DNA of 64,000 nucleotides, taken from positions 62,001 to 126,000 of the forward strand of contig JACPYT010000010.1 of NCBI GenBank assembly GCA_016195805.1, read 5' to 3'. Under the pieces are notes generated by a model that did no database searches, was not told the DNA's origin, and saw nothing but the letters and a program-made list of their open reading frames with translations. The position numbers and the translations under genes were made by a program. The stretch comes from Hydrogenophilales bacterium. Lineage in GTDB: Bacteria > Pseudomonadota > Gammaproteobacteria > Burkholderiales > Thiobacillaceae. Positions 1-64,000 of this stretch are shown here, one piece after another (the stretch's first letter is position 1; each line of letters starts with the position of its first letter).

Positions 1-1364
1 AATTGTTCCAGCAGGTGCGGATAGGCTTCCAGTCCCTGGCCGTTATCGTTGTCCTGGGAAACCGGATGGTCCGTGAGGTTGACGTTGAAATACCGGCGGC
101 ATTCGGCGCTGGCGGCGGCATAGCCTGCAGTATCGCCTTCACGATGCAGCAAATCGAGCAGCAGCAGCCACGGCACCGGCGACTCGGTCGGCGCTTCGCG
201 CAGGTGCTCCTGCAGCAAATGGATGGCCAGGTCGCCATGGCCAAAGGCCATGAACACCTCGGCCTGGTCGAGGATGTCTTCCTTGACCTCGGTGGCGTTG
301 CTTGGCTCAGGCGGCGCGATTTCCGGCATGCGTTGGGAGACTGGCGACGGCTCGGCCGGCAAGTCGGAGCTGAGTTCGGACAGCGTTTTCTCCGGCATCT
401 CCGTCTGTGTCCAGAGCGAGTTGGCGCCCAGCGGGGTCCGGGGCGTCCGGTTGCGGCGCAGCAGCCAGGCGGCTAGCGCGATCAGGGCGGCCATTCCTGC
501 CGTCGCCAGCAGATAGAGGGGCCATTGCGCGGATTGCGGGGCCGCAGGAGGGGGGGTGATCGCCGTCGCGGCCGCATGACGGGCAGCCTCGAGTTCGTCA
601 TTGCGTTTTTTCAGCGCGATCAGTTGGGCTTCCAGATTCGCCAGTTTGCGGCCCAGTGCCGTGTTTTCGTCCGACAGTTCGGTGGGCGTCAGGCCTTCGG
701 GGCGCGGCAGAGTCAGGTCAGGCAGCCGGGTGTCGCGGCGCAACGCAACGGGCGCGCCGCTCAGCGGAGAAACGGCGTCTTTTCCGGACAGAACCAGGCG
801 CGGCAGGGTTTCCTTCGGGGCCGGATGTGCGCGGGGCGCGGCCCGCTGCGACGCGGCAACAGTCGACGGACGCGCCTTGGATGCAGGGGCACGATGGGTA
901 TGGAGGCGCCGGGAGTGCAGCGGAACGGGGCGTCGTGCCGGGGCTGCGACGGGCGCAGGCTTGCTTTGCACAGCGGGGGTGTCTTCATCGAGGGCGGATG
1001 TTGCCGCCGTGGGCGGGTCGAGCAACACGACATACTCGCGCTGCAAGCGCACTTCACAGTCCGAAATCAGGACAAACTGTACGACCGGGTCATTGACCGA
1101 TGCAGACGTGCGGATATGCAGGCGTGTCTGTTCTCCCGTTCGCTCGATGCTCAGCTTCGCGCGCAGCGGCGGCGCGATGCTGTCCGCGCTGGGGGCGATG
1201 CTGAAGCAATCCGCTGTCGTATCGGCCGTCGCATCGAGCAGGGTCACCGTCACGCGCAGGGGCTGCCCCAGCAGCGAGCGCACGTTGATATCGCCCATGC
1301 CCAAGGCCGCGGCGGAACCGGCTTGGCACAGAGTGAGAAGAAGGCAAGCGGTTTTGAGGTTCAC
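1..1364 (-). CDS. FimV/HubP-like protein, 3' end beyond the window
   Basis: The frame is open from a GTG at 1362-1364 to the window edge, so the C-terminus is missing. An N-terminal signal peptide (MNLKTACLLLTLCQAGSAAA) is followed by a FimV N-terminal domain starting LGMGDINVRSLLGQPL, the typical form of this family. A low-complexity Ala/Pro linker, a short coiled coil (about residues 240-260), one transmembrane segment and a cytoplasmic TPR-like part (AEVFMAFGHGDLAIHLLQEH) follow. FimV/HubP proteins are inner-membrane, peptidoglycan-binding polar organisers needed for type IV pili in relatives; that role here is by family only. A stop codon lies 8 codons upstream and no other ATG/GTG/TTG lies between, so the GTG start is well supported, though no clear Shine-Dalgarno is seen. 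Confidence 0.82.
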   Translation of the reverse strand, partial: MNLKTACLLLTLCQAGSAAALGMGDINVRSLLGQPLRVTVTLLDATADTTADCFSIAPSADSIAPPLRAKLSIERTGEQTRLHIRTSASVNDPVVQFVLISDCEVRLQREYVVLLDPPTAATSALDEDTPAVQSKPAPVAAPARRPVPLHSRRLHTHRAPASKARPSTVAASQRAAPRAHPAPKETLPRLVLSGKDAVSPLSGAPVALRRDTRLPDLTLPRPEGLTPTELSDENTALGRKLANLEAQLIALKKRNDELEAARHAAATAITPPPAAPQSAQWPLYLLATAGMAALIALAAWLLRRNRTPRTPLGANSLWTQTEMPEKTLSELSSDLPAEPSPVSQRMPEIAPPEPSNATEVKEDILDQAEVFMAFGHGDLAIHLLQEHLREAPTESPVPWLLLLDLLHREGDTAGYAAASAECRRYFNVNLTDHPVSQDNDNGQGLEAYPHLLEQ

Positions 1365-1462
1365 ACGGTCTGGAAAAATTAAGGGGGTACCCCTCTATTC
1401 CGGCCAAGAACGCCGCAACTTTAGGGTGGCGGCGCCATATTGGCATGATTTTTGTTGTCAAC

Positions 1463-1840
1463 TCAACCCAATAGCACCAGCGCCCACACGACGACCACGT
1501 TGACGAGCGCGATCATCACCGCCGCGCTACCCATGTCCTTGGCGCGTTTGATGAGCTGGTGGTGCTCCAGCGATATCCGGTCCACCGCCGCTTCGAGCGC
1601 CGAATTCAGCAGTTCGACGATCAGCACCAGCAGCACCGCGGCTATCATCAGCGCGCGACTGATCCCCGTCTGCCCCAGATAAAACGCAAGCGGAATCAGC
1701 AGCAGCGCCAGAAACACTTCCTGGCGGAATGCATCCTCGTGCCGGAACGCGGCGGTGAGCCCCGCCCATGAATAGCCGGCCGCGTTCAGTACGCGCTGCA
1801 GGCCGGTCTTGCCCTTGAAGGGGCTAATGGGTTCGTTCAT
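1463..1840 (-). CDS. dgkA: Diacylglycerol kinase, prokaryotic type
   Basis: A 125-residue integral membrane protein with three hydrophobic helices and the family signature [20 protein letters not shown] followed by [11 protein letters not shown]. DgkA phosphorylates diacylglycerol to phosphatidic acid in the inner membrane and recycles lipid from envelope glycan synthesis. Length matches the E. coli enzyme (about 122). The ATG overlaps the gcvPB stop codon (ATGA), so it is probably translated by coupling as the last gene of the glycine-cleavage operon. A longer in-frame extension upstream lies wholly inside gcvPB and was rejected. Confidence 0.95.
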
Positions 1841-3288
1841 ACCGCGGGTTTGTACGCCAGATCGAGTTCGCGTGCCGCCTTGACGTCGTCCAGCCGCCGC
1901 ACCGGCAGGCTGTAGGGCGCGCCCTTCACCAGGTCGGGGGTGGTTTCGGCCTCGTGCTTGATCGCCTTCATTGCCTCGACGAAGCCGTCGAGCGTCTCGC
2001 GGCTCTCGGTCTCGGTCGGCTCGATCAGCAGGCATTCCGGCACCAGCAGCGGGAAATAGGTGGTCGGCGCGTGGTAGCCATAGTCGAGCAGGCGTTTGGC
2101 GAAGTCCATCGCCGACACGCCAGTGGCGTCCTTGAGCTTCTTCAGCGTGACGATGAATTCGTGGCTGGCGCGGCGCTCGGGGAAGGCGAGGTCGAAGCCG
2201 GCCGCGCGTAGTTTCGCCATCAAATAGTTGGCGTTGAGCGTGGCGTATTCGGCGACGCGGAGCATGCCCTCGCCGCCCAGCAGTCGGGCATAGACGTAGG
2301 CGCGCATCAGCACGCCGGCATTGCCCATGTTGGCCGACATGCGCCCGATCGACTGCGGCAGGTCGGTCTCGGTCGCCAGCCGGTAGGCACCGTTCTCGTT
2401 CAGCACCAGCGGGATCGGCATGAAGGGCAGCAACCGCGCCGCCACGCCCACCGGGCCCGCGCCGGGTCCGCCGCCGCCGTGCGGGGTGGAGAAGGTCTTG
2501 TGTAGGTTCATGTGGATGACGTCGAAGCCCATGTCGCCCGGGCGCACCTTGCCGAGAATGGCGTTGAGGTTGGCACCGTCGTAATACAGCAGGCCGCCGG
2601 CGTCGTGCACGATCTTCTGGATCTCGGCGATGGTCTTCTCGAACACGCCGAGCGTCGACGGATTGGTCAGCATCAGGCCTGCCGTCTGCGGTCCGACCGC
2701 GGCCTTGAGCGCGGCCAGATCGACGCTACCGGTGGCGTCGGTGGGGATTTCCTTGACCGTGTAGCCGCACATGGTGGCGGTCGCCGGGTTGGTGCCGTGC
2801 GCCGCGTCCGGCACGATGATTTCGCGCCGCGCGGTGTCGCCGCGCGCATCGTGGTAGGCGCGGATCATCGCCACCCCGGCGAATTCGCCGTGCGCGCCGG
2901 CCATCGGCGCCATCGACACACCGGCCATGCCGGTGACGTCCTTCAGCATTTCCTGCAACTCGAACATGCTGGCGAGGAAACCCTGACCGGTCTCGTCCGG
3001 GCTCGCCGGATGGCGCGCCAGGAACTGCGGCAGCATCGCCAGCGAATTGCACGCGCGCGGGTTGTACTTCATGGTGCACGAGCCGAGCGGGTAGAACTGC
3101 GTGTCGATCGAGAAGTTCTGCTGCGAGAGGCGCGTGTAGTGGCGCACCACGTCGAGCTCGGAAACTTCGGGCAGAGCAGGCATGTCCTTGCGGCGCAGCG
3201 CGGTAGGCAGGTCGTCGAGACTGCCGCCGGCGGCGGGCAGCTGGGCGGCCGCGGTGCGGCCGGGACGGGAATGGTCGAATATCAGCAT
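1837..3288 (-). CDS. gcvPB: Glycine dehydrogenase (decarboxylating), subunit 2
   Basis: A 483-residue C-terminal half of P protein, the PLP enzyme that decarboxylates glycine and passes the aminomethyl group to the lipoyl arm of GcvH. The PLP-binding lysine is K264 in [27 protein letters not shown] and [10 protein letters not shown] are also conserved family motifs. P protein here is split into two genes rather than one of about 950 residues. This subunit is separated from gcvPA by the DUF3144 gene and tpx. Immediately upstream is a GTGAG-rich inverted-repeat element (3303-3392). Confidence 0.96.
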
Positions 3289-3302
3289 GGTTTTAGGCGT
3301 AA

Positions 3303-3392
3303 GGCGTGAAGGGTGAGGGGTGAGGCATCGGACGGGGCAGGCGTGGTGTGGTTTCGCAAGCGTTCCTTACCTCTTTCCCCTCACTCCTCACG
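3303..3392. repeat. GTGAG-rich imperfect inverted repeat, copy A
   Basis: The left half is built of degenerate heptamers (GTGAAGG, GTGAGGG, GTGAGGC). The right half (about 3361-3392, ending CCCCTCACTCCTCAC) is largely its reverse complement, so it can form a long hairpin in either strand. It sits between the start of gcvPB and the end of tpx. Similar elements lie at 9482-9582 and 10944-11009, all in gaps between genes of the same direction. Confidence 0.55.
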
Positions 3393-3395
3393 AAT

Positions 3396-3887
3396 TTATT
3401 TCAAAGCAGCCAGCGCGGCGTCGTAGTTCGGCTCCTGCTTGATCTCGGGAACGAGTTCGGCATGGAGCACCTTGTTGTTCTCATCCAGTACGACCACGGC
3501 GCGTGCGGTGATGCCGGCGAGCGGGCCGCTGGTGATGGCGACGCCGTAGTTCTTCATGAATTCGGCGCCGCGCATGGTCGACAGCGTCACCACGTTGTTG
3601 GTGCCTTCGGCGCCGCAGAAGCGGCTCATCGCAAACGGCAGGTCGGCGGCGATGATCAGCACGACCGTGTTGCCAACGGCGGCGTCGTTGAATTTCTTCG
3701 TCGAGGTCGCGCACACCGGGGTGTCAAGGCTGGGCACGATGTTGAGGATCTTCTTCTTGCCGGCGAAGTCGGCCAGCGAAACGTCGGCCAGATCCTTGTT
3801 GACCAGCTTGAAGTTTGGCGCCGTGTCGCCGACTTTGGGAAACGTGCCTGCGACGTCGATGGGGTTACCGCCTAGAGTCACTGCCAT
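3396..3887 (-). CDS. tpx: Thiol peroxidase, atypical 2-Cys peroxiredoxin
   Basis: A 163-residue peroxiredoxin. The peroxidatic cysteine is C59 in [12 protein letters not shown] and the resolving cysteine is C91 in SRFCGAEG, the C-x31-C spacing region typical of Tpx. The family reduces lipid and alkyl hydroperoxides with thioredoxin as donor. A good Shine-Dalgarno (AAGGAG, 7 bases before the ATG at 3887) fixes the start; the longer frame beginning 8 codons upstream has none. It lies inside the glycine-cleavage gene string, between gcvPB and the DUF3144 gene, and may have its own promoter in the 72-bp upstream gap. Confidence 0.96.
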
Positions 3888-3959
3888 GTTTGCTCTCCTT
3901 GAATAAATCAATCAAATTTCGGGCGCATCAACGATTGCGTCCGATTCATCCCGTATCAA

Positions 3960-4244
3960 CTAACTGCTGTGCTGGTCATAGCGCGCCAGATGCTCATCCA
4001 GATTCTCGCGCAGCATTTTTTCGTACTGATCCAGGAAATAGGCGATCGCGGCTTCCTTCTCCGCGATCAACTGCTCCTTGTTCTCGGTCGCCGCCGTGAT
4101 GACGAAGGCATTGAAGCGCGCTGCGGCAAACAGCGCGCTTGCGCTGACCTTGCTGGGCTTGGCCTCGTTCAAATGGGTATTCGCCAGTTGAATGAATGAG
4201 TCGGCCAGATCCCAGAATTGCTTGTCGCGTGGTATGTCACTCAT
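3960..4244 (-). CDS. DUF3144 family small protein
   Basis: A 94-residue, soluble, mostly helical protein (MSDIPRDKQFWDLADSFIQL, then AAARFNAFVITAATENKEQL). It resembles the DUF3144 family of proteobacteria, whose function is unknown. It has no signal peptide, membrane segment or obvious catalytic motif. It starts 12 bases after the gcvPA stop and so is probably co-transcribed with the glycine-cleavage genes; whether it acts in glycine metabolism is not shown by the sequence. Confidence 0.82.
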   Translation of the reverse strand: MSDIPRDKQFWDLADSFIQLANTHLNEAKPSKVSASALFAAARFNAFVITAATENKEQLIAEKEAAIAYFLDQYEKMLRENLDEHLARYDQHSS

Positions 4245-4256
4245 GCTTTACTCCGA

Positions 4257-5633
4257 CTAGCTCTTGTACGCACACGGTGGGGCTTCGCGCCGCTTCGACA
4301 GGATACGTTCCATCTGTTGCACGTAATGGTCGAGGTCGGCCGTGGTCTTGGTTTCGGTGACGCACACCAGGATCGCCTGCCCGAGTTCGGGATACCAGCC
4401 GGAAATGTCGAGGCCACCGAGGATGCCCTGGGCGCGCAGGGCGCGCAGCACGTCTTTCGCATTGTCGTTGAGCGTCAGCACGACTTCGTGGAAGAAGGGG
4501 TTGGTGAACGCGCGCATCACGCCGGGAATTGCCGCCAGCTTGCCGGCCAGCGCGACGGTGTTGGCGTGGCTCGCCGAGGCGACCTTGGCCAGTCCCTGCG
4601 GGCCCAGCAGGGACATATACTGCGTCGCCGCGGTGACGACCAGGCCCTGGTTGGTGCAGATGTTGGAGGTCGCTTTGGAACGGCGGATGTGCTGCTCGCG
4701 CGCCTGCAGGGTGAGCGTGAAGCCTGGCTTGCCGTCGAGGTCGACGGTGCGGCCGACGATACGCCCCGGCATCTGCCGCACGAACTCCTGGCGGCAGCAC
4801 ATGAAGCCGAAGTAGGGGCCGCCCGAGGCCATCGGCGCGCCTAGTGGCTGGCCTTCGCCGACCGCGATGTCGGCGCCTTTGGTGCCCCAGTTGCCGGGCG
4901 CTTCGAGTACCGCGAGCGTCGTGGGATTCACCAGCGCGATCGCCAGCGCACCTCGGTCGTGCGCCCAGTCGGTCATGGCGTGCACGTCTTCCAGCACGCC
5001 GAAGAAGTTGGGCTGCGGGATCACCAGCCCGGCGAAGCTGCCAGCGTCGGCCGGCAGCACCGTTTTTCCGGTAGCGGGATCGTAGTCGAGTTCGACCAGT
5101 TCGATGCCCTGGTTTTTCACCGTGGTGTTGACCACGCGGCGATAGATCGGATGCACGGTCTTCGGCACCAGCACGCGGCGCGAGGTCTTGTGCGAGCGCA
5201 CCGCCATCAGCACCGCCTCGGCCAGCGCGGACGCGCCGTCATACAGCGAGGCGTTCGACACGTCGAGCCCGGTCAGCCGGGTCATCATGGTCTGGTATTC
5301 GTAGATCAGCTGCAGCGTGCCCTGGCTCGCCTCGGCCTGATAGGGCGTGTAGGCGGAATAGAACTCGCCGCGCGTGGTGATCTGCCAGATCGCCGCCGGG
5401 ATGTGGTGCTCGTAGACGCCGGCGCCGATGAAGTTGGACCAGAAGCCGTCCTGCGAGGCGCGTTCTTGCATCAGCCGCGCCACCGCCATTTCGGGCAGGC
5501 CGTCGGGCACGTCCTTGAGCTTGCCGGTCTTCAGCGCGGGCGGAATCTCGTCGAACAGGTCTTCAATGCGCTTGGCGCCGATGGCGCCGAGCATGGCAGA
5601 GACGTCTTCTTCAGTGTGGGGAATGAAGGGCAT
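4257..5633 (-). CDS. gcvPA: Glycine dehydrogenase (decarboxylating), subunit 1
   Basis: A 458-residue N-terminal half of P protein, which pairs with GcvPB in the glycine cleavage complex. Typical features are the start [19 protein letters not shown], the [20 protein letters not shown] segment, [19 protein letters not shown] and the glycine-rich SGGPYFGFM region. Length agrees with the split-type subunit (about 450). It follows gcvH after a gap that holds an inverted repeat (5650-5688). Confidence 0.96.
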
Positions 5634-5649
5634 GGTTTAAAAACCTCGC

Positions 5650-5688
5650 CCACGAAGCACACGAAGCAATATCTCGTGTCCTTCGTGG
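5650..5688. repeat. CCACGAAG inverted repeat, copy 1
   Basis: The left arm CCACGAAGCACACGAAG (5650-5666) and right arm CTCGTGTCCTTCGTGG (5673-5688) are nearly complementary around a 6-base loop. It closely matches the palindrome at 6116-6163 in the next gap of the same operon. Copies in an mRNA could act as stabilising or attenuating hairpins; they resemble REP-type intergenic palindromes. Confidence 0.6.
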
Positions 5689-5697
5689 AGAAAAAGA

Positions 5698-6087
5698 TCA
5701 ATGGGCCTCGGACTCGACCAGTTTCTGGTAGGCCGCGGCGTCGAGCAGGCCGGACACGTCGGCCGGATTGGCCGGCTTCATCTTGAACATCCAGGCAGCG
5801 TAGGCGTCCTGGTTCACCGATTCGGGGCTGGCCTCGACGTCGGCGTTGGCGGCGATGACTTCGCCGGCCACCGGGGCATAGACGTCGGATGCGGCCTTCA
5901 CCGATTCGACCACGGCACATTCCTCGCCTTTGGCCAGGGTACGGCCGGCGGCGGGGTTCTCGATGAACACCATGTCGCCCAGCAGGTCCTGCGCGTGGTG
6001 GGTGATGCCCACGGTCAGCGTGCCGTCGGCTTCGACGCGCACCCATTCGTGGCTGGGGGTGTATTTGAGGTCAGCGGGGATGCTCAT
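5698..6087 (-). CDS. gcvH: Glycine cleavage system H protein
   Basis: A 129-residue lipoyl carrier. The lipoylated lysine is K64 in [14 protein letters not shown], and the N-terminus ([16 protein letters not shown]) is standard. GcvH shuttles the aminomethyl intermediate from P protein to T protein and is reoxidised by lipoamide dehydrogenase, which is not in this window. It lies between gcvT and gcvPA with inverted repeats on both sides. Confidence 0.97.
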
Positions 6088-6115
6088 GGTTTACTCCATA
6101 TAAATTAGGTTTTAT

Positions 6116-6163
6116 CCACGAAGAACACGAAGGCGGCGAAGCATGTCTTCGTGTTCTTCGTGG
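6116..6163. repeat. CCACGAAG inverted repeat, copy 2 (perfect 17-bp arms)
   Basis: The arms CCACGAAGAACACGAAG (6116-6132) and CTTCGTGTTCTTCGTGG (6147-6163) are perfectly complementary with a 14-base loop. It lies between the gcvT stop and the gcvH start. It is the better-preserved copy of the repeat at 5650-5688. No T-run follows on the minus strand, so it is not a typical terminator. Confidence 0.75.
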
Positions 6164-6170
6164 ACGAAAT

Positions 6171-7250
6171 TCAAATCAAAACTTTGCCGTTGCGCACGAA
6201 CGGATATTTCACCACTTTGGCCTTCAGCTTCTTGTCGCGGATCTCGACCTCGACTTCCTCGCCCGGGGCGATGCCGAGCGGGAGGCGCGCGAGCGCGATG
6301 GATTGCTGCATCGTAGGCGAAAACGTGCCGGAGGTGATTTCGCCGTCGCCGTTCTTGGTGTGGACTTTCTGGTGGCTGCGCAGGACGCCCTTGTCGAGCA
6401 GCAGCAGGCCGGTGAGCTGTTTCGTGACTTCGCTCTTCTCCAGCGCGGCGCGGCCGACGAAATCGCGCTCGGTCTTCAGGTCCACCGTCCATGCGAGGCC
6501 AGACTCCAGCGGACTGGTGGTCTCGTCCATGTCCTGGCCGTACAGGTTCATCCCGGCTTCGAGGCGCAGGGTGTCGCGTGCGCCCAGCCCGATCGGCTTG
6601 CCGCCGGCTTCCATCAGCGCTTTCCAGAAGAAGGGCGCGGACTTCGCCAGTACCATGACCTCGAAGCCATCCTCGCCGGTATAGCCGGTGCGGGCGATGA
6701 ACATCTCGCCCATGGCGGCGGCGTTGAAGGGCTTGAGCGCCGCGGTGATCTGGTCGACGCCGGGCAGCGCTTCGTTCAACGCTTGCGTGGCGTCCGGGCC
6801 CTGGATCGCGATCATCGCGAGGTCGCGACGCGGCGTCAGCGTGAGTCCCATGCCCCAGTCTGCGTTGCATTTCTCCATCCATGCCAGATCCTTTTCCGCG
6901 GTGCCGGCGTTGACCACCAGGCGGAACCAGGATTCGTCCATGAAGTAGATGATGAGGTCGTCGATGACGCCGCCGGCCTCATTGAGCATGCAGGAATACA
7001 GCGCCTTGCCGGAGACCTGCAGCTTGTCGACGTTGTTGGCGACCAGGCGGCGCAGGAAGGCGCGCACGTTGGCGCCCTTGATGTCGAGCGGCAGCATGTG
7101 CGAGACGTCGAACAGGCCGCAGCCGGAACGCACGGCGTGGTGTTCCTCGATCTGCGAGCCGTAGTTGACCGGCATGTCCCAGCCGCCAAAGTCGACCATC
7201 TTGGCGCCGAGTTCGCGGTGGGTGGCGTTGAGCGGAGTCTGTTTGAGCAT
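6171..7250 (-). CDS. gcvT: Aminomethyltransferase (glycine cleavage T protein)
   Basis: A 359-residue tetrahydrofolate-dependent T protein that releases ammonia and makes 5,10-methylene-THF. Family motifs are [15 protein letters not shown] near the N-terminus, [11 protein letters not shown], and [19 protein letters not shown], which includes the folate-site region. The C-terminal barrel domain ends [14 protein letters not shown]. It is the first gene after the riboswitch and its ATG is 10 bases beyond the terminator T-run, so termination would silence the whole operon. Confidence 0.97.
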
Positions 7251-7260
7251 GAGTGCACCA

Positions 7261-7298
7261 AAAATAAAAAAAGGGTGAAGCGCGGATTCGCTTCACCC
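7261..7298 (-). terminator. Riboswitch-controlled intrinsic terminator
   Basis: A perfect 10-bp stem (GGGTGAAGCG / CGCTTCACCC at 7273-7298) with a 6-base loop is followed on the minus strand by seven Ts. It lies directly between the second glycine aptamer and gcvT. Part of the stem sequence is next to the aptamer P1 region, so an antiterminated form with glycine bound is likely. Confidence 0.85.
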
Positions 7299-7299
7299 C

Positions 7300-7501
7300 T
7301 CTGTCCTTGGTACCTGAGAGATTACGGCCGGTGGTCCAATCAAACCAGCGTGCCGCTGCCCCTTCGGTGGCGATCGTGCGATCGCGCTCTCCAGAGTGTT
7401 TTCCCAGGATATTCCTGGGGGTTGCGGTCCTTTTGCCTGAGCGATTCCGGGTGAATTGCGCCTTCGGCGGCATGCGGTGCATGCGCTCTCCCGCAACGGG
7501 A
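7300..7501 (-). ncRNA. Tandem glycine riboswitch (two aptamers)
   Basis: Read on the minus strand, aptamer 1 contains GCGGGAGAGC, GCCGAAGGCGCAA and CTCAGGCAAAAGGACCGC. Aptamer 2 contains CTGGAGAGCGC, CACCGAAGGGGCA and CTCAGGTACCAAGGACAGAG. GGAGAGY, CCGAAGG and CTCAGGYAMMAGGAC are the conserved glycine-riboswitch core. The two aptamers are joined by a short linker and precede gcvT, the classic arrangement. Glycine is expected to switch the operon on by preventing the terminator at 7261-7298. Confidence 0.95.
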
Positions 7502-7507
7502 ACGCGC

Positions 7508-7535
7508 ACTATACCGAAGAAGCGTCGGACCGACC
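7508..7535 (-). promoter_or_regulatory. Possible sigma-70 promoter of the gcv operon
   Basis: On the minus strand a TATAGT -10-like hexamer lies about 10 bases upstream of the first riboswitch helix, with a weak -35 (TGGTCG) at 17-bp spacing. Position relative to the aptamer supports it; the -35 is poor. Confidence 0.4.
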
Positions 7536-7550
7536 AGCCTGCTTGCTGAC

Positions 7551-8591
7551 TCAATAGGCCAGTTGCAGATCGAATCCCATCGGCTTCAGGTCGCGCACGG
7601 TCAACGGCAGGCTCAAGGGCTGTTCGCTGCGCGGCGGAATGCCGGCGGCTATGCGCTGGGGATCGCCGAGGTATTCGCTCGGGGCGAAGCTGCGCCGAGC
7701 CAGCGGGCGGTTGTGCTGGTCGGTCAGGGTCAGCACCAGAACGGGCCAGGCTTGGACATGGCCGGCGCGATTGCCCAGGGTGAGGGTGAGCTTCAGGCGT
7801 CCGCTCGCCTCGGTTTGCAGGTCGGAGCCGACGATCTGCAGCAGCGCCAGGTTTTTCGGCAGCGAAAGCGTGCAGCCGAGTGCCGCGCAGGCTTGTTCGA
7901 ATACGGGGCGGGTCTGCGGCAACTGGCTGACCAGCGTGTCGCGCATGAAGTAGGCGGTTTGTGCAAGCAGCGTCATCAGCAACAGCGCGCTGGCCATGCC
8001 CCACGCCAAGGGTTTGATGCGACGCTGCGCGGCACGCACGCGCAGCGTGTCGGGTATCGGGGCCGCATATTCGATACGTGCCGCGGGTGGGGCCGATGCA
8101 GCAACCGCCGCCGGTGCAGGCGCACGGACGGGCGCGGCGGGTTCCGGCGGGTAGGTCGAGGGGGCGGGGTAGATCTGCGGCAGCGGACCGAGATCTTCCG
8201 GCACGGGAATCTCGGGGTCGATGAGGATGATGGACGGAAGCTCGAGCGGCGTTTCGCGCTGGACGATTCCGCGGGGAAGGTCGGCAACCTGGACGTCCTC
8301 CGCATGGGGGCCGGGTTCTGACGTTTCCTCGCCTGGGGCGGCTTCCGCGGTTGCCGCGAACGCAGCCGCGTGGGCTTCGTGTTCGGCAGGCGGCGCAGTT
8401 TCTGGAAGCGGAGCGGCTTCAACGGCCTCGGGTGGAGGCAGCGGGGAGCCGTCTTCCATGAGCAGGCTCGGGCGCGCATCGAAGGCAGCGCCGCACACGC
8501 TGCACTGCACCCAGCCTTGCGCGGCGTCGAGCTGATCCGCGCCGAGGCGGAATACGCTGGCGCAGTGCGGGCAGGTGGTGCGGTAATTCAC
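7551..8591 (-). CDS. Zinc-ribbon DUF3426 membrane protein
   Basis: A 346-residue protein. A zinc ribbon of the MJ0042 type occupies the N-terminus (CPHCASVFRLGADQ, then CSVCGAAFDA). A long acidic and Pro/Ala-rich linker, one transmembrane helix (LAWGMASALLLMTLLAQTAY) and a DUF3426 C-terminal domain follow. The function of the family is unknown. The GTG start at 8591 overlaps the prmA stop (GTGA), and places the ribbon cysteines near residue 6; an upstream extension inside prmA was rejected. It ends the aroQ-accB-accC-prmA gene string. Confidence 0.88.
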   Translation of the reverse strand: MNYRTTCPHCASVFRLGADQLDAAQGWVQCSVCGAAFDARPSLLMEDGSPLPPPEAVEAAPLPETAPPAEHEAHAAAFAATAEAAPGEETSEPGPHAEDVQVADLPRGIVQRETPLELPSIILIDPEIPVPEDLGPLPQIYPAPSTYPPEPAAPVRAPAPAAVAASAPPAARIEYAAPIPDTLRVRAAQRRIKPLAWGMASALLLMTLLAQTAYFMRDTLVSQLPQTRPVFEQACAALGCTLSLPKNLALLQIVGSDLQTEASGRLKLTLTLGNRAGHVQAWPVLVLTLTDQHNRPLARRSFAPSEYLGDPQRIAAGIPPRSEQPLSLPLTVRDLKPMGFDLQLAY

Positions 8592-9478
8592 TTTTTGGCG
8601 CCTGCCAGACGCACCCAGCCCTCGTCGATGGCGGGCGGGTCGAAGACGAACCATTCGCGGTAGACCGCCACTACCTCGTCGGCCTGCTCGGCCAGGATGC
8701 CGGACAGCACCAGCCGCCCGCCCGTCCGCACCCTGCCCGCGAGCAACGGCGCCATGCCCTTGAGCGGATTGGTGAGGATATTGGCGACGACGACGTCGTA
8801 CTGGCCCGGCGCGAGCTCGCCGGGCAGGCAGAAGTGGGCGGCCACGTCATTCAGCACGGCGTTGTCGCGCGACGCGGTGACGGCCTGGGCGTCGATGTCG
8901 ACGCCGTCGACCCGCGCCGCGCCCAGCTTGGCCGCGGCGATCGCGAGGATGCCGGAGCCGCAGCCATAATCAAGCAGCGTTTCGCCGCCGGCGAGCTGTG
9001 CATCGAGCCAGCGCAGGCACAGCCGCGTGGTGGGATGGCTGCCGGTGCCGAATGCCAGGCCGGGGTCGAGCTTGAGGTTGATCGCGCTGCTGTCGGGGGC
9101 CTCGTGCCAGGTCGGCACGATCCACAGGCGCGGCGAGATCGGGATGGGGTCGAATTGCGACTGGGTGAGACGCACCCAGTCCTGCTCGGCCACGGTTTCG
9201 ATCGTGTAGTCGGTGGGGGCGGAAATGCCCGCCTGTTTCGCCGCCACAGCCAGCATTCCGGCCACATCGGCGTCTTCTTCCAGCAGTACCACCGCGATGC
9301 TGTGCGGCCACAGTTCGGCGGTCGGGTGATCCGGTTCGCCGAACAGCGGCGTTTCGTCGAGCGTGCCGGCGTCGGCGTCCTCCAGCGACACCGACAGCGC
9401 GCCTGCTTCCATCAGCGCGTCGGACAGTGGCTCGGCCTGCTTGGAATCGACGAGGATGCGGACGGATTGCCAGGGCAT
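8588..9478 (-). CDS. prmA: Ribosomal protein L11 methyltransferase
   Basis: A 296-residue class I SAM methyltransferase that trimethylates ribosomal protein L11. The SAM-binding motif is DYGCGSGILAIAAAKLGA; NILTNPLKGMAPLL corresponds to the catalytic NPPF-like loop in this family, and DPGLAFGTGSHPTTRLCL is a strong PrmA signature. Length matches E. coli PrmA (293). It follows accC after a GTGAG-rich repeat element and overlaps the DUF3426 gene by 4 bases. Confidence 0.97.
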   Translation of the reverse strand: MPWQSVRILVDSKQAEPLSDALMEAGALSVSLEDADAGTLDETPLFGEPDHPTAELWPHSIAVVLLEEDADVAGMLAVAAKQAGISAPTDYTIETVAEQDWVRLTQSQFDPIPISPRLWIVPTWHEAPDSSAINLKLDPGLAFGTGSHPTTRLCLRWLDAQLAGGETLLDYGCGSGILAIAAAKLGAARVDGVDIDAQAVTASRDNAVLNDVAAHFCLPGELAPGQYDVVVANILTNPLKGMAPLLAGRVRTGGRLVLSGILAEQADEVVAVYREWFVFDPPAIDEGWVRLAGAKK

Positions 9479-9481
9479 GGT

Positions 9482-9582
9482 AGTGAGCGGTTAGTGGTGA
9501 GCGGTGAGCGGTGAGCAGTAAGCGGTAAAGGGCGAGGGAAAGGGGGCTTTTCCGCTTGCTGCCCACCACTCGCCGCTTACCT
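9482..9582. repeat. GTGAG-rich imperfect inverted repeat, copy B
   Basis: The left half carries six degenerate GTGAGCG heptamers in a row (about 9484-9527). The right half (about 9558-9582, CCGCTTGCTGCCCACCACTC) is close to its complement. It fills the gap between the prmA start and the accC stop. See also 3303-3392 and 10944-11009. Confidence 0.6.
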
Positions 9583-10932
9583 GTCAGCCTTCTCCGCCGC
9601 CAGTTTGTGCTCCAGATAATGAATGCTGGTGCCGCCGGCGATGAAGGCCGCGTCGTTCATTAGTTCCTGATGCAGCGGGATGTTGCTCTGGATGCCTTCG
9701 ACCACCATTTCCATCAGCGCGCCGCGCATGCGGGCGATGGCCTGGTCGCGGGTGTCGCCGTAGGCGATCAGCTTGCCGATCATCGAATCGTAGTGCGGCG
9801 GCACGTAATAGCCGTGGTAGACGTGCGAGTCGACCCGGATGCCGGGGCCGCCGGGGGCGTGGTAATTGGTCAGCTTGCCGGGGCTGGGGACAAAGGTCGT
9901 CGGGTGCTCGGCGTTGATGCGGCACTCGACGGCATGGCCCTTGAAGGTGATGTCCTTCTGTTTCCACGGCAGCTTTTCACCGGCGGCGACGCGGATCTGC
10001 GTCTGCACGATGTCGATGCCGGTGATGAGTTCGGTTACCGGATGCTCGACCTGCACTCGGGTGTTCATCTCGATGAAATAGAACTCGCCGTTTTCGTACA
10101 GGAACTCGAAGGTGCCGGCGCCGCGGTAGCCGATCTTGCGGCAGGCCTCGGCGCAGCGCTCGCCGATCTTGTCGCGTAGCTTGGGATCGAGTCCGGGGGC
10201 GGGCGCCTCTTCCAGCACTTTCTGGTGGCGGCGCTGCATCGAGCAGTCGCGCTCGCCCAGGTGGACGGCGTTGCCATGTTCGTCGGCGAGGATCTGGATT
10301 TCGATATGGCGCGGCGTCTGCAGGAATTTTTCCATATAAACCATGGGGTTGCCGAAGGCGGCCCCCGCTTCGGTCTTGGTCATGGTCACCGCGTTCAGTA
10401 GCGCGGCCTCGGTATGCACCACGCGCATGCCGCGTCCGCCGCCACCACCCGCCGCCTTGATGATGACCGGGTAGCCGATGCGCGCGGCGATCCGGACGAC
10501 TTCGTCGGGATCGTCCGGCAGGGCGCCGTCGGAACCCGGCACGCACGGTACCTTGGCCTCGATCATCGCCTGCTTGGCGGCGACCTTGTCGCCCATCAGA
10601 CGGATATTGTCGGGGCGCGGACCGATGAAGGTGAAGCCGGACGACTCCACGCGTTCGGCGAAGTCGGCGTTTTCCGACAGGAAGCCGTAGCCGGGATGGA
10701 TGGCGGCGGCGTCGGTGACTTCGGCGGCGGCGATGATCGACGGCACGTGCAGATAGCTCTGTGCCGAGGGCGCCGGGCCGATGCAGACCGATTCGTCGGC
10801 CAGCTTCACATACTTGGCGTCACGGTCGGCCTCGGAATACACGGCGACCGTCTTGATGCCCATTTCGCGGCAGGCGCGCTGGATGCGTAGCGCAATTTCC
10901 CCGCGGTTGGCGATGAGGATTTTTTCAAACAT
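9577..10932 (-). CDS. accC: Acetyl-CoA carboxylase, biotin carboxylase subunit
   Basis: A 451-residue ATP-grasp enzyme that carboxylates the biotin on AccB in the first step of fatty acid synthesis. It begins [20 protein letters not shown]. The glycine-rich ATP loop [14 protein letters not shown], the [17 protein letters not shown] segment and [14 protein letters not shown] are present. The ATG at 10932 matches the family start; a GTG two codons earlier is possible. It follows accB in the usual accBC order after repeat copy C. Confidence 0.97.
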
Positions 10933-10943
10933 AGGCACGCTCA

Positions 10944-11009
10944 GGTGAGACGTGAGGCGGGAGGCGGGAGGGCAGCAGGAAACGCTTCACTCCCAGCGCT
11001 CATTCCTCA
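10944..11009. repeat. GTGAG-rich imperfect inverted repeat, copy C
   Basis: The left half (GGTGAGACGTGAGGCGGGAG) and right half (CGCTCATTCCTCACCC) are imperfectly complementary. It lies between the accC start and the accB stop. It is the weakest of the three copies and the right end touches the accB stop codon. Confidence 0.45.
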
Positions 11010-11453
11010 CCCAATTACAAACAGGGGCTCGCCGTATTCCACCGGCTGGCCGTTTTCGACCAGGATGGCCTTGATGACGCCGCCCTGATCCGCTTCGATT
11101 TCGTTCAGCAGCTTCATCGCCTCGATGATGCACAGCGTATCGCCGGCATTCACGTTCTGCCCGACTTCGGCAAAGTTCTTGGAGCCGGGTGCCGGGGCGC
11201 GGTAGAAGGTGCCGACCATGGGCGAGCGCACGATGTGCCCCTCGGGGACGGCGTCTTCTGCCGGAGCTGCAGCAACGGTTACCGCCGCCGGGGCGGCCGC
11301 GTGCATCATCTGCGGCGCATGCGCCATCATCATCGGTGCGCCGGCAATGCTTTTGGCGATGCGGACCTTTTCTTCGCCTTCGGTGATTTCCAGCTCGGCG
11401 ATGCCTGAAGCTTCGACCAGATCAATGAGCTTTTTCAGTTTTCTGAGATCCAT
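11007..11453 (-). CDS. accB: Acetyl-CoA carboxylase, biotin carboxyl carrier protein
   Basis: A 148-residue carrier. The biotinylated lysine is K114 in [14 protein letters not shown]; an Ala/Pro/Met-rich flexible linker separates it from the N-terminal region ([20 protein letters not shown]). The [10 protein letters not shown] start is the family norm, and it lies 32 bases inside the end of aroQ, so translation probably depends on the upstream gene. A longer frame starting at 11699 runs through aroQ and was rejected. Confidence 0.97.
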
Positions 11454-11952
11454 GGGGAGTCCTGTTTTGGAGGTGACGCAGCGCATATTCCAGCGCCAGT
11501 TCGTAACCGTGCGCGCCCAGACCGGACACCACGCCAACAGCGAGGTCGGAGAAATACGAATGGTGGCGGAAGGATTCGCGCGCGTAGATGTTGGAAAGAT
11601 GAACTTCGACAAACGGGATGGCGGTGGCCGCCAGCGCGTCGCGCAGGGCGATGCTGGTATGGGTGTAGGCTGCCGGGTTGATGACGATGAAATCCACATG
11701 GTCGCGTGCGGCCTCGTGCAGCCGGTCGATCAGGGCGCCTTCGTGGTTGTGCTGGAAGGTTTCGACATGTGCGCCGGCGGCTTCTCCACGACTGATCAGC
11801 GCATGGTTGATGTCGTCGAGCGTGGCGAGGCCATAGTGCTTGGGTTCGCGGCGGCCCAGCAAATTGAGATTGGGACCGTGCAAAACCAGCACGTGCGGGT
11901 GCAGACCGGGAGCCGATTTGGCCGCAGCGCGGCCGGTTCGTTTAGTCGTCAT
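11422..11952 (-). CDS. aroQ: 3-Dehydroquinate dehydratase, type II
   Basis: A 176-residue type II dehydroquinase of the shikimate pathway. [20 protein letters not shown] contains the catalytic loop Arg/Tyr region, [16 protein letters not shown] and [18 protein letters not shown] are conserved, and [19 protein letters not shown] ends the active site. The N-terminal 18 residues are an extension relative to common members. Its 3' end overlaps accB by 32 bases in another frame. Confidence 0.95.
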
Positions 11953-12009
11953 GGCGGCGAGTTTGCCGTAAATGAAGGTAAATTTCCAGATCTTGACGCT
12001 AAATCACAA

Positions 12010-12537
12010 CTATGCGCCGATTTTGCGCAGGGCGTGTTCGAGCGTGGCGCGAGGCAGCCGGCCCAGATGGCTCAGCACGATATGGCCGTCGCGATCCAGC
12101 ACGATCGTGTACGGCAGTGCGCCGCTCGGGTTGCCGAGTTGGCGCGCCAGGCTGTTGGCGCCACCCTCGCCGATCAGGATCGGATAATTTACCGGCAGAT
12201 GTTGCAGGAATTGTGCGACGTTGGCTGATGTGTCGATGGCGATGCCGACAAATTCCACGCCTTTGGGCCGATATCGCGCATGCAGGGCGATGAAATCCGG
12301 GATTTCCTCGCGGCACGGCGCGCACCAGCTGGCCCAGAAATTCAGTACGACAACCCGGCCGCGCCATTGCGACAGCGCTTGTTCGCGCCCCTGCTCATCC
12401 GGAAAATGGAGTTGCCACAGCGCCGCGACAGCGGACGCAGCCGGCGTTTGTGGCGCATAGCGCGCCTGCGCCAGCCAGATCCCCGCCGCCAGTGCGGCCA
12501 GTGCCACGGGGATGCCAAACAGCCATTTTTTTTGCAT
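12010..12537 (-). CDS. TlpA/ResA-type periplasmic thioredoxin
   Basis: A 175-residue protein with one N-terminal membrane anchor ([18 protein letters not shown]) and a thioredoxin domain with the active site [15 protein letters not shown]. TlpA/ResA proteins reduce periplasmic disulfides, often of apocytochrome c. The neighbouring ccsA and resB genes, on the same strand upstream, support a role in cytochrome c maturation. An ATG at 12537 was chosen because it starts the membrane anchor directly; a 15-residue upstream extension is possible. Confidence 0.9.
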
Positions 12538-12654
12538 GGGGCGCGCGATGCCGCTCAGCACCTCACCCCGAAAACGGGGCAAGGACGTGGGATTCGGACA
12601 TTCTGGGGTGTCCGGAGGCGGGAGTGATCGCAGCCATCAGTCAGGATGGCTACC

Positions 12655-13793
12655 TTAAAGCGTGCCGTAGGAATGCAGGCCCGACAGGAACATGTTCACG
12701 CCGAGGAAGGCGAACGTCGTGACGATCAGACCGCCCAGTGCCCACCATGCGAGCATCGGTCCGCGCAGGCCCTTGACCAGGCGGATATGCAGCCAGGCGG
12801 CGTAGTTGAGCCACACGATCAGCGCCCAGGTTTCTTTCGGGTCCCACGACCAGTAGCCGCCCCAGGCTTCGGCCGCCCACATGGCGCCGAGAATGGTGGC
12901 AATCGTGAAGAAGGCAAAGCCGATCGCGATCGACTTGTACATGATGTCGTCGATCACTTCCAGTTTGGGCAGACGGCTGGCAAGGATACCGCGCTTCGCC
13001 AGCAGGTAAGCGGCGCCCAGCATGGCGGAAATCGAGAACGAGCCGTAGCCGATGAAATTGGCGGGCACATGCAGCTTCATCCACCAGGATTTGAGTGCGG
13101 GGACCAGCGGCTGGATGCCCTGTGCATCGCGGTCGAGTGCGTACCACAGGATGAAACCGACGGCCGCCGAGATCACCAGCAGCACGAAGGCACCCATCTG
13201 CCGGGTCTGGTAGCGCGCCTCGTAATATAGATACAGCATGGCAGTGATGAGGCAGAACAACACGAACACTTCGTACAGGTTGGATACCGGGATATGGCCG
13301 ACATCGGTGCCGATCAGATAGGACTCGTACCAGCGCACCATCAGGCCGATAAAGCCCAGCGCGACGGCGGACCAGGTCAGCGCGCTGCCGGTTTTCATCG
13401 TGAATTCGGAACGCGCCAGCAAACCCGCCCAATAGGTCAGGGTGGCAAGCCCGAACAGGGCGCACATCCACATGATGGCCGCTTGGCTGGAAATCAGGTA
13501 CTTGAGGAAGAAGGCTTCATCCATGCGTGCCAGGTCGCCGTGGTATTGGCTGACGGCGAACAGGCTGACCGCGCCGACCACGATGAAGAGCGGGCGGAAC
13601 GATTTCCAGAACCAGCCGAACCCGCCAGCGCCGGAATCGCCGCCAGCAGGATGCCCTTTTCATACGGGTCCATGAATTCGCCGAAGCGCGACAAGGCAAA
13701 CAGCCCCCCCGACGCGACGATGACGGCAAACAGCCAGTCGAACCATGACAGGCGCTTCAACAGCGGGGCGGGTTGATTCAGGGCAAGTTCCAT
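12655..13793 (-). pseudogene. ccsA: Cytochrome c biogenesis protein CcsA/CcsB, interrupted by a -1 frameshift
   Basis: System II heme-handling membrane protein. The N-terminal part reads from the ATG at 13793 (MELALNQPAPLLKRLSWFDW, two membrane segments, up to AAIPALAG). The rest reads in another frame from about 13622 (GFGWFWKSFRPLFIVVGAVS to HSYGTL). It includes the heme-binding WWD motif region (WGGYWSWDPKETWALIVWL) and conserved histidines. Restoring one G in the G-run at about 13621-13624 (CCC on the plus strand) joins both parts into a protein of about 379 residues. Either the base was lost in the genome, there is a sequencing error, or frameshifting occurs; the second part is otherwise intact. 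Its partner resB lies directly upstream. Confidence 0.8.
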
Positions 13794-13829
13794 GATGAGA
13801 CCTCCGGATTGCTTCGCAAGCGTGGATGC

Positions 13830-15842
13830 TTATTTGGTAAGCGAGTCCAGCGCCTGCGCGTGTTGGGTGAACTCTTTTTCGAAATCGATCGTGTGCTTGG
13901 CCGATGACATCGCCAGCAGCGCATGCCCCGGCTTGATGCGCAGCCAGACCCTGCGCTCACGCACAAAGAGCATGAAGAATACGCCGAGCGTCAGCAAAAG
14001 CGAACCAAAATAGACCACTTTCTTGCCGGGCGAGCGGGTGAGCTGCAGGCCGCTCGCCTTGACCTCGTCATAGTTCATCAGCTGCAGGTAGATCGGCGCG
14101 CCGTAGACGAACATGTCGCTCACGCTGTTGAGGGTGTCGCGCACCAGCCAGCCGGTGGCGTCGTCAGCCTTGGGCGGGGGCAGATTGGCTTGGCGGTCGG
14201 CAATCTTGAGCGCTTCGAACCCCGCAAGTTCCAGAATGCGCAGATAGGTGCCCGCCGCTTTTTCACGCTCGGCAGCCGGCACTTTCTCTTCGATGAACTT
14301 ACCCAGGGGCTGAAACCCGCCCTGGGCAAACAAGGCCAGCACCTGTTCGGCGCTGTGGGTCAGCTTGCCTTCGATTTCGGTGCCCCAGGCATTCTGCGGC
14401 AGTGCCTGATGGGCGAAATTGGCGGCAATTTCGGGCCGCAATGCCGGATCCAACAAGGCGCCGCGCAAACGCATGAAACTCTCGAGATTGCCGTCTGCAT
14501 CGAGCGGCATGCGCAGGTAGCGGAAGGCTTCGTTCGGCGCGTCGCGCACGCCCGACATCATGTACCAGCGGCCGTCGAGTTCCAGCGGCAGCATGTAATT
14601 GCTGAACTCGCGTGCCTGCCCGCGCGAATCGCGCAGCTTGTACTGGAAGCTGGGACCGACATTGCGCAGATGTTTCTTGTCGCCGACCGGGCTGCCGCCA
14701 AGCACACTCATGGCATTGCCGCGCGCAGCGGCATCCCCTCCTATGTCTTCGATGTTGAAGGGACGGAAATCGATGAATTCCAGTGTGGAGTCCCCGGCCG
14801 CGCTGGTCAGCGTGGCGTTCTGATGCACCGTGCCTTCAATGGGGAAGGAAGACGCGGTAGGCGCGAACAGGTTCCAGCCACGCAGGTTCAGGCGCGTGCC
14901 GCCATCGGCAAAGCTGGCCTGGTAGATCGCGATACCGTCCTGGATCAGCGGGTGGTTGACGGCGATCGTCGCTGAGCGGATTTTCTTGCCCGAGCGGTCG
15001 AACAGTTCGATGTCGCTCTCGAAATTCTTCGGCTGCCCAGTTGTGTAATGTTCGATGCGGAATTGCTTCAGCGCCACAGTGAAGGGCAGATCCTGCACCA
15101 GATAGCCATCGGCGACATTCAGGAAAACCACGTCGGCGCTGGAGCCTTCCGGGATCTGTACGCTGCCGCGGAATGACGGATTGGATGGCGACAGCCGCGA
15201 AATCGCCGGCACCTGGCTTTGCGGAATGTCGCGCGTCTCGATCTTCTTGGTGCCCAGCAGCTGCTGCACCTTGAATATCAGGTTGCCGTCCATCAGGCCG
15301 CCGATGCAGATCAGCACGATGGCCGAGTGCGCCAGAAAATACCCGACACGGTTCCAGCTCCCGGCTCTGGCGGCGAGCAGCACGCCCTCCTCGCGCGGCA
15401 GGTTCTTGACCTTGTAGCCCTGGCCCTCGAGATAGCGCTGCGCGCTGGCGGCGAGCGCCTCGGGTGTCTGCGTCGTGGTGGCTTCGTGCTTGTGCTTGAA
15501 TGCATTCAGCGACTGTTCGCTGACATGCTCGCGAAAGCTTTTCATTTCGCGCGCGAAGTTCGGTGCATTGCGGTAGATGCAAACGCTGGTGGAGGCGACC
15601 AGGAAGGTCAGGATGACCAGAAACCAGGCAGCGTGATAGACATCGTACAGCCCCAGCTTTTCATACGCCTCGAACCAGAACGGCCCGAACTGGATGACGT
15701 AGTTGTTGTACGGCTCGGCCTGCTTCAGCACCGTCCCGATGATGGAGGCGACAGCAAGAATGGACAGCAGGCTGATCGCAAAACGCATCGAGCTCAACAG
15801 CTCGAACACGGATTTACCGAAGGAGTGGGACGAGGAATTCAT
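13830..15842 (-). CDS. resB: Cytochrome c biogenesis protein ResB (Ccs1)
   Basis: A 670-residue membrane protein. It has three N-terminal transmembrane segments (for example FAISLLSILAVASIIGTVLK), a large periplasmic region of about 400 residues and a last membrane helix (VVYFGSLLLTLGVFFMLFVR). ResB works with CcsA to export heme and attach it to apocytochrome c in the periplasm. The ATG at 15842 was preferred over an upstream start that would add 17 residues overlapping the terminator at 15872-15898. The ccsA gene follows after 36 bases. Confidence 0.94.
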   Translation of the reverse strand: MNSSSHSFGKSVFELLSSMRFAISLLSILAVASIIGTVLKQAEPYNNYVIQFGPFWFEAYEKLGLYDVYHAAWFLVILTFLVASTSVCIYRNAPNFAREMKSFREHVSEQSLNAFKHKHEATTTQTPEALAASAQRYLEGQGYKVKNLPREEGVLLAARAGSWNRVGYFLAHSAIVLICIGGLMDGNLIFKVQQLLGTKKIETRDIPQSQVPAISRLSPSNPSFRGSVQIPEGSSADVVFLNVADGYLVQDLPFTVALKQFRIEHYTTGQPKNFESDIELFDRSGKKIRSATIAVNHPLIQDGIAIYQASFADGGTRLNLRGWNLFAPTASSFPIEGTVHQNATLTSAAGDSTLEFIDFRPFNIEDIGGDAAARGNAMSVLGGSPVGDKKHLRNVGPSFQYKLRDSRGQAREFSNYMLPLELDGRWYMMSGVRDAPNEAFRYLRMPLDADGNLESFMRLRGALLDPALRPEIAANFAHQALPQNAWGTEIEGKLTHSAEQVLALFAQGGFQPLGKFIEEKVPAAEREKAAGTYLRILELAGFEALKIADRQANLPPPKADDATGWLVRDTLNSVSDMFVYGAPIYLQLMNYDEVKASGLQLTRSPGKKVVYFGSLLLTLGVFFMLFVRERRVWLRIKPGHALLAMSSAKHTIDFEKEFTQHAQALDSLTK

Positions 15843-15871
15843 GGGGGTGCAATACCCTGTAGGGCACAAGT

Positions 15872-15898
15872 AAAAAAGGGTGACTTGCGTCACCCTTT
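15872..15898 (-). terminator. Intrinsic terminator after cytochrome c4
   Basis: On the minus strand GGGTGAC / GTCACCC (7 bp, loop GCAA) is followed by TTTTTTA. It lies after the cytochrome c4 gene and before resB, so it separates the two transcripts at least in part. Confidence 0.75.
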
Positions 15899-15981
15899 CA
15901 TCGACTCAGGCAAGCCGGATAAGTTTACCCGCAAGGGGTAGGCCATGGCTGTAAAGCCGATAAATCGGCAACAACCACGCT

Positions 15982-16608
15982 CTAACGCAAGCCCTGAATA
16001 TAAGCGGCCACCGCCTTCATGTCAGCATCCGTCAACTTTGCCGCAATGGTGCGCATCATCTTGGCGCCATCGTTTGCGCGTGTGCCGAGACGGAAATTGT
16101 TCAGTTGGGCATAGATGTAGTCGCTGTGCTGTCCGGCCAGACGCGGGAACTGGACGGGAATGCCCTTGCCTTGCGGGCCGTGGCAGGATGCACACGCCGG
16201 CACGCCGGCACCCTGGATGCCGCCGCGGAAGATTTTCTGGCCGACCAGCGCCAGTTCCTGGTCCTTGGACGTGCCTGGTTTGGGTTGCTGAGCACTGAAG
16301 TAGGCGGCCAGGTTCAGCATGTCCTGCGGGCTGAGGCTGGCGACGATACCCCCCATCACCGGGTTTTTGCGATCACCCGACTTGAAGTTGGTGAGCTGCT
16401 TGTTGATGTATTCCGCATTCAGGCCAGCCAGCCTGGGGTTGGCCGCAACGGTGCTGTTGCCATCTGCCGCGTGGCAGCCCGCACAAACCTGATTGACGAT
16501 GCTTTCTGCCGCCTTGGGGTCGCCTTTGGCCGCGGCGGGGGCGGCAGCGGGGTTGGCAAAAGCGGAGGTGGCGGCCAGTGCGGCGACCAGAGAGACGACG
16601 AGTTTCAT
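15982..16608 (-). CDS. Cytochrome c4, diheme
   Basis: A 208-residue periplasmic diheme cytochrome. A signal peptide ([18 protein letters not shown]) precedes two c-type domains with heme motifs CAGCH and CASCH, and each has a distal methionine candidate ([11 protein letters not shown] and [12 protein letters not shown]). Cytochrome c4 carries electrons from the bc1 complex to terminal oxidases or denitrification enzymes. AGGAG lies 6 bases before the ATG at 16608, which decides against the TTG one codon earlier. It needs the resB/ccsA machinery encoded next to it. Confidence 0.96.
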
Positions 16609-16665
16609 CAAAAGCTCCTGAGGCTTGCAAAACTTGGGAAAACGGGTAGTTTAGCGGCAACTAAT

Positions 16666-17301
16666 ATGACTGCCAAGCCCGTGCTCAATCGCGCCCAATT
16701 CCACACCTCGGTCGCCCAGCTGCGCGATTTGCCCTACAGTCGCGCCGAGATCGCGTTTGCTGGGCGATCAAACGCAGGAAAGTCGAGTGCAATCAACCTG
16801 TTGACGCGTAAAAATCGCTTGGCGTTCACGTCCAAGACGCCGGGGCGGACGCAGCTTATCAACTTTTTCGAACTGGATGCCGACACCTATCTGGTCGACC
16901 TGCCGGGTTATGGCTACGCGAAAGTGCCGCCGGAGGTGAAAGCAAAGTGGGAGGGGCTGCTGTCGCGTTACCTGCAGGAGCGTGAGGCGCTGGTGGGCAT
17001 GGTGCTGATCATGGATGCGCGCCATCCGCTCACGCCGCTGGACCGGCAGATGCTCGACTGGTTTACCCCCACCGGCAAGCCGGTCCATATCCTGTTGTCA
17101 AAAGCCGACAAGTTGTCCAACAGCGAGAAGGCGCTGACGCTGCGTCGTGTCAAGCAGGAGCTGGCCGCATTGGAAGGCGTCACTGTGCAGCTGTTTTCAA
17201 GCCTCTCCCGTGCGGGCGCCGAAGAGGCGGCAGCCTTGATCGAAGGCTGGCTTGCCCAGGCGCAACCGGCGCATCCTTACACAGCGGGGCAGCTTCAATA
17301 G
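16666..17301 (+). CDS. engB: Ribosome biogenesis GTPase EngB (YihA/YsxC)
   Basis: A 211-residue TRAFAC GTPase for late 50S subunit assembly. The G1 loop is [10 protein letters not shown]3 is DLPGYG and G4 is SKAD; the [11 protein letters not shown] switch region is typical. It is divergent from the cytochrome c4 gene with 57 bases between the starts. A longer upstream frame crosses the cytochrome gene and was rejected. Confidence 0.96.
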
Positions 17302-17315
17302 CTGGGAAACGCCCA

Positions 17316-17441
17316 CAAAAAAGCCCCGATCAAGGGAGGGATCGGGGCTGAAAAATGCCTTAAGGGGATTAAGGCATCCCGCTCAGGGAGGAGAAGCGGG
17401 AGACGATGCAAGACCGTCTGCTACTAAAGAGCAGACCGGTC
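17316..17441 (-). ncRNA. Candidate minus-strand small RNA with anti-Shine-Dalgarno loops
   Basis: Four stem-loops lie in 126 bases between engB and hemB. From 5' to 3' on the minus strand: an 11-bp stem with one bulge (17412-17441), a hairpin with loop TCTCCTCCCTG (17378-17400), an 8-bp stem with loop ATCCCCT (17355-17377), and a 10-bp stem with loop CCTCCCTT (17322-17349). The last is followed on the minus strand by six Ts, an intrinsic terminator. There is no minus-strand gene upstream that would need a terminator here. Two loops expose CCUCC, the complement of a Shine-Dalgarno, as in trans-acting sRNAs. It may instead be a cis leader of hemB; a structured motif called hemB is described before this gene in betaproteobacteria, and I cannot tell whether this is that motif. 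Confidence 0.6.
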
Positions 17442-17450
17442 CGGAAATAG

Positions 17451-18494
<1,044 letters not shown>

Positions 18495-18564
18495 ACTTTC
18501 GTGCCGGATGGGCCGATAGAAATCAGGTAGGGGAGTATTTTCCCCGGTATGTCGGGAGCGCAAG

Positions 18565-19347
18565 GTGACGCTGAGTTTGAGCAAGTTGATCGGGCGTGGC
18601 CGGAGCATTGCTGATGATTTTGATAAGACCATCATCAGCTTTGAGTCGCCCTACCGCCTCAAGGATTTGAGCCCGCTGTCCGAGGGGGAGCCGGAAACCC
18701 AGGAAGAACGTCTGGGCGAAAAACTCTTCAAACTGCGTTTTGCACAGCAGGACGAGGTGTTCAATCATGCCAGCATGCTGGTGCAGAAGCGTTACGCTTG
18801 GCGTGGATTTCCCAAGGCGCAGTTGAAGAAATACCCCAATCGCATCACGATCCTGTCGTTCCACCAGGAAAAGATCGTCGGTACCGTCACCGTCGGCTAT
18901 GACTCGGAAGAAGGCATGCTGGCCGACGAAATCTACAAGCCTGAAATCGATGCGCTACGTGCCCAGGGCAAACGGGTCGGCGAACTCAGCAAGCTGGCCA
19001 TCGACGAAAATATCGGCTCCAAGCAATTGCTCGCAAGCCTCATCCATATTGCCTACCTGTATGGCGTGATCCACGAATGTACCGATGCGATCATTGAAAT
19101 CGTTCCTCGCCACAAAGCCTTCTACGAAAGGATGCTGGGCTTCAAGCAGATCGGGGAAGAAAAAATGAACAACCGGGTCAATTTTCCGGTACTGCTGATG
19201 CATCTCGAACTGGACTACATGCGGCAAAAAATCGAGGCACTCGGCGGCAAGGGCAAGGCAGCCAAAGACCGCAGCCTCTACCCATATTTTTTCTCGGCAC
19301 ATGACCAGGAAGGCATCCTGGGACGCTTGCTGCGGGAGGAAACCTGA
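18565..19347 (+). CDS. Exosortase/PEP-CTERM-associated N-acyl amino acid synthase-like acyltransferase
   Basis: A 260-residue GNAT-fold protein resembling FeeM-type N-acyl amino acid synthases and autoinducer synthases. KIVGTVTVGYDSEEGMLADE, RVGELSKLAIDENIGSKQLL and IIEIVPRHKAFYERMLGFKQ are the recognisable acyltransferase core. This subtype is known to occur with PEP-CTERM/exosortase systems, which matches the PEP-CTERM gene 1.1 kb downstream and the prs genes beyond. The product (an N-acyl amino acid or other signal lipid) is not known. The GTG start is preceded by a weak purine-rich stretch. It likely forms an operon with the ThiF-like gene 11 bases downstream. Confidence 0.85.
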   Translation: MTLSLSKLIGRGRSIADDFDKTIISFESPYRLKDLSPLSEGEPETQEERLGEKLFKLRFAQQDEVFNHASMLVQKRYAWRGFPKAQLKKYPNRITILSFHQEKIVGTVTVGYDSEEGMLADEIYKPEIDALRAQGKRVGELSKLAIDENIGSKQLLASLIHIAYLYGVIHECTDAIIEIVPRHKAFYERMLGFKQIGEEKMNNRVNFPVLLMHLELDYMRQKIEALGGKGKAAKDRSLYPYFFSAHDQEGILGRLLREET

Positions 19348-19358
19348 GCCCGATCGGC

Positions 19359-20225
19359 GTGCAGGCCTTCAACTACGATGAAGCGTTCAGCCGCAACATC
19401 GGCTGGCTCACGCCTGACGAGCAAACCCGCCTGCGCAGCAAGAAAATAGCCATTGCAGGGCTGGGCGGTGCCGGCGGCGTGCATTTGCTGACCCTGGCCC
19501 GTCTCGGCATCGGGAAATTTCACGTGGCCGACCTCGACGAGTTCGCGCTGGTGAATTTCAACCGTCAGGCCGGCGCCAGCCTCAGCAGTCTGGACCAGCC
19601 CAAGGCGCAGGTCATGGCCCGACTGGCGCGCGACATCAATCCCGAACTGGATATCCGCGTGTTCGACGCGGGAGTTCAGCCCCATAACGTGGATGCGTTC
19701 CTGGACGGCGTCGACCTGTATGTGGATGGCCTGGATTACTTTGTCTTTTCCGCGCGTCGCCTGGTCTATGATGCTTGCCGCGCCCGCGGCATCCCCATCA
19801 CCTTTGCGGTTCCGCTCGGCATGGGCGCGGCCGTGCTCAACTTCCTGCCGGACGGCCCCGGCTTCGATGACTACTTCCGGTTGCAGGGCACGCCCGAGGA
19901 CGAGTGGCCGACCCGCTTCCTGGTGGGCCTGGCGCCTGCCTTGCTCCACCGCGGCTATCTGGTCTATCCGGAAATCGTCGACTTCAAAACCCAGCGCGTC
20001 CCGTCGACCGGCCTCGCATGCCAGCTGTGCGCGGGCATGGCCGGCACCGAGGCCCTGAAAATCCTGCTGGGCCGGGGCAAGGTGCGTGCGGTGCCCCACA
20101 GCATGCAGTTCGACGCCTATACCGGCAAGCTGAAGCATGTCTGGCGTCCTGGGGGCAATGCCCATCCGCTGCAGCGGATGGCAATCGCGTACGTCAACTG
20201 GCGCCTGTCGCGCGCCGCCTCCTGA
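19359..20225 (+). CDS. ThiF/MoeB/HesA-family adenylyltransferase-like protein
   Basis: A 288-residue E1-like protein. GLGGAGGVHLLTLARLGIGK is the ATP-binding Rossmann loop, VADLDEFALVNFNRQ provides the Asp and Arg that bind ATP and Mg, and GLACQLCAGMAGTEALKILL is the C-terminal part. Only one CxxC is visible, so the usual four-cysteine zinc site is absent. Such proteins activate a C-terminal carboxylate by adenylation. It follows the acyltransferase by 11 bases, which suggests a joint role, possibly activating the acyl amino acid or a partner peptide; the substrate is unknown. The GTG start could be moved by a few codons. Confidence 0.8.
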   Translation: MQAFNYDEAFSRNIGWLTPDEQTRLRSKKIAIAGLGGAGGVHLLTLARLGIGKFHVADLDEFALVNFNRQAGASLSSLDQPKAQVMARLARDINPELDIRVFDAGVQPHNVDAFLDGVDLYVDGLDYFVFSARRLVYDACRARGIPITFAVPLGMGAAVLNFLPDGPGFDDYFRLQGTPEDEWPTRFLVGLAPALLHRGYLVYPEIVDFKTQRVPSTGLACQLCAGMAGTEALKILLGRGKVRAVPHSMQFDAYTGKLKHVWRPGGNAHPLQRMAIAYVNWRLSRAAS

Positions 20226-20318
20226 CCGTTTTTTGCATGCCTGCCGGTCAGGCGCCCGCCCATTCAACCGGCATTCATCTTGTTGTACCGCCATAAACCG
20301 TTGTCCCGGCAGGTCGGG

Positions 20319-20335
20319 TGTCGGATTTCTTTACA
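20319..20335 (+). promoter_or_regulatory. Proposed PrsR-binding element (PEP-CTERM box)
   Basis: TGTCGGATTTCTTTACA lies 65 bases upstream of the sigma-54 promoter of the PEP-CTERM gene. It matches 16 of 17 bases with the element at 53738-53754, which precedes the other PEP-CTERM gene. Sigma-54 activators bind such upstream sites. Confidence 0.65.
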
Positions 20336-20400
20336 TGATCCGGTTCCGTGCATCCGGATATTTTATGTAAGCAATTGAATTTTATGCATTGTTTATGACC

Positions 20401-20417
20401 TGGCATGCCCCATGCTT
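20401..20417 (+). promoter_or_regulatory. Sigma-54 promoter of the PEP-CTERM gene
   Basis: TGGCAT-GCCCC-ATGCTT keeps the required GG and GC exactly ten bases apart. The -12 element is ATGC instead of the usual TTGC, a change shared with the promoters at 32141-32157 and 53624-53640. The start codon is 61 bases downstream. Confidence 0.75.
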
Positions 20418-20478
20418 TACATTTGGCCAAGGCAGGTAAGGCGAATGCCTAGTCAGACTTTAACTCAAGGAGCACAAA

Positions 20479-21303
20479 ATGAAATTCAATCTGAAAGTGG
20501 TGCAAGCAAGTTTGATTGCTGCCATGGCCACGGCAAGCGCCGGTTCCATGGCTGCCGTTTTTCCTGATTTCCAGGTGTCGGAAGGCTCCGTACCTGGGAG
20601 CGGTGTGAATACGTTTACTGCAGACAAGATCACCGGCAATTACGTGGAAATCGTTACGTTCACTCCGACGGGCGTGGGCACGGGTACGTTTGACACCTCC
20701 ATCAAATGGCAGGCGGGTCAGTATGTCGCAAACGACGGGACAACCCCTCTTACCACTCAACTGGGTAGCTTTGGCTCCGCCGGTTATGGGCTCTATGCAC
20801 TGCTGCAAGGTTCGGGAACATTCTCGACCAGCGGCGCTGGCGTGACGACCTTCAACTTCAATCCGGGTGGCAGCCTGAATGTCTGGATCGACCCCAACAG
20901 CAACACGACTTTTACTGCTCCTGCCACGGGTGCGGGTGCCTGGACGACGGGCAATACTGGCGATCCGGACTACCTGATTGCATCTGGCGCCTTGTTTGGC
21001 GGCCAGGGTACGCTTAATCCCACCCTGAGTACCTGTGTGGGCGGCATCAACTGCGGCAGCTTCGGCACGTCGACCAGCTTCCTGCTGACCGCACTCGGTT
21101 CGCAATATTTCACCGGCCCGGTGCCCTTCTACAACGTTTCGTTCCAGTCCGGCCAGCTGAACTCCTTCCAGGTGGCTGGCACGCAAAGCATCAACGGTTC
21201 GCTGGATGTGGTGTTCGGCGTGCCGGAACCGACCAGCATCGCACTGATGGGTTTGGGCCTGGTTGGATTGGGTGTCAGCCTGCGTCGTCGCAAGCAAGCC
21301 TGA
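20479..21303 (+). CDS. PEP-CTERM sorting-domain secreted protein
   Basis: A 274-residue exported protein. It has a signal peptide (residues 1 to about 29, ending SAGSMAA) and a Gly/Thr/Ser-rich body that looks like beta structure. The C-terminal sorting signal is VPEPTSIALMGLGLVGLG followed by SLRRRKQA. Exosortase cleaves at the PEP motif and the protein is moved to the cell surface or extracellular matrix. The exosortase is not in this window. A strong Shine-Dalgarno (AAGGAG) lies 8 bases before the ATG. Transcription is probably sigma-54 and PrsR dependent (see 20319-20417) and ends at the terminator at 21331-21363. Confidence 0.92.
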   Translation: MKFNLKVVQASLIAAMATASAGSMAAVFPDFQVSEGSVPGSGVNTFTADKITGNYVEIVTFTPTGVGTGTFDTSIKWQAGQYVANDGTTPLTTQLGSFGSAGYGLYALLQGSGTFSTSGAGVTTFNFNPGGSLNVWIDPNSNTTFTAPATGAGAWTTGNTGDPDYLIASGALFGGQGTLNPTLSTCVGGINCGSFGTSTSFLLTALGSQYFTGPVPFYNVSFQSGQLNSFQVAGTQSINGSLDVVFGVPEPTSIALMGLGLVGLGVSLRRRKQA

Positions 21304-21330
21304 TCACGCACGCAGTACGCGTTAATGAAA

Positions 21331-21363
21331 AAGCCCCAAGGCTTGGCCTTGGGGCTTTTTTTA
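21331..21363 (+). terminator. Intrinsic terminator after the PEP-CTERM gene
   Basis: A 12-bp perfect stem (AAGCCCCAAGGC / GCCTTGGGGCTT, loop TTG) runs into a T-run ending at 21362. It lies 28 bases after the stop codon. From here to 21608 no gene is seen; this stretch holds only the weak hairpin at 21548-21576. Confidence 0.9.
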
Positions 21364-21544
21364 TGTTTATGGCTGTGTGCCCGTGTCGGAAAAGACGCGG
21401 GGGTGAGTCTGGCCAGGCGATTCTGAATCAGGCTTTTACCAAGGGCAGTGGCGCAACCACGGATTTGTCGCGCAATCCGGGCGGACTCACCTACAAGAGC
21501 CAGAGGCGCAACGGTTTCGAGCGTATGAAAAATCATACGAATAA

Positions 21545-21577
21545 GAAGCGGGCGTGCCATTTAGCGGAAGGCCCGCC
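21545..21577 (-). terminator. Possible weak terminator after the prsT operon
   Basis: GCGGGC / GCCCGC arms 17 bases apart are followed on the minus strand by TTCTTATT. The stem is short and the loop long, so this is only a candidate end for the epsB-prsK-prsR-prsT transcript. Confidence 0.3.
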
Positions 21578-21608
21578 TGCCGGAGGTCAATCAGTCGATT
21601 GGACGGGG

Positions 21609-24416
21609 CTAGCGTTTGCCGGACGCCTCGATTGTCTTGAGCAAGGCGGTGGCCTTGTCTCGCTCGCCGAAGTGCTGGGGTGACGCCAGGAGTTTTTGTA
21701 GCAATGCCTGGGCCTCGGCGTTTTGCCCGGATTTGGCCAGCGCGGCAGCCCAGTGGTACTGCACGGCAGGCGACTTGGGCGTGGCCAACGCAGCCTGTTT
21801 CAACAGGGGGGCTGCGTCCTGGGTTTTACCCTGCTGCAACAGGCTCCAGCCATAGGTATCCATGACCACCGGATTGGATGGCTCCAGGCTATAGGCGCGT
21901 TGCGCATATGCATAAGCAGCGGGGTTGTTCTGTTCCTCGAGCACGGCAGCGAGATTGTTGAGCGCCATCACATGGTTGGGGGCGGCTTTCACAATCTGCT
22001 GATACTCGGCGATGGCCTGGCCGGTTTGCTGTTTTTGCAGATAAATCCCTGCCAGATACATGCGGAAGACGCTGTCATTGGCGTGCTGCTTGAGCCACAG
22101 CTGGGCAACCTGCTCCGCCTGCGCGGGCTTGCCCGCACGCAGCAGGGCAAGGTGGTAGGTTGCTGTGGTATCCGATGAGGGGGCGGTTTGGTAGGCGCGT
22201 GCCAAGGCCTGCAGGGAGGCATCCGGTTTCTTGAAGCGTGCTGCAAGTTCGGCCTCCAGATTGTAACCGGTGGCGGACTGTGGATTCAGTGTCTGGATCG
22301 CGCGGGCTTCCTGCAGGGCGGCCTCCTGCTGACCCAGCGCGGCATACAGCCCGGCCAGTGCAATGTGCGCATCAAGATAGTTGGGTGCCAGACGGATCGA
22401 TTTCTGCAGCGATTTCTGTGCCGCATTCATGTCCCCGGCAACCCGTTGCGCCCAAGCCAGGCGGTACCAGGCGACGGCCGAGTTGGGCGCCCGGTTGGTG
22501 ACGTTGGTGTAGGTGTCGATCGCATCCTTTTTGTGGCCTGCGCCGAGTTGCGCCTGGCCCAGGTTGTCGAGGAACGCCGGGTTGCCGTTGTTGGCCTGCG
22601 CGGCCTTCTGCGCCACTTCAAGGGCCAGTTCGGGCTGGCGCGTTCGATTCATGTAATACAGGGTCAGCTGGTTGACGGGCTCAAGCGCGTCCGGATGTGA
22701 CTGGATGGCTTTCTTGAGATAGGTCACGAATTCATTCTGATCGCCCAAGGCCAGGGCAATACGTGCCTGTCCCATGAGTGCGCCAAGGTTGTCAGGCGAT
22801 TTCGCCAGGATGCGCTTGAAGCGTTCGCTTGCCTGGGCGGGTTTCTTTTCCTGGATATCCAGGTTGGCCAAGGCGTTGGCTGCCGGCAAAAACTTGGCGT
22901 CCACGGTCAGGCTTTGCTCGAATGCCTGACGTGCGGCAGCCGGATTGTGCTGCATGAGATAAATGCGGCCCATCAGCACGTGGGGAAGCGGGCTGGTCGG
23001 CTGCGCGGCGGCCATTTTCTGCAGGGTGGCCAGCGCGCCCTTCAAATCGGCCTTGCCGACCTGCGAGGCCACAAGCAGCAAGTAAGCCTGAGGATCGTCC
23101 GGGTTGGCGGTGATGACGGATTCCAGCCCCTGGATTCCTTGCTGGTCGCCGGTGAGCAACTGGTTCTGCGCCAAGGTACCGCGGATGACCTTGTCTTTCG
23201 GGTCAAGGGTGCTGGCCCGGCTCAGATAGGCCATGCCACGATCGGTTTCTCCCAGGTTGAGGGTCGCCTGGCCGGCCAGAAGGAACGCCTTGGCGTCGTT
23301 TCCCTGCGCGAGCAGCGGTTCCAGCGTCTTGATCACGTCTGCATTGGAGCCCATGCGCAACTGCGTGGCAGCCAGGAGCAGGCGCGCCTCGGGCAGTTCG
23401 GTCGTGCTGAGCACCTTGTTGAAACTGGAGAGTGCGATTTCGTCATTCTTGGTGGCATAGTTGATCGTGCCATAGAGCAGGTTCACCTGTGCGTTGTCCG
23501 GGTCGTCCTTGAGTACCTGCTGAAGCAGGCTGCTGGCATCATTGTTCCGGCCTTGCTGGTAATACAGGTAGGCTTTCAGATATTTGGCCAGCGGCGCATG
23601 CGGGCGCATGCCGATGAGCCGCTTGATTTCACCCTCGGCTTCTTTCATCCGGTTGACCGACAGCAGGGTCATCGCCTTGTAGGCGATGGCGTCGAAGTCT
23701 TCGGCCTTGATCGCGAGTGCATGGTCATAGGCGGCAAGCGCTTCGTCGGGTCGTTTGATGGCGCGATAGAGGTCGCCCAGCAGATACCAGGATTCCAGAT
23801 GTCCCGGATCGAGAGCGGTGGCCTGTTTGGCGCTGGCCACCGCCGCGTCCGCGTGGCCTGCGCTGTATTCGCAACGGGCACGTCCCAGATAGCCCGGCGC
23901 GAAGGACTTGTCGGTCTGGATCGCGCGATCGAACAATGGGCAGCCTTCGGGATACTTGCCGAGGCCGAGCAGAGCATTGCCGCGCAGGTCCAGAATCTGA
24001 ACCAGGATTCCAGGTTCTTCCGTATCGTCGGCGGCAAGCGTGTCGAGAATCTGCTGAAAATTGCCTTGGTAAAGCTGGGCCCGTGCGATCGGGATCCGTG
24101 CGCTTTTCGGGTTGATGCCAAGCTGTACCGCCTTCTCAAGCTGGATTTCCGCTTCGCCCCCCAACCGCAGATCCAGGTAGGCGTTGCCCAGCAACCAGCG
24201 TGCCTCAGCATTCTTGGGGTCCTTCTGGACCGCGTTTTTCAGTTCGAGAATGCTGGCTCGCGTATTGCCCTTGCTTTGAAAGTCCTTGGCGCGCTCGATA
24301 TGCTCCGCGACGCTGAGATGGGCGCTGCGATCGCAGCCTGACAGTGATGAAGCCGAGGAAAGTACCAGCGCGAGCGAAAGGGCGAGCGGTGCGATACGTG
24401 GGAAATGGGGGCGCAT
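21609..24416 (-). CDS. prsT: PEP-CTERM system TPR-repeat lipoprotein, second copy (PrsT type)
   Basis: A 935-residue lipoprotein. The signal peptide ends in the lipobox LSGC (Cys about residue 28). The rest is a long row of about 23-25 TPR repeats (for example ARWLLGNAYLDLRLGGEAEI, ALNNLAAVLEEQNNPAAYAY). This family is found only in genomes with the PEP-CTERM/EPS system and is thought to be a large scaffold for export or matrix assembly; direct evidence of function is limited. It starts 7 bases after the stop of a paralogue of almost the same size (926 residues), a tandem duplication. Confidence 0.9.
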   Translation of the reverse strand: MRPHFPRIAPLALSLALVLSSASSLSGCDRSAHLSVAEHIERAKDFQSKGNTRASILELKNAVQKDPKNAEARWLLGNAYLDLRLGGEAEIQLEKAVQLGINPKSARIPIARAQLYQGNFQQILDTLAADDTEEPGILVQILDLRGNALLGLGKYPEGCPLFDRAIQTDKSFAPGYLGRARCEYSAGHADAAVASAKQATALDPGHLESWYLLGDLYRAIKRPDEALAAYDHALAIKAEDFDAIAYKAMTLLSVNRMKEAEGEIKRLIGMRPHAPLAKYLKAYLYYQQGRNNDASSLLQQVLKDDPDNAQVNLLYGTINYATKNDEIALSSFNKVLSTTELPEARLLLAATQLRMGSNADVIKTLEPLLAQGNDAKAFLLAGQATLNLGETDRGMAYLSRASTLDPKDKVIRGTLAQNQLLTGDQQGIQGLESVITANPDDPQAYLLLVASQVGKADLKGALATLQKMAAAQPTSPLPHVLMGRIYLMQHNPAAARQAFEQSLTVDAKFLPAANALANLDIQEKKPAQASERFKRILAKSPDNLGALMGQARIALALGDQNEFVTYLKKAIQSHPDALEPVNQLTLYYMNRTRQPELALEVAQKAAQANNGNPAFLDNLGQAQLGAGHKKDAIDTYTNVTNRAPNSAVAWYRLAWAQRVAGDMNAAQKSLQKSIRLAPNYLDAHIALAGLYAALGQQEAALQEARAIQTLNPQSATGYNLEAELAARFKKPDASLQALARAYQTAPSSDTTATYHLALLRAGKPAQAEQVAQLWLKQHANDSVFRMYLAGIYLQKQQTGQAIAEYQQIVKAAPNHVMALNNLAAVLEEQNNPAAYAYAQRAYSLEPSNPVVMDTYGWSLLQQGKTQDAAPLLKQAALATPKSPAVQYHWAAALAKSGQNAEAQALLQKLLASPQHFGERDKATALLKTIEASGKR

Positions 24417-24423
24417 GTGAGCC

Positions 24424-27204
24424 TCAGGGGGTGACAGTCAGTTGTTGGTAAAGCGCGCGGGCTTCAACATCGCCCATGAAGCCGACGCGGCGATCGAGCA
24501 GTGACTTGAGTTCCTGCCGTGCGCGAGCCTTGTCGCCGTTTGCATTGAGCGCATACGCCAGATGCCATTGAATGACCGCATTGTCCGGCGCTTTGGATTG
24601 CGCGTTCTTCAATATGTTCAACCCTTTGGCGACATCCCCCATGCGTACCTGCAGCCAGCCATTGGTGTCGAGCACCTCCGGATTGTCGGGTTTCAGCTTC
24701 AAGGCCTGGTCGGCAAAGCTCAATGCACGCTTGTCGTTCAGTTCAGACAACGCCCATGCCAGATTATTCAACACAACCAGATTGCCGGGATTGCTTTTGT
24801 TCAGCACAAGATACTGCTCGACTGCGGCAGCGTACTGTTTACGCTTGGTCAGGCTTTCCGCCAGTGCGGCACGTGTGCCGGCATCCTGCGGGTGGGTGGC
24901 CAGCCAGTCGGCGAGACGTTTCTCGCCGGCTTCGGGGTGCTGGGTGGCATTGAAGACCTCGAGCTGACGTACCAGCAGCGCGCCTGAAGGGGCCCGTTTT
25001 TGAGCGCGCTCGAAGGCGGCGAGTGCGGCGGGATAATCCTTGCGCGCATAGGCAGCGTCGCCTTCGAGGGCGAACCCGGCCGGCGAGCCGGGTTGTTTCT
25101 GTTGCACCTGCCTGGCGAGCTTGAGTGCCTCGTCAAAATGCGCGCTCTGGATCTCGACGCCTCCGAGCATCAGCTGAGCGTCCAGGAAATCGGGCTGGAT
25201 GCGCAACGCGTCCTGCAAGGTCTTGCGTGCGCCGTCGAGGTCTTTGGCGACGATCTGCGCGGTGGCGAGCCTGATGAGTGGGGCTGCCTTGCCGGGCAGG
25301 CGCTCGACCACTTTGCGGAAGCTGACCAGCGCGTTGGTGGTATCTCCCAGCGCGAGCTGGGTGGTGCCGAGGAGGTCATGGGCTGCCGGGTCGTCAGGCT
25401 GGGCGTCGACTGCTTCGCGGGCCACGGCGAGCGCCTGGCTCTTGTTGCCTTTGGCCAACTGGTAGCGCGCCAGCGCCACGCGTGGCTGCAGGGCCTGCGG
25501 ATGCGCTGCGGCGGCTTTTTCCAGCCAGCTCACATACGTTTTTTCATCATGGTTGCGCAAACCCAGATCGGCCAACGCGAGCATGGCATCGAGGTGCCGG
25601 GGATCAGCCTTGAGGATGCCTTCGAAACGCTGGCGTGCCGCGGCCGGCTGGTTGTCTTTCAGATCGAGTTGCGCCAGGTTGGCCGCGGCGGGGAAGAATT
25701 TGGGGTCGAGCCTGAGCGCCTGCTCAAAGCTGTCGCGCGCGTGGGTAGTGTCCTGCTTGCCGAGATAGGCGGCTCCCCGGTAGTTCCAGACCAGGGGATT
25801 GGCGCCCTGTTTCTTTTCCAGCGCAGCGATGCTGGCCAGCGCCGCGTCGAACTGTTTGCGTTCCAGCTGATTGAGAATGATGACGGTGTCGGCCCGCCCG
25901 CCAGCGCCTTCCATGCCGGCGGCAGTTTGCAGGTCGGCCATGGCGCGGCTATCGCCCTGCGCCAGCCGGGAAATGCCGAGTTCAGTGCGGATGGAGGCGT
26001 TGTCCGGGTTGAGCTTGGCGGCCTGTTCAAAATATGACGAGGACTGGGAAAAGTCCTTCTTGGCCAACGCGATTTCACCGGCGACGATCAGCACGCCGGC
26101 GTCATGGTTGGCCGATCTGAGTGCCGGGGCCAGCGTATTCGCCGCATCGTCCGGGCGTCCCTGGCGCAACTGCGCGGCGGCCAGCAGGCGCAGCGCGTAC
26201 AGATTGTTCGGCGTGGCCTTGACGACCTTGCTGAGATCCGCCTCGGCGGTTTGCAGGTTGCCAAGCGCGTATTCGATCGAGCCACCCAGCAGCAGCGCAG
26301 GGACGTAATTGGGCGCTGCCTTCAGCACCGAAGCGAGCCGGTCGCGCGCACTTTCGGTTTTCTTCTCGCGGAAATCGATCAGCGCCTGGGTGTAGCGTGC
26401 TTGCAGGCTGTTCGGTGTGATTTTCAAGGCGGCATCGACGTCCTTGCGCGCGTCGTCCAGCTTGTTTCCGGAAATGGCGATTCCGGCCAGTGCGAGCAGC
26501 GCGCTGCTGTGGCGCGGGTCGATTTTCAGTACCTCGCGATAGACAGCGGCGGCTTCCGCCGGTTTGCCCGAAGTGCGCAACAGATCGCCCTTCAGCAACA
26601 GGCTGTCGAGGTGTTTGGGATTGATGCGCAAGGCTGCATCGACATCCTGCATGGCCTTGGCGGCATCACCGTCGGCAAGCGCCAGCTGCGCCAGCGCGAG
26701 ATGGACTTCGGCATTGTCAGGTACGGTCGCCAAAGCGTGCTGCATCGCTTTGCGCGCCTCTTCCTTGCGTCCCAGTCCGAGTTCGGCGGTGGCGCGCAGG
26801 GCCTGCAGCGTGGCGGCATCGGGACTGCCGTCGGCTGGGGCGGGCAACTCGTCCAACACGCGCTGGTATTCGCGTTGCCCCAGCAGCGCACGGGCGATCA
26901 TCGGATTGACGATGCTTGCTGAATAGCCCGCTTCACGGGCGCGCCGGAATTCCTTTTCGGCGCTGGCCAGATCGAGTTGGGCGAGATACAGCTTGCCCAG
27001 CTCGAAGCGTGCCTCGGCGTTTTTTTCGTCCTTCGCCACGGCGTTTTTCAGCTGGATCATCGCGGCCTTGTAATCGCCTGCCGCAAGTTTCGTCCGGGCT
27101 TCGGTGACGAGTGTGGCGCTGTCTTCTCCGCCGCAGGCAGTCAGCAGGCACGCGCCGAGCATGAGGGCCGACAGTAGCCGGGGAGCGGGGAGGAGGGGCG
27201 ACAT
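24424..27204 (-). CDS. prsT: PEP-CTERM system TPR-repeat lipoprotein, first copy (PrsT type)
   Basis: A 926-residue TPR lipoprotein. The lipobox is LLTAC after the signal peptide (MSPLLPAPRLLSALMLGAC). TPR repeats fill the rest (for example NAEARFELGKLYLAQLDLAS). GGAG lies 6 bases before the ATG at 27204, which decides against a TTG four codons earlier. It shares its architecture and start of the mature region (KxAVxKDxKNAEAR) with the copy downstream. It follows prsR by 50 bases and is probably in the prs operon. Confidence 0.9.
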   Translation of the reverse strand: MSPLLPAPRLLSALMLGACLLTACGGEDSATLVTEARTKLAAGDYKAAMIQLKNAVAKDEKNAEARFELGKLYLAQLDLASAEKEFRRAREAGYSASIVNPMIARALLGQREYQRVLDELPAPADGSPDAATLQALRATAELGLGRKEEARKAMQHALATVPDNAEVHLALAQLALADGDAAKAMQDVDAALRINPKHLDSLLLKGDLLRTSGKPAEAAAVYREVLKIDPRHSSALLALAGIAISGNKLDDARKDVDAALKITPNSLQARYTQALIDFREKKTESARDRLASVLKAAPNYVPALLLGGSIEYALGNLQTAEADLSKVVKATPNNLYALRLLAAAQLRQGRPDDAANTLAPALRSANHDAGVLIVAGEIALAKKDFSQSSSYFEQAAKLNPDNASIRTELGISRLAQGDSRAMADLQTAAGMEGAGGRADTVIILNQLERKQFDAALASIAALEKKQGANPLVWNYRGAAYLGKQDTTHARDSFEQALRLDPKFFPAAANLAQLDLKDNQPAAARQRFEGILKADPRHLDAMLALADLGLRNHDEKTYVSWLEKAAAAHPQALQPRVALARYQLAKGNKSQALAVAREAVDAQPDDPAAHDLLGTTQLALGDTTNALVSFRKVVERLPGKAAPLIRLATAQIVAKDLDGARKTLQDALRIQPDFLDAQLMLGGVEIQSAHFDEALKLARQVQQKQPGSPAGFALEGDAAYARKDYPAALAAFERAQKRAPSGALLVRQLEVFNATQHPEAGEKRLADWLATHPQDAGTRAALAESLTKRKQYAAAVEQYLVLNKSNPGNLVVLNNLAWALSELNDKRALSFADQALKLKPDNPEVLDTNGWLQVRMGDVAKGLNILKNAQSKAPDNAVIQWHLAYALNANGDKARARQELKSLLDRRVGFMGDVEARALYQQLTVTP

Positions 27205-27254
27205 TCGGGTCTCCAATATTCTTGTAGGAATTGTAAGGTCGGGGTGTGCGCGGA

Positions 27255-28607
27255 TTATTTCATGCCGATTTTTGCCATCAGGTCATACAGCGTGGGGCGG
27301 GTGATGCCGAGCAGTTCGGCGGCTTGGGCGATGCTGCCGTCGCTGTGGGCCAGTGCGCGGCTGACGGCCAGGCGTTCGGCATTTTCGCGCGCCTGGCGCA
27401 GGTTGAAAGGTTGCGGTTCGGCGTGGCCGGTATCGAGTCCGAGGTCGGCCGCCGTGATCTGGTTGCCGTCGGCCATGATGGTGGCGCGCTTGATCAGGTT
27501 CTCCATTTCGCGCACGTTGCCGGGCCAGGCATGGGTTTCGAGTGCCCGTAGCGCGTCAGCGGTGAAACCCCGGATATTGCGGCCCAGTTCGCGTGCATAG
27601 CGTTCCAGGAAAGCCTGCGCCAGCAATACGGCGTCGCCGGGACGCTCGCGCAGCGGCGGAATTTTTACCGAGATCTCGGACAGGCGGTAATACAGATCCT
27701 CGCGGAAACTGCCTTCGCGAATCATGCCCGCGAGATCGCGGTGGGTGGCGCAGACGACGCGCACGTCGACCGGAATTTCGCCGCGTCCGCCCAGGCGCTC
27801 GATCACACGCTCCTGCAGAAAACGCAGCAGCTTGGCCTGCAGCGGCATCGGCAGGTCGCCGATCTCGTCAAGGAACAGTGTGCCCTCGTTGGCGTATTCG
27901 ATGCGGCCGATGGTCTGCTTGGCAGCGCCGGTGAATGCACCTTTTTCGTAACCGAACAACTCGGATTCCAGCAGGGTATCGGGGATTGCCGCGCAGTTGA
28001 TGGCGACGAAACGCTTGCTGGCGCGCGGCGACAGCTCGTGGACGCCGCGAGCCAGCACTTCCTTGCCGGTGCCGGACTCGCCCAGTAGCAGGACGGTGGC
28101 GTTGGCAGGCGCGACTTTCTCCACGGTACGGCAGATCTTCAGCATGGGTTCGCTGCTGGTGATCAGGCCCTGCAGGGCGGAGCCGCTCTGTTTGGCGGCG
28201 AGCAGGCGGTTTTCGATTTCCAGCGCATGGACGTGCAGGGCGCGGGCAATCATCAGCGCCAGCACCTCGGGCTCGAAGGGTTTCTGGAAAAAGTCGTAGG
28301 CGCCGAGATGGATCGCTTTTACCGCATTGCTGCGATCGAGGTTGCCGGTGACGACGATGACCTTGGTGGACGGCGCGAGCGACAGGATCTGCTGCAGCGC
28401 CGCCAGGCCTTCGGTGGCGCCGTCGACGTCGGGTGGCAGGCCGAGGTCGAGCAGCACCACCGGGGGTTCGTGGCGGCGCAATTGGGCGATGGCGCTGTCG
28501 CGGTCGGCCGCGATGACCAGTTCGTAATCGGCGAGGCTCCACTTCAGCTGCTTTTGCAGTCCGGGATCGTCTTCGACCAGCAGTATTTTTTGTTTGGCGT
28601 CGCTCAT
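27255..28607 (-). CDS. prsR: PEP-CTERM-box response regulator PrsR, sigma-54 activator
   Basis: A 450-residue NtrC-type regulator. The receiver phosphorylation site is D54 (VVLLDLGLPPD). The AAA+ domain has Walker A GESGTGKE (176-183) and an intact GAFTGA loop (223-228) that contacts sigma-54. A Fis-type helix-turn-helix is at the C-terminus (AAELLGITRPTLYDLMAKIG). By family, it turns on PEP-CTERM genes. Its ATG overlaps the prsK stop (ATGA). Candidate target sites are at 20319-20335 and 53738-53754. Confidence 0.95.
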   Translation of the reverse strand: MSDAKQKILLVEDDPGLQKQLKWSLADYELVIAADRDSAIAQLRRHEPPVVLLDLGLPPDVDGATEGLAALQQILSLAPSTKVIVVTGNLDRSNAVKAIHLGAYDFFQKPFEPEVLALMIARALHVHALEIENRLLAAKQSGSALQGLITSSEPMLKICRTVEKVAPANATVLLLGESGTGKEVLARGVHELSPRASKRFVAINCAAIPDTLLESELFGYEKGAFTGAAKQTIGRIEYANEGTLFLDEIGDLPMPLQAKLLRFLQERVIERLGGRGEIPVDVRVVCATHRDLAGMIREGSFREDLYYRLSEISVKIPPLRERPGDAVLLAQAFLERYARELGRNIRGFTADALRALETHAWPGNVREMENLIKRATIMADGNQITAADLGLDTGHAEPQPFNLRQARENAERLAVSRALAHSDGSIAQAAELLGITRPTLYDLMAKIGMK

Positions 28608-30688
28608 GCGGCGTCTCCTCCAGCAGGTACATTATTGTCCAATGGCAGGCTGAGACGGAAGCGGGTTCCGATGCCTGGTGTGCTGTCTACCTCGATATTC
28701 CCGCCCAGGGTGCGCAGGGTCTCGCGGCATTCGTAGGCGCCGATGCCCATGCCCGCGCCCTTGGTCGAGTCGAACGGCTGAAACAGCCGGGTGCGGATGA
28801 ATTCGTCATCCATGCCGCTGCCGGTGTCGAGGATCTCGATGATCGCCTGTCCGGACGCCTCGAAGCCGCGCAGGGTGACCTGGCCGGTTGGCGGTGTGGC
28901 TTCCAGCGCATTCTGCAGCAGATGGCCGATGGCGCGGGTGAGCCGATCGCGCTCGGCGCGGACACGCAGCGAGCCGGGCGGCAGGTCCAGCGTGGGACGC
29001 AGCTTGAATGCCTGCTTGCTGGCGGCGGCCTCGTTCAGGATGTCGGCCAGCGCCACCGACTGCGCCGTGGCCGCATCGCTGCCCCGGCGCAATTGCGCCA
29101 GAACCTTGTGCATGCGGGCGACCGCGTTCTCCACCGTGTCGAGCATGTCGGCCTGGAATTCGGGGTTGTGCTTGTGTTTCTCGGCATTGGCCAGCAGCAG
29201 GGACAATTGGGCGATGAGATTTTTCAGGTCGTGGATGACGAAGGTGGTGGTGCGGTTGAACGACTCGAACTGGCGCGCCACGATCAGCTGGTTGGAGGCG
29301 CGCATCTGCGCCAGGTGCGCCGCGGCCTGGCGAGCTGCCACCTTGAGCAGGTCGCTGACTTCCCAGTTGAAGGTGACGTTGCCCAATGAATGCTTGAGCA
29401 CGACAAAGCCGAGCAGTTCGTCATGCAGCATCAAGGGCACCACCAGCCAGGCGTTGTCGGCGCTTTGAAGCCACGCGGGCGTATCCAGGTCGCCATAAAG
29501 ATCACGGCGCACTTTCATTTCATCCAGATCCACCACCCATTGCTTGCTGGCGAGCCATTGAATGAAGGGGGAGTCGGCCGGCTCGTTGCCCTGGAGGTCA
29601 GCCCAGTTCCAGTGGCTGGCGCGCTGATAGCCGGCATGGCCTTCGCGCATCCACAGGGCGCCACCGGGACTTTCGAGTAGCCGGGCCAGCGCCTCGACCG
29701 CACGTTCGCACAATTGCTCGCCGGGCTGGCCCTCGGTGAGGGTACGGGTAAAGTTGAGCCACTCTTCGCGGTAATCGTAACGGTAGCTGAAAAAATGCTT
29801 GGACAGGAATACGCGCAAGCGGGCGCGCAGGGTGCCGGAAAACATCAGCAGCACCAGCAGCATGGCGGCGGCAAAAATGAATACGGTTTGCACGACGTCG
29901 CCCCATTCGCCGCCGAACAGGCGCAGGTAATAGCCGGCGCCGGCCATCAGCAGCAGATAGATGCCCGCGCCCAGCAGGCTGGCGGTGTGGAACGCCATGC
30001 TGCGGGAGAGTCCGACCGGCGCGGCCCATTCCGGGTTGCGGGCGGCGGAGACCGCGATCAGCGGCGTCACCAGCGCGGCCACGTAGCCCCGTGCGGCCCA
30101 CACCTGGGCATCCAGCGCATTGAACAGTGTGGCATTGGCGTAAAGATAGAAATCGTAGACAAACAGCCCGCCCAGCCCCAGACAGAGAAACTTGATCGCC
30201 CAGCGATCCTCTGGACGGGTGCTGCGGTACACCTGCTCGGTGAGTACCAGACCCATGACGGTGAGCAGCACCAGTCCCAGATTGCTGGCCCACCGGGCCA
30301 GCACCGGCTGGGTCGGCGCGATGAAGGGATACAGGCTGGCGAGGAGCAGGGCGCTGACGAGTGCGATGCTCAGGGTGCGGATGAGACGCAGCGGTGCGGG
30401 CAGGGTTGCGTCAGGGGGCAGGCGCAGATGAAGGATGTAAAGCAGTAGCGCCAGCCATGCGCCGTTGCGCGCCACTTCGGCCGCCAGTTCGATCCGGGGT
30501 GGCACGATTCCCCAGGCCATGAGCGCGGAGAATGCGCCCCATACGGTGCTCAGCCCCGTTGCGAGCACTAGTAGTCGGCCTTGTGGTCGGCGTCGCCAGC
30601 TGGCGACGATCAGGCCGGACAGGCCGAGATAAGCGAGTGCCGCCAGTCCATAACCGACAGCGGCCAGGAGGAGCAGGGTGGCGGGCAT
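28604..30688 (-). CDS. prsK: PEP-CTERM system sensor histidine kinase PrsK
   Basis: A 694-residue membrane kinase. About 8-9 transmembrane helices (residues 1-285) are followed by a GAF-like domain (about 320-460) and a kinase core. H486 is in FVIHDLKNLIAQ; the N box LLQNALEAT, G box DTGSGMD and GAGMGIGAYECRETLRTL follow. The input signal is unknown. It is the cognate partner of PrsR, overlapping it by 4 bases, and lies 24 bases after the sugar transferase gene. Confidence 0.95.
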   Translation of the reverse strand: MPATLLLLAAVGYGLAALAYLGLSGLIVASWRRRPQGRLLVLATGLSTVWGAFSALMAWGIVPPRIELAAEVARNGAWLALLLYILHLRLPPDATLPAPLRLIRTLSIALVSALLLASLYPFIAPTQPVLARWASNLGLVLLTVMGLVLTEQVYRSTRPEDRWAIKFLCLGLGGLFVYDFYLYANATLFNALDAQVWAARGYVAALVTPLIAVSAARNPEWAAPVGLSRSMAFHTASLLGAGIYLLLMAGAGYYLRLFGGEWGDVVQTVFIFAAAMLLVLLMFSGTLRARLRVFLSKHFFSYRYDYREEWLNFTRTLTEGQPGEQLCERAVEALARLLESPGGALWMREGHAGYQRASHWNWADLQGNEPADSPFIQWLASKQWVVDLDEMKVRRDLYGDLDTPAWLQSADNAWLVVPLMLHDELLGFVVLKHSLGNVTFNWEVSDLLKVAARQAAAHLAQMRASNQLIVARQFESFNRTTTFVIHDLKNLIAQLSLLLANAEKHKHNPEFQADMLDTVENAVARMHKVLAQLRRGSDAATAQSVALADILNEAAASKQAFKLRPTLDLPPGSLRVRAERDRLTRAIGHLLQNALEATPPTGQVTLRGFEASGQAIIEILDTGSGMDDEFIRTRLFQPFDSTKGAGMGIGAYECRETLRTLGGNIEVDSTPGIGTRFRLSLPLDNNVPAGGDAA

Positions 30689-30712
30689 GGTCGGCTCTGG
30701 GAGTGTGCGCGC

Positions 30713-32107
30713 TCAGCGCACGCCCTTTCCCCACAATACGACTTGCGCGGTCTGGAACAGGATCATGAGATCGAGAAACAGGCTGTGGTTCTTGACGTAG
30801 TAGAGATCGTATTGCAGCTTGTGCATGGCGTCGTCGTCGCTCGCCCCGTACGGGTAACGCACTTGCGCCCAGCCGGTGATGCCGGGTTTGACGGTGTGGC
30901 GCACGCCGTAATAGGGGATTTTCTGGGTCAGGTCCTGCACGAAATAGGGACGTTCCGGGCGCGGGCCGACGAAGCTCATGTCGCCGAAAAAGACGTTGAA
31001 GATCTGCGGCAGTTCGTCGATGCGGGTGCGCCGGATGAAGCGTCCGGTGAGCGTCACGCGGCTGTCGTTCTGCCCGGCCCAGCGCGGCTTGCCGTCTTTT
31101 TCGGCATCGACGCACATGCTGCGGAACTTGAGGATGGTGAAATTGCGGCAGCCCTGGCCGACGCGTTCCTGGCGGTAGAGCACGGGGCCGGGGCTTTCCA
31201 GCTTGATGAACAGGGCGGTGAGCGCCATGACCGGCAGGCAGACGACCAGCATGGCCGCGCTCACCAGCAGGTCGAACAGGCGTTTGGCGGTGTCGCGCAG
31301 CATGCCTTGGTGAAAGCCCTCGGAGAGGATCATCCAGCTGGCGTTCATCGAATCGAGCTGCAGATGGCCGTTTTCGCGCTCGAAGAAGCTGGACAGTTCC
31401 AGGATGCGAATGCCGTACAGCTTGCACTTGAGCAGGTCCTGCACCGGCATGCCGCCGCCACGGCGGTCGCGCACGGCGAGAATGATCTCACTGACTTGCA
31501 GACGAAGCGCCAGTTCGGGCAGCGATTCCTGGGTGTCGAGAATACGGGCATGGTCGACGAAATGATGACTCCCGCCCATCGGCAGATAACCGATGACCTG
31601 GACATTGCTGGAATGGGAACGCTTGGTCAGCATGGCTTCGACGTGGGCGGCACGGCTGCCGGTGCCGATCACCAGGGCACGCGTCTTGAGCGCGCCGACC
31701 CGTGCCCAGCGGATGAACAGGGCCCTGCTGAGCAAAATGCCCAGCAGGGCCAGGCCAAACGACAGCAGGAAGGCACCCCGCCCGACCAGCAAGGCAGGGA
31801 AAAAATAGAACAGCAGGCTCATCGTCACCAGCCCCAGCCCGAAGCTCAGGCCCAGGCGCTGCAGCAGGGCGCGTATGCCCCCCTGCCACTCGAGGTCATA
31901 CAGGCCGCTCGCGGTCATCAGGCCCAGCATGACGATGGCGAAGGTCAGGGCCTTGGGCAGCAGGGGATCGAGTTCACCCGGGATCGTGCTGCCGTCGAGG
32001 AAGCGGGCGCTCACCCCGGCGTAGATCGATCCGCTCAGGATCAGCGTTTCGATCAATACCAGCAGCAATAAATTCAGCGGCACGTAGTGTCGGAAAAATC
32101 GGATCAC
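30713..32107 (-). CDS. EpsB-type polyprenyl-phosphate sugar phosphotransferase
   Basis: A 464-residue protein with an N-terminal block of four or five membrane helices, a nucleotide-binding-like middle domain and a C-terminal bacterial sugar transferase domain. KRLFDLLVSAAMLVV is its membrane re-entrant start; KFRSMCVDAEKDGKPRW, RRTRIDELPQIFNVFFGDMS and FVGPRPERP are the catalytic signature. It would load the first sugar-phosphate on undecaprenyl phosphate for exopolysaccharide made along with PEP-CTERM proteins. No other EPS genes are in the window. A sigma-54 promoter (32141-32157) lies 33 bases upstream, so this is the first gene of the prs operon. Confidence 0.93.
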   Translation of the reverse strand: MIRFFRHYVPLNLLLLVLIETLILSGSIYAGVSARFLDGSTIPGELDPLLPKALTFAIVMLGLMTASGLYDLEWQGGIRALLQRLGLSFGLGLVTMSLLFYFFPALLVGRGAFLLSFGLALLGILLSRALFIRWARVGALKTRALVIGTGSRAAHVEAMLTKRSHSSNVQVIGYLPMGGSHHFVDHARILDTQESLPELALRLQVSEIILAVRDRRGGGMPVQDLLKCKLYGIRILELSSFFERENGHLQLDSMNASWMILSEGFHQGMLRDTAKRLFDLLVSAAMLVVCLPVMALTALFIKLESPGPVLYRQERVGQGCRNFTILKFRSMCVDAEKDGKPRWAGQNDSRVTLTGRFIRRTRIDELPQIFNVFFGDMSFVGPRPERPYFVQDLTQKIPYYGVRHTVKPGITGWAQVRYPYGASDDDAMHKLQYDLYYVKNHSLFLDLMILFQTAQVVLWGKGVR

Positions 32108-32140
32108 AGCCGTTTACTCATAAGAACCATGGCGTGTGAA

Positions 32141-32157
32141 GAGCATCTTCCATGCCA
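32141..32157 (-). promoter_or_regulatory. Sigma-54 promoter of the epsB-prsK-prsR-prsT operon
   Basis: On the minus strand TGGCAT-GGAAG-ATGCTC has GG and GC ten bases apart and the ATGC -12 variant shared with two other promoters here. It lies in the only real gap (72 bp) of this gene string. No copy of the 17-bp box is seen upstream of it to about 32300. Confidence 0.7.
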
Positions 32158-32179
32158 GAGGGGGTAGCAATGAGAATGG

Positions 32180-32755
32180 TCAAATGAGCGTCCTGACCTG
32201 TGGCAAGCGCAGGCGCCGCGGGCTGCCATCGGCTTGCAGGCGTTTCATGTTGCGCAGCTCGGAGGTGGGATAGACGACCAGGTCGACGCGTGCGCGCGGG
32301 TCGTCGATCATGAAGCGGGGGTAGATCCGCCCTGGGGCATCCGAGGCCCGGTACTCGCCGGCCTGGTAGGCCGAAGGCAGGCGCATCAGCAGGAATTCGA
32401 CCTCCTTCTGGTGGTCGGTGAAGAGTTGCAGGTTGATGTCGGCATGCGGGCCGGCCGTACCGTTGAGCACGGATCCGGTGAGGTGGGGGTCAAACTCTGC
32501 AAGTTGCCCCATGTATTCAATGGCGGTTTGCCGCAGCAGCGCCAGGTGCGCCCGTGTTTCGTCCGTCTGATAGATCGCCTGATAGCTGCGCAGCGCGTCC
32601 TCGACCTGCTGGTTGTCCGGCAGGTTGCCGCTGTCGGGTGCGCCGAGCTGGCGTGCCGCCTTGCGCTTGGCGCTGCCGTAATCGAGGCTGCCGTCTTCGG
32701 CCAGCATGCGCGCCGCCGCATGCGCGATGCGGCGGCGCATGTCCTGATGTTTCAT
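32180..32755 (-). CDS. Conserved nucleotidyltransferase-fold-like protein of unknown function
   Basis: A 191-residue soluble protein. The segment GSVLNGTAGPHADINLQLF resembles the GS...DxD core of minimal nucleotidyltransferases. The N-terminus (MLAEDGSLDYGSAKRKAARQ) is a helical region typical of a conserved betaproteobacterial family that is sometimes labelled, doubtfully, as UDP-N-acetylmuramate-alanine ligase; nothing here supports a Mur ligase. The ATG overlaps the stop of the PBP1A gene (ATGA), so it is translationally coupled to it. Confidence 0.75.
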   Translation of the reverse strand: MKHQDMRRRIAHAAARMLAEDGSLDYGSAKRKAARQLGAPDSGNLPDNQQVEDALRSYQAIYQTDETRAHLALLRQTAIEYMGQLAEFDPHLTGSVLNGTAGPHADINLQLFTDHQKEVEFLLMRLPSAYQAGEYRASDAPGRIYPRFMIDDPRARVDLVVYPTSELRNMKRLQADGSPRRLRLPQVRTLI

Positions 32756-35124
32756 GGCGACGTTCCGGGGAGGACGGTTGCGGGCTCTGCAGGCGTGCCG
32801 GTGCCGGTATTCAACCCCGCAGCAGGCGCGTCGGGAGGGGGGAATTCCTGATAGAAATATTCGCTCATGCCGGTTGAATTGGTGCCCAGAATATTACTCA
32901 GGAATTCACCAATCAATGTGTCGGGCAGGCGGGCTCCGGTGTTGGGATCGATTTTCACGCTGATGATGCCGCTGGGCATGGTCCAGCCCTTTTGCGGCAC
33001 GCCTTTCAGCGCAGGGCCCATGAAACCCATCCAGATTGGCAGGGCGGATTGCGCGCCGGTTTCAGCCCGGCCGAGTGAACGTGGCTGGTCGTATCCCAGC
33101 CAAGCGATGGCGACGAGATCAGGGGTATAGCCGGCGAACCAGGTGTCGCGGGCGTCGTTGGTCGTGCCGGTCTTGCCGGCGATGTCGCTACGTCCCAGCT
33201 GCGACGCACGGGCGCCGGTTCCATAGCGGACCACGTCCTGCATTATGTTGGTCATCAGCCAGGCATTGCGCGGATCGATCACGCGCGGCGCGCTTTGCCC
33301 CGCTATTTGCGGCCTCGCTTCCATCAGCAGCCGGCCATCCTTGTCGTAGACCTTGTCAATCAGATAGGGCTTGACGCTAAAGCCGCCGTTGGCGAATACG
33401 CCGTAGGCCGCCGCCAGCTGCAGCGGGGTGACGCTGCCTGCGCCCAACGCCATGGTGAGGTAGGGCGGATGGCGGGCGGGATCGAAGCCGAAACGACGGA
33501 TGTAGTCGCGTGCGTAGCCTGGGCCGATCCCTTGCAGGATGCGTATCGATACCAGGTTGAGTGACTTGGTCAGCGCAGTCCGCATGCGTACCGGACCGCT
33601 GGTGTCGCCGTCGTAGTTCTGGGGTTCCCAGGCGGTGCCGCCCGCCTCTTCGGCGCTCAGGGTTAGCGGCATGTTGTCGATCATGGTGGCCGGGGTATAG
33701 CCCTTTTCCAGCGCAGCCGAATAAATGAAGGGCTTGAAGCTCGATCCCGGTTGCCGCCAGGCCTGCGTCACGCGGTTGAACTTGTTGCGATGAAAGTCGA
33801 ACCCGCCCACCAGTGCGGTGATGGCGCCATCATTCGGGTTCAGAGCAACCAGTGCGGCTTCCACCTCGGGTAGCTGTACCAGTCGCCATTGCTGCGGCTT
33901 GCCTATCGCCTGCACGCGGACCACAGCGCCGGGAACGAGCTGTCGGCCTTTCTTTCCGTTGGCCCAGTTGGCCACCCACTTCAGCGAAGCACCCGAAATG
34001 TCGACCACCGTGTCGTCCTCCAGTTGGGCACGGATCAGCTTGGGGGTGACGCTCACGACCACGGCAGGCTGCATGTCGTTGACCGGGGCAAGATCTTCCA
34101 ATACGGCGGCGATAGCCGCTTCGCGCTGGACCTTGTCGGCAGGCAGGCTGATCTCCTTTTCCGGTCCGCGATAACCGTGGCGCTGGTCGTAGTCGGCAAT
34201 GCCTTGCCATACCGAGAGATCGGCGGCCGCCTGCTGGGCGCGCCGCAGCGTGGTGATGGCTTTGTAGCCCGAGCTGTAGATGGATTCGCCGTATTTCTCG
34301 AACAGGGCCTGGCGCACCATTTCGGCTGCGTAGTCGGCCGAAACATCAGTCTGCTGCCGCGCCTGGCGAATGACCAGTTTCTTCTTGACAGCGGCCTGCC
34401 AGGTTGGCTTGTCGATGAATTTGAGCGCAAGCATGCGTCCCAGCACGTATTCCTGGCGCGCCTTGGCACGCGGGAAATTGACCACCGGGTTATAGCGCGA
34501 CGGCGCCTTCGGCAACCCGGCCAGCATGGCGAATTCGGCGAGCGACAATTCGCGCATCGGCTTGCCGAAGTAAGTGCGCGCGGCCGCTTCGAAACCGTAG
34601 GCACGCTGCCCGAGATAGATCTGGTTGAGATACAGCTCGAGAATTTTATCCTTCGACAGGCTGTGCTCGATCTTCATCGCCAGCATGGCTTCCGACAGCT
34701 TGCGGGTGAGCGTCTTTTCGTTCGACAGGAAGAAGTTGCGTGCTACCTGCATGGTGATGGTCGAAGCGCCTTCCTTGGCGCCGCCGGACACAAGATTCGA
34801 AACCGCGGCGCGCAGCACGCCCAGCGTATCCACCCCGCCATGCTCGTAAAAGCGCTCGTCTTCGGCGGCGATGATCGCCTGCTTCATATAGGTCGGGACT
34901 TTATCGATGGCGATGAAGGCCCGGCGTTCTTCGCCGAATTCGCCGATCAGGGCGCCGTCAGCCGTGAATACGCGCAGCGGCAGCTTGGGCCTGTAGTCCG
35001 TCAGCGCTTCGAGCGGCGGCAGGTTCGGGTAAATCAATGCTGCGGCCAACCCGGCCAGCGCCGTGCCGACGACGCCAAGGCTGACGATCAATGCCAATGC
35101 GTAATGCCACCATTTCGAAAACAT
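32752..35124 (-). CDS. mrcA: Penicillin-binding protein 1A, bifunctional
   Basis: A 790-residue class A PBP. One membrane anchor at the N-terminus, a glycosyltransferase domain (catalytic glutamate in AAEDERFYEHGGVD, then GASTITMQVARNFFLS), an OB-like insert (about 290-390) and a transpeptidase domain follow. The transpeptidase motifs are SSFKP (SxxK), SLN (SxN) and KTGT. It polymerises and cross-links peptidoglycan in the periplasm. The ATG at 35124 puts the anchor at residue 8; a 15-residue extension is possible. It is divergent from the pil operon, as in many proteobacteria. Confidence 0.96.
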   Translation of the reverse strand: MFSKWWHYALALIVSLGVVGTALAGLAAALIYPNLPPLEALTDYRPKLPLRVFTADGALIGEFGEERRAFIAIDKVPTYMKQAIIAAEDERFYEHGGVDTLGVLRAAVSNLVSGGAKEGASTITMQVARNFFLSNEKTLTRKLSEAMLAMKIEHSLSKDKILELYLNQIYLGQRAYGFEAAARTYFGKPMRELSLAEFAMLAGLPKAPSRYNPVVNFPRAKARQEYVLGRMLALKFIDKPTWQAAVKKKLVIRQARQQTDVSADYAAEMVRQALFEKYGESIYSSGYKAITTLRRAQQAAADLSVWQGIADYDQRHGYRGPEKEISLPADKVQREAAIAAVLEDLAPVNDMQPAVVVSVTPKLIRAQLEDDTVVDISGASLKWVANWANGKKGRQLVPGAVVRVQAIGKPQQWRLVQLPEVEAALVALNPNDGAITALVGGFDFHRNKFNRVTQAWRQPGSSFKPFIYSAALEKGYTPATMIDNMPLTLSAEEAGGTAWEPQNYDGDTSGPVRMRTALTKSLNLVSIRILQGIGPGYARDYIRRFGFDPARHPPYLTMALGAGSVTPLQLAAAYGVFANGGFSVKPYLIDKVYDKDGRLLMEARPQIAGQSAPRVIDPRNAWLMTNIMQDVVRYGTGARASQLGRSDIAGKTGTTNDARDTWFAGYTPDLVAIAWLGYDQPRSLGRAETGAQSALPIWMGFMGPALKGVPQKGWTMPSGIISVKIDPNTGARLPDTLIGEFLSNILGTNSTGMSEYFYQEFPPPDAPAAGLNTGTGTPAEPATVLPGTSP

Positions 35125-35480
35125 CCGGTTCCTTACTTTATGAAGACGTCGTAAGACTGGAGCGACCATACCAAATAGCCATCCCGCCAGGGAGGGGGCG
35201 GCGGGGCCGTCTCAATACCCCGCAGTTTTATCCATTGAATAACTTGCCTGTCGCGCAGTGTACTGGGCTGCAATGATCTCGGGCGGTATCGGCTGAATCT
35301 GCCATGTGATGCCTAAAGTTTCCGACGATTATAGGCGTTAGTGGTGTTGGAAATTGGACACACATGTTCAACTCTAGTGTGATGGCAAGAAAAAAACTGT
35401 TAAAAACCGTGTGTTGTTGCTAGCATCTAAAAACAATAATAAGAAAAAGCGCCAACCCACAGAAGTGTAAAGGAAAACTC
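35125..35480. other. Divergent intergenic region between mrcA and pilM
   Basis: This 356-bp gap holds no gene. It turns AT-rich near pilM (35380-35460). A possible sigma-70 promoter for the pil operon is TTGTTG at about 35412, a 17-base spacer, and TAATAA; each hexamer fits only half of the consensus. No clear sigma-54 site or operator was found. Confidence 0.4.
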
Positions 35481-36569
35481 TTGCACCTGAATATCAATCT
35501 GGACTGGCTGTCCGCCAAGGGTCTGCCCATCCTGGGGCTCGACATCAGCACGACCGCGGTCAAGCTGGTGGAGTTGTCCGACGCAGGGAAGGGCATGCTG
35601 CGGGTGGAACGCTATGTCATCGAGCCCTTGCCCAAGGATGCCGTGACGGACGGCAACATCGCCAACCTCGATCAGGTGGCGGATGCCTTGCGCACCGCCT
35701 GGAAGAATCTGGGGTCGCGGATCAAGAACGTGGCCTTGGCGTTGCCGTCGTCAGCCGTCATCACTAAAAAAATCCTGGCGCCCGTAAGTCTCAAGGGCAT
35801 CGATCTGGAAAATCAGGTGGAGGCCGAGGCCAATCAGGTCATTCCTTTCTCGCTCGATGAAGTGAATCTGGATTTTCAGGTGCTCGGCCCGTCGCCCAGC
35901 AGCCCCGACGACATGCAGATCCTGCTCGCCGCGGCGCGCAAGGAGAAGGTCGAGGATCGTGTGGCGGCCGTCGAGGCGGCCGGCCTCAAGGCACTGATCA
36001 TGGACGTCGAATCCTATGCCACGCAAACCGCCTACGAACAGATCGCACATCTGCTACCGAACAGCGGCGCCGGCCAGACCGTGGCAATCATCGATGTGGG
36101 TGCGCAGAACATGCACATCAACATCCTCAATAACAACGAGTCGGTCTATTTGCGCGAACACGGTTTTGGCGGCAACCAGCTCAACAACGAAATTTCGCGC
36201 CGTTACGGCATGACCAGCGAGGAAGCCGAAAACGCCAAGCGCAAGGGTACGCTGCCCGAAAGCTACGACATGGAAGTGCTGCAGCCTTACAGCGAAACCC
36301 TGGCGATGGAGATCGGCCGCGCCCTGCAGCTGTTCACCACGTCGACCCAGTTTCGCAAGGTCGACCAGATCCTGCTGGCCGGCGGCGGCGCCATGATCCC
36401 CGGAATCGACGAAGTCGTCGCCCAGCGCACCGGCACGCCGACGATGGTTGTCAATCCGTTTGCCAACATGGCGGTCGGCCCGAAAATCCGGCCGCAGGCA
36501 TTGACCGCCGATGCACCTTCCCTATTTGTCGCTTGCGGCCTTGCCATGCGGAGGTTTGACCCACAATGA
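35481..36569 (+). CDS. pilM: Type IV pilus inner-membrane platform protein PilM
   Basis: A 362-residue cytoplasmic actin-like ATPase. GLDISTTAVKLVELSD is the first phosphate-binding motif, IIDVGAQNMHINILNN the second and LLAGGGAMIPGIDEVVA the adenosine motif. PilM binds the PilN N-terminus at the inner membrane. It starts with TTG at 35481 after AAAGGAA; no better start lies close. It is the first gene of pilMNOPQ and overlaps pilN by 4 bases. Confidence 0.96.
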   Translation: MHLNINLDWLSAKGLPILGLDISTTAVKLVELSDAGKGMLRVERYVIEPLPKDAVTDGNIANLDQVADALRTAWKNLGSRIKNVALALPSSAVITKKILAPVSLKGIDLENQVEAEANQVIPFSLDEVNLDFQVLGPSPSSPDDMQILLAAARKEKVEDRVAAVEAAGLKALIMDVESYATQTAYEQIAHLLPNSGAGQTVAIIDVGAQNMHINILNNNESVYLREHGFGGNQLNNEISRRYGMTSEEAENAKRKGTLPESYDMEVLQPYSETLAMEIGRALQLFTTSTQFRKVDQILLAGGGAMIPGIDEVVAQRTGTPTMVVNPFANMAVGPKIRPQALTADAPSLFVACGLAMRRFDPQ

Positions 36570-37144
36570 TCCGCATTAACCTGCTCCCCCACCGAGAACT
36601 TGCGCGTGCCGCCCGGCGGCGCCAGTTCAATATCCTGCTTGGCATTGCCGTAGCGACAGGCATTATTGCTGTCGTCCTCGGGCACAGCGTGATTGCAGCG
36701 CGGCAGTCGACCCAGGAAGCACGCAACGCTTACCTGGAACAGGAAATCGCCAAGCTCGACAGCCAGATTGGCGAAATCAAGAAAATCCGCGAGCAGACCC
36801 AGGCGCTGCTGGAACGCAAACAAGTCGTCGAGACCTTGCAATCCAACCGTACCGAAGTCGTGCATTTGTTTGACCAGATGATCCGCCTGCTACCTGACGG
36901 ACTCTATCTCAAGTCATTCAAACAAGCGGGCGACATTGTCACCATCAGCGGCTACACCCAGTCGAGTGCGCGTGTTTCCACGCTGATGCGCAATCTCGAC
37001 GGCTCGCCCTGGTTCGAATCGGCCAGCCTGGTCGAGATCAAGGCCGCCACCGTGAATAATCTGCGCGCCAACGAGTTCGTGCTGACCGTTAAGCAGACGC
37101 ATCAGCAACCGGACAGCGCGAATGACAAAGGGGGCAAGGCATGA
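36566..37144 (+). CDS. pilN: Type IV pilus assembly protein PilN
   Basis: A 192-residue single-pass membrane protein. The N-terminus MIRINLLPHRE is the conserved PilM-binding motif, one helix follows (LLGIAVATGIIAVVLGHSVI), then a coiled coil and a periplasmic ferredoxin-like fold. It pairs with PilO to form the alignment complex between inner membrane and secretin. ATGA overlaps occur on both sides. Confidence 0.96.
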   Translation: MIRINLLPHRELARAARRRQFNILLGIAVATGIIAVVLGHSVIAARQSTQEARNAYLEQEIAKLDSQIGEIKKIREQTQALLERKQVVETLQSNRTEVVHLFDQMIRLLPDGLYLKSFKQAGDIVTISGYTQSSARVSTLMRNLDGSPWFESASLVEIKAATVNNLRANEFVLTVKQTHQQPDSANDKGGKA

Positions 37145-37761
37145 CCCTGGACGAACTCAACAAACTCGACCTGAAAACGCTGGCTGACTGGCCGCTGCCG
37201 ACCAAGCTCGTCGCGCTGACGCTGTTGGGCGTGGCGATCGTGATGGCAGGCTGGTGGTTCGACTGGCGTAGCGGGATGGCGACACTCGACACCGCAAAGC
37301 AGAAGGAAACCGAACTGCGCGGCGTGTTCACCACCAAGAAAAACCAGGCCATCAATCTGGAAGCCTACAAAAAGCAGTTGGCCGACATCCAGCAGGCTTT
37401 CGGTGCGCTTTTGAAACAATTGCCGAACAAGCAGGAAATGGATGCGCTGATCACGGACGTCAACCAGGCAGGCCTGGGCCGTGGACTGCAGTTCGACCTG
37501 TTCAAGCCCGAAGCCGAAACCGTGTCCGAGTTCTATGCCGAAACGCCCATCCACGTCAAAGTCACTGGCGGCTACCATGACATCGCCGCCTTCGTCAGCG
37601 ATGTTTCCAAGCTGCCGCGCATCGTGACTTTGCAGGATATTTCCATGGAACCTGCCAAGGATGGCGTGCTGAATATGGACGCTACCGTCAAGACCTACCG
37701 TTATCTGGACGATGATGAGGTCATCGCCCGGAAACAAAAAGCCAAGGAGCAAAAGAAATGA
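37141..37761 (+). CDS. pilO: Type IV pilus assembly protein PilO
   Basis: A 206-residue single-pass membrane protein, with a helix at about residues 23-41 (LVALTLLGVAIVMAGWWFDW). A coiled coil (AYKKQLADIQQAFGALLKQL) and the periplasmic domain (ETVSEFYAETPIHVKVTGGY) follow, typical of PilO. It forms a heterodimer with PilN. It overlaps pilN and pilP by 4 bases each. Confidence 0.96.
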   Translation: MTLDELNKLDLKTLADWPLPTKLVALTLLGVAIVMAGWWFDWRSGMATLDTAKQKETELRGVFTTKKNQAINLEAYKKQLADIQQAFGALLKQLPNKQEMDALITDVNQAGLGRGLQFDLFKPEAETVSEFYAETPIHVKVTGGYHDIAAFVSDVSKLPRIVTLQDISMEPAKDGVLNMDATVKTYRYLDDDEVIARKQKAKEQKK

Positions 37762-38255
37762 AGCGCCTGGCCATCGTATTGATAATCACCGGTTTGAGTG
37801 GTTGCGGCAGTGGCGACATGGACGATCTGCACCGATTCGTCGCCGAAACCGGCAAGGACATGCAGGGAAAAATCGAACCCCTGCCCGAAGTCAAGGCATA
37901 CGAGCCGTTTAGTTATGCCGCCTTCGATCTGCCTGACCCGTTCAAGCCGAGAAAGCTCTCGACCGGTGGCGGCGGCGGAATGCAGCCCGACCTTACCCGT
38001 CCGAAAGAGCCCTTGGAGGCTTTTTCGCTGGAAACGCTGAAGATGGTGGGCGTTCTGTCGCAGAAGGGCGAGATCCAGGCCGTGATCAAGACGCCGGACA
38101 ACGCGGTCTACCACGTCAAGAAGGGCAATTACATGGGCCAGAATTTCGGCCTCATTACGCAGATCAGTGATAGCGAAGTGACGTTGCGTGAAATTGTCCA
38201 GGATAGCGCCGGGGATTGGTCGGAGCGGACCAGCACCCTGAATTTGCAAGAATGA
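37758..38255 (+). CDS. pilP: Type IV pilus lipoprotein PilP
   Basis: A 165-residue lipoprotein with the lipobox LSGC near residue 16. The conserved motifs YAAFDLPDPFKP and LEAFSLETLKMVGVLSQKGE are those of PilP. The C-terminal beta-sandwich binds the N-terminal part of the PilQ secretin. It overlaps pilO by 4 bases; pilQ starts 65 bases later. Confidence 0.95.
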   Translation: MKRLAIVLIITGLSGCGSGDMDDLHRFVAETGKDMQGKIEPLPEVKAYEPFSYAAFDLPDPFKPRKLSTGGGGGMQPDLTRPKEPLEAFSLETLKMVGVLSQKGEIQAVIKTPDNAVYHVKKGNYMGQNFGLITQISDSEVTLREIVQDSAGDWSERTSTLNLQE

Positions 38256-38320
38256 TTTGCACCCAAAGGACATAAACACCCTACAGGGTACGAGTAACAC
38301 TGAATTTCAAAGAGGCTGAC

Positions 38321-40552
38321 ATGAATGCATTGCCGAAAATTGCCCAGAAAATGACCCGCCATCTCCTCGGGCTCATCCTATTCACAGGTTTGGTGCTGCC
38401 GTTCGCGGTGCGCGCCGCCGACGCGCCGCCCACCGGCAATGCAGTGCAAAGCGTCGAGACCACGACCTTGCCGGGTGGCAAGGTCGTGGTACGCGTCAAC
38501 CTCAAGAAGGCGCTGACCGCCACGCCGGCCGGTTTCACGGTCGGCAATCCGCCGCGCATCGCGCTCGACCTGCCCGACACGGGCAACGCCATGGGCCGCA
38601 ATACGGTGGAAGCCAACCTCGGCCCACTGTCGAGCGTGAATGTGGTGCAGGCCGGGACGCGTACCCGCCTGGTGCTCAACCTCAACAAATCGGTTGAATA
38701 CGAGGCTACCGTCGACGGCAAATCCTTGCTGATTGCCCTCGGCGATGTCGGGGCCAGTGCAGCGCCCGTGAATGTCAGCCCGCGTTTTGCCGAAGCAGCG
38801 CCCGGCGGCGCGCGCCACACGATCCGCGATGTCGATTTCCGGCGCGGTGCGGGGGGCGAGGCGCGCATCGTGACGACCTTGTCCGACGCGCAGGCGGGGA
38901 TCAACATCCGCCAGCAATCCAATGGCGTGGTCGTCGATTTCATCGGCACCGAACTGCCCAAGGCCCTGCAGCGCCGTCTGGATGTGGCGGATTTCGGCAC
39001 CCCGGTGCAGACCGTCGAGACCTATACCTTGGGCGACAATACGCGCATGGTGATCCAGCCCAAGGGCGGCTGGGAGTATTCCGCCTACCAGACCGACAAC
39101 AGCTTCATCGTCGAAGTCAAACAGAGCGACGATGCCCAGAAGAAAACGGCTGACGGCAAGGTGAAATACACCGGCGAAAAGCTCTCGCTCAATTTCCAGA
39201 ACGTCGAAGTGCGCTCCGTGCTGCAGGTCATCGCCGACTTCACCGGCCTCAACATCGTCGCCAGCGACACCGTGACCGGCAACCTCACCCTGCGCCTGAA
39301 GGACGTGCCGTGGGACCAGGCGCTCGACCTCATCCTGCAGACCAAGGGCCTCGACAAGCGCCAGAACGGCAACGTGATCTGGATCGCGCCAAAAGACGAA
39401 TTGATGACCAAGGAAAAGCTGGAGTTCGAGGCCAAAAATCAGGTAGCCGATCTGGAGCCCCTGACCACTGAGTACATCCGGCTCAACTACATGCGGGCGG
39501 ATGAAGCGCAAACCATGCTGTATGGTTTCGCCTCCGGTGCTTTCCTCAATTCGGCGACCAACAACGCGGTGAACTGTTCCGCGCAGGCGCAGGGGTTGGG
39601 TGGGGCAGCGGCGGCGCAGGCCTCGCAGCAGGGCAAGGGCGACAATGATCAGAAGATCCTCACCAAGCGGGGTCGTGCGACGTACGAACTGAAGACCAAT
39701 ACCCTCATCATCACCGATACGGCGCGCAAGATTCAGGAGGTTCGCGAACTGCTCGCGCGCCTGGATGTTCCGGCTCGCCAGGTCATGATCGAGGCGCGGG
39801 TCGTGGTGGCCACCGATGGCTGGAGCCGCGATCTCGGTGCGCGCTTGGGCTTTCAGGCTGTCCAAAACCTTGCGAACAACGCCTACCAGATTGGCGGGAA
39901 TAGAGCCACTAATCCTGCGACGTCTCCCACAACTGGCTTACCCGCAGCGGGTGTGGGCCAGGGCCTGCCGAGTGATCTTGGCGTAGCGAATACCGGTTCT
40001 CTGGCATTGTCCCTGTTGAATCTCGCCAACGGCAACCTTCTGAGTCTGGAATTGCAAGCACTGGAAGCCGACAACCGCGGCAAGGTGATTTCCAACCCGC
40101 GCGTGATGACGTCCAACCAGAAGCCGGCGGTGATACTCAATGGTACGCAGATCCCCTACATAACGCCCGGTACGGCAAACTCGCCTCCAACCGTGACGTT
40201 CAAGGACGCGTTCCTGTGCCTGTTGGTCGATCCGCAGATTCTCAACAACGACTCGGTCATCCTCACCGTCGAAGTACAGAAGGATGCGGTGCGCTTCATA
40301 CCGGGCATCACCGATCCAGCGATCGACACCAAGCGGATCAAGACTCAGGTGCGCGTGAACAATGGCGAGACGCTGGTGCTGGGCGGCATCTTTGACGGTA
40401 CCGATACCTCTACCGTAAACAAGGTGCCGTTGCTGGGCGATGTGCCTGTCTTCGGCAATCTGTTCAAGACGACGAGCAAGGCGAACAACAAGACCGAGCT
40501 GATCATCTTCCTTACGCCGCGGATCCTCGACGACCGTCTGTCGATACGCTGA
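38321..40552 (+). CDS. pilQ: Type IV pilus secretin PilQ
   Basis: A 743-residue outer-membrane secretin. A signal peptide (to about residue 31) precedes two AMIN domains (for example VQSVETTTLPGGKVVVRVNL) that bind peptidoglycan. N0/N1 domains (LSLNFQNVEVRSVLQVIADF) and the secretin core (IEARVVVATDGWSRDLGARL; TQVRVNNGETLVLGGIFDG) follow. The secretin core holds a Ser/Thr/Asn/Gly-rich insert at about 518-545. It forms the pore through which the pilus exits. A terminator at 40570-40596 follows. Confidence 0.96.
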   Translation: MNALPKIAQKMTRHLLGLILFTGLVLPFAVRAADAPPTGNAVQSVETTTLPGGKVVVRVNLKKALTATPAGFTVGNPPRIALDLPDTGNAMGRNTVEANLGPLSSVNVVQAGTRTRLVLNLNKSVEYEATVDGKSLLIALGDVGASAAPVNVSPRFAEAAPGGARHTIRDVDFRRGAGGEARIVTTLSDAQAGINIRQQSNGVVVDFIGTELPKALQRRLDVADFGTPVQTVETYTLGDNTRMVIQPKGGWEYSAYQTDNSFIVEVKQSDDAQKKTADGKVKYTGEKLSLNFQNVEVRSVLQVIADFTGLNIVASDTVTGNLTLRLKDVPWDQALDLILQTKGLDKRQNGNVIWIAPKDELMTKEKLEFEAKNQVADLEPLTTEYIRLNYMRADEAQTMLYGFASGAFLNSATNNAVNCSAQAQGLGGAAAAQASQQGKGDNDQKILTKRGRATYELKTNTLIITDTARKIQEVRELLARLDVPARQVMIEARVVVATDGWSRDLGARLGFQAVQNLANNAYQIGGNRATNPATSPTTGLPAAGVGQGLPSDLGVANTGSLALSLLNLANGNLLSLELQALEADNRGKVISNPRVMTSNQKPAVILNGTQIPYITPGTANSPPTVTFKDAFLCLLVDPQILNNDSVILTVEVQKDAVRFIPGITDPAIDTKRIKTQVRVNNGETLVLGGIFDGTDTSTVNKVPLLGDVPVFGNLFKTTSKANNKTELIIFLTPRILDDRLSIR

Positions 40553-40569
40553 TTGCGACCAATCCTCGA

Positions 40570-40596
40570 AGCGCGGGCGGGTCCCGCGCTTTTTTT
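40570..40596 (+). terminator. Intrinsic terminator after pilQ
   Basis: An 8-bp GC stem (AGCGCGGG / CCCGCGCT, loop CGGGT) runs directly into seven Ts. It is placed 17 bases after the pilQ stop and separates the pil operon from aroK. Confidence 0.88.
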
Positions 40597-40667
40597 CGTC
40601 TGATTTTCTCGCGTGCGCTCGCCTTTGTACCGCCGCTCATTAGGCCGCACTCCATTAGAATGACGCC

Positions 40668-41219
40668 ATGAGCAAGCAAGACAATCTTTACCTCGTCGGA
40701 CTGATGGGTGCCGGCAAGACGACCGTGGGGCGGCTGCTGGCCAGGCATTATGGGTGCAGCTTCTACGATTCGGACCATGAAATCGAGGCCCGCACCGGCG
40801 TCAGGATTCCGGTCATATTCGAGATCGAAGGCGAGGCGGGTTTCCGCAAGCGCGAGGAGGCGACGATCGCCGAACTGACCGGCTTGTCCGGGATCGTGCT
40901 GGCCACCGGCGGTGGCGCGGTCCTGTCGGCGACCAATCGTGACAATCTGAAAAAAAACGGGGTGGTGATTTACTTGCGTGGGATGCCCGAGCATTTGCAT
41001 GAGCGCACGCGGCATGATCGAAATCGCCCCCTGTTGCAAACCGAGAACCCGCTCGCCAGGCTGCGGGAGCTGTTCAAGCAGCGTGATCCGCTGTATCGCG
41101 AAGTGGCCGACATCGTGGTGGATACCGGCCGGCAGAGCGTGGCCGGCATGACCCGCGTGCTCTACGGCAAACTGGATTTGCTGAAAAGCGGGCTGCCGTT
41201 GCCCGACACGGCGGACTGA
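40668..41219 (+). CDS. aroK: Shikimate kinase
   Basis: A 183-residue P-loop kinase that phosphorylates shikimate. Walker A is [25 protein letters not shown] binds Mg and shikimate and GGGAV is the shikimate-binding Gly triplet; [11 protein letters not shown] is the lid. In many proteobacteria aroB comes next; here a secreted beta-helix gene begins directly at the stop codon instead. Confidence 0.95.
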
Positions 41220-42470
41220 ATGCGGCGGGCCGTCTGCGCAGCATGGCTCTGCTTGCTGGCGGGAACGGCGGCCGCAACGGATTACCGCGCGAACGCGCAG
41301 GATTATCGCGATTATCTGCATCGCCTGCAGCCGGGCGACCACCTGCTGCTTGCACCAGGCGATTACCTGCAGGGCTTGCCCTTGCACAATCTGTCGGGCC
41401 ATGCTGGCCAACCCATCGTCATCGAGGCGGCCGAGCCACACGAACCGCCGCATTTCCTTGCCCGAGCGGGGGCCAATACGGTCAGCCTGGTCGATGTGCG
41501 CTACCTGGTATTGCGCCATCTGGAGCTGGATGGCCGCAACCAGCCGGTGGATGCGGTCAAGGCCGAGGGACATAGCCGCTACGCCGACTTCATTACGCTG
41601 GACCATCTCTTCATCCACGACCATGCCGCATCGCAGCAGAATGTGGGCATCTCCACCAAGTGTCCGGCGTTCGGCTGGGTGGTCCGGGACAACCGCATCG
41701 AGCGGGTAGGCACTGGCGTGTACTTCGGCGATGCCGATGGTTCGGATCCGTTTGTCGGCGGCCTCATCGAGGCCAACTGGGTCTCGCATACGCTCGGCTA
41801 CAACCTGCAGATCAAGCATCAGACAAGCCGGCCGCCCGGGCATGCCGATCGCCACGACACGGTGATACGCTACAACGTGTTTTCCAAACAGGATGCATTG
41901 CCCGGGCCGCAGGCACGTCCCAACGTCCTGCTGGGACATTTCCCGCTGGCGGGGATAGGCAGCGAGGATCGCTATCTGGTCTACGGCAATCTCTTCCTGC
42001 ACAATCCCAGTGAGGCGCTGATTCAGGCGGAGGGACGCGTGGCGCTGTACGACAATGTGTTCATCAATGGCAGCGGCGATGCGATCCATGTCCAGCCGCA
42101 TAACGACGTGCCGCGCGACATGATGATTTTCTCCAACACCGTGTTGGCGTCGGGTGCGGGCATCCAGGTACGGAGCGCCCAAGGCACCCCCTACCACCAG
42201 CGCGTGGTCGCCAACGTGGTGGCGGCCGCCACGCCCTTGCAGGGGGGTGCGGCGGCATACAACATCGCCTTGGCCTATCGCCCCGATTTGCTGAACATTG
42301 CCGTATCGGAGCTGACTACGCGTCTGCTGGCGCAGCGCCAGGGGATAACCCGACTGCCGCAAAGCCTGCTGCACGAATTGGCGGCCTATCCAGACTGGCG
42401 GGCGACGGCGCCGGCCGGAGCGAACGTCCCCCCTGCCTTGTTGCGTACACTGGAAGCGTCCACGCAATGA
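41220..42470 (+). CDS. Secreted right-handed parallel beta-helix protein
   Basis: A 416-residue exported protein. A signal peptide (MRRAVCAAWLCLLAGTAAAT) is followed by a PDYRANAQDYRDYL-like start and repeated coils with the pectate-lyase-type pattern (LQPGDHLLLAPGDYLQGLPL, VVRDNRIERVGTGVYFGDAD, ILSNTVLASGAGIQV-like strands). This fold occurs in polysaccharide lyases, epimerases and mannuronan enzymes. No catalytic residues can be named with confidence. The ATG touches the aroK stop and the 3' end overlaps the VanZ gene by 4 bases, so the two are coupled. A role with exopolysaccharide is an inference. Confidence 0.82.
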   Translation: MRRAVCAAWLCLLAGTAAATDYRANAQDYRDYLHRLQPGDHLLLAPGDYLQGLPLHNLSGHAGQPIVIEAAEPHEPPHFLARAGANTVSLVDVRYLVLRHLELDGRNQPVDAVKAEGHSRYADFITLDHLFIHDHAASQQNVGISTKCPAFGWVVRDNRIERVGTGVYFGDADGSDPFVGGLIEANWVSHTLGYNLQIKHQTSRPPGHADRHDTVIRYNVFSKQDALPGPQARPNVLLGHFPLAGIGSEDRYLVYGNLFLHNPSEALIQAEGRVALYDNVFINGSGDAIHVQPHNDVPRDMMIFSNTVLASGAGIQVRSAQGTPYHQRVVANVVAAATPLQGGAAAYNIALAYRPDLLNIAVSELTTRLLAQRQGITRLPQSLLHELAAYPDWRATAPAGANVPPALLRTLEASTQ

Positions 42471-44773
42471 GCAGCGGCGTGAAATCACCCGGCAATCCAC
42501 GTGCGCTGTTGTGGCTGATCGCATTGGGTTACACCGTGTTTGTCATATACGGCAGCCTAGTGCCGCTCAAGTTTCATGCGCTGCCGTGGGACGTGGCCGT
42601 GGCCCGGTTTGGTGCGATACCGTTTCTCAAACTCGGGATCGGGTCGCGCGCCGACTGGGTCGCCAATCTGCTGCTGTTCATTCCACTGACCTACCTGTGG
42701 ATGGGCGCCCTGACGGGAGGCCGTGGTCGTCTGCACAACCTCCTTGCCACGCTGGCGCTGATTCCTGCCGCCACGGCCTTGAGTGTCGGCATCGAATTCA
42801 CGCAGCTGTTTTTCCCGCAGCGTACGGTGTCGCAGAACGACATCTTCGCCGAAACCCTGGGGGGAATCATCGGCGTGCTGGCCTGGTGGCCGACAGGCGG
42901 GCGTTTTACCGACTGGCTGCAGGCCTGGTGGCACACCCATACCCGTGCCACGCTGGCGGAACGCCTGGCCTGGACGTACCTGGCAGGGGTCGTGTTTTAC
43001 AACGTCCTGCCGCTTGACCTGACCATCAGCCTGGTCGAGATCTTTCATAAATGGCGGGACGGCATGGTCGTTCTGATTCCATTTTCTGACCTGCCGCATG
43101 ATCCCGCCACAGCGCTGTACGACATCGCCACCGATGCACTGATCTGGACGCCGCTCACGCTGTTGTGGCGGATCGACGGGACACGCAGCGCGTGGCGCGC
43201 GTGGGGCATGACGGTGGTCACCGCGACCGGGCTGGAGTTCATACAGCTGTTCGTCTTTTCGCGTGTCAGCGATGTCACAGATATCCTGACCGCTTCGCTT
43301 GGCGCGGCGCTGGGCAGCTTCGTCGGCGGATATCTGGCCAAACGTGAAGCGCCCGTCGGCAAACCGCTGGCGTGGGGGGCATGGCTGCCTTTCGCGTTGG
43401 CTGCCGGGTGGATGGCTGCGCTGCTGTTCGTGTTCTGGTTTCCCTTCGATTTCCGCACCGACGGCGCCTTCGTCAAGAGCCGGCTCGATTTCGTGCAGCG
43501 GGTTCCATTCGAGGTGTATTACTTCGGCACCGAATACCGGGCCATCACCGAAGTGTTGCGTAAGACGCTGTTCTTTGCGCCCCTCGGTGGTTTGCTGGCC
43601 TGGGGGGTGGCCCGCCAGCCCTGGCGCTGGCGCGGTCCGCTGTTTGCGGTGGCCATGCTGGTACTGGTGCTGATGCCCGCCCTGATCGAACTGGGGCAGG
43701 TGATGCTGCCAGAGAAAATTGCCGACACCACCGACTGGTTTCTGGCCTGGATGGGCGGGTTGGCAGGCTATGGCGTGACGCGCCGCATCCTGCGGGCACC
43801 GCGGCATGTGGCCACGCCGCGGATGCCACTTCATACGGAATCCGTTTCTTCATCCCCGACAGTGCGTATGCGCTGGCATATGCCGCTGGTGCTGGGCGGC
43901 ATGGGTGCGCTGTTCTGGGGCGCCGGGCACCTTCCCTCCATGCCTTACAACGTGCGCGAACTGTTGCGGCCGGGGAGTGCCTGGCTGTCGGCGCTGCTGC
44001 TTGCGTTGGCGTGCTACTGGCTGGCGGTGGGACCGGTGTGGCTGGCGCGCAGGCAGGTGTCCGGACTGGCTCGTCTGGGGCAAGTCCCGCTAGGCCTGCT
44101 GGCGTATGGCGGGATCACTTTTCTGTTGCTGGATGCCGCCGTGCCGGATGAAAGCCTCTTCGATCTGGGCGGTAGCCCGGTGCTGCACTGGGCGGGCCAG
44201 TGGGAACTCGGGTTGCGCTGGACGGCACTGGCCTTGATACCCGGCGCGTTGATGTATCTGGCCGTGCAAACCGTCCGCCGCTGGCGCGGGCGGCGGCTGG
44301 GGGCGCTGCATTACTGGGCTGCGCTTCCGGTACTGGGGCTGGCGTATTGGGGCGTGGTGGTGCAGGCTGACACCGACAATCTCGTCGAACTGATGGCCAC
44401 CCCGCAGCCGCTGGCCTTTGCGGCGTTGTGTGCCTGGCTCTATATCCTGTTCCTCGCTGCCGCATTGCTCGCCTCGCCTGCGACGGTCGCGCAACGCACC
44501 TTGCGGTTGATCGGCGTGCTGGTTTCGGTGCCGCTCGCGGCGCTGTTCCTGCATCTCGGGCTGGCAGGTTCAATCGACAAATATGGCCAGCAGTTCTCGG
44601 CCATGCAGTTCCTGCTGAGCACCGACCGTCAGCATTACGCCGCGATGCCCGTCATATGGCTGCGTTACAGTGCATTGCATGTGCTTGTCATCGCAGCGCT
44701 CGCGTTCATACAATGGCCGCATTTCCGCGGCGCCCAACGATTACATAACCATAACCGACATGCACCTCATTGA
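42467..44773 (+). CDS. Very large VanZ-family membrane protein
   Basis: A 768-residue protein with more than a dozen hydrophobic segments. VanZ-like segments occur at least twice in the first half (for example SVGIEFTQLFFPQRTVSQND and GLEFIQLFVFSRVSDVTDIL, each with the E-x2-Q/Q-L-F pattern). A third similar stretch is LIELGQVMLPEKIADTTDWF. Typical VanZ proteins have about 150-200 residues, so this looks like an internal triplication with an extra C-terminal membrane block. VanZ proteins are linked to envelope and glycopeptide tolerance by unknown mechanism. It is coupled to the beta-helix gene and overlaps the next gene by 14 bases. Confidence 0.85.
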   Translation: MSSGVKSPGNPRALLWLIALGYTVFVIYGSLVPLKFHALPWDVAVARFGAIPFLKLGIGSRADWVANLLLFIPLTYLWMGALTGGRGRLHNLLATLALIPAATALSVGIEFTQLFFPQRTVSQNDIFAETLGGIIGVLAWWPTGGRFTDWLQAWWHTHTRATLAERLAWTYLAGVVFYNVLPLDLTISLVEIFHKWRDGMVVLIPFSDLPHDPATALYDIATDALIWTPLTLLWRIDGTRSAWRAWGMTVVTATGLEFIQLFVFSRVSDVTDILTASLGAALGSFVGGYLAKREAPVGKPLAWGAWLPFALAAGWMAALLFVFWFPFDFRTDGAFVKSRLDFVQRVPFEVYYFGTEYRAITEVLRKTLFFAPLGGLLAWGVARQPWRWRGPLFAVAMLVLVLMPALIELGQVMLPEKIADTTDWFLAWMGGLAGYGVTRRILRAPRHVATPRMPLHTESVSSSPTVRMRWHMPLVLGGMGALFWGAGHLPSMPYNVRELLRPGSAWLSALLLALACYWLAVGPVWLARRQVSGLARLGQVPLGLLAYGGITFLLLDAAVPDESLFDLGGSPVLHWAGQWELGLRWTALALIPGALMYLAVQTVRRWRGRRLGALHYWAALPVLGLAYWGVVVQADTDNLVELMATPQPLAFAALCAWLYILFLAAALLASPATVAQRTLRLIGVLVSVPLAALFLHLGLAGSIDKYGQQFSAMQFLLSTDRQHYAAMPVIWLRYSALHVLVIAALAFIQWPHFRGAQRLHNHNRHAPH

Positions 44774-45716
44774 CGTTTTCAACGGCGACGCCGACGGTCT
44801 CTGTGCGCTGCACCAGCTGCGCCTGGCCGATCCCGCCGATTCCGAACTGGTCACCGGGCCCAAGCGCGACATCAGCCTACTGAAGCGGGTCAAGGCCCAG
44901 GCAGGCGATCGCATCACCGTGCTCGACATCGCCCTGTCGAAAAACCGCGAAGCCCTGGACCGGATTCTCGAGGCCGGCGCGGAAGTGCGCTACTTCGACC
45001 ATCACCAGCCGGGCGACATCCCCGAGCATCCCCGTTTCGAGCCGCATATCGATACCGACGCCAACGTCTGCACCAGCCTGCTGGTGAACCGGTATCTGCA
45101 GGGCAGGCATCTGCCGTGGGCGGTCGCCGCCGCGTTCGGCGACAATCTCGCGGATGCGGCACGACAGGCAGCCATCCCGCTGAACCTGACGGTCGACCAG
45201 CTGGCGCAACTGCAGTCGCTGGGCGAATGCCTCAATTACAACGGCTATGGCGAAACGCTCGGCGATCTGTTTTACGACCCGGCCGAGTTGTATCGTCAGA
45301 TGCGCCCGTTTGCCGATCCCTTCGCTTTCATCTCTGAATCGGCTGCCTATCGAACGCTGAAGGCTGGCTATCAGGAGGACATGGCGCGCGCCGTTGCCCT
45401 GGACGCAACGGAAGCGCGTGCCGCCGGACGCATCTTCATGCTGCCTGCCGAAAAATGGGCACGGCGGATTTCCGGCGTGTTCGGCAACCAGCTGGCAGTT
45501 GAGTCTCCCGCCCAGGCGCATGCGGTGCTGACCGCCAAGCCGGACGGCGGCTATGTCGTCAGCGTGCGTGCCCCGCTGGTGGCCAAGTCCGGCGCGGACG
45601 AGCTGTGCAGCCAGTTCGACACCGGCGGCGGGCGCAAGGGCGCCGCCGGAATCAATCATCTGCCCGAATCGGAAGTTGGCCGGTTTATTGCTAGTTTCTT
45701 CGAAATTTATAAATAG
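44760..45716 (+). CDS. DHH-family phosphoesterase
   Basis: A 318-residue protein with DHH superfamily motifs: VFNGDADGLCALH (motif I), TVLDIALSKN (II), YFDHHQPGD (III, the DHH) and a C-terminal DHHA1-like region with GGGRKGAAGIN. Members split phosphodiester bonds in nanoRNA, cyclic dinucleotides or single-stranded DNA; the substrate here cannot be told. The ATG at 44760 starts right at the conserved N-terminus; a longer start within VanZ was rejected. Confidence 0.9.
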   Translation: MHLIDVFNGDADGLCALHQLRLADPADSELVTGPKRDISLLKRVKAQAGDRITVLDIALSKNREALDRILEAGAEVRYFDHHQPGDIPEHPRFEPHIDTDANVCTSLLVNRYLQGRHLPWAVAAAFGDNLADAARQAAIPLNLTVDQLAQLQSLGECLNYNGYGETLGDLFYDPAELYRQMRPFADPFAFISESAAYRTLKAGYQEDMARAVALDATEARAAGRIFMLPAEKWARRISGVFGNQLAVESPAQAHAVLTAKPDGGYVVSVRAPLVAKSGADELCSQFDTGGGRKGAAGINHLPESEVGRFIASFFEIYK

Positions 45717-45742
45717 CCCTTGCGGTCTTTTCCCGGAGCTGA

Positions 45743-47374
45743 ATGGTGAATCAACTGATCGCGCCCTATGGCGGTACGCTCGTCGACCTGATCGACCCTG
45801 AGAAAACCGCCGCGCTCAAACAGGAGGCCCTGGGCCTGCCTTCGCTCGACCTGGACTGGCGGCAGCAGTGCGAACTCGAAATGCTGATGACCGGCGCCTA
45901 CTCGCCGCTCGCCGGCTTCATGACGCGCGCGCAATGCGAGCGCGTCGAGGTTGACCGGCAGTTGGACGACGGCACGTTCTGGCCGCTGCCGGTCACGCTA
46001 GCCAGCAAGCAGAAGGCCGTCGCCGAACTGAAGCTCGGCGATCGGGTGGCCTTGCGCGACGGCGAAGGCTTCATGCTCGCGGTGCTGACCGTCAGCGATG
46101 CGTGGGAGGGGGATGGCGTCTGGCATCTGGGCGGGGCGGTCGAGGGCGTCGCCCTGCCGCCGCACCCGGATTTCGTCGGTCTACGCGCCACTCCGGCCGA
46201 ATTGCGCGCGCTGTTTGCGCGGCGCGGCTGGCGCCGCGTGGTTGCCTGGCAGGCGCGTCAGCCGATGCACCGGGCGCAATTCGAGTTCTGCCTGAAGTGC
46301 GCGATCGAGAACGAGGCCAACCTGCTCCTGCATCCCCAGGTGGGCGGGGATATCACCGAGGCGCCAGCCTATTTCGGTCTGGTGAGAAGTTTTCTCGCCA
46401 TCCGCGAACGTTTCCCGGCTGCGACCACCCAGTTGACGCTGTTGCCTGCGCCGCCGCGCGAGGGCAGCGCGCGCGCGCTGCTGCTGCGCGCCATTGTCGC
46501 GCGCAACTATGGCTGCAGTCTGCTGATCGCCGGCGGCGAACACCAGCCAGATGGCGATTGCCGGCGGGGCGAAGACCTCACCCGGACGCATGCCGATCTG
46601 CCCGTGACCGAACTGGCCGAACAAATGGGGGTGCGGCTCATCGCCTATCCGCGCATGGTGTACGTGGAAGACCGGGCCGAGCATTTGCCCGAATCCGACG
46701 TGCCAGCGGGCGCGCGCCTGCTCACCCTGAGCGGTGAGGAATTCCGGCGCCGCATGCAGACCGGATTGAAAATACCCGACTGGTATAGCTTCCCCGAGGT
46801 CATCGCCGAATTGCACCGGCAGAGCCCGCCGCGCGAGCGCCAGGGCTTCACCGTGTTTTTCACCGGGCTGTCCGGTGCAGGGAAGTCCACCCTGGCGCGT
46901 GCGCTGGCCGCGCGCCTGATGGAGATGGGCGGGCGCTGCGTTACCCTGCTCGATGGCGACATCGTGCGCCGCCACCTGTCATCCGAACTCGGCTTCACCA
47001 AGGCCCATCGCGATATCAACGTGCGCCGCATCGGCTTCGTCGCGTCCGAAATCACCAAGAACCGTGGCATCGCCATCTGCGCACCGATTGCGCCCTATCG
47101 TCAGACCCGGCGCGACGTGCGCAGCATGATCGAGGCGGTCGGCGGCTTCGTCGAAATCCACGTCGCCACCCCGATCGAGACCTGCGAATCGCGCGACCGC
47201 AAGGGACTGTACGCCAAGGCGCGCGCCGGGCTGATCCCGGAATTCACCGGCGTATCCGATCCTTACGAAGTACCCGAGAAACCTGAGCTGGCGATCGACA
47301 CCACCGGCCTGGGCATCGACGAAGCGGTGCAACAAATCCTCCTCAAGCTGGAGCACGAGGGCTATTTGCGTTGA
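45743..47374 (+). CDS. ATP-sulfurylase-like / APS kinase fusion
   Basis: A 543-residue fusion. Residues 1-360 match ATP sulfurylase (CELEMLMTGAYSPLAGFM is typical), but the active-site motifs differ: QARQPMHRAQ (170-179) for QxRNPxHRAH and GGEHQPD (264-270) for GRDHAGV. Residues 365-543 are an intact APS kinase: P-loop GLSGAGKST (375-383), LLDGDIVRRHLSSELGF, INVRRIGFVA and CAPIAPYRQTRRDVR. The kinase makes PAPS, the donor for sulfotransferases, three of which follow in the next 5.2 kb. Whether the sulfurylase half still works is doubtful; it may be regulatory. It begins 26 bases after the DHH gene. Confidence 0.88.
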   Translation: MVNQLIAPYGGTLVDLIDPEKTAALKQEALGLPSLDLDWRQQCELEMLMTGAYSPLAGFMTRAQCERVEVDRQLDDGTFWPLPVTLASKQKAVAELKLGDRVALRDGEGFMLAVLTVSDAWEGDGVWHLGGAVEGVALPPHPDFVGLRATPAELRALFARRGWRRVVAWQARQPMHRAQFEFCLKCAIENEANLLLHPQVGGDITEAPAYFGLVRSFLAIRERFPAATTQLTLLPAPPREGSARALLLRAIVARNYGCSLLIAGGEHQPDGDCRRGEDLTRTHADLPVTELAEQMGVRLIAYPRMVYVEDRAEHLPESDVPAGARLLTLSGEEFRRRMQTGLKIPDWYSFPEVIAELHRQSPPRERQGFTVFFTGLSGAGKSTLARALAARLMEMGGRCVTLLDGDIVRRHLSSELGFTKAHRDINVRRIGFVASEITKNRGIAICAPIAPYRQTRRDVRSMIEAVGGFVEIHVATPIETCESRDRKGLYAKARAGLIPEFTGVSDPYEVPEKPELAIDTTGLGIDEAVQQILLKLEHEGYLR

Positions 47375-47504
47375 CACCGAATCGAGTCGTCATTCAGATC
47401 GCAGACGCGGCCATCTCACCCCAAGCGAGGCCGGGATCGAGCCTGCGGAACGTCACGCAAGGCATGGCCGGAATTCACTCCGACCCTCCCGGGCTCCCAA
47501 GGCG

Positions 47505-49034
47505 ATGAACACTTCCTCGCAGCGCGGCTACGCCGCCCTCCAGGCGCGCAATGTGGCGGATGCCGTTCAATGGTTCGAGCGGGCGCTCGCTGAGAATCCA
47601 GGCGATGCCCAGGCGATGTCCTGGCTCGGGCAATCCTTGTGCAGCCTCGGGCGGCGCGCTGAGGGGGGGGGCCATTTGCGTCAATCCGGACGGCTTCTTC
47701 TGGACAAGTCGCGCCAGAGCGGAGATATCAACCCGGCGCTCGAGATTGCCCAGCAAATGCAGCAGTGGGGCGATTTCCCGGGGGCGCTCGAACTGCTCGG
47801 TCAGGCGGGTACGCTCAACGGCGGCGAGTTTCGGGTGTTTCAGTTGCTTGCGGTGACGCTGGCCCAGTTGAACAAGAAGGCCGAGGCGCTGGATGCTGGC
47901 CGTCGGGCTGCAGCAATTTCCCCGGCGAACGCCATGATGCAGGTGCTGCTGGCGAGCCTGGAGGCCGACGCGGGGTTGAACGAGGATGCCCGGCACCGCC
48001 TGGAAACGGTCCTGGCTGCGCAGATGCTCCCTCGCGAGGCGTTTCGCGCGCACAAGGAACTGGCGCGGGTGCTCGACAAGCTCAAGGCATACAACCAGGT
48101 CTTTCCCCACCTCCATGCCTCGGCCCGCCTGTCTGCCACCTTGCCGGAGTATGTCCAGCAGAATCTGGCGTTCCTGCCGAATATGATCCGGACCAACACG
48201 GCAGGCTTTGACCGCGACCTCATGGGGCGCTGGTCCGGTGTCGCTTTCCCGCCGGAACTGCCTGCGCCCGTTTTCCTGGTTGGCTTCTTCCGCTCGGGCA
48301 CTACCCTGGCCCAGGAGGTATTGGGTGCCCATTCCGACGTCTTCGTCGCCGACGAGACCGATTTCGTGTGGGCCATGCAGCGCGAACTTCACCAGATGGT
48401 CGGCGGGAACGAGAGCACGGCGGACAAGCTCAGCACGCTGGACCAGTCGGACATCCTGCGCCTGCGCACGTTCTATTGGAAACGGGTCCGGGATCGTTTC
48501 GGCGACAGTCTCGGGGAACGTAGACTGGTGGACAAATTCACCCTCAACACCCTCGATCTCGGCCTGATCAATACCGTTTTCCCCGATGCCAAGCTGATCT
48601 TCGTCATGCGCGACCCGCGCGACGTCTGCCTGAGCTGCTTCATGCAGCTCATGGTGCCCTCGCCCGCCACGGCCCATCTGCTGAGTTGGCACGGGACGGC
48701 CGACTTCTATGCCGAGGTGATGAGGTGGTGGATGCACATCAAGCATCGGCTGACGATGGACCTCATCGAGTTCCGCTATGAGGATGCGGTGGGGCAGTTC
48801 GAGCCGACTTTCCGACGCGTGTTCGACGCGCTCGGTCTGGCTTGGGACGATGGCGTGAGGAATTTTCACGAGTACGCAGCAAAGAAATACATCGCCAGCC
48901 CCAGCCGCAACCAGGTGGCGCAGCCGCTGTATGCGTCCTCGGTGGCGCGTTGGAGACACTACGAAGCGGAGTTCGCGCCGGTTGCCAAGGTACTCGAGCC
49001 GTTCATCGCCGCCTTCGGCTACGAGCCTTTCTGA
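47505..49034 (+). CDS. TPR-containing PAPS-dependent sulfotransferase, copy 1
   Basis: A 509-residue protein: TPR repeats at residues about 5-240, then a sulfotransferase domain. The PAPS 5'-phosphosulfate loop is GFFRSGTTL (260-268) and the 3'-phosphate site is FVMRDPRDVCLS (366-377). The C-terminus ends in WRHYEAEFAPVAKVLEPFIA plus FGYEPF, as in related tyrosine-protein or glycan sulfotransferases with TPR. No signal peptide is seen. It lies downstream of the APS kinase gene and converges with copy 2, whose stop is 24 bases away. Confidence 0.9.
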   Translation: MNTSSQRGYAALQARNVADAVQWFERALAENPGDAQAMSWLGQSLCSLGRRAEGGGHLRQSGRLLLDKSRQSGDINPALEIAQQMQQWGDFPGALELLGQAGTLNGGEFRVFQLLAVTLAQLNKKAEALDAGRRAAAISPANAMMQVLLASLEADAGLNEDARHRLETVLAAQMLPREAFRAHKELARVLDKLKAYNQVFPHLHASARLSATLPEYVQQNLAFLPNMIRTNTAGFDRDLMGRWSGVAFPPELPAPVFLVGFFRSGTTLAQEVLGAHSDVFVADETDFVWAMQRELHQMVGGNESTADKLSTLDQSDILRLRTFYWKRVRDRFGDSLGERRLVDKFTLNTLDLGLINTVFPDAKLIFVMRDPRDVCLSCFMQLMVPSPATAHLLSWHGTADFYAEVMRWWMHIKHRLTMDLIEFRYEDAVGQFEPTFRRVFDALGLAWDDGVRNFHEYAAKKYIASPSRNQVAQPLYASSVARWRHYEAEFAPVAKVLEPFIAAFGYEPF

Positions 49035-49058
49035 ATCCGGTGCTGCACGCCAGCGGTC

Positions 49059-50882
49059 TCATTCCTGATAGCCGAAGCGGTCGATGAACGGCTGCAAGCT
49101 TGCCATGACCGGCTGGAATTCCGCTTCATAGCGTTTCCAACGGTACCTTGCGTGCTGGTAGATCGGCTGGGTGACCTGGTGGTAGCTGGGCGTCTGGATG
49201 GCAAGGCGCTGCTGCGCATGATGCGTGTGCTCCAGTACGGCATCGCTCCAACTCACACCGATGAATTCCAGGAGTTTCCTTGCCTCCGGTTCGAAATTCG
49301 TGATCAGGTCCTCGTAGCGGATGCGTTGCCGATGAAGCGGCAGACGCTCGGTGGTTTCATGCCAGGCATCCATCACCCGCGCGTAGATTTCCGCAATGCT
49401 TTCCAGGCTGACGAACCCGGCCATGGCGTCGTTGTGGGCGAAGCTCTGCATCATGCAGCTCAGCACGACGTCGCAGGGATGGCGGAGGGCGAAAATGAAG
49501 CGGGCCTCGGGAAAAACCCGCCAGATCAGAGGAGCGGACACGATGTTGAGCGGCAGCTTGTCTACCAGCCGGCTGCCTGGCCGGCGCACCAGATGACGCG
49601 CCGCTTCCTGGAAATAGAGCCTGCGCAACTCGAGGAGGTGCGACTCGCTGAGCGCCTGCAGTGCACCGCTTCCGCCGCCGGTCAATGCCAGGAAAGCCTG
49701 TTCCATCACCGCCACCATGGGCTTCTCCTCCAGGGCCTGCAATGCCGGATGGCTGTCAAGAACCTGCTCGAGGAGAGTGGTGCCGGAACGCGGGAACCCG
49801 ATCAGAAAAATCGGGGTGTCTTCCGATGGAGGGGCGTCCCTTTGGTCGAGTCCGGACGCCTCGCCGCCCAGCCACGTACGGGCCTGATCGATGCGGGCGA
49901 GGAAACGGGCGCGGCCACTGCCGTCCGGATCGGTAGCCAGGGCCACGCCGCGCTTGCCTGCGCTCAAGTGCGGCATGACTAGTTCCGTATTGCCCAGCCG
50001 GTCGTGCAATTGCCCGAGCAACAAATGAACCTCGCAGCGCGTTTCCAGAGGCATGGGGTGGTCAAGGACGCGTTCCAGCCTGGCCGCGCCCTCGGCCAGG
50101 CGATCTTTTCGCCGATCCAGGCGGGCAGCCACCAGATTGAGGAGGGGATGGCTTGGCGCGGAAGCCAGCCCGCGTGTCACGGCCGCCTCCGCTTCATCGA
50201 GGCTCCCCAGGCGTTCCAGCAGTTCGCCTCGTTTGGCCAGAACGTCCGGCGAATCCGGGCGTCGCGATAGCGCTTGCCGATAGCATTCGAGGGCCCCTTC
50301 CATGTCCCCCGTTTTTTCCTTCAGGCTGCCCAGGTTGGCTAAAACCTCGGCGCTGTCGGGTTGTTGACCCAGGGCCCGTTGCAGGAAGTGAGCGGCCTCG
50401 TCGACCCGGTTCAGGGTGAGCAGCAGGGCGCCCAAGTCGCTCAGCGCTTCAAACTGGGTGGGCCGCAGCGCGAGCGCTTGGCGCAGGCTGGATTCCGCAT
50501 CGTGCAGTTGGCCTGATTGCAGCAAGGCGTTGCCGAGCAGGTAGTGCGGATCGGGATAGTCGGGTTTGAGCCGGATCGCCTGGCGATAGCACGACATGGC
50601 GTCTTCCAGCTTGCCCTGACATTGCAGCGCCACCCCAAGGGTATGGTGGGCGAAGGTCTGATTCGGCGCGAGCAGCACCGCCCGTCGCCCACTGGCTTCC
50701 GCCTCGGCGTAACGGCCCAGGCGACGCTGGGTCGCGCCAAGCTTGACCCAGGCTTCCGCGTCAGTGGGGTCGGTCTTGCAGACGCCGGCATACAGCATCA
50801 GCGCTTCCTCCAGCCGATTTGCCAGGGCGAGGCCGTCGGCCTTGGCTTTTTTGCTTTGGGTCAGGATGTTCTTCTTTGCCAC
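49059..50882 (-). CDS. TPR-containing PAPS-dependent sulfotransferase, copy 2
   Basis: A 607-residue protein with about 8-9 TPR repeats (for example AFAHHTLGVALQCQGKLEDA) then a sulfotransferase domain. IFLIGFPRSGTTLLEQVLDS is the PAPS loop and ALRHPCDVVLSCMMQ the 3'-phosphate site. The segment TPSYHQVTQPIYQHARYR is shared almost exactly with copy 3. Substrate is unknown; the TPRs may hold the acceptor. It follows copy 3 by 83 bases on the same strand, a tandem duplication. Confidence 0.9.
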   Translation of the reverse strand: MAKKNILTQSKKAKADGLALANRLEEALMLYAGVCKTDPTDAEAWVKLGATQRRLGRYAEAEASGRRAVLLAPNQTFAHHTLGVALQCQGKLEDAMSCYRQAIRLKPDYPDPHYLLGNALLQSGQLHDAESSLRQALALRPTQFEALSDLGALLLTLNRVDEAAHFLQRALGQQPDSAEVLANLGSLKEKTGDMEGALECYRQALSRRPDSPDVLAKRGELLERLGSLDEAEAAVTRGLASAPSHPLLNLVAARLDRRKDRLAEGAARLERVLDHPMPLETRCEVHLLLGQLHDRLGNTELVMPHLSAGKRGVALATDPDGSGRARFLARIDQARTWLGGEASGLDQRDAPPSEDTPIFLIGFPRSGTTLLEQVLDSHPALQALEEKPMVAVMEQAFLALTGGGSGALQALSESHLLELRRLYFQEAARHLVRRPGSRLVDKLPLNIVSAPLIWRVFPEARFIFALRHPCDVVLSCMMQSFAHNDAMAGFVSLESIAEIYARVMDAWHETTERLPLHRQRIRYEDLITNFEPEARKLLEFIGVSWSDAVLEHTHHAQQRLAIQTPSYHQVTQPIYQHARYRWKRYEAEFQPVMASLQPFIDRFGYQE

Positions 50883-50965
50883 AATCTGGGGTCGAAATGG
50901 AGAGCGTCTAATGTAGAAGGCGGAGCAGCGATCAAATGGCGGCTATTGCAGGGCACGTTCGGCGA

Positions 50966-52612
50966 TCAGTGCGGAGTTGAGGCTTCAGGGATTGCGTCGG
51001 CCTCACTGTAGCCGAATTGCCGGATGAAGGGCTGCAGGGTGGGCAGGATGGGTGTGAAGGCGGTCTGGTAGCGTTTCCAGCGGTATCGGGCGTGCTGGTA
51101 GATCGGCTGGGTGACCTGGTGGTAACTGGGCGTGTTGATGAGGGCGCGTTCCTGGGCATGGCGGGTGTGGCTGAGCACAGCGTCATCCCAGTCCACGCCA
51201 AGGAAATCCAGCAGCGAGTGAGCCTCGTCCTCCAGATTCGTGATCAGATCTTCGTAACGTACCCGATGCCAGTGCAGGGGCAGACGGGCTGCATAGTCGA
51301 GCCAATTCCCCATGACCCTGGAATAGATCTGCGCGATGCTGTCGAGGCTGACCAGGCCCGCCATGGCATCGTTGTGGCCGAAGTTTTGCATCAGGCAGCT
51401 TAAGGCGACGTCGCAAGGATGGCGGATGGCGAGGATGAAGCGTGCTTCGGGGAAGACCCGCCACAGCAAAGGGATGCGCACGATGTTGAGCGGCAGTTTG
51501 TCCACCAGCAAGGTGCCAGGCTGCCGATCCAGAAGGCGTTCCGCTTCCGTCCAGTAGACCTCGCGCAGATGGGCGAGTTGCGGCTCCGAGAGATTGGCCA
51601 GCGCGTCGGGCCCGCCACCGGTCAAGTTCAGAAAGGCCTGCTCCAACACCTCGGCCATGGGTTTTTCTTCCAGGGTCTGCAGGCGAGGATGGCTGTCCAG
51701 GATCTGCTCCAGCAGCGTGGTGCCTGAGCGTGGAAAGCCGACCAGGAAAATCGGGGTCTTATCCTGGGCGACGGCAGAGGGGGGCGTCGCCAGATTGTCG
51801 CTCATCCAGGCGCGGGCGGTCTCGATGCGAGCCAGAAACCGGCTGCGGCTCTGGCCGTTGGGATCGGTGGTCAGCGCGACACGGCGCTTTCCCTCGATCA
51901 GGTGTGGCAGGACCTTGTCCGTGTTGCCCAGGCGATCATGGAGCTGGCCAAGCAGCAGATGGATCTCGGCGCGGCTCTCCTGGGCTGCTGGCAGGTAGAG
52001 GATGCTTTCCAGCCGGGTTACCGCCTGGGCGTGGCGGCCGGCCCGCCGGTCCAGACGGGCGGCTACCAGGTTGAGGACGGGATGGCCGGGCTCCCGGGCC
52101 AGGCCGCGGGCCAGGATCGCCTCTGCCTCTTCCACCTGGCCGGCTTTTTCCAGCAGTTCGGCGCGCTTGGCTTGTACGTAGGCGGAGTCGGGTTGCAAAT
52201 CCAGTGCGCGGTGATAGAGCTCGAATGATTCCTGTACGCGCCCCTGCTGTTCGCGCAGCCGGGCGAGATTGGTGATCGTTTCCGCAGAATTCGGCTGCTG
52301 TGCCAGGGCGTGCTCCAGGAGTGCGGCTGCATCGTCCAGTTTGCCCTGGCCTTGCAGGGCGAGCGCCAGGGTGTGCTGGGCAAAAGCCAGATGGGGGGCC
52401 AGCTTGAGCGCCCGGCGCGCACTCGCCTCGGCTTCAGGGTAACGGCCGAGCCGGTATTGCGTTGCGCCCAGCTTGGCCCAGACTTCCACATCGCTGGGAT
52501 CGGTCCTGCTTACAACCTGGTACAAGGTACACGCTTCCTCGAACCGTCCGTCCAGGGCTAGCTGGTTGGCCTGGACTTTCTTGCCGCGGGTCAGGATGTT
52601 CTGCTTGGTCAC
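50966..52612 (-). CDS. TPR-containing PAPS-dependent sulfotransferase, copy 3
   Basis: A 548-residue protein of the same build as copy 2 but about two TPRs shorter. The N-terminus (MTKQNILTRGKKVQANQLAL) parallels copy 2 (MAKKNILTQSKKAKADGLAL). PAPS motifs are IFLVGFPRSGTTLLEQILDS and AIRHPCDVALSCLMQ. A bidirectional hairpin (52656-52682) separates it from the PEP-CTERM gene upstream. Confidence 0.9.
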   Translation of the reverse strand: MTKQNILTRGKKVQANQLALDGRFEEACTLYQVVSRTDPSDVEVWAKLGATQYRLGRYPEAEASARRALKLAPHLAFAQHTLALALQGQGKLDDAAALLEHALAQQPNSAETITNLARLREQQGRVQESFELYHRALDLQPDSAYVQAKRAELLEKAGQVEEAEAILARGLAREPGHPVLNLVAARLDRRAGRHAQAVTRLESILYLPAAQESRAEIHLLLGQLHDRLGNTDKVLPHLIEGKRRVALTTDPNGQSRSRFLARIETARAWMSDNLATPPSAVAQDKTPIFLVGFPRSGTTLLEQILDSHPRLQTLEEKPMAEVLEQAFLNLTGGGPDALANLSEPQLAHLREVYWTEAERLLDRQPGTLLVDKLPLNIVRIPLLWRVFPEARFILAIRHPCDVALSCLMQNFGHNDAMAGLVSLDSIAQIYSRVMGNWLDYAARLPLHWHRVRYEDLITNLEDEAHSLLDFLGVDWDDAVLSHTRHAQERALINTPSYHQVTQPIYQHARYRWKRYQTAFTPILPTLQPFIRQFGYSEADAIPEASTPH

Positions 52613-52655
52613 GATGCCGGCCTTGGAGCAAAGCGCTCATTTTAGGCAGCAAAGA

Positions 52656-52682
52656 AAACGGCGGCCAGAGGCCGCCGTTTTT
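52656..52682 (-). terminator. Terminator after the second PEP-CTERM gene
   Basis: An 11-bp perfect stem (AAACGGCGGCC / GGCCGCCGTTT, loop of 3) with T-rich tails on both sides (TTTTCTTT on the minus strand, TTTTT on the plus). It lies 16 bases after the PEP-CTERM stop, so its main use is on the minus strand. Confidence 0.85.
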
Positions 52683-52698
52683 CCGGCTGTTGCAGGGA

Positions 52699-53499
52699 TC
52701 AGGCGGCCTTGCGGCGACGCGCTGCACTCAGACCAGCGAGTCCGAGACCCACCAAAGCCAGGGTAGCGGGCTCGGGGGTGGGATTGGGGCCAGGGGGCTG
52801 GATCGTCGGCGCGAAGCCGTCCAGATACACGTAACCGGCATGGCCGCCGTAGGGGCAGTCGGAGGCCAGCAGCGACAAGGTCAGGTCATGGCCAACGATG
52901 CTGGTGCCGCCGGCGCCCGCAGTGGTGAGGTCGATATGCTCAAGCTGCCAGCCGCTGCCATACCAATGGCCAAACTGGTATGAGGTAAACAGGCCCGATG
53001 CAGATGCGGAACTGTAGGAGCGGGTGAGCAGGACGGTGTTGCTGGTGTTGTCCGTCAGGGTCAGGGAGAAATAGTCGGAGTTGTTCAGGCCGTGCGAGGA
53101 CTCCAGCACGGCATTCCACTGGAAGTAGATGTCGTTGCTCGTGTAGTTGGTGACGCTCTGGGAAATCGTGGAGACGGAATAGTTATTGATGGAGTTGTTC
53201 ACCCGCACCGAGTAATTGCCGTTGTAGACCGTGTTCTGGCCGGTGATGGGGTCCGTGCCCGCGCTCATGATCGTGTTGACGGGGGTGCCGCCGGCGTATT
53301 GCGGGGCGGTCGGCAAAGCGCCGCCCGTATACGGGACGTAAACATTATTGCCACAGTTGTTGCTGCCCCAGCAGCCACCGCCCTGGGTCCAACCCGAGAG
53401 GTCGCCGGTCTCAAAACCGCCATTCACGAACGCCGCCGAGAATGCGGGGCCTGAGACCATCACGGAGATGGCCAAGGCTAACGAGGATTTTTTCATCAT
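52699..53499 (-). CDS. PEP-CTERM sorting-domain secreted protein, second
   Basis: A 266-residue exported protein. A signal peptide (to about residue 22) precedes a mature region beginning AAFVNGGFETGDLSGWTQGG, a start common in PEP-CTERM proteins. It is rich in Asn/Ser/Thr/Gly. The sorting signal is PTPEPATLALVGLGLAGL followed by SAARRRKAA. GGAG lies 6 bases before the first of two ATGs. Transcription is probably by sigma-54 with PrsR (53624-53754). It lies beside sulfotransferase genes, and its many hydroxyl side chains could make it a substrate or matrix partner, which is only an idea. Confidence 0.92.
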   Translation of the reverse strand: MMKKSSLALAISVMVSGPAFSAAFVNGGFETGDLSGWTQGGGCWGSNNCGNNVYVPYTGGALPTAPQYAGGTPVNTIMSAGTDPITGQNTVYNGNYSVRVNNSINNYSVSTISQSVTNYTSNDIYFQWNAVLESSHGLNNSDYFSLTLTDNTSNTVLLTRSYSSASASGLFTSYQFGHWYGSGWQLEHIDLTTAGAGGTSIVGHDLTLSLLASDCPYGGHAGYVYLDGFAPTIQPPGPNPTPEPATLALVGLGLAGLSAARRRKAA

Positions 53500-53524
53500 G
53501 ATGTTCTCCCAAAATTAAACTGAG

Positions 53525-53557
53525 GTTGGAGTAGCCGGGGGGCGTTATTACTCCAAC
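53525..53557 (-). promoter_or_regulatory. Stem-loop in the leader of the second PEP-CTERM mRNA
   Basis: A 9-bp perfect stem (GTTGGAGTA / TACTCCAAC, 15-base loop) lies 26 bases before the start codon, extended by a CTGAG/CTCAG outer helix. It is within the predicted leader (about 110 bases) of the sigma-54 transcript. It has no T-run, so it is more likely a stability or translation element than a terminator. Confidence 0.45.
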
Positions 53558-53623
53558 ACAATCTCAGAGCAACCCGATTGCAGGATTTCCTGCGCGTGCG
53601 TCAAGTCGCTTCCGTCATAGACA

Positions 53624-53640
53624 AAGCATTAGCCGTGCCA
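53624..53640 (-). promoter_or_regulatory. Sigma-54 promoter of the second PEP-CTERM gene
   Basis: On the minus strand TGGCAC-GGCTA-ATGCTT keeps GG and GC ten bases apart. The -24 half is a perfect consensus and the -12 half has the ATGC variant seen at two other sites. The start codon is 124 bases downstream. Confidence 0.75.
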
Positions 53641-53737
53641 GAATTTGATCGGCTATAAAAATATTCAATAATTACATTATGTTATGGAAAGTTTTGCAGG
53701 GTTTCCAACGCCGCCCGAACCGACTGGAAAAGTAAAC

Positions 53738-53754
53738 TGTAAAGAAATCTGACA
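53738..53754 (-). promoter_or_regulatory. Proposed PrsR-binding element (PEP-CTERM box)
   Basis: On the minus strand TGTCAGATTTCTTTACA lies 97 bases upstream of the sigma-54 promoter. It matches 16 of 17 bases of the element at 20319-20335. The spacing differs by 32 bases, close to three helical turns, so both would face the same side of the DNA. Confidence 0.65.
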
Positions 53755-53982
53755 CGCCGGCGGGAAGAAATGAACCCACCCGGCAGGCCGAAGCCGACGA
53801 TCCTGTGCAGAAGAAGGTTTTGCCGAAACCCGACGGCCCAGCGAAGAGAAGAACGCTGTTGGCTGGATGTCGAGGCCCACATCTTGCGCCGCTTCAAGTG
53901 CATCGAAGCGGCGGGTGACAAGCAGAAGCTAGGGGCCGGGGTAGCCCGCTTCTTGTAGGTTTGTAGGTGATCTCGATTCCGG

Positions 53983-55485
53983 TCAGGAGTGATGCGGATG
54001 GTGCGGCTGAGGCACGTGCTGGGTGTGTGCAGCGGCCTGGTGGTGAAGTGCGTGATGCAGCCCGATCTCGGGGAGCGGTTGCCGCACCCACTGCGGCAGC
54101 AGCGAGCCGGCGATCATGCCCAGCATGGACATCAGCAGGCCGGCAAACTGGGCGGGGATGAAGGGGTCCTCCGGACCACCGACGAGGATGGCCAGCCAGG
54201 TGGACAGCCCCAGGAAGATGGACAACAGCGCCCCTTGGTTGGTGGCACGTTTCCAGTACACGCCGAAAGCCAGGGGAACGAAGGCCATGACCAGGGTGAT
54301 CTGGTAGGCGTTCTCCACCATTTTGAAGATGCTCGCCTTCGAGTTGATGGCATACAGCGTGACCAGCACCGTGAAACACAGGGTCACGATGCGCATGGTC
54401 TTGAGCAGTTTGCGGTCCGACATCTCGCCCAGCATCGGTTTCAGCAGGTTTTCGGTGAACGTGACCGAAGGCGCCAGCAGGGTGGCCGAGGCGCAGCTCT
54501 TGATCGCCGAGAGCAGCGCGCCGAAGAACATGACCTGGGCGAAGAGCGGCGCGTGATCGATGACCAGGCGGGGCAGGATCATCTGCGGATCGGCGTCGAT
54601 CAGGCCCTTGACCATGGCGGGATCGATGAGTGTCGCCGAGTAGGCGAGAAACATCGGCACGAAGGCGAACACGAAATACAGGCTGCCACCGAACACCGAG
54701 CCCCATACGGCGATCTTTTCCGTTTTCGCCGACTGGACGCGCTGGAACACGTCCTGCTGGGGGATGGAGCCCAGCATCATGGTGATCCAGGCGGCGGTAA
54801 AGCCGATCACTTCCTTGAGATCGAGGGCAGGCCAGAAGTTGAACTTGCCAGCCTGCGCGGCGTGACGGACCACGACACCGACGCCACCCACCATGCCGCT
54901 CACTTCACCGCCGATCCACAGCATGCCCAGCATGATCACGATCATCTGCAGGAAGTCGGTGATGGCCACGGCCCACATGCCGCCAAACAGGGTGTAGATG
55001 AGGATGGTCGAGGAGCCGATCAGCATGCCGTTCAGCTTGCTGATCTCGCCGCCCGACACCACGTTGAAGACCAGGCCCAGCGCAGTGATCTGTGCGCCGA
55101 CCCAGCCAAGGTAGGAAATGACGATGGCGATGGTCGTGAGCGCTTCCACACTCCGCCCATAGCGCTTCTTGTAGAAATCGCCGATGGTGAGGAGATTCAG
55201 GCGATAGAGCGGCGCAGCGAAGAAGAGCCCGACCAGTATCAGGCACAGGGCTGCGCCGAAGGGGTCGGCCACCACGCCATGCAGGTTTTCCTGCAGGAAG
55301 GTCGCCGGGATGCCGAGCACGGTCTCGGACCCGAACCAGGTGGCGAACACGGTAGCGGTGACCATGTAGAAGGGCAGGTGCCGGCCGGCAATGGCGAAGT
55401 CCTTGGTGTTGTGCACCCGTGTGCCCGCCCATAGACCAATGCCGACCGATACGACCCAGTACATGATGACGAACCAGAAGAGCAT
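53983..55485 (-). CDS. Sodium:solute symporter family protein
   Basis: A 500-residue transporter with about 13 membrane helices of the SSS family (LeuT fold). DFAIAGRHLPFYMVTATVFA and FATWFGSETVLGIP match the first-helix region, and GALLSAIKSCASATLLAPSV the helix 8 Na-site region. The substrate is not evident. The last 24 residues hold ten histidines (LHHALHHQAAAHTQH, then PHHPHHS), an unusual tail. It starts 9 bases after the ubiB stop, so is likely co-transcribed with the ubi genes. Confidence 0.9.
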   Translation of the reverse strand: MLFWFVIMYWVVSVGIGLWAGTRVHNTKDFAIAGRHLPFYMVTATVFATWFGSETVLGIPATFLQENLHGVVADPFGAALCLILVGLFFAAPLYRLNLLTIGDFYKKRYGRSVEALTTIAIVISYLGWVGAQITALGLVFNVVSGGEISKLNGMLIGSSTILIYTLFGGMWAVAITDFLQMIVIMLGMLWIGGEVSGMVGGVGVVVRHAAQAGKFNFWPALDLKEVIGFTAAWITMMLGSIPQQDVFQRVQSAKTEKIAVWGSVFGGSLYFVFAFVPMFLAYSATLIDPAMVKGLIDADPQMILPRLVIDHAPLFAQVMFFGALLSAIKSCASATLLAPSVTFTENLLKPMLGEMSDRKLLKTMRIVTLCFTVLVTLYAINSKASIFKMVENAYQITLVMAFVPLAFGVYWKRATNQGALLSIFLGLSTWLAILVGGPEDPFIPAQFAGLLMSMLGMIAGSLLPQWVRQPLPEIGLHHALHHQAAAHTQHVPQPHHPHHS

Positions 55486-55494
55486 GGGGGCCTC

Positions 55495-57027
55495 CTATAG
55501 TGCTATCTGCCCGAGCCAGACGAGTACGAATACCAGTGAAGCGAGTACCGCGGCAAGCACGGCCAGCCAGCGGTTGCGCGTGTGCTGCTGGCGCAATAAC
55601 AAGGTCAGCCCGGCTTCCAGCTGGGCCAGTCGGTTTTCGTTCAGGGCGTGGTGCGCCAGCCGCGGCAGCTGCGGCAGCAGCGCCGCCCACTTGGGCGCCT
55701 CGGCCTGCAGGTTCCGCACCAACGCGCGCCAGCCGACCTGCTCGTTCATCCAGCGTTCGAGGAAGGGCTTGGCGGTCTTCCACAGGTCGAGGTCGGGGTC
55801 GAGCTGGCGACCGAGGCCTTCGATGTTGAGCAGCGTTTTCTGCAACAGAACCAGCTGCGGCTGGATCTCCACGTTGAAGCGGCGCGAGGCCTGGAACAGC
55901 TGCAGCAGCACGCGGCCGAATGAAATGTCTTTCAACGGACGGTCGAACACCGGTTCGCACACCGCGCGCACCGCGGCTTCGAGCTCGTCGATGCGGGTGT
56001 CGGCCGGCACCCAGCCCGATTCCAGGTGCGCCAGCGCCACGCCCTTGTAGTCGCGGCGGAAGAAGGCGAGGAAGTTGCGCGCCAGATACTGCTTGTCGAC
56101 CTCGGTGAGCGTGCCCATGATGCCGAAATCGAGCGCGATGTACTGCTCGGAGCCGGGGCGCACCAGGATGTTGCCGGGGTGCATGTCGGCGTGGAAGAAG
56201 CCGTCGCGGAACACCTGGGTGAAGAAGATTTCCACGCCGGTGGCGGCGAGTTTCGGGATGTCGACGCCGGATTCGCGCAGGCGCTCGATCTGGCTCACCG
56301 GGATGCCGTCCATGCGGTCCATCACCATGACGTCGCGGCCGCAGTAATCCCAGTACACCTCGGGGACCAAAAGCAGCGGCGAATCCCTGAAGTTGCGCCG
56401 CAGTTGCGAGCAGTTGGCGGCTTCGCGCATCAGGTCGAGTTCGTCGCCCAGATGCTTCTCGAACTCCGCCACGACTTCGCGCGGCCGCAGCCGCCTGCCG
56501 TCGGCGAACAGCTTTTCCACCAGACCAGCGGCGGCGTAAAGCAGCGAGACGTCGTGCGCAATCACCGGTGCGATGCCGGGGCGCAGTACCTTGACGGCAA
56601 TGGACGTCCCATCATGAAGGCGGGCGAAATGCACCTGCGCCACCGAGGCGGAGGCGACCGGGGTGACGTCAAATTCGGCGAACACCTCAGCCAGCGGCTT
56701 CTTGTAGGCCGCTTCCAGCGTGGCGATGGCCTGGTCGGACGGAAACGGCGGCACCCGGTCCTGCAGTTGGGCCAGTTCGTCGGCAATGTCGAGCGGAACC
56801 AGGTCGCGCCGGGTGGAGAGCATCTGCCCGAACTTGACGAAGATCGGGCCCAGCGCCTCCAGCGCGCGCCGCAGCCGCACCCCGCGCGGTTCGCTGAGCG
56901 GGCGCCAGAACAGCGTGACGCGCACCAGCCAGCGCAGCGGCCGCACCCGCTCGTGGCCGAGAAAGAATTCCTCCAGCCCGAAGCGCAGGCCGATGGTGAG
57001 AATGCGAACAAGGCGCAGCAGTTTCAT
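55495..57027 (-). CDS. ubiB: Ubiquinone biosynthesis regulatory kinase-like protein UbiB
   Basis: A 510-residue atypical kinase-like protein. It has the N-terminal KxGQ motif ([16 protein letters not shown]), an Ala-rich loop ([17 protein letters not shown]) and the catalytic/Mg motifs [12 protein letters not shown] and ALDFGIMG, with two membrane helices at the C-terminus. UbiB supports ubiquinone synthesis, probably by ATPase-driven lipid handling. Its ATG overlaps the ubiJ stop (ATGA). Confidence 0.96.
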
Positions 57028-57602
57028 GCGGCGTCGGGCTCCAGGCGCTTGAGGCGGGCATCCAGCCGCGCGACGTCGTCGGCGAGCACGTCCACTTCAC
57101 GGTTGAAACGCGTCACATCGACGCCGCGCGCCATCATTTCGGCTTCCTCGACCATGTATTCGCTGGCGTTGCGGCCGAGCGCGGAGAAGGTGTGGGCGAC
57201 GCCAGTGAGGGTGTCGCGACCGAACGTGCGCAGGCGATGTGCAGCGATGTCGCCGACCCAGGGCGCGAGGTCGGCCTCGACGTCCCACGCCAGTTGCTTG
57301 AACACCCGGTCGAGCGTGGCGAGCAGCGCGGGATCGCCGCTGTAGTTGGCGAGGCGCAGCGCATCGCGGCCGAAAAACGGCAGGCGGGCGACAAGCGCCG
57401 GGGTGGGGCGGATGACAGCATCGGGGACATCGACCACCGCTTCGGAAAAGCAGCCGTCGTCGGCGATGCGGAAATCGAGTTGCCTGAGCGCCAGGTCGAA
57501 GCGCACGCTCGCACCGGCATGCCGGACCAGCGCTTCGGCCGCCCCGGGCGACTGCCGCAGCAGGTGGTTGAGGCTACGCTCAAGGAAACTTTCAGCGATC
57601 AA
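57024..57602 (-). CDS. ubiJ: Ubiquinone biosynthesis accessory factor UbiJ (SCP2 domain)
   Basis: A 192-residue protein. An SCP2 lipid-binding domain covers about residues 15-110 ([40 protein letters not shown]) and a helical C-terminus ends with a coiled coil ([20 protein letters not shown]). UbiJ is part of the soluble Ubi complex that binds polyprenyl intermediates. It overlaps ubiE and ubiB by 4 bases each, the common ubiE-ubiJ-ubiB order. Confidence 0.92.
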
Positions 57603-58333
57603 ACCTTGAAGCCTTTATGCAGCGCGACGACGCCGGCGGTGAGGTTGTGGTAGCTTACCTTGGCAAAGCCGGCGGTCTCCATCATCGCCTTCAGCTCTTC
57701 CTGCCCCGGGTGCATGCGGATCGACTCGGCCAGATACTGGTAGCTGCCTGCATCGTTGGCGACGAGTTTTCCCATCAGCGGCAACAGCTTGAAAGAATAC
57801 AGGTCGTACACGGGCTCCAGCGGCTTCCAGACCTTGGAAAACTCCAGCACCAGCAGGCGGCCGCCGGGCTTCAGCACGCGATTCATCTCGGCCAGCGCCT
57901 GGTCCTTGTGCGTCATGTTTCTGAGGCCGAAGGCCACCGACACGCAGTCGAAATAATTGTCGGGAAACGGCAGCCGCTCGCCGTCGCACTGCACGGCCGG
58001 CGGCGTCCTGCCTTCGTTCAGCATGCGGTCACGACCTTCGCGCAACATGGAAAAGTTGATGTCGGTGAGCAGCACGGTACCGGCTGCGCCGACTTCCTTC
58101 AGGAACAGCCGCGTCAGGTCGGCGGTACCGCCGGCGACGTCGAGCACCTTCATGCCCGGCCGCAGCCCCGCCTGCGCCACGGCAAAGCGCTTCCACAGGC
58201 GGTGCAGGCCGGCCGACATGAGATCGTTCATGACGTCGTACTGCGCGGCGACCGAATGGAAGACCTCGGCCACTTTGGCGGCTTTCTCGGATTCGGCAAC
58301 CTGCTGGTAACCGAAATGGGTGGTTTTATCCAT
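57599..58333 (-). CDS. ubiE: Ubiquinone/menaquinone C-methyltransferase UbiE
   Basis: A 244-residue class I SAM methyltransferase of the quinone pathway. It starts [20 protein letters not shown], with [35 protein letters not shown] (SAM motif I) and [20 protein letters not shown] as family motifs. The ATG at 58333 gives the usual N-terminus; a TTG five codons upstream is less likely. First gene of the ubiEJB string, divergent from phoB. Confidence 0.96.
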
Positions 58334-58418
58334 GGCAGACGGAGTCAAAGGGAAACCCTCGAATTCTACCAGCGCTCAAGCTGGCGCGGATTCGGACGGG
58401 CCTGCCCGGTGTCATAAA

Positions 58419-58440
58419 TCAGTCATACTGCTGTCATAGT
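58419..58440 (+). promoter_or_regulatory. Candidate Pho box upstream of phoB
   Basis: Two direct copies of a CxGTCATA heptamer-like unit (CAGTCATA, then CTGTCATA), 11 bases apart start to start, lie 33 bases before the phoB ATG. This is the form of a Pho box (CTGTCAT repeats with an 11-bp period), so PhoB probably regulates its own gene. Confidence 0.7.
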
Positions 58441-58472
58441 ATGGCCACCGTCCCAACAATGCTGGAATCACC

Positions 58473-59165
58473 ATGGCTGCCAATATTTTGCTGGTCGAAG
58501 ACGAACCCGGAATCCAGGAACTGCTGAAGTTCAATCTGGCGCAGGCCGGCCATCAGGTTACCGCCGCCGGCGACGCCGAGCATGCGCTGAAATTCCTCAA
58601 GAACACCTTGCCCGACGTCATCCTGCTCGACTGGATGCTGCCCGGCATGTCGGGCATCGATCTGTGCAAGCGCCTGCGCAGCGACGAGCGCTACCAGCCG
58701 ATCCCGATCATCATGCTGACCGCTCGCGGTGAGGAGCGCGACAAGGTGCTGGGGCTGGACACCGGCGCCGACGACTACATCACCAAGCCGTTCTCGCCGC
58801 GCGAACTGGTGTCGCGCATCAAGGCCGTGCTGCGCCGCCGCGCGCCGCAGATGACCGACGAGCCGGTGGAGATCAACGGCCTGAAACTCGATCCCACCAG
58901 TCACCGCGTGCAGGGCAAGGGACAGGCGCTGGAACTGGGGCCGACCGAATTCCGCCTGCTGCACTTCTTCATGACGCATCCCGAGCGCGTCTATTCGCGG
59001 ACCCAGTTGCTCGACCAGGTGTGGGGCGACGATGTGTTCGTGGAGGAACGTACGGTCGATGTCCACATCCGCCGTCTGCGCCTGGCGCTGGAGCCGTCCG
59101 GCCATTCCGAGCTGATCCAGACCGTGCGCGGCTCGGGCTACCGCTTTTCGGCCGACGTGGGATAA
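58473..59165 (+). CDS. phoB: Phosphate regulon response regulator PhoB
   Basis: A 230-residue OmpR/PhoB-type regulator. The receiver domain has D53 in [12 protein letters not shown] and the Thr/Lys switch residues ([17 protein letters not shown]). The winged-helix domain carries LTxxEFRLL-like [20 protein letters not shown] and [16 protein letters not shown]. It activates genes for phosphate uptake when phosphate is scarce. No pst genes are in the window. A possible pho-box-like CTGTCATA repeat lies just upstream (about 58416-58440: CAGTCATACTGCTGTCATAG), which suggests autoregulation. Confidence 0.95.
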
Positions 59166-59195
59166 TCCGTCCACCGGGTTCTGGGGCAGGTAAGC

Positions 59196-60548
59196 ATGGG
59201 TTTCTGGTGGCGTCCGCTCAGTGTGCTGGCCAGCGTGTTGCTGGTGGCGCTGGTTTTATGGGCGGGTTCCGGCTGGGTGGCTGCGCTGGGATTCCTGGCC
59301 GGCGTCCAGGCCTTCGTGATGCTGCGCCGCCTGTGGCAGGAATTCCGCCTGGCGCGCTGGCTGGAAAATCCGGACGAAGTGGAGCCGCCCGACGCCACCG
59401 GCACCTGGGGCGACATCTTTTATCGTCTTCAAAAGCTACAGAAACGCCAGAAAGCCAGCCGCGGCCAGCTCACCTCCGCACTCGAACAGTTCGAGCATGC
59501 CGCCATGGCGGTGCCCGACGGCATGGTCATCCTCAACCGCAGCGAGCAGATCGAATGGTGCAACCCCGCCTCGCGTAAATACATGGGGCTGGACTGCGAC
59601 CGCGACCGCGGCCAGTTCATCCGTTACCTGCTGCGACAGGCGCAGTTCCTGGATTTTCTGGACGCCGCCGACTATTCTCGGCGCCTGGTCTGCAAATCGC
59701 CGGTCAACCGCGAGCTCACCCTGTCCCTGCAGCTGGTGCCGTTCGGCGAATCGCAAAAGCTGCTGGTCGCCCGCGACATCACCGACCTCGAACGTGTCGA
59801 TGCGATGCGCCGCGACTTCATCGCCAACGTCTCGCACGAACTGCGCACGCCCCTGACGGTGGTCGGCGGTTTTGTCGAAACCCTGGCCGATGCGCCTGAG
59901 CTGCCCGCTGCCGAGAGCCGCCGTTATTTCGACCTGATGCTGGACCACACCCGACGCATGCAGCATCTGCTGGACGACCTGCTGACCCTGTCGCGGCTGG
60001 AAAGCGACGACCATTCCCTCAAGGACGAACCCGTCAACGTTCCCGAACTGGCCCAGGCGCTGAAAGCCGAGGCCGAATCGCTGAGCCGCGGGCGGCATCG
60101 GGTCAGCCTGCAACTCGACAGCGCGGCCTGGCTGAAGGGCAACCTGCAGGAAATCCGCAGCGCGCTCGGCAACCTGGTGTCGAATGCCGTGCGCTACACG
60201 CCTGAAGGCGGCGAGATCGCCCTTGCCTGGCGCGAGCGCACTGGCGAAGGCGTGTTTGCCGTCACCGATACCGGCGAAGGCATCGCCGCCGAACACATCC
60301 CGCGCCTGACCGAGCGTTTCTACCGCGTCGACCGCAGCCGTTCGCGCGAAACCGGGGGCACCGGGCTCGGGCTCGCCATCGTCAAGCATGTCCTCACCCG
60401 CCACGGTGCGCGGCTGGAGATTCAGTCGATTCCCGGCAAGGGCAGCACCTTTGCGGCCATCTTCCCGGCCCAGCGCATGCAGCAGACCAGCGCACAGCCC
60501 GGCGCCACCGTCATTCCGTTTCCCGAGCGCGACCAAGCCGTCGGTTGA
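59196..60548 (+). CDS. phoR: Phosphate regulon sensor histidine kinase PhoR
   Basis: A 450-residue kinase with two N-terminal membrane helices (about 9-42), a PAS domain (about 95-195) and the kinase core. H214 is in FIANVSHELRTPLTVVGGF. LGNLVSNAVRYTPEGGEIAL is the N box, DTGEGIAAEHIPRLTERFYR and TGGTGLGLAIVKHVLTRHGA the G boxes. It phosphorylates PhoB. It starts 30 bases after phoB; its 3' end overlaps the convergent HIT gene by 38 bases. Confidence 0.95.
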   Translation: MGFWWRPLSVLASVLLVALVLWAGSGWVAALGFLAGVQAFVMLRRLWQEFRLARWLENPDEVEPPDATGTWGDIFYRLQKLQKRQKASRGQLTSALEQFEHAAMAVPDGMVILNRSEQIEWCNPASRKYMGLDCDRDRGQFIRYLLRQAQFLDFLDAADYSRRLVCKSPVNRELTLSLQLVPFGESQKLLVARDITDLERVDAMRRDFIANVSHELRTPLTVVGGFVETLADAPELPAAESRRYFDLMLDHTRRMQHLLDDLLTLSRLESDDHSLKDEPVNVPELAQALKAEAESLSRGRHRVSLQLDSAAWLKGNLQEIRSALGNLVSNAVRYTPEGGEIALAWRERTGEGVFAVTDTGEGIAAEHIPRLTERFYRVDRSRSRETGGTGLGLAIVKHVLTRHGARLEIQSIPGKGSTFAAIFPAQRMQQTSAQPGATVIPFPERDQAVG

Positions 60549-60936
60549 GGGCGGTGGCAAGCTGCGCCCCCAGATCGGCGGGCGCGGCATGCGGCGTGCT
60601 GCGCCGTTTGGCGCCCCAGACCGGATCGGGAAAATGCGGATCGTCCGCAAACCGTGGAATCACGTGCCAGTGCAGGTGCGGAACCACATTTCCGAGCGAA
60701 GCGAGATTGATCTTGTCGGGCGCCATCACCTCGCGCAGCGCCGCTTCGGTCGCCAGCACCGCGCCCATCAAGGCCTGCTGGTCGGCGGCAGCCAGGTCGG
60801 TCATTTCCTTGACGTGGGCGTTCAGGATGACGCGCAGGAAACCGGGGTAATCCGGTTCGTCGGCGAACACGACGCGGCAGAGATCGTCCTGCCACAGCAG
60901 CGTGCCGCCTGGGGTATCGCACAGAGGACAGCTCAA
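60511..60936 (-). CDS. HIT-family nucleotide hydrolase-like protein
   Basis: A 141-residue HIT protein starting [10 protein letters not shown] with a possible metal-binding CxxC. The histidine triad is [10 protein letters not shown], with the [11 protein letters not shown] stretch before it. HIT proteins hydrolyse nucleotide phosphoramidates or dinucleoside polyphosphates. The TTG at 60936 overlaps the stop codon of the oxidoreductase gene (TTGA), which indicates coupled translation; no ATG or GTG gives the conserved N-terminus. It converges on phoR with a 38-base overlap. Confidence 0.88.
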
Positions 60937-63900
60937 AGCAGTACCCGCTCGATGCCGCCGTTCCCCACGCGCGCGAGGTAGTTCGTCATCCAGTTCTCGC
61001 CGAGCAGTTTCTTCGCCAGCTCGATCACGATGTAATCCGGCTCGGTATTCGTGTCGTCGCTGTAGCGCGCCAGGCCCTGCAGACACGAGGGACAGCTGGT
61101 CAGGAGCTTGACTGGCTGGTTGCCAGCATCGAGTGCGGCGACGCCGGCGCGGATTTCCTCCTCCTTGCGGAAGCGGATCTGCGTCGAAATGTCCGGTCGG
61201 CTGACGGCGAGCGTGCCGGATTCGCCGCAACAGCGGTCGGACAACGCAACTCCGCCGCCTAGCAGCGCGTTGGCGACTTTCATCGGCGCGTGGGTTTTCA
61301 TCGGCGTGTGGCAGGGGTCGTGGTAGAGGTATTTCTCGCCGGCGACGCCTTCCAGTTTGACGCCCTTCTCCATCAGGTATTCGTGGATGTCGAGCAGGCG
61401 GCAGCCGGGGAAGATCTTGCCGAATTCGTATTTCAGCAGCTGGTCCATGCAGGTGCCGCACGACACGATCACGGTCTTGATGTCGAGGTAGTTGAGCGTG
61501 TTGGCGACGCGGTGGAACAGCACGCGGTTGGCCGCGGTGATCGCCTCGCCCTTGTCGGCCTGGCCGCCGGCGGTCTGCGGGTAGCCGCAGCACAGGTAGC
61601 CGGGCGGCAGCACGGTCTGCACGCCGAGTTCGAACAGCATGGCCTGGGTGGCGAGGCCGACCTGAGAGAACAGCCGCTCCGAGCCGCAGCCGGGGAAGTA
61701 GAACACCGCGTCGGAGTCGTCGGAAAGCTTGGCCGGGTTGCGCAGGATGGGAACGATCGACGGATCTTCCAGGCCCAGCAGCGCGCGCGAGGTTTTCTTC
61801 GGCAGCCCGCCCGGCATAGGCTTGTTGACCAGATGGATGACCTGCGCGACCAGCTTGGGCCGGCCCAGCGTGGCGGGCGGATGCTGTGTCTGCGCCTGGA
61901 TCAGTCCCAGGCGCTTGAACAGCTGGTGTCCCAGCCGCTGGCTGGCGTAGCCCCACTCGATCAGCGGCTTTCGCAGCGCCTTGATGGTGGCGGGGTCGGT
62001 CGCATTGAGGAAGGCCATCGACGCCCAGGTGCCGGGATTGAATTTCTTCTTGCCCTGCTTGCGCAGCAGGTTGCGCATGGCGATCGACACATCGCCGAAA
62101 TCGATGTCGACCGGGCAGGGGTTCTTGCACTTGTGGCAGATGGTGCAGTGGTCGGCGACGTCGCTGAATTCGTCGAAGTGCTTCAACGATACGCCGCGCC
62201 GGGTCTGCTCCTCGTACAGGAAGGCTTCGATAAGCAGCGAGGTGGCGAGGATCTTGTTGCGCGGCGAGTACAGCAGGTTGGCGCGCGGGATGTGCGTGTT
62301 GCACACCGGCTTGCACTTGCCGCAGCGCAGGCAGTCCTTGATCGAGTCGGCGATCGCGCCGGTTTCGGACGCTTCGAGGATGATCGATTCGGCCTCTAAC
62401 AAACTAAACGACGGCGTGTAGGCGTTGCGCAGGTCGGCGCCGGGCAGCAGCTTGCCCTTGTTGAAGCGGTGCGCGGGGTCGACCTTCTGCTTGTATTCGG
62501 CGAATGTCGCGATGGTGGCATCGTCGAGGAACTCCAGCTTGGTCAGCCCGATGCCGTGCTCGCCCGAGATCACCCCGCCAAGGTCGGTGGCGAGTTTCAT
62601 GATACGCGCCACCGCGGCGTTGGCGGCCTGCAGCATGGCATAGTCGTCGGAGTTGACCGGGATGTTGGTGTGCACGTTGCCGTCGCCGGCATGCATGTGC
62701 AGCGCCACGAACACACGGCTCTTCAGGACCTCGCCGTGGATGCGGTCGCAGGCCTCGAGCACCGGGGTGTATTCGCGGCCGATGAAGAGCTGGTGCAGCT
62801 CGCGGCGGACTTCCCGTTTCCACGACACGCGCATCTGTTTGTCGCGCAGGGCGGTGAAGACCGTGCCGCTGTCGTGGGGAGCGTCGAGGTGGTTCAGGTA
62901 CTCATTCCAGCGCGTGCGCACCGATTCGATCAGCGCCTGAGCGCGCTGGCGCTTTTCCTCCACCTGCGCCGGGTCGGCGACGGTATCCTCGTCCTCCAGC
63001 AGCGGCAATGGCGCAGCGAAGAATTCATCCAGCGCGTCGAGCAGCTTCAGCTTGTTGGCGATCGATAGCTCGATGTTGATGCGCTCGACGCCGTCGGTGT
63101 AATCGCCCAGGCGGGGCAGCGGAATCACCACGTCCTCGTTGATCTTGAACGCGTTGGTGTGCGCGGCGATGGCGGCGGTGCGGGCGCGGTCGAGCCAGAA
63201 CTTCTTGCGCGTCTCGGCCGACACCGCGATGAAGCCTTCGCCGTCGCGCGCATTGGCGAGCTGGACGATTTTCGATGCGGCTTCGCCAACCGCGATTTCG
63301 TTATCCGACACCACGTCGATCAGCAGCACCATGTTCGGCCGCGTGGCGCGCGGTGCCTTGGTGGCGTAGCCGACCGCCTTCACGTAGCGCGCGTCGAGAT
63401 GTTCCAGGCCGGCGAGCAGCACGTCGGCGTGGGCATCGCAGTAGTCCTTGATTTCGACGATCGCCGGGGTGGCGTCGCGCGCCGTGCCGAAGAATTCCAG
63501 GCAGACGGTACGCGTGTGCGCCGGCAGGCGGTGCAGGATGAAGCGCGCCGAGGTGATCAGGCCGTCGCAGCCTTCCTTCTGGATGCCGGGCAGGCCGGCG
63601 AGGAATTTGTCGGTGACGTCCTTGCCCAGCCCGGTCTTGCGGAAGCGACTGCCGGGAATGGTGAGGATCTCCGGCGAGCCTTTCGGCGTCTTGCCGTCGG
63701 CGGCGAAGCGGCGGATTTCGAAGGTCGCCGACGGCGCGTCATGGATCTTGCCGAGGTTGTGGTTGAGCCGGCTGACCTCGATCCAGTCGGCGTCCGGCGT
63801 GACCATCTTCCACGACACCAGGTTGTCGAGCGCGGTCCCCCACAGCACGGCCTTCTTGCCGCCTGCGTTCATCGACACGTTGCCGCCGATGGTCGAGGCA

Positions 63901-64000
63901 TCGGCCGAGGTCGGGTCGACCGCGAACACCAGTCCGGCGGCGTCGGCGGCTTCCATCACCCGCTTGGTGACCACGCCGGCGCCGCAGTGGAGGGTGGGGA
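60933..64000 (-). CDS. FAD-linked oxidase / Fe-S oxidoreductase fusion, 5' end beyond the window
   Basis: The frame is open to the window edge; about 1,022 residues are visible. First comes part of a FAD-binding PCMH domain ([20 protein letters not shown]), then the FAD-oxidase C-terminal domain ([30 protein letters not shown]). Two 4Fe-4S motifs follow ([35 protein letters not shown]) and two CCG domains ([10 protein letters not shown] with CCGYPQT; DPCHTP with CCGESGT). This is the design of glycolate/D-lactate dehydrogenase-like proteins; a large version of about 1,280 residues is common in betaproteobacteria. The electron donor is not certain. The HIT gene is coupled behind it. Confidence 0.9.

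Follow-up and report, generated by a model that had tools for sequence, protein, structure and literature searches.

The region between engB and hemB at positions 17316-17441 of the window (the whole stretch of 64,000 nt that was analysed) carries four hairpins in a row, and raises the question of which strand is read into RNA here, what drives its transcription and on what such an RNA could act. The initial annotation had proposed a minus-strand small RNA (sRNA). Indeed, cmscan with Rfam 15 places the minus-strand element in an already catalogued sRNA family, anti-hemB (RF02837), at 72.2 bits against a gathering cut-off of 49.5, with E-values of 1.9e-16 in 2 kb and 6e-15 in 64 kb. This is the sole match over cut-off at the locus when both strands are searched; on the plus strand no Rfam family passes at the locus, asX2 reaching 17.2 bits for a cut-off of 70. 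The current name of the family also agrees with the earlier suspicion that the 'hemB' motif is the same RNA viewed from the other strand, and the window RNA lies, as members of anti-hemB do, next to hemB and divergent from it. The features of the locus are as follows.

15982-16611, minus strand: two-haem cytochrome c beyond engB, a conserved neighbour of the locus (ORF, tblastn), which we take to be c4-type
16666-17301, plus strand: engB (ysxC/yihA), convergent with the sRNA (ORF, tblastn of relatives)
17403-17315, minus strand: anti-hemB sRNA, match to Rfam RF02837
17316-17419, minus strand: predicted whole transcript of about 104 nt, its start placed by promoter spacing; ncS04 of B. cenocepacia has 105 nt
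17418-17402, minus strand: 5' hairpin SL0, GACGGT...ATCGTC, outside the Rfam model (fold, covariation in the genus)
17400-17378, minus strand: hairpin SL1 with the first anti-Shine-Dalgarno loop, UCUCCUCCCUG, at 17394-17384 (fold, Rfam match)
17376-17356, minus strand: hairpin SL2 (fold, Rfam match)
17349-17322, minus strand: hairpin SL3, the terminator stem, with the second anti-Shine-Dalgarno loop, CCCUCCCUU, at 17340-17332 (fold, terminator scan, covariation)
17322-17317, minus strand: terminator U run (sequence, terminator scan)
17454-17425, minus strand: sigmaE-type promoter, GGAACT-N18-TCTTTA, with the -35 element GGAACT at 17454-17449 and the -10 element TCTTTA at 17430-17425
17484-18494, plus strand: hemB, divergent from the sRNA (ORF; presumed GTG start, the listed ORF opening at 17472)

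The strong minus-strand terminator described beforehand is present in the sequence at 17349-17317, where the 10-bp stem of SL3 is followed by six T, and no minus-strand gene lies upstream of it, hemB being on the plus strand from about 17484. By itself this terminator is not remarkable, since the scan returned one site in 401 bases with 0.4 expected. The 94-nt stretch as a whole folds at -40.2 kcal/mol compared to -20.6 in shuffles (z -7.4), and none of 200 shuffles is as good. The loops TCTCCTCCCTG (17394-17384) and CCCTCCCTT (17340-17332) had been quoted correctly and are mostly unpaired by computation, with an unpaired probability of about 1.0 for most of the CUCC and CCUCCC bases of SL1 and SL3. 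Furthermore, the SL1 loop motif CUCCCUG is retained in most of the loci found in other orders.

All four hairpins first described exist in the sequence, and three of them are conserved in the RNA. The fourth, at 17411-17441, holds a 7-bp inverted repeat (GTCTGCT/AGCAGAC) in the promoter region; it overlaps the -10 region and the likely start site and is thus not wholly within the RNA. A repeat of at least 6 bp at this position occurs in 5 of 30 genus loci (17% vs 5% in shuffles), and the hairpin was rejected both as an operator and as a part of the RNA because it is not conserved. The 5' end of the predicted RNA carries instead a different hairpin, SL0, which the initial annotation did not list.

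Among relatives, 51 of 60 pass the RF02837 cut-off, while at an E-value of 1e-8 the model matches 36 of 274 genomes of the class; as far as such searches tell, the family is either patchy or too diverged for the model. Within the same genome, the search for paralogues with RF02837 gave further matches of 23.5 bits at most, a loose level at which 13 of 14 control genomes match as well. The window RNA scores 24.8 bits with RF02278 (Betaproteobacteria toxic small RNA) and 23.8 bits with RF02232 (sX13), each under a cut-off of 50, and falls in neither family.

In order to assign the strand, covariation and G-U pairs were considered, a check that had been set beforehand as a possible refutation of the minus-strand reading. 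In an alignment of 28 of the 51 Burkholderiales loci, 10 of the 16 pairs of SL1 and SL3 are changed on both sides and 91.1% of the cells pair. None of 500 shuffles reaches any of the five covariation measures, and shifting the partner by one column lowers the pairing to 56-57%. For the terminator stem SL3, both-side changes are seen in 8 of 9 pairs. A further alignment (A3) was kept out of the pair counts, as it had been fitted to its own model. RNAalifold gives similar energies for both strands of the 28-locus alignment (-23.1 and -20.8), hence energy alone leaves the strand undecided. Over 74 distinct sequences, G-U pairs number 110 on the sRNA strand vs 50 on the complement, and 53 of the 74 fold better as the sRNA strand; the window sequence is an exception, its three-hairpin core giving -40.2 on the sRNA strand and a slightly better -41.6 on the complement. 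In the genus, one pair of SL0 (about GACGRT...AYCGTC) varies over the 31 loci between G-U (13 loci), A-U (11) and G-C (7), and in the 13 loci with G-U the plus strand would have a C-A mismatch. Covariation and these G-U pairs valid on one strand only fix the minus strand as that of the RNA. A plus-strand hemB leader or riboswitch was rejected, given the G-U pairs and the lack of any plus-strand Rfam match over cut-off at the locus.

A transcribed counterpart adds to the minus-strand reading. In Burkholderia cenocepacia J2315, ncS04 is listed as anti-hemB, with 105 nt and a mapped start, its 3' end coming from RACE and dRNA-seq, and it is among the RNAs of the Northern panels (PMC5688073). It is reported as independently transcribed, with neighbours oriented <- -> <- as at the window locus (PMC4603805), and as co-purifying with Hfq (PMC4603805, PMC5688073). 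In B. pseudomallei a predicted counterpart has been typed as trans-acting (PMC3521395). According to a review, hemB is a predicted target of Bc7, which itself co-purified with Hfq (PMC6321483); judging from Rfam's name 'Burkholderia RNA 7', Bc7 is perhaps the anti-hemB RNA. The published table for ncS04 shows no significant change in any of its seven columns, SDS was also tested in B. cenocepacia, and the same source describes short stress as largely not inducing sRNAs and Rfam matches as conveying no information on function (PMC5688073). Transcription of anti-hemB has been documented in Burkholderia only, and is predicted from sequence in the organism of the window.

We next turn to the promoter, which the initial annotation had not noted. 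Upstream of the RNA, GGAACT is the sole near-invariant block in the genus: it is found in 30 of 31 loci, the remaining one having N at this place. The spacer of 18 nt from GGAACT to TCTTTA corresponds to 17 nt in the GAACTA/TCTTT convention, and the position of the promoter puts the RNA start near 17419. GAACT[TA] within 70 nt upstream is present in 63 of 82 loci (79 of anti-hemB type and 3 of sX13), compared to 1.2% of 6431 background windows and 3.4% of shuffles. A fuller score was based on GAACTT and TCnnA separated by 15-18 nt, a motif that we take to be the RpoE/AlgU promoter consensus. At a threshold of 8 of 9, it is reached by 11 of 31 genus loci, 17 of 20 loci from other Burkholderiales (one per genome), 21 of 28 from other orders and none of the 3 sX13 loci. 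The window promoter scores 7 of 9, with GGAACT exact, and is below the threshold together with the others that make up 20 of the 31 genus loci; it is because of its relatives that we class it as sigmaE-type. For one betaproteobacterial SigE, promoters similar to those of RpoE have been reported (PMC3490749). Moreover, the same genome encodes an RpoE-like sigma factor of 198 aa beside RseA (PF03872, 51.5 bits) and an RseB-like protein, the names RpoE and RseB having been assigned by eye, and GAACTT-N16-TCACA lies upstream of its own rpoE.

The promoter score was also applied to a scan of named contigs, which covered at least 120 stretches with at least 125 sites, 3 of 125 having too little upstream sequence; this set overlaps with our numbered genome set (L142 and G027). 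Among the matches listed, a score of at least 8 is seen in 39 of 49 sites with both hemB and engB, 11 of 15 with polA and engB and 4 of 6 with engB only. The hemB-only sites listed reach it in 2 of 23 cases, the 1 polA-only site does not, and the sites without marker do so in 6 of 28 cases, at least 12 of the marker-less sites having no T run and looking like chance matches. The background figure is 39 of 9106. Part of the 39 sites with hemB and engB, among the matches listed, are AAACTT/TCATA in Burkholderiaceae and can also be read as a TATGAT/TATCAT-like -10 element.

This last point bears on a less likely explanation, namely that the same sRNA is transcribed with the housekeeping sigma factor or controlled by some other regulator and that GGAACT has another role. 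The length of 105 nt for ncS04 puts the start 24-27 nt before SL1 in six Burkholderiaceae loci, which is right for a TATGAT-like -10; in Burkholderia ambifaria (L123) such an element lies about 6 nt before the start so implied, and similar ones are present in the other five loci shown. The flat expression of ncS04 points the same way, as does the rarity of the GGAACT-type element at hemB-only sites (the 2 of 23 among the matches listed). Against this stand the near-invariance of GGAACT in the genus, the high share of loci with the fuller motif in other Burkholderiales and in other orders, and a simple scan of window 17200-17600 that detects no sigma70-like promoter. The Burkholderia -10 elements and the hemB-only count indicate that not every locus is under sigmaE control: judging by sequence, the sigmaE promoter seems to be missing in Burkholderia and at hemB-only loci, and the flat ncS04 profile, which counts against sigmaE control in Burkholderia, fits a promoter switch. 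For the genus of the window, RpoE is the more likely driver. As a separate observation, loci in Comamonadaceae (e.g. L112, L118 and L127) have kept hemB, with no engB found nearby and no sigmaE-type promoter seen.

The gene neighbourhood was compared across the same relatives. In Burkholderiales, hemB lies on the 5' side of the RNA in 46 of 51 loci and a convergent engB on the 3' side likewise in 46 of 51 (45 by a strict count, since the engB match of L050 extends into the RNA). Three loci (L035, L051 and L055) show engB on the same strand as the sRNA and upstream of it, with no hemB found nearby, which corresponds to a local rearrangement. Outside the order, 34 of the 274 genomes searched matched at 1e-8, beside the genome of the window and one of the same order; 28 of them gave loci, and the six weaker ones, which gave none, are outside the neighbour counts. 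In 24 of these 28 loci there is polA upstream, a convergent engB or the cytochrome c gene beyond engB: polA occurs in 15 and engB in 16 (14 by a strict count, the engB match overlapping the RNA end in L073 and L080). Within the available flanks of at most 1.5 kb, hemB is found in 0 of 28. The four loci without any marker are L062, L065, L072 and L076. L062 and L065 hold short two-hairpin tandem copies with an AAACTT-type promoter, those of L062 near RatA-like and SmpB-like genes. Among the matches listed, Steroidobacteraceae and Salinisphaera shabanensis exemplify the polA-engB arrangement, the RNA being present in S. shabanensis as a tandem array of three copies flanked by the two genes. Tandem copies are seen in Salinisphaera L095 (three), in L137 (three) and in Nitrosospira L170 (two).

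The second explanation to be weighed, that of a cis-acting antisense RNA or structured leader controlling hemB specifically, appears improbable. The adjacency of hemB in most Burkholderiales loci, the Rfam name and the prediction of hemB as a target of Bc7 (PMC6321483) speak for it. On the other hand, hemB is missing from the other-order loci within their flanks, and the G-U pairs and the plus-strand Rfam search disfavour a leader. In addition, transcription from the promoter starts upstream of hemB and runs in the opposite direction, so that an overlap would require hemB to have a long leader. The position beside hemB seems to be particular to the lineage and does not oblige hemB to be the target. 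The reading as a mere terminator region, bidirectional or serving engB/hemB, with no sRNA at all, to which the strong terminator hairpin would lend itself, is very hard to reconcile with the further conserved hairpins and their nearly invariant loop, the conserved promoter element, the expressed counterpart and the lack of a T run on the plus-strand side.

Two other elements were seen elsewhere in the window. Tandem glycine riboswitch aptamers (RF00504, 65.5 and 57.5 bits) occupy 7291-7503 on the minus strand. The product of an ORF at 20479-21303 (plus strand) has at its end a sorting tail of PEP-CTERM-like type (VPEPTSIALMGLGLVGLGVSLRRRKQA); its neighbour at 21609-24416 (minus strand) encodes a long lipoprotein that is TPR-like, and the two are presumably part of a PEP-CTERM/exosortase system.

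The link to the polA-engB locus had also escaped the initial annotation, and the RNA was compared with the sRNAs of that locus. A model, R1, was built from 26 of the 28 other-order RNAs, the short copies L062 and L065, which lie elsewhere, having been dropped from its alignment (A2). R1 finds the window RNA first genome-wide at 55.5 bits (E 2.3e-9), the next match being at 15.7 bits, which makes the betaproteobacterial and the other-order polA-engB RNAs one family. Since the RNAalifold structure of R1 is poor (13 pairs, SL1 not captured), its scores lean on sequence and terminator. Together with the gene order, this indicates an sRNA family of the polA-engB locus, with anti-hemB as its form on the hemB side. 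The window RNA and Burkholderia anti-hemB/ncS04 share sequence, three hairpins, terminator, strand and the neighbours hemB and engB; the window genus differs by a covarying 5' hairpin outside the model and by the sigmaE-type promoter, the Burkholderia promoter appearing different.

The relation to ErsA of Pseudomonas is less direct. ErsA is a sigma22/AlgU-dependent sRNA. In Pseudomonadaceae, 19 of 30 engB loci have a promoter score of at least 8 on the engB side, including all 15 with polA adjacent, and ErsA was assigned there by position. R1 was run on these 19 loci and on 8 of 36 Pseudomonadaceae genomes. It matches the putative ErsA in 18 of the 19 loci, weakly (14.8-25.8 bits) and convergent with engB at a distance of 16-174 nt, with no match in L240; genome-wide, the engB-side site ranks first to third in 8 of 8 genomes, at weak E-values of 0.03-0.42. 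R2, a model of the Burkholderiales RNAs, gives 10.7-15.1 bits in four ErsA loci. ErsA thus placed resembles the window RNA in locus position and orientation, in a GAACTT-N17-TCAGA-type promoter and in a C-rich terminator loop such as CUUCUCCCUCCCC, whereas its SL1 and SL2 sequences differ and RF02837 is over cut-off in none of the 36 genomes. The engB side is kept, with hemB in place of polA in Burkholderiales; ErsA is described as encoded in the 'polA-engB intergenic region' (PMC8575079). ErsA would share locus and promoter type with anti-hemB, and common descent is suggested by the sequence matches.

The sX13 RNA of Xanthomonas (RF02232) likewise belongs to the polA locus, being encoded downstream of polA (PMC3771888), and has three stems; its three C-rich loops serve to repress mRNAs that carry G-rich motifs. 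It is unlike the window RNA in that it acts without Hfq (PMC3771888) and that the sigmaE-type promoter is not found in the 3 sX13 loci inspected. R1 gives 24-28 bits for two sX13 loci and R2 19-21 bits. Four tandem copies at a polA-engB locus of a further genome (G230; L089 1500-2237, minus strand) score 52-64 bits with R1, and one of these copies reaches 48.3 bits with the sX13 model, just under its cut-off of 50. Spot 42 (spf) of E. coli has the same gene order, polA-spf-yihA(engB), and is convergent with engB, but there is no sequence match of weight: 13.3 bits with R1 (E 0.38) and 11.3 bits with R2 (E 0.73), which do not support homology by sequence. It is reportedly repressed by cAMP-CRP. 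The kinship of anti-hemB with ErsA and Spot 42 in sequence may be called weak. As for the RF02278 RNAs, they also have CU-rich loops complementary to ribosome-binding sites, but they are shorter, with two hairpins. We give about even chances to the idea that a single ancient sRNA gene, which faced engB convergently in the common ancestor of Beta- and Gammaproteobacteria, gave rise to anti-hemB, ErsA, sX13 and possibly Spot 42; the original RNA would have been under sigmaE control and would have had C-rich anti-Shine-Dalgarno loops. Among the open-licence papers listed in literature searches, none ties anti-hemB to ErsA, sX13 or sigmaE, which does not imply that such a link is absent from print. 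What is new on anti-hemB is its sigmaE-type promoter, the additional hairpin at its 5' end and its place in the polA-engB-locus family.

Given these results, we consider it probable that the locus encodes an anti-hemB sRNA of about 104 nt, from the polA-engB sRNA locus, that is transcribed by RpoE and acts in trans on ribosome-binding sites via its CU-rich loops. As its sequence, its covariation and the match in Rfam show, the minus-strand RNA comprises the 5' hairpin, two loops carrying CUCCUCCC/CCUCCC and the intrinsic terminator. Judging by the predicted promoter and by the presence of rpoE-rseA-rseB in the same genome, its transcription would most likely depend on RpoE (sigmaE). The loops most likely pair in trans with purine-rich ribosome-binding sites, probably with the assistance of Hfq. 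Under envelope stress, such pairing would prevent a number of mRNAs from being initiated, the candidate targets being those whose ribosome-binding sites are AGGGAGGAG-like. This mode of action would follow the example of sX13, whose C-rich loops repress targets together with G-rich motifs near start sites (PMC3771888), and of ErsA, which lowers algC translation in a sigma22-driven loop (PMC5819304). A scan of the genome for the loop complement gave 39 sites at no more than one mismatch, one of them the locus itself, compared to 4 for the reversed pattern. Of 30 sites inspected, the start codon is rightly placed in 8 and the gene start is credible in 2, which precede GalU-like and BamB-like proteins, so named by reading of the proteins. 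This target set is unconvincing, because ribosome-binding sites are often purine-rich in this way and no more than 2 of the 30 resemble real gene starts.

Anti-hemB is widespread in Betaproteobacteria, and the reference to hemB in its name may reflect a chance order of genes. The conserved sigmaE-type promoter and the shared polA-engB locus provide a direct functional hypothesis for it. If the single ancestor holds true, anti-hemB would be a noncoding arm of the betaproteobacterial envelope stress response, with other promoters having come later in Burkholderia, Comamonadaceae and Xanthomonas.
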